Shown here piece by piece: positions 1-35,073 of a DNA stretch of 35,073 nt. Source of the stretch: Gloeocapsa sp. DLM2.Bin57 (GTDB lineage Bacteria; Cyanobacteriota; Cyanobacteriia; Cyanobacteriales; Gloeocapsaceae); assembly GCA_007693955.1 (NCBI GenBank), contig RECR01000042.1, positions 1 to 35,073 on the forward strand. Direction: 5' to 3'. The first letter of the stretch is position 1, and each line of letters opens with the position of its first letter. The position numbers and the translations under genes are program-made. Below the pieces are notes generated by a model, which was not told the DNA's origin, ran no database searches, and saw only the letters and a list, made by a program, of their open reading frames with translations.

Positions 1-7
1 TAATTAA

Positions 8-114
8 AAAAGTGGGGATGGGCATCGCCTCACTCAAAAACGGTCAATCATCTCTGAAGGTGAAAGACAAGAAGCCTACACCATAATCTTTGATTCGCTG
101 TAGGAGTATGTCAC
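8..114 (+). mobile_element. IS200/IS605-type right-end remnant with omega-RNA-like hairpin
   Basis: Seen: nested inverted repeats. An inner stem CCTACA (75-80) pairs with TGTAGG (99-104), and an outer GTGA (60-63) pairs with TCAC (111-114); GAAGCC sits at the base of the inner stem. A reading frame at 8-103 ending in TAG at 101 resembles a TnpB C-terminal tail, but it has an in-frame stop at 5-7, so it is broken or out of frame here. Known: IS605/IS1341-type elements end in such hairpins, which form the scaffold of the TnpB omega-RNA, with the guide lying just downstream of the end. Inference: the element end lies near 114, which is 11 bp before the next gene. The rest of the element is outside the window, so intact versus decayed cannot be judged. 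Confidence 0.5.
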
Positions 115-125
115 TTATATAATCT

Positions 126-1238
126 ATGAATGTAGTAATTACGGGCATGAGTATGCGTACCTGTTTGGGTAATCTAGCTACTAGTTGGTCAAGATTATTA
201 GATCATCAATCGGGAATAGCGCTCGCTCAACCTTTTGTACAGTTACCTCCCTACCCTTTGGGATTAATAGGAGAAAACCCAGCTAATCTGGTAAAGTTGA
301 CTAGAGAATTAGTCACAGAGGCGATCGCTGATGCAGGTTTAAGATTACCATTGTCCGATTGTGGAGTAGTCATCGGCTCAAGTCGCGGTGGACAAGCAGA
401 ATGGGAAGCTTATTTAGAGGGAAAAACCCTGGATTGGTGGTCGAGTTTACCCCAGATAGCTAGTGTTACTGTAGCAAAACAAATTCAAACTACAGGACCT
501 GTGTTAGCGCCCATGGCTGCTTGTAGTACTGGGGTTTGGGCGATCGCCCAAGGTTGGGAATTGATTCAACGAGGACATTGTCAGCGAGTAATTGCAGGAG
601 CAATAGAAACACCAATTACCCTGATGAGTTTAATAGGTTTTGCCCAAATGAACGCTCTAGCGACAACAGGATGTTACCCTTTTTCCGTAGAAAGAGAGGG
701 ATTAGTCTTAGGAGAAGGAGGAGCAGTTTTTATCTTAGAAAGTGCGGATTTAGCTAGAAGTCGTGGTGCGAAAATCTACGGTCAAGTTTTAGGTTATGGT
801 TTAAATTGTGACGCTTATCATGTTAGCGCACCCGAACCTACGGGAATTAAGGCGATCGCCTGTATTAAACAATGTCTCCAACAGAGTAATTTATCACCCC
901 TAGATATTGATTATATCCATGCTCATGGTACGGGAACAAGGTTAAACGACGCAAGAGAAGCAGAGATTATTAAATCTCTTTTTGGTGATAAGATAGCTGT
1001 TAGCTCAACCAAAGGAGCAACAGGTCATACTCTAGGAGCCTCTGCTACTCTAGGTATCGCTTTCTCTGTGATGGCGATGCAAGAGCAGCAACTTCCCCCC
1101 TGTGTAGGTTTACAACAACAGGATTTTGCTTTAAACTTAGTTACCAGAACTAAACAGAGTGTCATTAACAACGTACTTTGTTTTAGTTTTGGTTTTGGTG
1201 GACAAAATGGGGCGATCGCCTTATCGTTATGCAATTAA
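126..1238 (+). CDS. Beta-ketoacyl-ACP synthase (KAS II/FabF-like)
   Basis: Condensing enzyme of the thiolase superfamily, expected to catalyse decarboxylative Claisen condensation of malonyl-ACP with an acyl-ACP in fatty acid or polyketide synthesis. The family catalytic set is present: Cys133 in AACSTG, His267 in HAHGTGT, Lys296 and His301 in the KGATGH motif. At 370 aa it is about 40 residues shorter than typical FabF, but both ends look complete. No ACP or other fatty acid gene is adjacent, so it may be a second KAS or one serving a secondary pathway. The ATG at 126 has no clear Shine-Dalgarno and lies 11 bp after the IS605-like end; a TATAAT at 118-123 sits directly before it. The stop overlaps the next gene by 10 bp, suggesting co-transcription. 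Confidence 0.85.
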   Translation: MNVVITGMSMRTCLGNLATSWSRLLDHQSGIALAQPFVQLPPYPLGLIGENPANLVKLTRELVTEAIADAGLRLPLSDCGVVIGSSRGGQAEWEAYLEGKTLDWWSSLPQIASVTVAKQIQTTGPVLAPMAACSTGVWAIAQGWELIQRGHCQRVIAGAIETPITLMSLIGFAQMNALATTGCYPFSVEREGLVLGEGGAVFILESADLARSRGAKIYGQVLGYGLNCDAYHVSAPEPTGIKAIACIKQCLQQSNLSPLDIDYIHAHGTGTRLNDAREAEIIKSLFGDKIAVSSTKGATGHTLGASATLGIAFSVMAMQEQQLPPCVGLQQQDFALNLVTRTKQSVINNVLCFSFGFGGQNGAIALSLCN

Positions 1239-2596
1239 AAAACTGGCTATTTTTAACCTTCTTAATTTCCCCGTTGGTAATCGCTATAGCACCCTTACCA
1301 GCACAAGAGATACAACAATTTGGTCAAGATGCTCCTAGAGCTAGAGATGGGGCTAAAGGCTCTGATGGTCAAGATAGCTCTAATACAGCGGTCTTTTTAG
1401 ATGGCTCTCCTACCAATATTAATTTAACTGGTGGCGATGGTCAAAGGGGTGGAGATGGTCAAGAAGGTGCAGACGCTATTTGTGACCTACAACCAAGAGA
1501 CGTAAGTACTAATTTAGTGGGTGCAACCGGTGGAGATGGTGGAGATGGTGGAGATGGTGGTAACGGTGGTGACGGTGGTAATATAACAGTATATACTAGC
1601 AATCCCGCTCACCTACAACAACTTTTGATTCTTGCTCCAGGAGGAAGAGGAGGAGAACCAGGAGAAGGGGGAATAGGTGGTCAGGGTTGTCAATGTGAGC
1701 AACCTTTTTGGACTGTATCAAGTTGTACGGGAAGACCTGGACAAGCGGGGTTTAACTGTACTAGTGTAGAATTTAGTTGTCAAGATGGTAAAACGGGAAG
1801 ACAAGGAAGAAGGGGTAACTCTGGACGAGATGGACGAGCTGGTAGTTTAACTTTAATTAATTTAGATCGTCCTGTCAATGAAGATCGAGCAGCAGCTACG
1901 GTATCTTTTACAGAACTCAAAGATAGGGGTTTTACCCTTTCTCGTAATCGTTGGGAAACTCGGACAGGTGCTGCTGAATTATTAGCACCAGGTTCAATTG
2001 TTGCTGAGCAATATATTGAGTTAGTAGAAAGAATCGAAAAGTCAGTTTTATTAGTTTGGAATGCTCCCCAATCTTTTACTCCTTTTGCTGAGCAATTGGC
2101 GACTCTTGAGTTATTAGATAATCAAGAAGTGGAAATTATCTTACCTAATGATGTTTGGTTAGAATATGCTATTAGTGAGGATAATAATTTGACTGAGTTA
2201 GTGGTTATTAACGCTATTTTACGACCACAAGTATTGCAACTAGAATCAGCGGGAATTTCTGGTAATGGAGAGAATCTTATTTTAACCGTTGTTGATAGCT
2301 CTGAACTTTCTAACCTGGTTGATACTGAGTTTGCGATTATCTATAGAACTATCTTAGGAGATCCCAATAACAATCGCAGAAATCGTAATTCTCGCACTAG
2401 GTTTGAAGGAGATATCCCCCCAGAATTAATTACTTATCAAAATAATCAGTTTATCATTAATGTGGGAGAGTTACCTATAGATCCTAGTTTTTTAACTCCC
2501 GGTACTACTGTAGAAATTAGTTTAATCATCACCCGATTTTTTCAAGATAATTTTGCTGTGCAAGAGTTGAGAGTTACTGAGACTATTCAACGTTAA
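1229..2596 (+). CDS. Secreted collagen-like Gly-rich repeat protein
   Basis: Function unknown; probably exported. Residues 1-25 form a signal peptide (charged start, hydrophobic core, LPA-QE cleavage site). Residues about 35-60, 68-82, 98-118, 140-155 and 185-205 are glycine-rich with Gly-X-Y character (runs such as GGDGGDGGDGGNGGDGG, then GRPGQAG, GRQGRRGNSGRDGRAG). The third block is flanked by a cysteine-containing section with CQC and further single cysteines at about residues 150-185. The C-terminal 230 residues have no glycine repeats, look beta-rich and show no family I recognise. Collagen-like repeats in bacteria usually belong to surface or matrix proteins. It starts inside the 3' end of the KAS gene. 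Its stop is 11 bp from the converging hicB stop, with no terminator visible between them. Confidence 0.7.
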   Translation: MQLKNWLFLTFLISPLVIAIAPLPAQEIQQFGQDAPRARDGAKGSDGQDSSNTAVFLDGSPTNINLTGGDGQRGGDGQEGADAICDLQPRDVSTNLVGATGGDGGDGGDGGNGGDGGNITVYTSNPAHLQQLLILAPGGRGGEPGEGGIGGQGCQCEQPFWTVSSCTGRPGQAGFNCTSVEFSCQDGKTGRQGRRGNSGRDGRAGSLTLINLDRPVNEDRAAATVSFTELKDRGFTLSRNRWETRTGAAELLAPGSIVAEQYIELVERIEKSVLLVWNAPQSFTPFAEQLATLELLDNQEVEIILPNDVWLEYAISEDNNLTELVVINAILRPQVLQLESAGISGNGENLILTVVDSSELSNLVDTEFAIIYRTILGDPNNNRRNRNSRTRFEGDIPPELITYQNNQFIINVGELPIDPSFLTPGTTVEISLIITRFFQDNFAVQELRVTETIQR

Positions 2597-2607
2597 TCTA
2601 CAATTGC

Positions 2608-2934
2608 TCAACCAGCTAATTTATTGCTGATATAGCGATTTAAGCTAATATTTTCCTCTGCTGCAGCTATAGCTAGTTTACGATGAATTTCAGGAGAAAT
2701 CCTCACTTGAAATTTACCACTGTAAGTTCTTTCTGTAAGAGGATATGGAACTTTCTCGCCATTAGCTTCTAAATCACTTACTATATCTTTAACCAAATCT
2801 GTTATTCCTTCTAAAGCACTTTGACGATTTTCATGTAAATAAGATAGACTAGGAAACTCAACACATAATCCTACAAACTCTTCGTCTTCACTAGACCAAA
2901 TAACTTTATAACTGTAGTGATTGTAGTCAACCAT
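2608..2934 (-). CDS. hicB: HicB-family antitoxin
   Basis: Antitoxin of a type II HicAB pair, expected to bind and neutralise HicA and to repress the operon. Residues 1-60 match the partial RNase-H-like HicB fold (the YKVIWSSEDEEFVGLCVEFP stretch, then a Ser/Leu helix). Residues 71-108 form a ribbon-helix-helix DNA-binding module (KFQVRISPEIHRKLAIAAAE, then NISLNRYI). It has an ATG start, lies downstream of hicA and overlaps it by 8 bp, which indicates translational coupling and is the usual hicA-hicB order. The palindrome in the upstream promoter is the obvious target for its RHH domain, by inference. Length of 108 aa is normal. Confidence 0.85.
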   Translation of the reverse strand: MVDYNHYSYKVIWSSEDEEFVGLCVEFPSLSYLHENRQSALEGITDLVKDIVSDLEANGEKVPYPLTERTYSGKFQVRISPEIHRKLAIAAAEENISLNRYISNKLAG

Positions 2935-3151
2935 TTTCTATTTCCTCAATTTTGTCAATAGCAGCTAAAACCTGCTTAACTTGATAAACTTTAGCTTTAC
3001 CATTCTTTTCTTGAATGTTTACACGGGGATTCCCTTCCCAAAGCGTTTTATAAACAAGATGACTAGTAGCTTTTTGTCTTGGTTCTCCAAAATAATGATT
3101 ACAAATTTTTACTAAATCAGTAAAATCAACATTTTTAGGATTATTCCTCAA
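2927..3151 (-). CDS. hicA: HicA-family mRNA interferase toxin
   Basis: Predicted toxin of the HicAB pair, a small double-stranded-RNA-binding-fold ribonuclease. The 74 aa match the compact HicA-like family carrying FGEPRQKATSH, NPRVNIQ and GKAKVYQVKQVLAAI; His31 in the SH motif is the expected catalytic residue. The start is TTG at 3151: an in-frame TAA lies six codons upstream, no ATG or GTG lies between them, and the N-terminal MRNNPKN then fits this family. Use of TTG would keep toxin synthesis low. The gene is transcribed first, then hicB. Confidence 0.8.
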   Translation of the reverse strand: MRNNPKNVDFTDLVKICNHYFGEPRQKATSHLVYKTLWEGNPRVNIQEKNGKAKVYQVKQVLAAIDKIEEIENG

Positions 3152-3199
3152 CTGGGCTACGAGTTTTTAAATTTGAGTCACCAATTTTACCTCAACTTT

Positions 3200-3229
3200 A
3201 TTATAGTATCAATATTGATACTATGTCAA
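3200..3229 (-). promoter_or_regulatory. hicAB promoter with palindromic operator in the spacer
   Basis: On the minus strand a perfect -35 TTGACA (3229-3224) and a perfect -10 TATAAT (3205-3200) are separated by 18 bp. The spacer is filled by a perfect 22-bp palindrome (3203-3224) centred on CAATATTG. A dimeric repressor bound here would block RNA polymerase. HicB, or the HicA-HicB complex, is the likely ligand; this is inferred from the known autoregulation of hic operons. Confidence 0.75.
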
Positions 3230-3287
3230 GATTTTAGCTAAGAATCCTAGGATATAATTCAGATTATCTGTGGAACTGACGTTAATT

Positions 3288-4424
3288 ATGGCAAAACAAG
3301 AACCTGAACTATCTAATAACCTTAAACAAATACGACTACGTTTAGGGATGAGTCAACAGGATTTAGCCAATCTGGTAGGAGTTTCTCGACAAACTATTGG
3401 GGGGATTGAGTCTCAGCAATATGCACCCTCCACTAGTGTAGCCATACGTTTAGCCAAAGCTTTAGGGTGTCAGGTAGAAGATTTATTCTGGATTGACCAA
3501 GATATAACCGAAATCACCGCTATTCCCACAGAATCTACTCCAAAAGGCAAAAATTTACGGTTGAGTTTAGCGAGAATCAAGGGTAATTGGGTTGCACACC
3601 CTCTTATCGGTAATAATGCTTTTCGTCTCGAAATGATTCCCGCAGATGGAGAGGGAGTCTATAGGGATGATTCTGACACTATTAAAGTTAAATTACTTAA
3701 GGATTTAGAGCAACTCCAGCATACCGTAGTTTTAGCAGGTTGTACTCCCGCTATCTCTCTCTGGGCTCGTGCTGCTGAGTTGTGGCATCCTGAGTTACGG
3801 GTTCATTGGACTTTTGATAATAGTATGAATGCTTTATCTCGTCTCAGTCGGGGAGAAGTTCATCTTGCGGGTGTACATCTCTATGATGAGGAAACTAAAC
3901 AGTATAATATCCCCTTTGTTAAATCTGTGTTGGGAAATACACCCGCGGTGGTGATTAATTTAGGTAGTTGGGAAGAGGGATTATTGATTCAGTCGGGTAA
4001 TCCTTTAGCTATTCACACCGTCGCTGATTTACAGCAACCTGGTGTTAAGATTGTTAATCGAGAGTTGGGTTCTGGTAGTCGTCAAGTTTTAGAGCGATCG
4101 CTTCGACAAGAGGGGGTTGACTTTGACTCTATTAATGGGTTTGATTATATAGTTTCAGGACATTTGGCAGTAGCCCAAGCCGTTTTAAGTAATCAAGCTG
4201 TAGCAGGTGTTAGCACAGCTTCAGTAGCCGCAGCTTTTGGTTTAGATTTTTTACCTCTACAAAATTCTCGTTATGATTTAGTTATCCTTAAACCTTATTT
4301 AGATGAAGCCCCAATACAACAATTATTGAGTACTTTAGGACATAGAAGAGTTTTATCACAACTGCAAGCTTTAGGGGGATATGATACTAGTCAAACAGGA
4401 GAAATTATCGCTATTCTGGAATAA
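3288..4424 (+). CDS. XRE-type HTH regulator fused to a periplasmic-binding-protein-like domain
   Basis: One-component regulator. Residues about 10-65 are an XRE/Cro-C1 HTH (MSQQDLANLVGVSRQTIGGIE, then a second helix pair ending in VEDLFW). Residues about 85-375 resemble a PBP-like type 2 substrate-binding domain of the kind used for molybdate and similar small ligands (LAGCTPAISLWA, GSGSRQVLERSL, VAQAVLSNQAVAGV). The ligand is not deducible. I chose ATG 3288 (378 aa) over an in-frame GTG at 3270 because family members begin close to MAKxEP. The 3' end overlaps the converging MFS gene by 14 bp, so the two transcripts are antisense at their ends. It may regulate that transporter, but only position suggests this. 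Confidence 0.8.
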   Translation: MAKQEPELSNNLKQIRLRLGMSQQDLANLVGVSRQTIGGIESQQYAPSTSVAIRLAKALGCQVEDLFWIDQDITEITAIPTESTPKGKNLRLSLARIKGNWVAHPLIGNNAFRLEMIPADGEGVYRDDSDTIKVKLLKDLEQLQHTVVLAGCTPAISLWARAAELWHPELRVHWTFDNSMNALSRLSRGEVHLAGVHLYDEETKQYNIPFVKSVLGNTPAVVINLGSWEEGLLIQSGNPLAIHTVADLQQPGVKIVNRELGSGSRQVLERSLRQEGVDFDSINGFDYIVSGHLAVAQAVLSNQAVAGVSTASVAAAFGLDFLPLQNSRYDLVILKPYLDEAPIQQLLSTLGHRRVLSQLQALGGYDTSQTGEIIAILE

Positions 4425-5664
4425 TTTTATCTAAAGCATAAAAATCTTTTTCTTTACCAAAAGCAAAGCGGAAAGAAGCCCCGAATTTTTGATTAGAAAA
4501 TAAGAGAAAATTTACTAAGGCTAAAGAAGCTAAAATCAAAGAAATAACAAATAAACCTCGATAACCCAAATCATCAGCAAAAGTCCCTAATAAAGGACCT
4601 GCTAAAGCTATTCCTAAATCAAAACCTCCTAAACAGATAGCAAAAGCTCTACCTCTTTCTCTAGGATAACAACGGTCTGACATTAAAGCAATCACCATCG
4701 GTATTAATAATCCTGCTCCTGAACCTTCAAAAATAGCAGCTAAAATTAATAAGTTAGGGGTGGTAGCTATAGTTAAACATAGCATCGAGAGCATATAAAA
4801 ACATAAACTCATCGAGATGAATAAACCTCTACCATAGATATCAGAAATTCTCCCGGTGAAAATCCTCACCGTAAAACTAGCGATCGCGATTACTGTATAG
4901 AATAAACCGACATTAAATCCCGTCAATTCTTCATTAATAAATAAAGGTACAAAAGCAACTAAATTACCAAAAACTAAACCAATCAGCAGCAATATTGCTG
5001 TTAACACTCCCATTCCCCTGATAGTTAACAAAGCAACTAGATTAATATTTTCTTGGTTTTTTTCAATTGAGATATGTTTTGTTGAAGAATTTTTGACTCT
5101 CAGAGTTAATAAAAAAGCTAATAAACCCGTCACTATAGCCACTAAAAATAGGGGAGTATTCCCCCATTCACTTTGAATAAATCCTCCTAAAGCAGGACCA
5201 ATAGACATTCCTATAGGCATAGCTAGAGTCATATAACCAATTATCTCTCCTTTTTGCTTAATTGGAGATAAATCTACGATTAAAGAACTATAGCCCGTGG
5301 TAAAAGCAGCTATACTAATACCATGATAAGCCCTGCTCAAAACTAAACCCATTATAGAGGGGAAGAATAAATAACCCAAGGGAGCACTTGCTACTACGGC
5401 TGTACCGATTAACATTACTAAACGACGACCACCATAGTCAGCTAATCTTCCTAACAAAGTTCGTGATAATAATAAACCAATAGCAAAACTCCCCATAACC
5501 ATTCCTACTTGTTGTTTTGTTCCACCAAGAGTAATGATATACACAGGGAGAGTAGGTAATAGACAAGTTATACTCGTCCAGAATAAAAAAGCGACTAAAA
5601 ATAAGTTAGCTAGATTGTTTCTAGTAGCAGAATCTAAAGACTTGATCGTTGTTAGAGGGGACAC
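4411..5664 (-). CDS. Major facilitator superfamily transporter
   Basis: Inner-membrane secondary transporter of 417 aa with about 12 hydrophobic segments. The loop 2-3 signature (motif A) is GRLADYGGRRLVMLIG at residues 72-87; a proline/glycine-rich IGPALGGFI segment follows in the fifth helix region. The pattern resembles drug or small-molecule exporters, but the substrate is unknown. The start is GTG at 5664. It lies 63 bp downstream of smtA on the same strand with an inverted repeat between them, so it may be partly co-transcribed with smtA and induced by metal; that is inference. The 3' end overlaps the converging XRE gene. Confidence 0.85.
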   Translation of the reverse strand: MSPLTTIKSLDSATRNNLANLFLVAFLFWTSITCLLPTLPVYIITLGGTKQQVGMVMGSFAIGLLLSRTLLGRLADYGGRRLVMLIGTAVVASAPLGYLFFPSIMGLVLSRAYHGISIAAFTTGYSSLIVDLSPIKQKGEIIGYMTLAMPIGMSIGPALGGFIQSEWGNTPLFLVAIVTGLLAFLLTLRVKNSSTKHISIEKNQENINLVALLTIRGMGVLTAILLLIGLVFGNLVAFVPLFINEELTGFNVGLFYTVIAIASFTVRIFTGRISDIYGRGLFISMSLCFYMLSMLCLTIATTPNLLILAAIFEGSGAGLLIPMVIALMSDRCYPRERGRAFAICLGGFDLGIALAGPLLGTFADDLGYRGLFVISLILASLALVNFLLFSNQKFGASFRFAFGKEKDFYALDKIIPE

Positions 5665-5700
5665 CTTTGCTTAACAGTTGGGTAAAGAAATTCCCCTCTA
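5653..5700 (-). promoter_or_regulatory. Inverted repeat between smtA and the MFS gene
   Basis: CCCCTCTA (5693-5700) and TAGAGGGG (5653-5660) are perfect 8-bp complements separated by 32 bases. On the minus-strand transcript the first arm (UAGAGGGG) lies upstream of the GTG start of the MFS gene, and the second arm covers codons 2-4. The stem could hide the start region, acting as an attenuator or translational switch. There is no U-run, so it is not a plain intrinsic terminator. A TATAAT overlaps the upstream arm (5705-5700) without a good -35. Confidence 0.35.
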
Positions 5701-5727
5701 TTATATCGCAATATTTCTTTACATCCC

Positions 5728-5895
5728 CTAACCGGTGCAATTGCAACCATTGTGGGTACATCCTACCCCATTGGGATGACCTTGAGCACAAGCATCGGAA
5801 CAATAGTATTTTCCTTCTTTAGTAATCGCCTCACTGAGATTAACGATACATAGACAAGATGGACAAGCGCATTTCATTTGGGTAACTGTAGTCAT
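5728..5895 (-). CDS. smtA: SmtA-type cyanobacterial metallothionein
   Basis: Small cytosolic metal-binding protein that sequesters zinc (and cadmium) in a Zn4Cys9His2 cluster. The 55-residue frame carries CACPSCLC, YYCSDACAQGH and a terminal GCNC. Its nine cysteines (9, 11, 14, 16, 32, 36, 46, 51, 53) and two histidines (40, 48) correspond to the metal ligands of Synechococcus SmtA (MTSTTL.. CACEPCLC). It starts at ATG 5895, preceded at good distance by AGAGGAAA on the minus strand. The gene is easily missed because of its size. Two SmtB/ArsR-type operators lie upstream, but no smtB is adjacent. The MFS transporter follows in the same direction. Confidence 0.93.
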   Translation of the reverse strand: MTTVTQMKCACPSCLCIVNLSEAITKEGKYYCSDACAQGHPNGVGCTHNGCNCTG

Positions 5896-5920
5896 AATTG
5901 ATTTCCTCTTTATTTTTGCT

Positions 5921-5977
5921 TAACATCTGAACAAGTATTCAGATATCTTGACTATAACATCTGAACAAGTATTCAGA
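5921..5977 (-). promoter_or_regulatory. Tandem SmtB/ArsR-type operators upstream of smtA
   Basis: The 16-mer CTGAACAAGTATTCAG occurs exactly at 5927-5942 and 5961-5976. Each copy sits in a 23-bp perfect direct repeat (5921-5943, 5955-5977) spaced 34 bp apart. The arms ATCTGAA and TTCAGAT form an interrupted palindrome, matching the TGAACA-N-TTCA consensus bound by SmtB/ZiaR repressors, which release DNA on Zn(II). On the minus strand a -10-like TATAGT (5956-5951) lies between the sites, so both repressor positions would block smtA initiation. The divergent gene at 6035 shares this region. Confidence 0.8.
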
Positions 5978-6034
5978 GATAAAAACAGGCAAATTTTGTT
6001 ACAATAATTTACATATTCTCATTAATCAAACAAG

Positions 6035-6433
6035 ATGCTATCTGAGTCCAAGGAAAAGCAACTAGAAATAAGTTATTCACCCTTAACTAAAGCTAGAGCG
6101 ACTAGAGCCTTAATTTGCTCACCATTTAGGCTATATTTATTTCTAAATATGATAAAAATCAGCGTTCCTCTCCCTCAAATAGTCCTTAACCTAGGAGTAA
6201 ATAATCACTATACCCGTAAAGCTATTAGCGAGGGAGTGGTAGAAAGAGAGTTGATGTGGTTAATTAAAGTAGGCATATTGCGACGAGAAGTAGATGGTCA
6301 AGGAATTACCGATAGTTTTCGTCTAACACCACTAGGACGTCAAATAATCGCCCAATGGACAGAAGAATTACCTAACCCTAGTTGGGGCGATCGCTTCTTA
6401 AACCTCTTATCTCGTTGGTTAACAATAATTTAA
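6035..6433 (+). CDS. Npun_F0494-family conserved cyanobacterial protein
   Basis: Conserved cyanobacterial family of unknown function, 132 aa. Recognisable features are the N-terminal ARATRALICSPFRLYLF segment, a central NHYTRKAISEGVVE, and the highly conserved GILRREVDGQGITDSFRLTP near residues 93-112. The middle could fold as a small winged helix, which is speculative. It is divergent from smtA and shares its operator-containing intergenic region. Two bases separate its stop from the ATG of cobQ, so the two are probably co-transcribed. It is not SmtB: there is no ArsR-type metal-binding motif. Confidence 0.75.
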   Translation: MLSESKEKQLEISYSPLTKARATRALICSPFRLYLFLNMIKISVPLPQIVLNLGVNNHYTRKAISEGVVERELMWLIKVGILRREVDGQGITDSFRLTPLGRQIIAQWTEELPNPSWGDRFLNLLSRWLTII

Positions 6434-6435
6434 AC

Positions 6436-7908
6436 ATGAAAGCAATAATGGTAGTGGGGACAACCTCCCACGCGGGTAAATCCTTTCTGACTAGCGCTTT
6501 ATGTCGAATATTTGCGCGTCAAGGATTGAGAGTCACCCCTTTTAAAGGACAAAATATGGCTCTTAATGCTTATGTTACCGCAACAGGTGGCGAAATGGGA
6601 CACGCTCAAGCAGTACAAGCATGGGCGGCTAAGACTACACCTAGGGTGGAAATGAATCCTATCCTACTTAAACCCCAAGGTAACATGACTTCTCAAGTGA
6701 TTATGAAGGGCAAAGTCGCAGGGATAACCACCGCGTCGGAATATTATCAACAATACTTTGATAGGGGTTGGGAAGCAATCACCGAGTCAATCGAGCTTCT
6801 CGCTGATGATTATGATTTAATTATCTGTGAAGGTGCAGGAAGTCCAGCAGAAATTAACCTCAAACACCGAGATTTAACTAATATGCGCGTCGCTACATAT
6901 CTCCAAGCTAAAACCATCTTAGTAGTAGATATAGATAGAGGGGGAGCATTTGCTCACGTAGTAGGCACTTTAGCACTATTAGAACCAAGTGAGCGATCGC
7001 TGATTAAAGGAATCGTGATTAATAAATTTAGAGGCTCTCTCTCTTTGTTAGAATCGGGTATAAAGTGGTTAGAAGAATATACTAAAATTCCCGTATTAGG
7101 GGTGATTCCTTGGACAGAAGAACTTTTACCCCCAGAAGATTCTCTAGACTTATTAGATAGAAAAAGTAGAAAAGGCAACTACGCAACCACTATCAAAGTT
7201 ATTAAACTTCCTCGTATCTCTAATTTCACCGATTTTGACGCTTTAGAATCAGAAAAAACCGTATCCCTAGAATATATTAACCCCGATGAACAGCTAGGAA
7301 ATCCTGACGCGGTGATTCTTCCTGGATCAAAAACTACCATCTCTGATTTGATGATGTTAGAAAAAACGGGTATGTCAAAGCAATTAAAAAACTACGCAGC
7401 CCAAGGAGGTACAATCCTAGGTATATGTGGTGGTTTTCAGATGTTAGGTGTTCAAATTAAAGATCCCCAAAGGTTAGAAGGAGAAGTAACTTCCTATCCA
7501 GGTTTAAATCTGTTACCTATAACTACTACCATCACTAACCAAAAAATAGTCCGTCAAAGACAAGCTTGTTCTGTTTATCCTGAAAAATGTTTACCTATCG
7601 ATGGATTTGAGATTCACCAGGGACATACAGAAATTATCCCAGAAAAGTCTAACTCAGAACAGTTTATTTTTGACGATGCTAATCTAGGCATAGTTAACCA
7701 AGAACAAACTATTTGGGGATGTTATCTACACGGTTTATTCGATAATAGCTGTTGGCGTCGGTCTTGGTTAAATCTGTTACGTCAAAAACGCGGTTTACCA
7801 GCTTTACCCAATGGTATCCCTAACTATCAAGAACAAAGAGAACAAGTGTTAGACGCGATCGCCGATCTCGTTGCTGATAACTTAAACTTATCAATTATCT
7901 CAGAATAG
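6436..7908 (+). CDS. cobQ: Cobyric acid synthase CobQ
   Basis: Glutamine-dependent amidase that amidates the b, d, e and g carboxylates of adenosylcobyrinate a,c-diamide in cobalamin (in cyanobacteria, pseudocobalamin) synthesis. The N-terminal half is the P-loop-like dethiobiotin-synthetase fold (GTTSHAGKS at 7-15, then GQNMALNAYV). The C-terminal half is a type 1 glutamine amidotransferase with nucleophile Cys331 in GICGGFQ and His432 in YLHGLF. I chose ATG 6436 (490 aa) because the protein then starts MKAIMVVGTTSHAGKS as in the family; an earlier in-frame ATG at 6382 would run inside the upstream gene. No cobalamin riboswitch or other cob gene is visible nearby. Confidence 0.95.
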   Translation: MKAIMVVGTTSHAGKSFLTSALCRIFARQGLRVTPFKGQNMALNAYVTATGGEMGHAQAVQAWAAKTTPRVEMNPILLKPQGNMTSQVIMKGKVAGITTASEYYQQYFDRGWEAITESIELLADDYDLIICEGAGSPAEINLKHRDLTNMRVATYLQAKTILVVDIDRGGAFAHVVGTLALLEPSERSLIKGIVINKFRGSLSLLESGIKWLEEYTKIPVLGVIPWTEELLPPEDSLDLLDRKSRKGNYATTIKVIKLPRISNFTDFDALESEKTVSLEYINPDEQLGNPDAVILPGSKTTISDLMMLEKTGMSKQLKNYAAQGGTILGICGGFQMLGVQIKDPQRLEGEVTSYPGLNLLPITTTITNQKIVRQRQACSVYPEKCLPIDGFEIHQGHTEIIPEKSNSEQFIFDDANLGIVNQEQTIWGCYLHGLFDNSCWRRSWLNLLRQKRGLPALPNGIPNYQEQREQVLDAIADLVADNLNLSIISE

Positions 7909-7928
7909 AGTTCGGAGGGAGGGGTTAG

Positions 7929-8144
7929 GTTTTAGGTAGAACGGTTTTAGGTGCTATTATTCCTATCGATCACACTTCCCAACAGGAAATCAGAGAAATT
8001 AATCAACCATCTAAAATTAAAACAGAAAAAATTTTACGTATTTTTCAACTTTTATTTAGAGAAACTTTTACTGGTTCAGAACTGGTAAATTATCGTAAGG
8101 GTGTTTTCTTGGGGTTAGATTATAGCCAATATTTGAACAGTTAA
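7929..8144 (+). pseudogene. Unassigned gene relic (C-terminal fragment)
   Basis: An open frame of 71 codons ends at TAA 8142-8144 with protein-like content (about residues 5-71, including TSQQEIREINQPSKIKTEKI and NYRKGVFLGLDYSQYL). It has no ATG, GTG or TTG start before its last 15 codons, and an in-frame TAG lies at 7926. Its 5' end runs into TTAGG-type repeats (7925-7955). It looks like the truncated 3' end of a larger gene. I do not recognise the family. The 252 bp between cobQ and the next gene hold nothing else I can see. Confidence 0.35.
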
Positions 8145-8159
8145 TTACACTTACCTTTA

Positions 8160-8384
8160 ATGGGGTTAACAGATTTAACAGAGCAAGACTTTATCAATTT
8201 AATTGTTAATAATACTTGTCAAAATACCAAACTTGAACCACTAATTCAGTTGTTCGGGAAAAGATACGCAGAATGTGTAGCCAAAAAAGAAGAATTTTTT
8301 AAAAAAGAGAATCAGAAATATAAAAACGAATTAAATACTAAAATAAAGACGTTAGAAAAACTTGGCAATATACCCAAAGATTAA
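8160..8384 (+). CDS. Small hypothetical protein upstream of the ClC gene
   Basis: A 74-aa product with an acidic N-terminal half (MGLTDLTEQDFINLIVNN) and a lysine/glutamate-rich C-terminal half (KKEEFFKKENQKYKNELNTK) likely to form a helix or short coiled coil. There is no membrane segment or signal peptide, and I recognise no family. ATG at 8160 has only a weak ribosome site. The stop is 6 bp before the ClC start, so the pair is probably one transcript and the product could be an accessory of the transporter; only position supports that. Confidence 0.5.
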   Translation: MGLTDLTEQDFINLIVNNTCQNTKLEPLIQLFGKRYAECVAKKEEFFKKENQKYKNELNTKIKTLEKLGNIPKD

Positions 8385-8390
8385 AAGCCC

Positions 8391-11027
8391 ATGAATTTTG
8401 CTAACCTCAAAAAAAATCTGACCAAAACTTTTCTCTTTCGCACTACATTCCGTGGATCTATCCGTAATGCTTATAATTTACTGGAAGCTTGTTTAATTGG
8501 GGTATTATCAGCTTTTGCTGCTTTATTACTCAAAGATGGTATTGGTTGGTTAGGAGGATATCGTCTGCAAGCTGTAGAATTGTGGGGGGCAATTTGGGTA
8601 TTACCAATAATCGGGTTACTCTCTGGTTTAAGCGCTGGTTGGTTAATTGATAATATCTCACCTGAAGCAGCAGGGGGTGGTATTCCCCAGGTTAAAGCAG
8701 CTTTATCAGGATTTCCGAAAATGTTATCCCTCAGAGTAGCTGTAATTAAAAGTCTTAGTACAATTTTAGTCTTAAGTTCCTCCCTAGTCTTAGGAAGAAG
8801 AGCACCTACAGTACAAATTGGCGCGTCTTTAGCTGCACAATGGAGTGATTGGTTACCAAGTACACCTGAACACCGTCGTCAACTGATTGTAGCAGGAGCA
8901 GCAGCAGGATTAGCCGCAGGTTTTAATACTCCGATTGCGGGGGTATTGTTTGTGATTGAGGAATTGATGCGAGAAGCTTCTAATATCACTCTAGAAACGG
9001 CTATTTTAGCCTCGTTTGTGGGAGCGATCGTTTCTCAAGCTATTGGTGGTGGTGGGCAAATTAGCGTCACAACTGTTATAGATGATTCCAACATTCTCAC
9101 CAGTTTAGAGATTAGCTCTTATATTATCTTGGGTTTATTATCAGGAGTGTTAGGAGGGTTATTTAATCGGTTTTTTTACACCCTTGTAGCTTTTAATAAA
9201 CGTTCAAGATTATCGAGAACTTGGCGTATGGCTTTAGCTGGGATGTTTTCTGGGTTAGTTGTGGCTTTTTTACCTAGTTCTTTTTATGACAAACAAGGAC
9301 TATTACAATCCTTCATGACTACAGAGGGAGGTGATATATATTTAAATGGGATCACCTTTTTAGCTTATTTTTTCCTTAGTGCTATTGGCGCAAGTTCGGG
9401 AGCTCCAGGAGGTTTGTTCGCACCAGCTTTAGTGATGGGAGCAGCTTTAGGAGATATATTGGGTACAATTAAAGTTGGCTTGTTTGGTGTAGGTAGTCAG
9501 TATGTTGATGCTCTAGTGGGTATGGGTGCTTTCTTTACAGGAGTAGTACGAGTTCCTGTGACAGCAACAATTATTATCTTTGAAACCACAAAAGATTATC
9601 ATTTAGTTCTACCTTTAATGATTACTTGTGCTATTGCTTATTTTTCTGCTGAAGTTGTCTCAAAAGGCTCTGTCTATAGTCATTTACTCGAATCAATGGG
9701 TATTCCTGTAGCAGAGGAAAATAATGAACCCTATTTTCTCAAAGGATTAACCGCAGGTAGTATTATGCAATCAAAAGTAGAGGCTCTCAGTACCGATTTA
9801 ACCGTCTCAGCAGCGGCTGAAATTATGTCTCGCTCTCATCACCGCGGTTTTCCCGTTGTAGCAAAAGATAAAATAGTCGGGATATTTACTCAAGGTGATT
9901 TAAATCGTTTAGTTAATACTCATGGGGATACCTTATTGTCTGAAATAATGACTTCTCCTGTTATTACAGTAACTTCAGATACCCCTCTCGGTGATGTATT
10001 GTACCTACTGAATAAATATAAATTCTCTCGCTTACCCGTAGTAGATGAGGGTAAATTGCTCGGGATTATTACTCGCAGTGATATTATCAACGCTGAAGCA
10101 AAATGGATTAGTGGTAAAGCACCCTTAGTAAATCGCCAAAAGAATTCCTATACTATCTATCAAACTCGTAACCCCCAAACCGGAAAAGGACGTATTTTAT
10201 TATCTTTGGCTAATCCTCAAACCGCTCCTTTTTTGTTTAAGATAGCAGGAGCGATCGCTACTTATTACGATTACGAAATTGAATGTATCGAAATTATTAA
10301 AATTCCTAAAAGCAATTCTCCTCAACAAACTCAGGTAAATACCCTACAGAGTCGCGCTTTGATGCAAAAAGCGGAAAAATGGGGACGTAAAAATAAAGTA
10401 ACTGTGCATACTCGCGTCTGTATCGCTACTAATATAGCTGAAGCGATGTTAGAGGTAATCGCTGAAGGTAATATTAGCTTAATGTTAGTAGGTTGGAAGG
10501 GGAGTACTTCCCTAGGAGGTACTTTTTTAGGAGAATTAACCGATGTCTTGATTCGCCAAGTTAGTTGTGATCTGATTATGGTTAAATTGGGACAAGATTT
10601 GTTCGCTTATCCCTATGATTTTAAAACACTAGGTAATTGGTTAATTCCCTATTCCGGTGGTCCTAACGTTACTAGAGCTTTAGAATTGTTACCTAGTTTA
10701 ACATCTTTATATTCGGCAAATGCTACCCCAACCATTCTACTCTCTCAAGTGTTTTCTAGTACTGAGCCTGATTTGGTTTCTCTAGACAAAGCAACAAAAA
10801 TGATTAATGAGCAATCGGGGTTAACCGCTGTTAATGTTCCTATTTGTTCTCAATCTGTATCTGAGGGAATTCTGGATTTAGCTGCTAATAAACAACCTCA
10901 AGTAGTTATGCTTGGTGCTAGTTGTGAAGGATTGCTACAACAAGCTATTTATGGTAATGTGATAGAGACGATCGCTCTTAATCTCACCACTACGGTTATC
11001 CTAGTACGCAGTGCGATCGTGTTATAA
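8391..11027 (+). CDS. ClC-family chloride transporter with CBS pair and UspA-like domains
   Basis: Membrane protein of 878 aa. Residues 30-430 are the ClC core: GGGIPQ (95-100), VIEEL (188-192) with the internal proton-glutamate region, and GLFAP (341-345). The second signature, normally GREGP with the gating glutamate, reads GRRAP at 135-139, so Arg137 replaces that glutamate. Residues 455-510 and 517-570 are two CBS domains, probably a nucleotide-sensing pair. Residues about 585-730 resemble a UspA domain (LMLVGWKGS near 700) and 740-878 a second, diverged one. Without the gating glutamate, H+ coupling is expected to be lost, so it may act as a channel; this follows from ClC biochemistry and is untested here. 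Confidence 0.9.
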   Translation: MNFANLKKNLTKTFLFRTTFRGSIRNAYNLLEACLIGVLSAFAALLLKDGIGWLGGYRLQAVELWGAIWVLPIIGLLSGLSAGWLIDNISPEAAGGGIPQVKAALSGFPKMLSLRVAVIKSLSTILVLSSSLVLGRRAPTVQIGASLAAQWSDWLPSTPEHRRQLIVAGAAAGLAAGFNTPIAGVLFVIEELMREASNITLETAILASFVGAIVSQAIGGGGQISVTTVIDDSNILTSLEISSYIILGLLSGVLGGLFNRFFYTLVAFNKRSRLSRTWRMALAGMFSGLVVAFLPSSFYDKQGLLQSFMTTEGGDIYLNGITFLAYFFLSAIGASSGAPGGLFAPALVMGAALGDILGTIKVGLFGVGSQYVDALVGMGAFFTGVVRVPVTATIIIFETTKDYHLVLPLMITCAIAYFSAEVVSKGSVYSHLLESMGIPVAEENNEPYFLKGLTAGSIMQSKVEALSTDLTVSAAAEIMSRSHHRGFPVVAKDKIVGIFTQGDLNRLVNTHGDTLLSEIMTSPVITVTSDTPLGDVLYLLNKYKFSRLPVVDEGKLLGIITRSDIINAEAKWISGKAPLVNRQKNSYTIYQTRNPQTGKGRILLSLANPQTAPFLFKIAGAIATYYDYEIECIEIIKIPKSNSPQQTQVNTLQSRALMQKAEKWGRKNKVTVHTRVCIATNIAEAMLEVIAEGNISLMLVGWKGSTSLGGTFLGELTDVLIRQVSCDLIMVKLGQDLFAYPYDFKTLGNWLIPYSGGPNVTRALELLPSLTSLYSANATPTILLSQVFSSTEPDLVSLDKATKMINEQSGLTAVNVPICSQSVSEGILDLAANKQPQVVMLGASCEGLLQQAIYGNVIETIALNLTTTVILVRSAIVL

Positions 11028-11033
11028 TTTCTA

Positions 11034-11054
11034 TAACTAAAATATTCTTAGTTA
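11034..11054. repeat. AT-rich hairpin between ClC and GGDEF genes
   Basis: TAACTAA (11034-11040) and TTAGTTA (11048-11054) form a perfect 7-bp stem with a 7-base loop in the 42-bp gap. No T-run follows, so it is not a convincing terminator; it could be an operator or weak RNA stem. Confidence 0.3.
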
Positions 11055-11069
11055 ACAGTCAGCCTGAAA

Positions 11070-12179
11070 ATGCTTCAACAAGAAGAAGATACTGATACTA
11101 TAGAACTAATTAGTCAATTAGCTAATTATCAAAAACAGTTAAGAATCCTAGAACAAAAAATTCTTGGAGAACGTTTAGTCAGGGAAATAACTAAACAAAT
11201 TCATCAATCTCGCTCTCTGGACGAAATACTACATAAGGCAGTCGCAGAGTTAAGAGATTTTTTTCTAGTCAAGAGGGTAATTATCTATAGATTTAAAGCT
11301 GATTGGAGCGGAAGGGCGATCGCTGAGTCTGTAGAAACTAATTATTGTACTCTTGATAACCAAGACTTAATCCCTAGTCAATTTATCTCTCAATACCTAG
11401 ATTCTTATCGTCAAGGTAAATTTCTCCCTCATAACTCAATTATTCGACAACAAACCAATAAACTAGTTAATCATTTAATTATTCCAATTAGCAAAGAAAA
11501 AGAACTGTGGGGAATTTTAGTAGCTGATAATTTTCCAGAATCAAGACTTTGGGAAGCTTGGGAAGTAGAATTATTAGAAGACGTATCTCTTCATCTGAGT
11601 ATTGCTCTAACTCAAAATGAACTGTATCGAGAATTAGAGATAGCTAACGAAGAATTGCAAGAATTAGTATTTAAAGACGACCTAACTCAATTATATAATC
11701 GACGTTATTTTGATGAAGTAATGATCAAAGAATGGAAAAGGGCAATTAGGGAAAAACAACCAATATCATTAATTATGTGTGACGTTGACTATTTTAAACA
11801 ATATAATGATAACTATGGTCATCAAGCAGGGGACTATTGTTTACAAAAAGTTGCTCAATGTCTAGCCTTAAGTTGTCAAAGACCTACTGACGCAGTTTGT
11901 CGTTATGGGGGAGAAGAATTTGTTATCGTCTTACCTAATACTAAATATAGTGGAGCGATATATATAGCAGGACAAATACGTTCTCGTTTACGTCAATGTA
12001 AAATCCCTCACGAAAAATCTTTAGTTAGTCAATACGTTACTCTCAGTTTTGGTGTAGCTAGTTGTATCCCCCAAGTAAATGAAGATTATAATCTATTTTT
12101 AGAAAAAGCCGATAATGCTTTATTTACAAGTAAAAAACAAGGTAGAGATAGAATTATCTTAGCAGATGATGAAAATTAG
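11070..12179 (+). CDS. GAF-GGDEF diguanylate cyclase
   Basis: Makes cyclic di-GMP from two GTP. Residues 1-40 are a charged coiled-coil-like helix; about 45-180 are a GAF sensor domain (RSLDEILHKAVAELRDFF, RVIIYRFKADWSG). About 183-200 are a signalling helix, and 201-365 a GGDEF domain with DDLTQLYNRRYFDE, the catalytic signature GGEEF at 280-284 and an inhibitory site RPTD at 271-274, five residues upstream, so product feedback is expected. The GAF resembles phytochrome-type GAFs, but no obvious bilin-attachment Cys-His pair is seen, so the ligand is unknown. There is no membrane segment. The 3' end overlaps the DUF29 gene by 14 bp. Confidence 0.9.
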   Translation: MLQQEEDTDTIELISQLANYQKQLRILEQKILGERLVREITKQIHQSRSLDEILHKAVAELRDFFLVKRVIIYRFKADWSGRAIAESVETNYCTLDNQDLIPSQFISQYLDSYRQGKFLPHNSIIRQQTNKLVNHLIIPISKEKELWGILVADNFPESRLWEAWEVELLEDVSLHLSIALTQNELYRELEIANEELQELVFKDDLTQLYNRRYFDEVMIKEWKRAIREKQPISLIMCDVDYFKQYNDNYGHQAGDYCLQKVAQCLALSCQRPTDAVCRYGGEEFVIVLPNTKYSGAIYIAGQIRSRLRQCKIPHEKSLVSQYVTLSFGVASCIPQVNEDYNLFLEKADNALFTSKKQGRDRIILADDEN

Positions 12180-12603
12180 TACAGACTTAAAAACTCTTTA
12201 TGAAACTGATGACTCACTCTGGTTAGAAGCGACAATTCAACTACTCAAAAATAAGCAGTTTGAAGCTTTAGATTTAGATAACTTGATTGAGGAATTAGAA
12301 GACTTGGGCAACGAGAAAAAACGGAGAGTAGAAAGCCTATTAGAACAGCTTATTAGACATTTATTATTACTAGAATATTGGCAAGAAGAAAGAGAGTATA
12401 ATCAAGCCCATTGGTCATCAGAAATAGTCAATTTTCAAAACCAGCTCAAACGATATTTAACTACTAATCTGGTTAATCATCTTCAAGAATGTTTACCCGA
12501 AATTTATGCAGACGCTGTCAGATACTGTGATCAGAAAACCCAAGGAATGGTTAACTTTCCTAATAAATGTCCGTATTCGTTGGATGATTTACTGGTAAAA
12601 TGA
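12166..12603 (+). CDS. DUF29 family protein
   Basis: Family of unknown function, common in multiple copies in cyanobacteria. The 145 aa show the DUF29 pattern: LYETDDSLWLEATIQLLKN near the start, LDLDNLIEELEDLGNEKKR at about 42-60, the helix ESLLEQLIRHLLLLEYW, and a C-terminal CPYSLDDLL. It is mostly alpha-helical and soluble. It starts inside the 3' end of the GGDEF gene (ATGATG at 12166), implying translational coupling. Thirty bases separate it from the next gene. Confidence 0.85.
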   Translation: MMKISTDLKTLYETDDSLWLEATIQLLKNKQFEALDLDNLIEELEDLGNEKKRRVESLLEQLIRHLLLLEYWQEEREYNQAHWSSEIVNFQNQLKRYLTTNLVNHLQECLPEIYADAVRYCDQKTQGMVNFPNKCPYSLDDLLVK

Positions 12604-12631
12604 CATTTTAACTAAAAAAGCTACAGAAATT

Positions 12632-13597
12632 ATGAGTCATCGTCCAATTATTCTCGGGATAGTAGGAGACAGCGCCGCGGGTAAAACCACCTTAACCAAA
12701 GGAATAGCCAAAATACTAGGAGAAGAGAAAGTAACAATCATCTGTACTGATGACTATCATCGTTACGATCGCACTCAAAGAGCAGAATTAGGGATTTCAG
12801 CGCTACATCCAGACTGTAACTATCTAGACATTATTCAACAACACCTTAACTTACTACGTACAGGACAAGCAATCCTCAAACCGATTTATAATCACCATAC
12901 AGGAGAATTTGACCCCCCCGAATACATCGAACCGAGACAGTTTATCATTGTCGAAGGGTTACTAGGTTACTCGACTCGCGCGATGCGAGATAGTTATGAC
13001 GTCAAAGTATATTTAGCCCCTCCCGAATCCTTGCGGAGTTTGTGGAAAGTCAAAAGAGACACAGCTAAAAGAGGTTATAGCGAAGCAGAAGTATTAGAAC
13101 AACTGAGCAAAAGAGAAAACGATTCAGAAGCCTTTATTCGTCCTCAGCGTCAATGGGCTGACGTGGTAGTTAGTTTTTATCCACCCCATCCCGAAAAATT
13201 AGAAGATTTACTCTTAAACGTCAGATTAATCTTACGTCCAACTATTCCACACCCTGACTTTACTCATTTACTCACTCCTGGTGAATCCCACCTTAGCGAA
13301 GCGATTCGTTTAGAATTAGATCGAGATATGGGTAAACCAGTAGATGTTTTAGAAGTAGATTGTCACGCAACCTCCGAACAAGTTAAAGAGTTGGAAAGAG
13401 TTCTCTGTAACGAGATACCCTATCTAGGTCAATTTTGTAGTCTTGAAGGTAACCAAGATATTGGAGCGGTAATAGGTACTACAGGAGAAACTCTAGCCAG
13501 TTATCCTTTAGCTTTAACACAATTACTGATTACTTATCATATGTTAAAAGCTGCTCGGGTATCTGATTTCGTCCTTTCTCCTACGGGAAAACTTTAA
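12632..13597 (+). CDS. Phosphoribulokinase/uridine kinase-family P-loop kinase
   Basis: ATP-dependent kinase of the PRK/uridine kinase family, 321 aa. Visible are the P-loop GDSAAGKTT (12-20), the acidic TDDYHRYDR (39-47), YNHHTGEFDPPE (86-97), EGLLGYS (108-114) and the arginine motif KRDTAKRGYS. PRK phosphorylates ribulose 5-phosphate in the Calvin cycle. However, the canonical cyanobacterial enzyme has GDSGCGKST with a redox-regulated cysteine in the P-loop and EGLHPLYD; this protein has neither. It is probably a divergent paralogue that is not thioredoxin-controlled; its substrate may be ribulose 5-phosphate or another sugar or nucleoside. Its last four bases overlap the converging comFB gene. 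Confidence 0.8.
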   Translation: MSHRPIILGIVGDSAAGKTTLTKGIAKILGEEKVTIICTDDYHRYDRTQRAELGISALHPDCNYLDIIQQHLNLLRTGQAILKPIYNHHTGEFDPPEYIEPRQFIIVEGLLGYSTRAMRDSYDVKVYLAPPESLRSLWKVKRDTAKRGYSEAEVLEQLSKRENDSEAFIRPQRQWADVVVSFYPPHPEKLEDLLLNVRLILRPTIPHPDFTHLLTPGESHLSEAIRLELDRDMGKPVDVLEVDCHATSEQVKELERVLCNEIPYLGQFCSLEGNQDIGAVIGTTGETLASYPLALTQLLITYHMLKAARVSDFVLSPTGKL

Positions 13598-14136
13598 TCG
13601 CTTTCAAAATCAGGAGCGTAAGACTCAAGCAGATTACTAACTTGTTGTACTATAGTGCGATTAGGACCTATTGAGCCTTGAATTACGGTTCTTTCGGGAT
13701 AAAAATCAGGTTGATTGAGATAGCGTTTAATCGCCTCATCAACCTGTTGAGTAATTAGCTGATTTAATTCGGATCTAGCCCTTTCTCGTTGATAATTTGC
13801 TCCTTCTTCAGTAGTAGCGTATAGAGGAGGTAGGCGGTTTAAAGCATAAGCTGCAATATCGCCTACTTCTATCGTACAATCGCTAGTAGCTTCTATTTGA
13901 GCAATTCTCGTCAAAGCTTCACTCAGTATAAGTTCTTCCATCACATTGATAAAGTGTTTACGAGGCATCGCCACAATGTCTCCTGTTAATAATGCTCCCA
14001 TTAATTTGTCTAAAGCGATATATTCTTCAGCTGATAACTCTGTAGCAACTTCACAGATTTTACCAACTTCTGCTTCCATACTCGGAGTCAGATAACCATT
14101 TTTAAAAGCCTGATCTACAATATCACGTATATTCAT
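13594..14136 (-). CDS. comFB: ComFB-family protein (cyclic dinucleotide receptor-like)
   Basis: Member of the late competence ComFB family; cyanobacterial members have been reported to bind cyclic dinucleotides and to affect motility, competence or cell size. The family core spans about residues 60-125: HFINVMEELILSEAL, then CTIEVGDIAAYALNRLPPLYATTEEG. Residues 1-58 are a helical N-terminal extension, and 130-180 include a possible helix (QLITQQVDEAIKRYL) and a polar tail. The ATG at 14136 follows the M23 peptidase stop with no gap, so it is the third gene of an hfq-M23-comFB operon. A diguanylate cyclase lies 1.4 kb away (11070-12179). Confidence 0.85.
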   Translation of the reverse strand: MNIRDIVDQAFKNGYLTPSMEAEVGKICEVATELSAEEYIALDKLMGALLTGDIVAMPRKHFINVMEELILSEALTRIAQIEATSDCTIEVGDIAAYALNRLPPLYATTEEGANYQRERARSELNQLITQQVDEAIKRYLNQPDFYPERTVIQGSIGPNRTIVQQVSNLLESYAPDFESD

Positions 14137-14994
14137 TTACTCAACCCCCCCATAACGCCAAGGAACGGGATCTACGGAAATTCCATTCACATACAATCCC
14201 CAATGTAAGTGAGGACCTGTAGAAGCTCCCGTATTTCCTACTGTACCAATTTGCTGTCCTGCTTCGATGAAATCCCCCTCTTGGACGTGAATTTGTTCTA
14301 AATGGAGAAAAATACTCAAAACGCCTTGACCATGATCAATACCGATCGTATTCCCGTGGATACGGAAACCTTCTGATTCTCTACCGATGAGAGCAACTTT
14401 TCCCGCAGCCGGAGCAAAAACAGGAGAGCCTATAGCACCTGCGTAATCTACCCCCCTATGATAATACCCTTGAGCAAACTTACCATTAATATAACGTTGT
14501 ACACCAAATAAGGCTGAAACTCTAGCTGGACTTGGGCGTAAAAATGGACCATTCCAAAACTTTTCTGGAGTGACCAAGTCTTTAAATACCCTAACCTTGG
14601 TTAATTCTATTTCTGTAGCAGGCTCAGCGGCTGAACCAGTTAACCAAATACTTTGAGTGGGAAAATCCCTATTTTCTAACCAAATAGCTAGATTTTTGAC
14701 TTCTTCTCCATTGCTGACTTGGATAACTACTCTACCTGGATTATCTAAAGGACTAGTTGGTAAAAAAGCGCGATATGTTCCTAAAGTCTCATTGAGAGGG
14801 AATACGGGATAGTCTTGATCTCCTCGGGTAACGGTAAGTTCAGGTGAATCCACCTCGGTTTCGATAATGACGCTAATGGTATCACCTTGCTGAGGCTTTT
14901 CTGGACTTAGACGCACCGTTAAAGCGTCTAGGGGTAAATTAAAAACTATTGAGCTTGCTAAAGCGCAAATAAAACTATTTTGCCACCAGTTCAT
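14137..14994 (-). CDS. Secreted M23-family (LytM-type) metallopeptidase
   Basis: Predicted periplasmic peptidoglycan endopeptidase. With the ATG at 14994 the 285-aa protein starts with a signal-like helix (residues 1-24, WWQNSFICALASSIVFNL). Residues 25-115 form a beta-rich region with Ig-like character. The C-terminal M23 domain has zinc ligands His179 and Asp183 (HRGVD) and His264, with His262 as the partner catalytic residue (HLHW). All key residues are present, so it should be active. An in-frame TTG at 15042 would extend it into hfq and destroy the signal peptide, so I rejected it. It lies 8 bp after hfq and directly abuts comFB. Confidence 0.9.
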   Translation of the reverse strand: MNWWQNSFICALASSIVFNLPLDALTVRLSPEKPQQGDTISVIIETEVDSPELTVTRGDQDYPVFPLNETLGTYRAFLPTSPLDNPGRVVIQVSNGEEVKNLAIWLENRDFPTQSIWLTGSAAEPATEIELTKVRVFKDLVTPEKFWNGPFLRPSPARVSALFGVQRYINGKFAQGYYHRGVDYAGAIGSPVFAPAAGKVALIGRESEGFRIHGNTIGIDHGQGVLSIFLHLEQIHVQEGDFIEAGQQIGTVGNTGASTGPHLHWGLYVNGISVDPVPWRYGGVE

Positions 14995-15002
14995 TTTTTT
15001 AT

Positions 15003-15215
15003 CTAGGATTTTAACTTTAAATAAACGAGCGCTTGACGCCAAATTAAGGTTTTTTGTTCATATTGATCTACTAAACAGATACAATCATGATCTTGCCAGA
15101 GAATTGTTCCTACAAGTAGATCGTCTGTGACTAATTTTACTTCTACTTCTTGTTTATCTGAGATCAGAGTTTGCACTTGACGTATACTGGGTAAAGTTAT
15201 ATCAAATTCGCTCAT
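15003..15215 (-). CDS. hfq: Cyanobacterial-type Hfq
   Basis: Sm-fold hexameric protein. The 70-aa sequence follows cyanobacterial Hfq closely: LPSIRQVQTLISDKQEVEVKL, then DDLLVGTILWQDHDCICLVD. It lacks the RNA-binding YKH Sm2 signature and acidic tail of enterobacterial Hfq. In Synechocystis, Hfq acts at the base of type IV pili by binding PilB1 rather than as a general sRNA chaperone; the same role is inferred here. It is first in an operon with the M23 peptidase and comFB. It is divergent from dapF with only 21 bp between start codons; this hfq-dapF neighbourhood recurs in cyanobacteria. Confidence 0.93.
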   Translation of the reverse strand: MSEFDITLPSIRQVQTLISDKQEVEVKLVTDDLLVGTILWQDHDCICLVDQYEQKTLIWRQALVYLKLKS

Positions 15216-15236
15216 AAGTAAATTAAATAAGTAATC

Positions 15237-16079
15237 ATGTTAGAGTTTAGCAAATATCAGGGATTGGGTAACGATTTTATTTTGGTTGATAATCGTGATC
15301 AAAACAACCCTGTAATTACTCCTGAGCAAGCAATTCAACTATGCGATCGCCATTTGGGGATTGGTGCTGACGGTGTTATTTTCGCCCTTCCAGGAGAAAA
15401 GGATACTGATTACACCATGCGTATTTTTAATTCTGATGGTTCAGAACCAGAAATGTGCGGAAATGGCATACGCTGTTTAGCTAAGTTTATCGCTGATTTG
15501 ACTCAAAAAAACAGAAAAGGACATTTTTATCGTATTCAAACTCTAGCTGGTGTGATCACACCCGAATTATTAGCTAATGGACAAGTTAGAGTAGATATGG
15601 GTAAACCTGAATATCTCGCAGGTGCAATCCCTACTACTTTAGTACCTCCAGAGCAAAAAGTTATTAATGAATTACTAAGGGTAGCTGGACAAAACTGGGA
15701 TGTGACATGTGTAAGTATGGGGAATCCTCATTGTGTTATTTTTGTTGAAGACGTAGATAATATCCCCCTAGAAACCCTAGGTCCTCAATTTGAACATAAT
15801 CCTGTCTTTCCCCAAAGAATCAATACAGAATTCATACAAGTAATTAATAATAATTATCTCAAAATGAGAGTTTGGGAAAGAGGTGCAGGAATTACTCTCG
15901 CTTGTGGTACTGGAGCTTGTGCATCCGTAGTAGCAGGGGTACTAACCAGACGCATTGAATCAACTTGTACTGTGGAACTTCCAGGAGGACTTTTAGAGAT
16001 AGAATGGTCACCAGAAACTGAAAAAGTCTATATGACAGGTCCTGCTGAACTAGTATTTACTGGTAAAATAAATCTCTAA
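15237..16079 (+). CDS. dapF: Diaminopimelate epimerase
   Basis: Converts LL- to meso-diaminopimelate for lysine and peptidoglycan synthesis, a cofactor-independent two-base reaction. The two catalytic cysteines are Cys74 in MCGNGIR and Cys223 in [10 protein letters not shown]- and C-terminal halves show the typical pseudo-symmetry, and 280 aa is normal. ATG 15237 opens [18 protein letters not shown], which is characteristic. The leader shared with hfq is only 21 bp, so its promoter must lie partly inside hfq. It heads a run of closely packed plus-strand genes (3 bp to the next). Confidence 0.97.
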
Positions 16080-16082
16080 ATC

Positions 16083-16994
16083 ATGGGACAACCCAAACTA
16101 TCTATTGTCACTCCCACCCGAGAAGGATTTTCTCAACATTGGTTAACCGAATTACTCAAAGTTAAAGGGGATGTAGAGTTTATCTTGGTTCATCCTCCTG
16201 GATATCAACCAGAATCAATAACTGAGCAACGGATGATACAGATTGTTAGTCCTATTCGAGGTGAGATTATCCAACGTCTCAGTGGATTGTTTAACGCTAG
16301 GGGGGAATACATTTTAACGATTAACTGTGATGAGTATATAACCCCTGATATCCTAGATATCACTCTCAATTATTTTCGAGCATTTCCTGAAAGTTGGGTA
16401 CTTAGACTCAGTCGGAAAAACTTCCCTTTTGGTGAACAATCCTCTCTAGACGCACCTTGGCAATATATTACTATTGATGCTTCTCAATTAACACCTATGC
16501 CCATTGCACCTATAGATAATAAACTAGATTTTGGTCTATTATGGCGAGGAAGAAAGGATCATCATGGGAGACATACAGAAAACTTTGACAAGAAAATCTG
16601 GGATAATTCCCTAGTTCAACCAACAATATCAGAATTAGCAGGATTAATTAATTTAGCAGGACCTCTTAAATATCTTCCCTTTTGGTGCTTAGATAGATTA
16701 TTGGGTTTATATATTCAAGCTAAATTCTATGAATCAGGTAAAATCATTGGTCACGTTTTGCCAGAAACACCAGAACAACTTAGAATCGAAGAAAATCCCC
16801 CAGAATATCGCAAAACAAGACGCTTTTATTTCTTGGCTGAAATTTTGCTAATTAAACAGTTTCCTCATTCAGGTTACTTTTGGAATCTTAATCTAGATCA
16901 AATTCGGGCGATTCCTCTGAGAATGTTTGGTTTTTTAAGTAGGTATTATAGTAAGGAGATGATTAATGCAAGTAATTCCGACCACAATTCCTGA
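16083..16994 (+). CDS. GT-A-fold (family 2-like) glycosyltransferase
   Basis: Predicted cytosolic glycosyltransferase of 303 aa. The N-terminal segment (PKLSIVTPTREGFSQHWLTELL) is the nucleotide-binding start of a GT2-type domain. ILTINCDEYITPDIL (about 78-92) is the likely metal/sugar-nucleotide acid motif, in place of a strict DXD. The C-terminal half has a charged RGRKDHHGRHTENFD segment and a hydrophobic stretch (KYLPFWCLDRLLGLYI) that may associate with membrane. Donor and acceptor are unknown. It sits between dapF (3 bp) and rfbC (29-bp overlap), so a role in rhamnose-containing polysaccharide is plausible but not shown. Confidence 0.7.
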   Translation: MGQPKLSIVTPTREGFSQHWLTELLKVKGDVEFILVHPPGYQPESITEQRMIQIVSPIRGEIIQRLSGLFNARGEYILTINCDEYITPDILDITLNYFRAFPESWVLRLSRKNFPFGEQSSLDAPWQYITIDASQLTPMPIAPIDNKLDFGLLWRGRKDHHGRHTENFDKKIWDNSLVQPTISELAGLINLAGPLKYLPFWCLDRLLGLYIQAKFYESGKIIGHVLPETPEQLRIEENPPEYRKTRRFYFLAEILLIKQFPHSGYFWNLNLDQIRAIPLRMFGFLSRYYSKEMINASNSDHNS

Positions 16995-17511
16995 TGTACT
17001 CATTATTGAACCTAAAGTATTTGGAGACGACAGGGGCTTTTTTTTTGAAAGTTTTAATCAGCAAAAATTCACCGAAGCAACGGGAATAACTACTGATTTT
17101 GTCCAAGACAATCACTCTCGTTCTCGACAAGGAGTGTTACGAGGACTACATTATCAAATACAACAACCCCAAGGAAAATTAGTGAGAGTTGTTCTCGGTA
17201 GTATCTTTGATGTAGCGGTAGATATTCGTAAAAGTTCTCCTACTTTTGGTCAATGGGTTAGTTGTTTATTGAGTGCAGAAAATAAACGTCAATTTTGGGT
17301 CCCTGCGGGTTTTGCTCATGGTTTTCTAGTAGTTTCTGAATACGCAGAAGTTCTCTATAAAACTACTGATTATTATGCTCCAGCATCTGAAAGAAGTATA
17401 TTATGGAATGATGCAGATTTACAGATTGATTGGCCCATAACAGGTGAACCACTTATCTCAGAAAAAGACGCGAAAGGTCAAAGTTTTAAAGAAGCTGAGG
17501 TGTTCGCATGA
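16966..17511 (+). CDS. rfbC: dTDP-4-dehydrorhamnose 3,5-epimerase
   Basis: Third step of dTDP-L-rhamnose synthesis, epimerising C3 and C5 of dTDP-4-keto-6-deoxyglucose. It is a cupin-fold protein of 181 aa, the usual length. GVLRGLHYQ carries the catalytic base His62; VDIRKSSPTFG, PAGFAHGF and the substrate-contact tyrosines in LYKTTDYYAP follow. The ATG at 16966 lies within the 3' end of the glycosyltransferase gene and the stop overlaps rfbD by four bases (ATGA), so translation is coupled. Confidence 0.96.
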   Translation: MQVIPTTIPDVLIIEPKVFGDDRGFFFESFNQQKFTEATGITTDFVQDNHSRSRQGVLRGLHYQIQQPQGKLVRVVLGSIFDVAVDIRKSSPTFGQWVSCLLSAENKRQFWVPAGFAHGFLVVSEYAEVLYKTTDYYAPASERSILWNDADLQIDWPITGEPLISEKDAKGQSFKEAEVFA

Positions 17512-18398
17512 GTAAGTTATTATTAATAGGAAGTCAAGGACAATTAGGTAAAGAATTATTGCCTATACTAGATAATTTAGGAGAATTAACCTCAGTTAGT
17601 AGAGCAGAATTAGACTTAACTGATTTTGAAGGTATTAAAACCTTAATTAATGAAGTTCAACCCCAAATTATTATTAATGCTGCAGCTTATACAGCGGTAG
17701 ATAAAGCCGAATCAGAGTTAAATTTAGCTGAAGCAGTAAATGGAATAGCTCCCCAAATTATGGCAAAAACAGCCGAAAAAATAGGGGCTAGTTTAATTCA
17801 TGTTTCTACTGATTATGTCTTTGATGGCACAAAAAATACACCCTATACCGAAGAAGACGTAACTAACCCAATCGGGGCTTATGGTAAATCAAAATTGTTA
17901 GGAGAACAAGGAATTCAACAAACCAATGCTCATTATTTGATTGTGAGAACCGCTTGGGTTTATGGTACCTATGGTAAACAAAACTTTGTTAAAACCATGT
18001 TGCGTCTAGGGAAAGAAAGAGAAGAGTTAAAGATAGTATGGGATCAGGTAGGTTCACCCTCTTGGACTAAAGATATCGCAGGGGCGATCGCCCTTTTAAC
18101 AAAATTAAGCCTAGATAATTTACAAAAACCATCCCCAGGGGTGTATCATTTCACCAATAGTGGGGTAGCTAGTTGGTATGATTTTACGATCGCTATTAGC
18201 GAAGAAGCCCAAAAATTAGGTTTTCCCTGGAAAACAGAGCGTATTCTGCCAATAACAACCGCAGAATACCCCACACCCGCTAAACGTCCTCCTTACTCGG
18301 TTTTAGCTAACCAAAAACTCAAGGGAATTTTAGGGGATTATCCCCCCTATTGGCGCGATGGATTAAGAAAAATGTTATTGGAACTATCCCAAGTATAA
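17508..18398 (+). CDS. rfbD: dTDP-4-dehydrorhamnose reductase
   Basis: Final step of dTDP-L-rhamnose synthesis, NAD(P)H-dependent reduction of the 4-keto group. It is an extended SDR of 296 aa: nucleotide-binding IGSQGQLGKEL (7-17), INAAAYTAVDKAE, HVSTDYVFDG and the catalytic Tyr125/Lys129 pair in YGKSK. It overlaps rfbC by 4 bp and leaves 3 bp before rfbA. Confidence 0.96.
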   Translation: MSKLLLIGSQGQLGKELLPILDNLGELTSVSRAELDLTDFEGIKTLINEVQPQIIINAAAYTAVDKAESELNLAEAVNGIAPQIMAKTAEKIGASLIHVSTDYVFDGTKNTPYTEEDVTNPIGAYGKSKLLGEQGIQQTNAHYLIVRTAWVYGTYGKQNFVKTMLRLGKEREELKIVWDQVGSPSWTKDIAGAIALLTKLSLDNLQKPSPGVYHFTNSGVASWYDFTIAISEEAQKLGFPWKTERILPITTAEYPTPAKRPPYSVLANQKLKGILGDYPPYWRDGLRKMLLELSQV

Positions 18399-18401
18399 TT
18401 T

Positions 18402-19475
18402 ATGAAAGCACTAATTCTCTCTGGTGGCAAAGGAACAAGATTAAGACCTCTAACTTATACAGGTGCAAAACAATTAGTACCAGTAGCGAATAAACCCATT
18501 CTTTGGTATGGAATTGAAGCAATAGTAGCAACGGGAATTACGGAAATAGGTATTATTATTAGTCCCGAAACAGGAGAAGAGGTTAAACAAAAAACAGGAT
18601 CAGGCGATCGCTTTGGGGCGAAAATCACCTATATTCTCCAGGATAAACCCGCAGGATTAGCTCACGCAGTCAAAACAGCTCGTCCTTTTTTAGGGGATTC
18701 TCCCTTTATTATGTATCTAGGAGATAATTTAATCGCTGATGAGTTACAGGTATTTAGCGATGAATTTAAAACTCAACAGTTAGATAGTTTGGTCTTATTG
18801 CGATCGGTATCTAATCCTAGCGCTTTTGGTGTGGCTGAGTTAGACTCCCAGGGTAATTTAATCCGCTTGGTAGAAAAACCGAAAAATCCACCTTCTAATC
18901 TCGCTTTGGTGGGTATTTATTTTTTTGCTAATACCATACATCAAGCAATTGATCTAATTCAACCTTCACCTAGAGGAGAATTAGAAATAACCGACGCGAT
19001 TGATATGTTAATCACTCAGAAAAAAAAGGTTAAAGCGCGTCAATTGCAAAACTGGTGGTTAGATACAGGAAAGAAAACAGACTTACTCGAAGCTAATCGC
19101 ATTATTCTAGATACTCGTTTAGAATCCGTACAAACAGGGGTAATCGATTCTGACAGTCAAGTAATTGGGAGAGTCTCCCTTGGGGATAATTCCCACATAG
19201 TTAATAGTACCATCCGTGGACCTGTGGTTATTGGTGATAACTGTCACATCGAAAATTCTTTTATTGGTCCTTATACCAGTATCGGTAATAACGTTACTTT
19301 AAGTGATGCTGATTTAGAACATAGTGTGATTCTAGAAGGTGCTAAAATTACGGGAATAGCGCAAAGGATTGTCGATAGTGTAATCGGTCAAAGAGCTAAA
19401 TTAGAAGTAGCACCACAAAGACCAAAAGCGCTACGTTTTATGATTGGTGATGATTCTCACGTGGAAATAGTATAA
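18402..19475 (+). CDS. rfbA: Glucose-1-phosphate thymidylyltransferase, long form
   Basis: Makes dTDP-glucose from dTTP and glucose-1-phosphate. The N-terminal nucleotidyltransferase domain has [12 protein letters not shown] (7-18), the substrate-site KPIL and LGDN. After about residue 245 there is a left-handed beta-helix-like tail ([33 protein letters not shown] and further hexapeptide-like turns). At 357 aa it belongs to the long RmlA class rather than the ~290-aa RfbA usual in enterobacterial rfb operons. The operon context with rfbB, C and D supports the dTDP-glucose assignment. It is 5 bp from rfbB. Confidence 0.92.
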
Positions 19476-19480
19476 ACAGC

Positions 19481-20554
19481 ATGGAAAGAACAAAACGCAA
19501 TATATTAATTACAGGTGGTGCGGGTTTTATTGGTTCTAATTTCGTCCATCACTGGTGTAAACAATACCCCGAAGATCGCGTAGTTGTACTAGATGCACTT
19601 ACCTACGCGGGAAATAAAGCTAATCTGAAGACTTTAGAAGCTAACCCTAATTTTCACTTTGTAGAAGGAAATATCGGCGATCGCCCTTTAGTTAGTTCCC
19701 TCTTAGCTAGTGAAGAAATCGATACTTTAGCTCATTTCGCCGCAGAATCCCACGTTGATCGCTCTATACTAGGTCCTGATGCTTTTATTCAAACCAACGT
19801 AGTAGGAACTTTTACCCTCTTAGAAAGTTTTCGTCAACATTGGGAAAGTCGCGGAAAATTAGAGAGCGATCGCTTCTTACACGTCTCCACAGACGAGGTT
19901 TACGGGAGTTTAAGTGCAAATGACCCCGCTTTTAGTGAAACGACACCCTACGCGCCCAATAGTCCTTATTCAGCCTCCAAAGCGGGAAGCGATCACCTGG
20001 CGCGGGCTTACTTTCATACCTATGGGTTACCTACTATCATTACCAATTGTTCCAATAATTATGGACCATATCATTACCCAGAGAAACTGATACCCCTAAT
20101 GTGTATTAATATTCTTTTGGGTAAACCCCTACCTGTTTATGGGGATGGTCAAAATATTCGTGACTGGTTATACGTAGAAGATCATTGTCGCGCTTTAGAC
20201 GTAGTTATTCATAGTGGTAAACCAGGGGAAACCTATAATATTGGTGGTAATAACGAGGTTAAAAATATCGATTTAGTTAAATTACTCTGTCAACTTATGG
20301 ATGAGTTAGCCCCAGAATTACCCGTAACCCCTGCAACTAAGTTAATTACCTTTGTTAAAGATAGACCAGGTCACGATCGCCGTTACGCTATCGACGCTAG
20401 CAAGATTAAACGAGAATTAGGTTGGCAACCCCAACAAACCCTAGAAAATGGTTTACGCAGTACGATACAATGGTACTTAGATAATCCTTCTTGGTGGCAA
20501 CCTCTCTTATCAGAAGAATATCAAGCTTACTATCGTTTGGTTTATCAGTCCTAA
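19481..20554 (+). CDS. rfbB: dTDP-glucose 4,6-dehydratase
   Basis: NAD-dependent dehydration of dTDP-glucose to dTDP-4-keto-6-deoxyglucose. It is an extended SDR of 357 aa: GGAGFIGSN (12-20), [11 protein letters not shown], the catalytic Thr137-Asp138-Glu139 (STDEVYG), and Tyr163 with Lys167 (YSASK). [17 protein letters not shown] is the typical RmlB substrate loop. It is the last gene of the dapF-GT-rfbCDAB run and is followed 25 bp later by a strong intrinsic terminator. Confidence 0.97.
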
Positions 20555-20579
20555 TTTGTTTTGTAACTAAATAATTTCC

Positions 20580-20609
20580 AGTTAGCTTACTTTGAGCTAA
20601 TTTTTTTTT
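20580..20609 (+). terminator. Rho-independent terminator after rfbB
   Basis: TTAGCT (20582-20587) and AGCTAA (20595-20600) form a stem, extended by a G-U and an A-U pair, with the 7-base loop TACTTTG. Nine consecutive T follow (20601-20609). It separates the rhamnose operon from the MAA operon. Confidence 0.85.
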
Positions 20610-20655
20610 GATTAGTATTAGGTTAAGAATTGTTTAATAAATTAATCTAGCAGGA

Positions 20656-20676
20656 GTTAGGTATTAGGTATTAGGT
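20656..20676. repeat. TTAGGT heptamer tandem repeat
   Basis: Three contiguous 7-mers (GTTAGGT, ATTAGGT, ATTAGGT), followed by a pyrimidine-rich tract of C-runs at 20700-20720. Related TTAGG-type units occur after cobQ at 7925-7955. Such heptamer arrays are common in intergenic DNA of cyanobacteria and have no known function. Confidence 0.6.
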
Positions 20677-20777
20677 GTGATTATTTCTATATATCATATT
20701 CCCCATCTCCCCCTCTCCCTTTTGTTACTTTGCTGACATTTTAGTATTTATACTTAGATTAAGATTTTTAATAAAAC

Positions 20778-20806
20778 TTTACATTTTTGTAAAAATTTAT
20801 TACAGT
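20778..20806 (+). promoter_or_regulatory. Probable mysA promoter with inverted repeat at -35
   Basis: TTTACA (20778-20783) and TACAGT (20801-20806) are spaced 17 bp, a reasonable sigma-70-type pair. The -35 is one half of a perfect inverted repeat, TTTACA-TTTT-TGTAAA (20778-20793), which could bind a dimeric regulator. The leader to ATG 20848 is about 35 nt and carries AGGAG at 20836-20840. MAA genes are commonly induced by UV or salt; the regulator is not identifiable here. Confidence 0.45.
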
Positions 20807-20847
20807 ATTCTTGTGACCAATAAAATCAGTATCACAGGAGCACAAGT

Positions 20848-22155
20848 ATGGTTCAAGCTCAACCTCAACCAAAATCTGAGCAAATTATTCAATTTCACCA
20901 CCCTGAGCAATATCGCACCTCAGAATGGTACACAGGTGATGGTACGATCGCTGCTAGTGGTGATGGTCGCTCCTTCAAAGTTACAGCCAGTTACACTCTA
21001 GAAGCAGAAGTTAAACTAGTTAGAGGAGTTTTTGACCCATCTAACCTAACCTTGGCAGAAATCTACAGTCGTCGTGGTCGTTGCGTAGCGATCGTGGATC
21101 AAACCGTAACAGAACTCTATGGAGCAGAAATACGTAACTATTTCCAAACCTACGAAATACCCCTAGAGTTATTATCCTGTCGTGCGTGGGAATCAGATAA
21201 AACCCCTGAAACCGTTCACAAATTACTACATTTTCTTGGTAAAGATGGTTGTGACGTTTCTCGTAACGAACCAGTCTTAGTAGTAGGTGGTGGTGTACTT
21301 ACCGATGTAGCCGGACTAGCTTGCTCCCTACAACACCGACGCACCCCCTATATCATGGTAGGAACAACTGTAGTTGCTGCTATTGATGCGGGTCCTTCTC
21401 CTCGCACCTGTACCAACGGAGCACAGTTTAAAAACAGTATTGGTGCTTATCATCCTCCCGTGTTAACTTTGGTAGATCGTCATTTCTTCCGTACCTTACC
21501 CCTAGGTCATATTCGCAACGGAATGGCAGAAATTATCAAAATGGCGGTTACCGATGACCCTATACTCTTTGAGTTGATGGAAAAATATGGAGCTTCCTTA
21601 CTAGAGACTCATTTTGCTACAGTCAACGCTGATGAACAACTAGAAGCGATCGCCGATGAGATTATCTATCGTGCTTTATTTTCCTATATGAAGCATGAGG
21701 GAACAAATATGTTCGAGACTTATCAAGATCGTCCTCACGCTTATGGTCATACCTGGAGTCCTCGTTTTGAACCCGCAGCTAAATTACTTCATGGTCACGC
21801 TGTATCTATCGGTATGGCTTTTGGCGCAAGTTTAGCAGTAGAAATGGGTTGGTTAGAAACAAGCGATCGCGATCGTATTATAGCCCTGTGTCGTTCCCTT
21901 GGTTTAGCGGTTTATCATCCTATTCTCGAAGATATCGAACTGATGCTCTCAGGACAAAAAAATATGCGTCGTAAACGGGGAGAAGGTGGTCTCTGGGCCC
22001 CTCTACCTACTGGGATTGGTTCTTGTGATTACGCTCAAGAGGTATCCTCGGGTATTTTGCAAGCTGCTGTTAATACACATAAAGAATATTGCCTCACTTT
22101 ACCCGATGCTGGTCAAGGTGAACAAATGTATCTCAGTGACCTTGGTTTAGCCTAG
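20848..22155 (+). CDS. mysA: Demethyl-4-deoxygadusol synthase (sugar phosphate cyclase)
   Basis: First step of mycosporine synthesis: cyclises sedoheptulose 7-phosphate to demethyl-4-deoxygadusol. It belongs to the dehydroquinate synthase-like sugar phosphate cyclases, 435 aa. Seen are NAD-binding VVGGGVLTDVAGL (145-157), DAGPSPRTCTNGAQFKNSIG (180-199), and the metal-site residues Glu228 (NGMAEIIK), His301 (AYGHTW) and His315 (LLHGHAV). The RTCTNG and HTWSP features fit DDG/EEV synthases rather than AroB. The sequence alone does not separate DDGS from 2-epi-5-epi-valiolone synthase, but the following mysB, mysC and mysD do. ATG 20848 has a good AGGAG seven bases upstream. Confidence 0.96.
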   Translation: MVQAQPQPKSEQIIQFHHPEQYRTSEWYTGDGTIAASGDGRSFKVTASYTLEAEVKLVRGVFDPSNLTLAEIYSRRGRCVAIVDQTVTELYGAEIRNYFQTYEIPLELLSCRAWESDKTPETVHKLLHFLGKDGCDVSRNEPVLVVGGGVLTDVAGLACSLQHRRTPYIMVGTTVVAAIDAGPSPRTCTNGAQFKNSIGAYHPPVLTLVDRHFFRTLPLGHIRNGMAEIIKMAVTDDPILFELMEKYGASLLETHFATVNADEQLEAIADEIIYRALFSYMKHEGTNMFETYQDRPHAYGHTWSPRFEPAAKLLHGHAVSIGMAFGASLAVEMGWLETSDRDRIIALCRSLGLAVYHPILEDIELMLSGQKNMRRKRGEGGLWAPLPTGIGSCDYAQEVSSGILQAAVNTHKEYCLTLPDAGQGEQMYLSDLGLA

Positions 22156-22169
22156 GGAGAGATAATCAA

Positions 22170-22979
22170 ATGAAACCTAGACCAATCACACCTTTAGGCA
22201 TTTTAGTACAACAGCTTGAGGAAGTCTTAGATATGGCTAAACAAGCTGAGGTTACACCCTCGGTAATAGCTGGTATCCAACAAGCTTACGTATTAGCTGC
22301 GGGTATAGACCCCTATTTAGAAGAATGTACTACTAGAGAATCTACAGCTTTAGCTAATCTAGCGCAAAAAACCGCAGCTGAGGATTGGAGTAAACGTTTT
22401 TCTGATGGAGAAACTGTACGCCAATTAGAACAAGAAATGCTCTCAGGACATATCGAGGGACAAACTCTCAAACTGTTTGTCTATATGAATCAAGCTAAGC
22501 GTATCTTAGAAATTGGTATGTTTACGGGTTATTCTGCTCTCGCTATGGCTGAAGCTTTACCAGATGATGGTTATATCATCGCTTGTGAGGTAGATTCCTA
22601 TGTAGCTGAATTTGCTCAAGCTTGCTTTGCTCAATCCCCCCACGGGAATAAGATTAAGGTAGAAGTTGCACCAGCTTTAGATACCTTAGCTAAACTAGCT
22701 CAAGCCCAAGAATGCTTTGATTTTATCTTTATTGACGCGGATAAGCGAGAATACGTGGATTATTTCAAGTTTATCTTGGCTAAGGATTTATTAACTCCTG
22801 GTGGCTTTATCTGTGTAGATAATACCCTTTTACAGGGACAACCTTATCTACCCGTTGAACAACGTACACCCAATGGAGAGGCGATCGCCCAATTTAACAG
22901 CGTTGTTGCTGCTGACGATCGCGTTGAACAGGTTTTATTACCTTTACGGGATGGTTTAACCATCATTCGACGTAAGTAA
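22170..22979 (+). CDS. mysB: 4-Deoxygadusol-forming O-methyltransferase
   Basis: SAM-dependent methylation of demethyl-4-deoxygadusol to 4-deoxygadusol, the MAA core. It is a class I methyltransferase of the caffeoyl-CoA OMT type, 269 aa. Motif I is ILEIGMFTGYSALAMAEALP (112-131); the acidic motif is VDSY, and the metal/catalytic aspartates lie in FIFIDADKREYVDYF. N-terminal residues 1-75 form a helical cap. It follows mysA by 14 bp with AGGGAGAG before its ATG, so it is in the same operon. Confidence 0.95.
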   Translation: MKPRPITPLGILVQQLEEVLDMAKQAEVTPSVIAGIQQAYVLAAGIDPYLEECTTRESTALANLAQKTAAEDWSKRFSDGETVRQLEQEMLSGHIEGQTLKLFVYMNQAKRILEIGMFTGYSALAMAEALPDDGYIIACEVDSYVAEFAQACFAQSPHGNKIKVEVAPALDTLAKLAQAQECFDFIFIDADKREYVDYFKFILAKDLLTPGGFICVDNTLLQGQPYLPVEQRTPNGEAIAQFNSVVAADDRVEQVLLPLRDGLTIIRRK

Positions 22980-22993
22980 CATCTTAACGAAAA

Positions 22994-23019
22994 GGTGCGT
23001 AACATTTAGTTGACGCACC
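22994..23019. repeat. Palindromic intergenic element between mysB and mysC
   Basis: GGTGCGT (22994-23000) and ACGCACC (23013-23019) are perfect complements with a 12-base loop (AACATTTAGTTG). This GGTGCGT...ACGCACC form is a familiar dispersed palindrome in cyanobacterial intergenic DNA. No T-run follows, so termination is unlikely. It may be a stabilising or processing stem inside the mys transcript. Confidence 0.65.
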
Positions 23020-23040
23020 CCGATACCTTTATCTAAAATC

Positions 23041-24357
23041 ATGATAGCTTTATTGCAGAATATCTTCACCCTAATCCTACTGTTAATCGCACTTCCCATT
23101 AATTTAGGAATTGTCTTAACCTCCCTAGTCTTGAGTTGGCTAACTTCTCCTTTTACCGTTTCCCCTTCTCTCCCTAATCCTAAACGTATCCTGATTACGG
23201 GAGGAAAGATGACTAAAGCTTTACAATTATCTCGCTCTTTTCAACAAGCAGGACATGAAGTTATCTTAGTAGAAACTCATAAATATTGGTTGTCAGGTCA
23301 TCGTTTTTCTAGCGCGGTTAGCAAGTTTTATACTATACCCGCACCTGAAAAAGATCCTGATGGTTATTGTCAAAATTTACTCAATATCGTCAAAACAGAG
23401 AAAATAGACGTATTTATACCCGTTTCTAGTCCAGTAGCTAGTTATTACGACTCTCTAGCGGGAACTTTATTATCTCCCCATTGTGAAGTTATCCACTTCT
23501 CCCCTGAAGTTACCCAGATGCTAGATGATAAATATACCTTCTGTCAAAAAGCCGAATCTCTAGGATTACCCGCACCTAAATCCTTTTTAATTACTAATCC
23601 TCAACAAGTCTTAGACTTTGATTTCGCTACAGATGGTAGTCAATATATCCTCAAAAGCATTCGTTATGATTCGGTTTCTCGTCTAGATAAAAGACGCTTA
23701 CCCTGTAGAGACATGGCTGATTATCTGCAAAATCTGTCCATCAGTGCTGATAATCCCTGGATTATGCAAGAATTTATCAGAGGTCAAGAATATTGTACTC
23801 ACAGCACCGTACGTAACGGTAAGATTAGATTACACTGTTGTTCTCCTTCTTCTCCTTTTCAAGTTAACTATCAACAGGTGGAAAAACCAGCTATTTTAGA
23901 CTGGGTGAGTAAGTTTGTCGGAGAATTAAATTTAACTGGTCAAATTTCTTTTGATTTTATCGAGACACCCGATGGTGATGTCTATCCTATTGAGTGTAAC
24001 CCGCGTACTCATTCTGCTCTTACCATGTTTTATAATCATCCTGATGTAGCTTCTGCTTATTTAGGAGATGATCAAGATAAGTTCATTTCTCCTCTACCTG
24101 AAAGTAAACCTACTTATTGGCTATATCATGAATTATGGCGTCTCACAGAAATTAGGTCGATTGGGGATTTAACCACCTGGTTAACTAAAATAACCCAAGG
24201 TAAAGAAGCTTTATGGCAATTTCGCGATCCTCTCCCCTTTTTCACTGTACCTCATTGGCAAATTACTTTATTGTTATTAGATAATTTGCGTAGGTTAAAA
24301 GGTTGGGTAAGGATTGATTTTAATATCGGTAAATTAGTAGAAAGGGGAGGAGATTAA
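23041..24357 (+). CDS. mysC: ATP-grasp ligase forming mycosporine-glycine
   Basis: ATP-dependent attachment of glycine to 4-deoxygadusol, giving mycosporine-glycine. The protein is 438 aa. Residues 1-38 are strongly hydrophobic (IFTLILLLIALPINLGIVL) and likely anchor it in the membrane. KRILITGGKMTKALQLSRSF (about 49-68) is the pre-ATP-grasp domain. The ATP-grasp region at about 150-340 includes PWIMQEFIRGQEYCTHS, FDFIETPDGDVYPIECNPRTHSA with metal-binding Glu/Asn. It begins 61 bp after mysB with a palindromic element between, and ends 2 bp before mysD. Confidence 0.95.
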   Translation: MIALLQNIFTLILLLIALPINLGIVLTSLVLSWLTSPFTVSPSLPNPKRILITGGKMTKALQLSRSFQQAGHEVILVETHKYWLSGHRFSSAVSKFYTIPAPEKDPDGYCQNLLNIVKTEKIDVFIPVSSPVASYYDSLAGTLLSPHCEVIHFSPEVTQMLDDKYTFCQKAESLGLPAPKSFLITNPQQVLDFDFATDGSQYILKSIRYDSVSRLDKRRLPCRDMADYLQNLSISADNPWIMQEFIRGQEYCTHSTVRNGKIRLHCCSPSSPFQVNYQQVEKPAILDWVSKFVGELNLTGQISFDFIETPDGDVYPIECNPRTHSALTMFYNHPDVASAYLGDDQDKFISPLPESKPTYWLYHELWRLTEIRSIGDLTTWLTKITQGKEALWQFRDPLPFFTVPHWQITLLLLDNLRRLKGWVRIDFNIGKLVERGGD

Positions 24358-24359
24358 TT

Positions 24360-25397
24360 ATGTCAGCTTTACACATTCTTCATTTAGTCGGATCAGCAGA
24401 AAGTGATTTTTATACCAGTTTATCTCGTCTCTACGTTCAAGACTCTTTAGCTGCTTTTGCTGATAACCCTAACTATAAATTTTACATCGCTTACGTTACA
24501 CCAGATCGCTTATGGCGTTTTCCTCCTTCTTTAAGTCAAGAAGATATTGCTAAGTCTCCTCCTTTTTCTATTGCTGAGGCGATCGCTTATTTGATGAGTT
24601 TAAAGATCGATTTTGTCTTACCGCAAATGTTTTGTCTTCCAGGTATGACTCAGTATCGTTCTCTGCTAGACTTATTAAGAATACCCTATATAGGCAATAC
24701 TCCTGAACTAATGGCCATAACTGCTCATAAAGCTAAAGCTAAAGCAATTGTTGCCTCAGCTGGAGTAAAAGTACCTTCGGGTGAATTACTACGCTTAGGA
24801 GATGTTCCTACTTTACAACCTCCAGTAGTGATTAAACCTGCTAATGCTGATAATTCCCTAGGAGTAACCCTAGTTAGAAATATTTCTGAGTATGAAATTG
24901 CCCTAAAAACCGCTTTTAACTATTCAGAAGAGGTTTTAGTAGAGGAATATATCGAACTCGGTCGAGAGGTTCGCTGTGGTGTTATTGTTAAGGATAATCA
25001 ATTACTAGCTTTACCCTTAGAAGAATATCTAGTCAATCCCCAAGATCGTCCTATTCGGGGTTATGCTGATAAACTGAAACAAACCGCAACAGGTGATTTA
25101 GTTTATGCTGCTAAAGATAATCTCAAATCTTGGATCGTAGATTCTACTGATTTAATTACCCCATCTGTACAAGCTGTAGCTAAAAAGTGTCATCAAGCTT
25201 TGGGTTGTAGTTATTATAGTCTCTTTGATTTTCGGGTTGATCCCCAAGGTCAACCTTGGTTTCTAGAAGCTGGTTTGTATTGTTCTTTTGCCCCTAAAAG
25301 CGTTATTCCCACGATGGCAAAAGCTGTGGGAATATCTTTGGATGAATTGCTAATGATGATGTTCCATACTAAACGATACGGCGATCGCTGTCAATAG
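24360..25397 (+). CDS. mysD: D-Ala-D-Ala ligase-like MAA synthase
   Basis: Adds a second amino acid (serine, threonine or another) to mycosporine-glycine, giving a shinorine- or porphyra-334-type imine MAA. It is an ATP-grasp enzyme of 345 aa: N-terminal HILHLVGSAESDFY, then VVIKPANADNSLGV (about 158-171), VLVEEYIELGREVRCGV and a C-terminal FRVDPQGQPWFLEAGLYCSF that replaces the ENT-PG site of true D-Ala ligases. Amino-acid preference cannot be read from sequence. AGGGGAGGAG at 24343-24352 is a strong ribosome site. No NRPS-like mysE is present. The last 29 bp overlap an antisense IS630 OrfA-type frame. Confidence 0.95.
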   Translation: MSALHILHLVGSAESDFYTSLSRLYVQDSLAAFADNPNYKFYIAYVTPDRLWRFPPSLSQEDIAKSPPFSIAEAIAYLMSLKIDFVLPQMFCLPGMTQYRSLLDLLRIPYIGNTPELMAITAHKAKAKAIVASAGVKVPSGELLRLGDVPTLQPPVVIKPANADNSLGVTLVRNISEYEIALKTAFNYSEEVLVEEYIELGREVRCGVIVKDNQLLALPLEEYLVNPQDRPIRGYADKLKQTATGDLVYAAKDNLKSWIVDSTDLITPSVQAVAKKCHQALGCSYYSLFDFRVDPQGQPWFLEAGLYCSFAPKSVIPTMAKAVGISLDELLMMMFHTKRYGDRCQ

Positions 25398-25824
25398 ACT
25401 CTAAATTAACGTTGAGTTTATATCTGAGTAAACCGTAGATAGTTTTGTAATTTACATCCACACCGTGATTTTTTTGTAACCACTTGTAAACATCTTCATA
25501 AGACTTAAAGGAGTTACTACTAGTTAATTTTTCTTTTAAGTCTGAGAGGGTAGATGCTGAAACAACCGAAGGTCTTCCTGTACTTTTTTTGCTAGTTAAT
25601 AACCCATCAATTCCCTGATCCCGATATTTTTTAAACCATTTTTGTACAGTTACTCTATGGACTCCTAATAACTCAGATACTTCGATAACCGTAGTTACCT
25701 GACCTGTTTTCATTAAATATAAAGCTTGTATCTTTTTATAATCAGGAGCATTTTTTTGTTTAGACAAAATATCTCGTAACTGTACTTTTGTTTCCTTGAT
25801 TTTTAACCCACATACTCCTGTCAT
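25369..25824 (-). CDS. IS630-type OrfA (HTH transposase part), remnant
   Basis: The 151-aa product matches the N-terminal, DNA-binding half of IS630-family transposases: GLKIKETKVQLRDIL, a helix-turn-helix (TTVIEVSELLGVHRVTVQKWFKKYRDQGIDGLL, roughly 43-75), then a second HTH/winged-helix region (SYEDVYKWLQKNHGVDVNYKTIYGLL, roughly 104-129). The DDE catalytic half is absent: the frame runs into the 3' end of mysD on the opposite strand, and its last residues (about 140-151) are simply the antisense of the mysD end. It is therefore a truncated element, not a working transposase. It might persist as a DNA-binding protein. Confidence 0.7.
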   Translation of the reverse strand: MTGVCGLKIKETKVQLRDILSKQKNAPDYKKIQALYLMKTGQVTTVIEVSELLGVHRVTVQKWFKKYRDQGIDGLLTSKKSTGRPSVVSASTLSDLKEKLTSSNSFKSYEDVYKWLQKNHGVDVNYKTIYGLLRYKLNVNLESIDSDRRIV

Positions 25825-26369
25825 TGATTTTTCCTCATTTTATGCCACAACGTTATACTTCAACTCACACAAGTCTTGCTTCTCTGTAGATACTCAATCA
25901 GAAACAGCAGACTCAGTTATAACGGACAACTAAGCCACCACACAGTTATTTGACGAAAAGGTCAAATATTTTGTTCCTTCACCAGCTCTAGTCAGAATAA
26001 TTTCTCACTATAAGCATTACCAGTAAATTAGAGCATCTCCCAAGGTCAACTACTCTTAGTTAAATGGTGTTGTGAAAACGTTTGATTTAGATTAACATCT
26101 CAGTTCAAATTATAGCCAGTAAAACAGTATTTTTTTATAATTACCGAAATTACTAGAAAATTCGTAACTGTTTTCACTCTTCTCTTAAGCTTAGCAGGGA
26201 TTTCTTTATCCCTGAACAGTTTAACCTTGATCTCAAAGAACAACAATAAACCACTAGGAATGGACGCTTAACTAAGATTTCAGCACCTCCCTAAGACTTG
26301 TTGCGAGTAGATTAAATTTTTCTATACTTATTATATTATTCCATAAAATTTTTTTTGGTGGGCAATTTA
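25825..26369. other. 545-bp non-coding stretch with hairpins
   Basis: No credible gene on either strand. Two hairpins are visible. TATTTGAC-GAAAAG-GTCAAATA (25947-25968) is followed by TTTTG and could weakly terminate plus-strand transcripts leaving mysD. CAGGGAT-TTCTTT-ATCCCTG (26195-26214) has a tight 6-base loop and no T-run. The rest is AT-rich, with a poly-T tract near 26348-26355. It may be decayed insertion DNA beside the IS630 remnant, or hold a small RNA; neither is demonstrated. Confidence 0.5.
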
Positions 26370-27272
26370 CTAAAGTTTTAAATTATGTTTACTTATCTTA
26401 ACTAAAAACTCTTCGGTTAACCTAGTAAAAGCTTTAGAACCTGTAGTGTTAGGTGTGGCAACTACTGCTGGGGTAAAACAATCCACAGCTTTAGCTACGT
26501 TGACATCCATGGGTATAGAGTTTTCAAAAATTTGTTCTGGGCTAAAATCGGTTTTAACTCTTCTCATAACCTGATTATAGTATCTTCCTGAGAGAGGACC
26601 ACCTGAGAGAATAAACACTATTCCCAATAAATCGAGATTAACAGGATTTGTATTTTGATGATTTTCTTTTAACTTGAGAATTCTTCTTTCTAGTAGTTGA
26701 ATACCTACTAATGATAAGGGTTCGGGACGAGCAGGTAATATATAAAAGTTACTAGACGCAATACCGCTACGGGTAAGTAGATTATATCCTGGTGCACAAT
26801 CGAGTAAGATAAAATCATATTTTTGCTGAAGGGGTGTTAACAGGTTACTAATTAGCAATCTTTCAAATTTATTCCAAACTTGGGCAAAATCTTCTTGATT
26901 TTGAGATATTGCTGATTCGTGTAGCGTTTGAGATACTAGATATTCGTCGTAGAGTTCTAAATCTCCTGGTAATAAGGCTAATCCTGGTAAATCACAGATA
27001 TTGGGACAAATCAAATCATGTATAGTTAGATTACTCCTGTTTTTGGAACTTATGGCTTTTTCAATTAGATAACTAAGAGTACGCCGTTTTTTTCTAATTT
27101 GGGCGAATTCTTGAGGAGAGATTAAACTCAGGGTAGCACTAATCTGAGCGTCGAGATCTACTACTAATACTTTCTTTTGATGGTTTTTAGCTAAACAGGT
27201 AGCTAAATTAACGGTGAGAGTGGTTTTACCTACACCACCTTTCATATTAACTGTACTAATAATATATCCCAT
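26370..27272 (-). CDS. ParA-family ATPase
   Basis: Deviant Walker ATPase of the ParA/MinD class, 300 aa. KGGVGKTT (11-18) has the signature lysine; VVDLDAQISATLSL is the switch I/Walker A' region; FILLDCAPGYNLLTRSGI is the Walker B region. The C-terminal half carries LLGIVFILSGGPLSGRYYNQVM. No partner ParB or centromere-like repeats are seen, so it is an orphan ParA that may position a cargo or chromosome region. It lies 12 bp downstream of the EamA gene and is probably in its operon. The final ~30 residues have no notable motif. Confidence 0.85.
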   Translation of the reverse strand: MGYIISTVNMKGGVGKTTLTVNLATCLAKNHQKKVLVVDLDAQISATLSLISPQEFAQIRKKRRTLSYLIEKAISSKNRSNLTIHDLICPNICDLPGLALLPGDLELYDEYLVSQTLHESAISQNQEDFAQVWNKFERLLISNLLTPLQQKYDFILLDCAPGYNLLTRSGIASSNFYILPARPEPLSLVGIQLLERRILKLKENHQNTNPVNLDLLGIVFILSGGPLSGRYYNQVMRRVKTDFSPEQIFENSIPMDVNVAKAVDCFTPAVVATPNTTGSKAFTRLTEEFLVKISKHNLKL

Positions 27273-27284
27273 TAGCTTGTTTTC

Positions 27285-28178
27285 CTAGTGTATGATAGCT
27301 AAAGCTACTCCTGATAAAATGATTAGCCCTCCTAATATTACCAAGTTCGCGGGTGTTTCTCCTAAAAAAATTAAACCTAAAATAGTTGAACCCACTGGTT
27401 CTAGTAAAATAACTAGAGAGACTAGAGTAGCAGAAAAATGTCTCATCGCCCAATTAAAGCTAGTATGTCCGATTAATTGGGGAAAAATAGCCATCAGTAA
27501 GCTATATAAGTAAATAATTTGCGGGTGATTAAAGTAACTTTCTCCCCATAGTAAGGGTAAGGGTAAGAGAATTAAGGCTGCTGTACTATAGGCGATCGCG
27601 ATATAAGCTTGAGTAGTTAATCCTTGAGTTTGAGCTATTCTACCTGATAATAAGTATAAACTAGCCATAAAAGAACCTAGTAAAGCTAGTAAGTTACCTA
27701 ACCAGGGTTTGGGGATAATCTCAGGGTTAGATTCGGGGTTACTCAAACTGATCATGATTCCACCCGCGATCGCTAAAACTATCCCTAAACTGGTTTTTTG
27801 ATTAGGTTTTTCTTGATAACATAACCAACTAATGATCGCTATCCAAAGGGGATTAGTGGTAACTAGGGTAGTTGAAGCTGCGATCGAGGTAAAGGATAAA
27901 GAAGTTATCCAAAAAGCAAAATGTAAAGCTAAACATAATCCCGCTAAAGCTGCATAATATATCCCTTTTCTAGTTAACTCACTGCGATTCCAGGTAGAAT
28001 AAGTAGGTATCAGGAGTAAGGCTGCTAAATTAAGACGAGTAGCGGCTAGAAATAAACTAAATCCTACTCCTGTTGTCGTAGCTGCAACTAAAGCTAAACG
28101 AATAAAAATAGCTGAGGTAGAAACCGCTAAGACACCACAACCTAGTATAATAATAACTTTCTGTTGAGAAGGTTTCAT
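27285..28178 (-). CDS. EamA/DMT-superfamily transporter
   Basis: Inner-membrane metabolite transporter with two EamA repeats and about ten transmembrane helices in 297 aa. The first repeat holds FLAATRLNLAALLLIP and FTSIAASTTLVTTNPLWIAIISWL; the second ends AMRHFSATLVSLVILLEPVGSTILGLIFLGE, the typical EamA helix-loop pattern. The substrate is unknown (amino acids, purines or other solutes in the family). ATG at 28178 is only 6 bp from the divergent DUF1823 start, so the two leaders must overlap. Confidence 0.88.
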   Translation of the reverse strand: MKPSQQKVIIILGCGVLAVSTSAIFIRLALVAATTTGVGFSLFLAATRLNLAALLLIPTYSTWNRSELTRKGIYYAALAGLCLALHFAFWITSLSFTSIAASTTLVTTNPLWIAIISWLCYQEKPNQKTSLGIVLAIAGGIMISLSNPESNPEIIPKPWLGNLLALLGSFMASLYLLSGRIAQTQGLTTQAYIAIAYSTAALILLPLPLLWGESYFNHPQIIYLYSLLMAIFPQLIGHTSFNWAMRHFSATLVSLVILLEPVGSTILGLIFLGETPANLVILGGLIILSGVALAIIH

Positions 28179-28184
28179 CTGTTC

Positions 28185-28556
28185 ATGTTTGAGTTACCAC
28201 CTCTTAACCAAGAGACTATTTTAAATATACTTTCAGAAGAGATTGATGATTTGACGGTTAATCGTTTGGTTTGGTATTATCTAGGTTATCGTTATCAACC
28301 CGATACTGATACTTGGAATAATAGTTTAGTTCCCGAACATTGGCGTCAAGAATATCCCGAACCTCCTGATTTTATCGCTAATCGTCCTCCTGTAGTTAAA
28401 TTAACTCGTTCTATCCCTGCTGAAAATAAGCAACTTCTTAAGGAAGAATTAGGCTTCAAAGGGTATAAAGTAGGTGAATTTGGACCTAGACAAACTCGTC
28501 GGGCGACTATGGCTAATTGGTTATTAAGTTATCTTAAAAGTCAAACTGCCTCATGA
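28185..28556 (+). CDS. DUF1823 family protein
   Basis: Cyanobacteria/plastid-lineage family of unknown function. I chose ATG 28185 (123 aa, [19 protein letters not shown]) over an in-frame TTG at 28164, because the shorter form fits the family and the longer would overlap the divergent EamA gene. Conserved stretches are [31 protein letters not shown] and [19 protein letters not shown]. It is soluble. The stop overlaps the bioF start by 4 bp (ATGA), so it is translationally coupled to biotin synthesis. Confidence 0.85.
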
Positions 28557-29716
28557 CTAATCGAGGTTATGATTGGTTAGCAAAATCCCTAACAACTATT
28601 CATAAAGCTAATTGGTATCGTTCTGTCACTGCTTATGAAGGGAAAGCAGGTACAATAGTTAGTTGTGGAGATGCTGAGTTAATCAATTTTGCCAGTAATA
28701 ATTATTTAGGTTTAGCCGGAAGCGATCGCTTAATTACTGCTGCTGTTGAAGCGACCAAAAAGTATGGCACTGGTAGTACTGGTTCACGTTTACTAACAGG
28801 ACATCGAATTATCCACCAACAGTTAGAAGCAAAACTAGCTAGCTTAAAAGGTACAGAAGACGCACTCGTTTTTAGTTCGGGTTATCTAGCTAACTTAGGG
28901 GTAATTACCGCTATAGTTGGGGAAAAAGACTTAATTGTAGCTGATGAGTATAACCACTCTAGTCTTAAACAAGGTGCTAAACTTAGTCGAGCTAAAGTTT
29001 ATAACTATAGCCATAATAATATTCTGGAGTTAGCCCAATATCTGTATCAAGAAAGACATAAACATCGTCGTTGTTTAATCATCACTGATACCGTCTTCAG
29101 TATGGATGGTGATTTATGTCAACTACCTCAGTTGGTTAATCTAGCTGAAACTTACGACGCTATGTTATTAGTAGATGAAGCTCACGCGACAGGAGTAATA
29201 GGTAAAACAGGTGCAGGTTGTGTAGAATATTTTAACTGTAGGGGTAAAGAAATTATACAAGTAGGGACACTTAGTAAAGCTTTAGGGAGTTTAGGTGGTT
29301 ATGTCGCGGGTAGTTCCATCCTAATCGATTTTTTACGCAATCGTGCAGCTACCTGGATTTATACCACTGGTTTATCTCCAGGGGATACAGCTGCAGCTTT
29401 AGCTGCTATAGAAATTATTACCACAGAACCAGGCATCAGAGAGAGTTTATGGCAAAATGTGACTTATCTTAACAATCAACTAACCAAACATTCTCTTAAT
29501 TGCTTACCAACTCAATCCCCGATTATTTGTTTACCTTGTTCCAATCCTCAACAAGCTTTACAAATAGCTGCTAAACTTAGGGAAGCAGGAATTTTAGCCC
29601 CTGCTATTCGTCCTCCTACTGTACCTACTAGTCGTATCCGTTTTTCAGTAATGGCGACACATAAACAGGAACATTTAGACAGGTTAGTGCATATCTGCAC
29701 AATGATCATAGATTGA
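28553..29716 (+). CDS. bioF: 8-Amino-7-oxononanoate synthase
   Basis: PLP-dependent alpha-oxoamine synthase that condenses pimeloyl-ACP/CoA with L-alanine in biotin synthesis. It has 387 aa with conserved [12 protein letters not shown] (72-83), Asp208/His211 in VDEAHATG, and the PLP lysine Lys242 in [12 protein letters not shown]. The last part ([12 protein letters not shown]) is the substrate-binding end. Closely related 2-amino-3-ketobutyrate CoA ligases share these motifs, but the NNYLGL and TGHR context favours BioF. It overlaps the DUF1823 gene by 4 bp. No other bio gene is in the window. Confidence 0.9.
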
Positions 29717-29742
29717 CTATAGGTTAAAAAAAAGGAGTAATT

Positions 29743-29808
29743 ATGCCTATATACTATACCAACTATTGCATGAGTGCCTATTCCCTATTTCGGAGTTCCC
29801 TAGACTAG
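29743..29808 (+). CDS. Possible 21-aa micro-ORF
   Basis: ATG 29743 is preceded by an A-run and AAGGAG (29732-29737) at ideal spacing, giving a 21-residue peptide MPIYYTNYCMSAYSLFRSSLD. It has no recognisable motif, and its stop overlaps the 3' end of the converging phosphohexomutase gene. The ribosome site is better than those of many real genes nearby, but chance is quite possible. Confidence 0.2.
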   Translation: MPIYYTNYCMSAYSLFRSSLD

Positions 29809-31230
29809 AGAAGTAGCCCAATTTTTGGCCCAAGTAAGAATTGCTTGTACCCTAATTTGGTCTTTAGCTTCACAGTATAATCTTAATAGGGGTTCAGTCC
29901 CACTAAAACGAATTAATAACCAACTACCATCTTCTAGACGTAATTTATAGCCATCGATGCTGAGACAATCGATTACTTTTTGGTCTGCGATAATTGTGGG
30001 TGGTTGATTAGTTAGGGTTGCTAGTACTTTTTCTCTAGCTTCCATATTTTTAAGGGTTAAATCAATACGATCATAACTAGAGTAGAAATCAACCTCTGCT
30101 TGTAGTTTACGGTAATAGTCGCCTAAGTCCAATTCTGAGGTAGCGATCGCTTCGAGAACATAGAGAGCAGATAAGAGAGCATCTCGTTCTGGTATATGAT
30201 TGCCATAGCCAATTCCTCCTGATTCTTCTCCCCCAATCAAAACTTGACTAGTAAGCATGCGCTCAGCGATATACTTATAACCGACAGGTGTCTCAAAAAG
30301 AGGTAGATTGTAGGATTTAGTTAACAGAGGGATCAAATCAGAGCCACTGATGGTTTTAACCACTTCTCCACTCCAACCGCGAGTTTTAGCTAGGTGGTGG
30401 ATTAGAATAGGTATAAGTACTTGGGAACTGAGGAAATTACCTTGACCATCTACAGCAGCGATGCGATCGCTATCTCCATCAAAAGCCAAACCTGTGAGTA
30501 TTCCCGTATTTTTTAGACTTTCTGCTTTAATAGTTTCTAGCAGAGTAGTTAGGTTATGGGGTAAAGGCTCGGGGGAAAATCCCCCAAAATAAGCGTCTGT
30601 CGTGGTGTTCAGTTCGGTTACTTCTGGTAGTAATCTAGTTAACCCTGTAGCTGCAGCACCGTGCATGACATCTGCATAGACAGTCATTTTACCATTTTTG
30701 AGGGCATTTTGAATCAATTCTAGGTTAACTTTGGGGCGTAGAGCTTGACAATAACCGTACCAGGGGTCGAATAATTCTCTAGTTCCTTTAGTTGTGCTTG
30801 GGGTTGATGGTTGAGTTAATAAAGCTTCTATTTTCTGGGTTACCTTGGGGGAGACAGATCCTCCAAAAGCCCCTTTTACCTTTAATCCCAGGTATTGAGC
30901 TGGATTATGACTAGCGGTTAAAACTAGTGCGCCTAGTGCGTTAAATTGTTGAGCTGCCCAACTAAAAGCGGGTGTAGGGGCGTAGTCATTAGCTAATAGG
31001 ACATCAAAGCCTGCCTCTTGCACTGCCTCTGCGGCTATTTCGGCGAATTGTTGAGCTAAGAAACGGCGATCGTAACCAATAATAATCAGAGAAGAGTTAG
31101 GGGTTTCTGTAGCTAATACTTTAGCTGCTATAGGTGCGAGGGTAGCTACGCGTTCAAAGGTAAAATCAAGAGCGATTATACCTCTCCAACCATCCGTACC
31201 AAATTTAATCGGATTTATAGTCAAGTTCAT
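29800..31230 (-). CDS. Alpha-D-phosphohexomutase (phosphoglucomutase/phosphomannomutase)
   Basis: Interconverts hexose 1- and 6-phosphates via a phosphoserine. It is a four-domain enzyme of 476 aa: phosphoserine Ser107 in LTASHNP, magnesium loop DGDSDR (about 252-257), sugar loop GGEESGG and C-terminal phosphate site RFSGTEPLLR. It is close to the shorter cyanobacterial Pgm/Pmm type; sequence cannot decide glucose versus mannose specificity. Glucose-1-phosphate from such an enzyme would feed RfbA. The ATG at 31230 lies inside the upstream small gene (26-bp overlap). Confidence 0.9.
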   Translation of the reverse strand: MNLTINPIKFGTDGWRGIIALDFTFERVATLAPIAAKVLATETPNSSLIIIGYDRRFLAQQFAEIAAEAVQEAGFDVLLANDYAPTPAFSWAAQQFNALGALVLTASHNPAQYLGLKVKGAFGGSVSPKVTQKIEALLTQPSTPSTTKGTRELFDPWYGYCQALRPKVNLELIQNALKNGKMTVYADVMHGAAATGLTRLLPEVTELNTTTDAYFGGFSPEPLPHNLTTLLETIKAESLKNTGILTGLAFDGDSDRIAAVDGQGNFLSSQVLIPILIHHLAKTRGWSGEVVKTISGSDLIPLLTKSYNLPLFETPVGYKYIAERMLTSQVLIGGEESGGIGYGNHIPERDALLSALYVLEAIATSELDLGDYYRKLQAEVDFYSSYDRIDLTLKNMEAREKVLATLTNQPPTIIADQKVIDCLSIDGYKLRLEDGSWLLIRFSGTEPLLRLYCEAKDQIRVQAILTWAKNWATSLV

Positions 31231-31531
31231 TTTCTAAAGTATCTGATTCAGTTTGTTTGAATTGTAATTTTAGCAATAAGTCTTTTAGTTTCATTCTTTC
31301 TATATAGGGCCATCCTCCCGTTTCTTCCATATCTCTAATCAGGTTATATAAAGTATTTCTAGTATTAGGTAAAGATGATTCAAATACCTGGTCACGTATT
31401 TCCCTATGTGTATTTTCTAAAGTCCTGAGTAACTGTAATATAGATAAATTATCTTGTTTATATTCTTGAGCTAGAGTCCAGATTTTAGCTTTAATTTCTG
31501 TTAACTCTTGTTCTAGTTTTTGACTATCCAT
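31205..31531 (-). CDS. Conserved hypothetical protein between HD phosphodiesterase and hexomutase
   Basis: A 108-aa soluble, helix-rich protein with high Glu/Lys/Leu (MDSQKLEQELTEIKAKIWTL, LQLLRTLENTHREIRDQVF, then GGWPYIERMKLKDLLLKLQF). The first 60 residues may form a coiled coil. No named family is recognised. It starts 8 bp after the 7TM-HD gene and overlaps the hexomutase by 26 bp, so it is the middle gene of a three-gene operon. Confidence 0.65.
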   Translation of the reverse strand: MDSQKLEQELTEIKAKIWTLAQEYKQDNLSILQLLRTLENTHREIRDQVFESSLPNTRNTLYNLIRDMEETGGWPYIERMKLKDLLLKLQFKQTESDTLENELDYKSD

Positions 31532-31539
31532 TTTGGTAA

Positions 31540-34002
31540 TTATTTGTTGGGTGATTCTAGGGCTGCTTTAGGGTAAGCAATCCTTCTGTGTTTAGATTGT
31601 TCCCAAACATCAACAAAAACAGAGGCAATGATTGCCAACTCGTCATATTTGAGACCACTATCTACTAATTGATTATCTTGCCAACGTGCTTTTAAAATTT
31701 TACTAATCATAATCAAGGCTTTATCTCTATTAGCATTTTCTAGGGAGCGTAAAGCTGCTTCACAGCTATCTGCTAACATCATGATACCCGCTTCTCTGCT
31801 TTGAGGGATTGGTCCATCATAGCGAAAGTCGTACTCAGACACTTCTGGTTCGCCATTTGCTTCGGCTATTTGTTTAGCTTGGAAGTAAAAATAGGCGATT
31901 AACATTGTTCCTTGGTGTTGGGGAATAAAATCAGAAATGGCTTTGGGCAACTCATGACGACGCGCCATTATTATACCCTGAGTAACGTGTTTTTTGATAA
32001 TAGCTGCACTTGCCCAGGGATCGTTGATGGTATCATGTTTATTAGGTCCACCCATTTGGTTTTCGATGAAACCGAGGGGATCGTGTAACTTACCAATATC
32101 ATGATAGAGAGTGCCTGCCCGAATTAATTCTACATTGCAGTTTAATTTTCGGGCTGCACCTTCTGCTAAGGAAGCAACGAAGAGGGTATGTTGCCAAGTT
32201 CCTGGGGCTTCTTCGGCGAGTTTTTTGAGTAGGGGTTGGTTAATGTTAGACAATTCGGATAGACGACTAGGGGTAAGTAAGCCAAACAGACGCTCTAAAT
32301 AGGGACTAATACCTATAGCAAAAACGCTCCAACCTAGACCTGGTAAGAGTCCATAATAGATTCCTTGTTGTAGGGCTGTTGACCAAATAGCTACGGGGCT
32401 GGAAGTAAAAATTAAGCGAATAATAAAATACACTGCCCATTGACTTAAACCGACTCCTACACCTAGTTGGGCTAGTTGATCGCGATCGCGTAATCTTCCT
32501 GCTATAGAAGCGGCGATAATTCCTCCTATTGCGCCTACTGCTAGGGGTTCCCAGTCTTCTCCTTCGGAAATTTCATCAGCCAAGATGGTTAAGATTGTGG
32601 AGACTCCTACTTGTGTTATCCCTACTGTTGGTCCATAAAAGCTACTCGTTAATAACCCCACTGCAGGTAAGCTAGTGTAGGGAACTTGAAAGATCGCCAT
32701 TAAGGGTGAACTAACGGTTAATAAACACAGTAAAATTTGATCTCGACTGCGCAATTTGGTTGGGCTTTTGCTTTGACTTAACCAAAGAATAGTTGTTGCT
32801 GTGGTGGCGATCGCCACAGAAATTCCCAAACCTTGTTTATTAACTCCTCGGTAAATCATCCCCAAGGCGTCTAGTTTCAAGAATTGTTGTGAGCTAATTT
32901 CTTCACCTTGTGCAACGATTATTTCATCTTTATTGATATAGATTAGCTGTTCTGGTATTGCTTCTGCTGCTGTTTCAGCTAGTTTAGCCGTTGCTTCGCT
33001 GTCTATAATCAGGTTGGGTTGTAGAAATCTCAGCAAGATTGTACTTGCTAGCATTTTTGCTGTTTCGGGGATATCATCTCTGAGTAATTCCGGGTTGGCT
33101 TGTTCTACTTCTATACCTAAATGAACGTTGATTGTTTGCTGCATGAGACCTTCTGGTATTCCTTGGGGGATACCTTGGGTAAGGATTCTTCGGGTTGTCC
33201 TTCTGATAATTATTTCTGTTGTTTGCCAAACTTCGTCGCTTAAATCTAGTATCAGCCTTTTTTCAGCTTCTGTGAGTTGTATATTTTGATTTTGTGTCAA
33301 TTCTGACCAAGTGCGTTCATATTGACGACGAGCTTTTTTTATGGTTGCTAGTAATTCTTGATATTCAGATGAGCTGATTTTTTTCTGGTAATATTGCAAT
33401 TTAGCAATTACTTGCTCTTTTTGTAAATTGAGTTCAGAGTTAATGGCTAGGGAGAGATCTTCTGGTTGGCGAGTCTCACCAATTTGATTAAGTATATCCT
33501 GCCATTCTGCTTCCTGAGCTTGACGCAAGTAAAGTTGACTTTCACGAGAGAGGATCTCTGTTTCACTGATATAGGGAAACTCTCCTACTGTTTCTCTCAA
33601 TAAGGCTATGTGGTTTAAATAATCTTGAATATTGCTAAGAATTTGTTCTGTGATCAAAGGATCTTTTTTCAGAACCGGTACTGCTCCGTCTCTGGCTTGT
33701 TTGCGTAGCCTTTCTGTTTCTTGTGTATCAACTATAGTTAGATAACTTGGGGCGATATAGGTTCTAGGGGCGATCGCTCCTCTAGTTAAAGTTGGTTGAT
33801 TATAAAACCGATTACCTAAAACGCTAGTTAAAGATACGATAGTCAAAACCAACATAATGGGTGGTTTAGCTTTGGCTAGGTATTTTGAGGTTTTTGAGGG
33901 TTGTTTAGGTTTTGAGGGAGATTGTTTAGATAGTTGTCCCAATTTGGCTGAGTGTTTTTCCAGCCATTGTTCTATATGATGAGTGAAGGAGTAAATATTC
34001 AT
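31540..34002 (-). CDS. PgpH-type 7TM-HD domain phosphodiesterase
   Basis: Membrane protein of 820 aa with the architecture of the c-di-AMP phosphodiesterase PgpH. One transmembrane helix lies at about 50-65 (PPIMLVLTIVSLTSVLGN), then a long extracytoplasmic 7TMR-HDED region (about 80-375) with a coiled middle (SSEYQELLATIKKARRQYERTW). A seven-helix block at about 395-585 is followed by the cytoplasmic HD domain, with the metal-binding His634-Asp635 in LYHDIGKL and preceding TWQHTLFVASLAEGAAR. It should lower cyclic dinucleotide levels; c-di-AMP is the known substrate in Firmicutes and is inferred here. First gene of the operon with the next two. Confidence 0.9.
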   Translation of the reverse strand: MNIYSFTHHIEQWLEKHSAKLGQLSKQSPSKPKQPSKTSKYLAKAKPPIMLVLTIVSLTSVLGNRFYNQPTLTRGAIAPRTYIAPSYLTIVDTQETERLRKQARDGAVPVLKKDPLITEQILSNIQDYLNHIALLRETVGEFPYISETEILSRESQLYLRQAQEAEWQDILNQIGETRQPEDLSLAINSELNLQKEQVIAKLQYYQKKISSSEYQELLATIKKARRQYERTWSELTQNQNIQLTEAEKRLILDLSDEVWQTTEIIIRRTTRRILTQGIPQGIPEGLMQQTINVHLGIEVEQANPELLRDDIPETAKMLASTILLRFLQPNLIIDSEATAKLAETAAEAIPEQLIYINKDEIIVAQGEEISSQQFLKLDALGMIYRGVNKQGLGISVAIATTATTILWLSQSKSPTKLRSRDQILLCLLTVSSPLMAIFQVPYTSLPAVGLLTSSFYGPTVGITQVGVSTILTILADEISEGEDWEPLAVGAIGGIIAASIAGRLRDRDQLAQLGVGVGLSQWAVYFIIRLIFTSSPVAIWSTALQQGIYYGLLPGLGWSVFAIGISPYLERLFGLLTPSRLSELSNINQPLLKKLAEEAPGTWQHTLFVASLAEGAARKLNCNVELIRAGTLYHDIGKLHDPLGFIENQMGGPNKHDTINDPWASAAIIKKHVTQGIIMARRHELPKAISDFIPQHQGTMLIAYFYFQAKQIAEANGEPEVSEYDFRYDGPIPQSREAGIMMLADSCEAALRSLENANRDKALIMISKILKARWQDNQLVDSGLKYDELAIIASVFVDVWEQSKHRRIAYPKAALESPNK

Positions 34003-34101
34003 TGTTTTGCCTTGTTATAACACCATCAGCCTTGGGATTTAATCGTAACCGATATACTTATTTATTTTAGTATTTATTTCTGAAAATGTTGGCTACAGAT
34101 A

Positions 34102-34941
34102 CTACCAAGTTTGTTGTTGAGAAATAATTTTTAACTGTTTTCGAGGTTGAATTAGTCCAGGTTGAGCAATAGTTTGAGATGTTTGTTGCCAATTAGCTAA
34201 GCCTGTTGGGGTGATACCACACCAAGAGGCGTAGAGTTGACTAGCGATTGTGATACTGATTCGCTGTTGGTGGTTTTGTTGAAGGGATAACCGCAATTGT
34301 AGGGGTATATTATGATAACCGTTATAAACTCCTGTTAAGGCTCCTGTTAAGGCTTGAGTAATTTCTGGTTGATATTTACTTTGTTTAGCTCGATTTATAG
34401 CTAGGTTAAAGTCTTGGGGTGTAAAGAGAAAACAGTAGATGGCTAAGGCGATCGCTGTTTCTGGTTGTTTGAGACGTGATAATTTATTTACCACCTGATT
34501 TAAGGATAAATTTTGTTCTAAGTAGCTTTGTACTTGTTCTAATTGTTCTGTTAATTTGGTTTGGCTATTTTCCTGTAATAGTTGTTTAAGCAAGTCTTGG
34601 GGTTCAAGTTGTTCTGTTAAAGCTAAAGATATAGCCTTAGACCAGGTTAACAATTCTTGAAGAGTTTCTGTTGTTTGATTAAGTTTTGTAATTATTGCTG
34701 TTAGTTTATTGGTCAAGAGTTGGGGGCTGTCGTGAAAAAATAGTAGCACTGGTAAAGTAGCTACCGCCATTTGACTAATTGTTAAATTAGCTAAACCTTC
34801 CATTTGCTTTATGTTTAAATCTCCTGACTCGATCAGGTTTTTTGTTTGCTTAATCATCAACTCACTGAGAATGTCTGATTGAGTTATGTTTAAGCTTCCC
34901 CAGATTGCTCCTTGAAATCTACTTAAGGTTGAGTATAACAT
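34102..34941 (-). CDS. ADP-ribosylglycohydrolase-like protein, probably inactive
   Basis: The 279-aa helical protein resembles the ADP-ribosylglycohydrolase (ARH/DraG) fold at both ends: RFQGAIWGSLN near residues 8-18 parallels the family start RxxGxLxGxxxGD, and ALTGALTGVYNGYHNIP near 205-221 parallels the C-terminal GALxGAxxGxxxIP. The aspartates that bind the magnesium pair (GDALG, DDT, DTDT in active members) are not seen. If the fold assignment is right it is a pseudoenzyme, perhaps a binding or regulatory protein. The match is distant and I am unsure. It lies 99 bp upstream of the 7TM-HD gene on the same strand. Confidence 0.5.
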   Translation of the reverse strand: MLYSTLSRFQGAIWGSLNITQSDILSELMIKQTKNLIESGDLNIKQMEGLANLTISQMAVATLPVLLFFHDSPQLLTNKLTAIITKLNQTTETLQELLTWSKAISLALTEQLEPQDLLKQLLQENSQTKLTEQLEQVQSYLEQNLSLNQVVNKLSRLKQPETAIALAIYCFLFTPQDFNLAINRAKQSKYQPEITQALTGALTGVYNGYHNIPLQLRLSLQQNHQQRISITIASQLYASWCGITPTGLANWQQTSQTIAQPGLIQPRKQLKIISQQQTW

Positions 34942-34960
34942 ATTTATTATTTAGCTTAAC

Positions 34961-35011
34961 CGCGAGAAGCCTCAAGCTTTATTTTCTCAAATAAGCGTGA
35001 GATGAATCGCG
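34961..35011 (+). repeat. Second IS605-right-end-like hairpin
   Basis: Nested complementarity: CGCGA (34961-34965) with TCGCG (35007-35011), CTCA (34971-34974) with TGAG (34998-35001), GCTT (34976-34979) with AAGC (34993-34996), ATTT with AAAT around a TCTC loop. GAAGC lies between outer and inner stems, the same architecture as the hairpin at 60-114. No tnpB-like frame is present to its left, so it could be a solo end or a relic. Confidence 0.4.
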
Positions 35012-35073
35012 TCCTTATTTATTTTATTTCATCTTGATTCTGTATATAAGTTTTAAGGGTTGAAATAGTAACA

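Follow-up and report, generated by a model that had tools for sequence, protein, structure and literature searches.

hfq, an M23 peptidase gene and comFB in Gloeocapsa

We analysed a 35,073-nt stretch of DNA (the window), contig RECR01000042.1 of the Gloeocapsa sp. DLM2.Bin57 assembly GCA_007693955.1, whose minus strand carries hfq, an exported M23 peptidase gene and comFB in that order, with gaps of 8 bp and 0 bp. The initial annotation had described this tight arrangement, and its reading frames, strand, order and spacings all proved accurate. The first gene, hfq (15003..15215, minus strand), encodes a 70-residue cyanobacterial Hfq-related protein (Pfam Hfq_1, E=1.3e-31) that scores 114 bits against NF047718, above the curated cut-off of 52, placing it with the cyanobacterial, PilB-binding type of Hfq. 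It is followed by a gene for a 285-residue, LytM-type M23 peptidase resembling Pgp3 (14137..14994, minus strand; Pfam Peptidase_M23, E=1.2e-30), and by a comFB/cdgR ortholog encoding a 180-residue protein of the cyclic-dinucleotide receptor family (13594..14136, minus strand; Pfam ComFB, E=4.3e-22). M23 and comFB abut directly, stop codon against start codon (TAAATG), an arrangement compatible with translational coupling. With hfq upstream, the genes co-directional, the gaps short and no opposite-strand gene between them, the window has the layout of an hfq-comFB operon, and from this layout we infer that all three genes are co-transcribed. A scan for promoters and terminators internal to the operon returned matches at chance level only.

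Upstream, a 21-bp spacer (15216..15236) separates the start codon of hfq from that of the divergent dapF (15237..16079, plus strand), which encodes the diaminopimelate epimerase of peptidoglycan precursor synthesis, lies outside the operon and is kept in about 57 of 66 loci. The downstream end is marked by a convergent PRK/uridine-kinase-like gene (12632..13597, plus strand) that overlaps the end of comFB by 4 bp and is not conserved at this position in the loci of relatives. Some 1.4 kb beyond comFB, at 11070-12179 on the plus strand, the window also encodes a GAF-GGDEF diguanylate cyclase whose GGEEF motif is intact; such a gene is rare near hfq in relatives.

An exported M23 peptidase of the Pgp3 type

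The M23 protein has a predicted signal peptide extending to about residue 24 and carries all the hallmarks of an active M23/LytM enzyme: the export signal, HxxxD and HxH motifs and a second catalytic His, with H179, D183, H231, H262 and H264 as zinc-binding and catalytic residues. The zinc-site residues are invariant in an alignment of 14 operon-type orthologs. Three of 33 aligned M23 orthologs have Asn in place of H262, the first His of HxH, and are possibly inactive or altered enzymes. A longer, 301-residue protein starting from TTG was rejected, since the ATG at 14994 yields the signal peptide common to the orthologs. The boundary of the ortholog group is sharp: every ortholog scores more than 413 bits, and no other M23 protein reaches 95. 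A looser search left this gap clean, ruling out diverged orthologs hidden by the score threshold.

An AlphaFold model of the protein (pLDDT 89.8) finds its best PDB matches in Foldseek, over most of its length, in Campylobacter Pgp3 (6jmy, TM 0.74) and P. aeruginosa 2hsi. We take the protein for a peptidoglycan endopeptidase of the Pgp3 type that retains its zinc site, its activity and specificity being predicted. Export is documented for the Anabaena ortholog: Alr3276 was recovered from the cell surface and its mature N-terminus sequenced by Edman degradation (PMC4103569), and this N-terminus aligns with the signal-peptide cleavage site that we predict for the window protein. Alr3276 also drops in the exoproteome, along with AmiC1 and AmiC2, when FurC is overexpressed (PMC10936207). 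The literature we searched contained no mutant of this M23.

The partner proteins ComFB and Hfq

The window ComFB has the ComFB domain together with the cyanobacterial N-terminal extension, and aligns colinearly with the solved c-di-GMP receptor 8hja (E=3.9e-51; residues 1-177 to 1-174). Because the AlphaFold model of this protein is poor (pLDDT 68), we left it unused and relied on 8hja instead. The two share the strictly conserved motif ALNRLPPLYA. By sequence the protein is thus a member of the cyclic-dinucleotide receptor family, with ligand binding predicted; its gene is the sole ComFB-domain gene in this genome, which also encodes a c-di-AMP cyclase. In genomes of family f17, ComFB-like domains (G127:C9:340383-340649 and G033:C10:90627-90908) are embedded in much longer open frames, of about 880-890 residues, which suggests that the receptor domain has been fused to other sequence.

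ComFB is already published as a c-di-AMP/c-di-GMP receptor encoded in an hfq-comFB operon, and both normal piliation and the uptake of DNA depend on it (Samir et al. 2025, PMC12313861); the slr1970-ssr3341 operon was noted in 2016 (PMC4770689). In Anabaena, the ortholog CdgR (Alr3277) controls cell size, partly via DevH (PMC13075795), and its gene, alr3277, is next in number to that of the M23 ortholog, alr3276. Hfq, the product of 1926 in S. elongatus, is found in complex with PilB and EbsA at the pilus base, and cells that lose it have no pili (PMC8092324); its interaction with the C-terminus of PilB has been described for Synechocystis and S. elongatus only (PMC8092324, PMC12288463). Thus, the initial annotation's placement of Hfq at the base of the type IV pilus and its portrayal of ComFB as a receptor tied to motility or competence are both borne out by the literature, and the messenger-pilus part of its idea is already published. 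The single mutant phenotype that it expected the genes to share is not what has been reported: hfq mutants lack pili and comFB mutants are hyperpiliated, although both lose transformability.

Gene order across cyanobacteria

We sampled 156 genomes from the phylum and took the 66 that encode this Hfq as a comparison set, examining the DNA around each hfq and locating M23 and ComFB orthologs genome-wide. The contiguous hfq-M23-comFB triad occurs in 8 of the 66, spread over 5 families, and in 5 more a single convergent gene intervenes between hfq and M23-comFB. Another 18 genomes have the M23-comFB pair with hfq elsewhere, 3 have an hfq-M23 pair, and 6 genomes of one family, including Synechocystis-like genomes, have hfq-comFB without any M23 ortholog; in the remainder the genes are apart or missing. 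The initial annotation had held that scattering of the three genes in most relatives would count against their forming a module, and the full triad is indeed missing from most. The pair nonetheless persists: of the 37 genomes with both M23 and comFB, 31, from 12 families, have the two side by side and co-directional, and all 31 have M23 first and comFB second on a single strand. Since M23 directly follows hfq in only 11 of 45 M23-bearing genomes, it is tied more closely to comFB than to hfq. In a second set, of named genomes, comFB directly follows M23 in 29 of 41 cyanobacterial M23 loci and in 0 of 39 of the nearest homologs from non-photosynthetic or non-cyanobacterial genomes.

Unconserved neighbours of hfq in the window provide an internal control: even with the window itself counted, no more than 2 of 66 loci have genes for the PRK-like kinase, a glycosyltransferase, rfbC or CLC in the vicinity of hfq. 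The recurrence of the triad, contiguous or interrupted, and of the pair within it is more than chance. The linkage of M23 and comFB across cyanobacteria is apparently unreported, and is the new part of the picture. A search of published main texts found no discussion of an M23 gene in the hfq-comFB operon and nothing relevant on Synpcc7942_1925 or on hfq with M23 in cyanobacteria; Fig. S5 of PMC12313861 may include the M23 gene.

The association is not obligatory. The M23 ortholog is missing from 21 of the 66 genomes, Synechocystis-like ones among them; 17 genomes keep comFB without an M23 ortholog and 8 keep M23 without operon-type comFB, so neither gene strictly needs the other. Six genomes of one family (f6; G022, G046, G081, G141, G145 and G147) retain the M23 ortholog but not an operon-type comFB, as though only the receptor had been lost. 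The ComFB proteins of the Synechocystis-like genomes with hfq-comFB and no M23 differ from 8hja at few positions. In most Nostocaceae the gap between M23 and comFB widens to 110-435 bp, which would leave room for an internal promoter. On a quick locus tree with modest support, M23-comFB adjacency requires 12 changes and the triad 5, as scattered tips; with arrangements changing this often we claim no ancestral one, and just 3 independent pairs are available for correlating the presence of M23 and comFB.

M23 and the type IV pilus

These distributions bear on the proposal, made in the initial annotation, that M23 opens the wall for pilus passage. On this reading the enzyme would be a dedicated hydrolase, cutting local holes in the peptidoglycan for the PilQ/PilMNO complex or the pilus fibre, and the operon would be one pilus-assembly module. 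Its operon partners are respectively required for pili (hfq, PMC8092324) and for normal pili (comFB, PMC12313861), the triad is found in divergent families, and there is a precedent in Mpg, an M23B enzyme without which Neisseria gonorrhoeae is not fully piliated (PMC11980366). However, a PilB homolog is present in all 66 genomes, that of the window included, and thus in all 21 that have no M23 ortholog, so M23 is not needed for the pilus machine in general; another LytM protein could substitute for it in those genomes, and the test is to that extent not absolute. Moreover, where the cluster breaks up M23 stays with comFB and not with hfq, and the protein matches Pgp3 over its whole length but Mpg only at the M23 domain. 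We therefore consider a dedicated pilus hydrolase unlikely, and this part of the initial annotation is not supported. Its interpretation as a whole is supported in part, by the published work on hfq-comFB and by the conserved M23-comFB pair.

The surrounding envelope neighbourhood

The hfq and dapF genes are divergent neighbours at almost every locus. About 19 of 58 loci leave just 12-41 bp between the two start codons, as in the window, and the two promoters must then overlap each other's genes. The gene between hfq and M23-comFB in interrupted loci encodes an antiporter of the KefB/CPA2 type that carries TrkA_N and TrkA_C domains; this gene adjoins hfq, convergently, in 26 of 66 loci (L032-L097); an example lies at L105:3240-5456. 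TrkA_C domains are of a known c-di-AMP-binding type, and two possible c-di-AMP targets, the antiporter and ComFB, may therefore share this neighbourhood. Downstream of comFB, 16 of 41 named loci (L098-L138) encode the ECF sigma factor SigG with an anti-sigma-like gene, and 12 of the 41 an opposite-strand YkuD L,D-transpeptidase. SigG corresponds to Synpcc7942_1923 and Alr3280 (PMC2758279). By locus number, S. elongatus thus runs 1926 (hfq), 1925, 1924 (comFB), 1923 (sigG), and Anabaena runs alr3276 (M23), alr3277 (cdgR), alr3280 (sigG). The order hfq-M23-comFB-sigG occurs in our set at G036/L061, matching the S. elongatus numbering, and this locus order suggests that Synpcc7942_1925 is the M23 gene.

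Conserved gene order can persist without functional coupling, and these surroundings allow a reading in which dapF, hfq, M23, comFB, the L,D-transpeptidase gene and sigG have simply remained together since an early cyanobacterium, the short gaps in the window reflecting local compaction. The antiporter, sigG, anti-sigma and YkuD genes are conserved around the locus too, the triad's scattered placement on the tree shows that arrangements shift often, and the published hfq and comFB phenotypes differ. Against this, M23-comFB remains intact in the 18 genomes where hfq has moved away, even as other neighbours disappear, and the pair keeps one order and one strand in every adjacent case. Mere inheritance of a neighbourhood is in our view possible but doubtful.

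Discussion

Our observations of gene order, linkage, active-site residues, predicted fold and M23 absences, taken together with the published functions of Hfq and ComFB and the published export of Alr3276, lead us to propose that M23, rather than being a gate that pili require, is a facultative enzyme of wall remodelling expressed together with ComFB. We assign this reading a probability of roughly 0.5. One transcription unit would supply Hfq, an exported Pgp3-type M23 and cytoplasmic ComFB/CdgR. Hfq would bind the PilB extension motor, and ComFB/CdgR would tune pilin and pilMNO levels and also, by way of the transcription factor DevH, the size of Anabaena cells. An exported M23 cannot touch Hfq or ComFB, which stay in the cytosol, and this leaves co-expression or a membrane intermediary as the route of any link. 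Co-expression is the likelier coupling, by which remodelling of the sacculus would keep pace with the growth and surface state set by ComFB. The purpose of M23 would accordingly be wall remodelling, perhaps for cell size no less than for pili, in an envelope neighbourhood of dapF, L,D-transpeptidase and SigG/anti-sigma genes, with hfq heading the M23-comFB unit here and in a small number of lineages.

A more speculative extension, which we regard as improbable, is that c-di-AMP/c-di-GMP status, through ComFB and its co-expressed Pgp3-like M23, sets peptidoglycan remodelling, such that a single receptor-hydrolase pair governs piliation, DNA uptake and cell size alike and M23 lies behind the cell-size branch of CdgR in Anabaena. 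ComFB/CdgR has been recognised as a receptor only recently, and there is no obvious connection between its effect on pili in unicellular cyanobacteria and its effect on cell size in Anabaena. The conserved wall hydrolase encoded beside it is a concrete candidate for the envelope side of both. In S. elongatus, this candidate would sit between two genes already under study.

Comparison with known systems

The window has the same end genes, in the same order and on one strand, as the hfq-comFB operons of Synechocystis (ssr3341-slr1970) and S. elongatus (Synpcc7942_1926...1924). S. elongatus has one locus number between 1926 and 1924, just as the window has M23 between hfq and comFB, whereas Synechocystis-like genomes have hfq-comFB without the M23 gene. 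The window ComFB is homologous over its full length to CdgR/ComFB (8hja; Alr3277; Slr1970), including the conserved ALNRLPPLYA. In published work these receptors act on cell size, via DevH, in Anabaena and on pili and competence in unicellular species. Mpg (NGO_1686) shares an exported M23 domain with the window protein and is a precedent for a pilus-linked wall hydrolase, but its structure (6muk) aligns only at positions 181-281 (Foldseek TM 0.42), and the window M23 lacks its N-terminal architecture. Pgp3 of Campylobacter jejuni (6jmx/6jmy) and P. aeruginosa 2hsi match the fold over the whole length (TM 0.74, 25% identity) and share the M23 zinc site, yet the window protein scores 113 bits against the Pgp3 model NF052530 of NCBIfam, below its cut-off of 300, and thus shares the architecture without belonging to that named family. 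Pgp3 itself comes from another phylum, and a Pgp3-like M23 adjoins comFB in cyanobacteria only.
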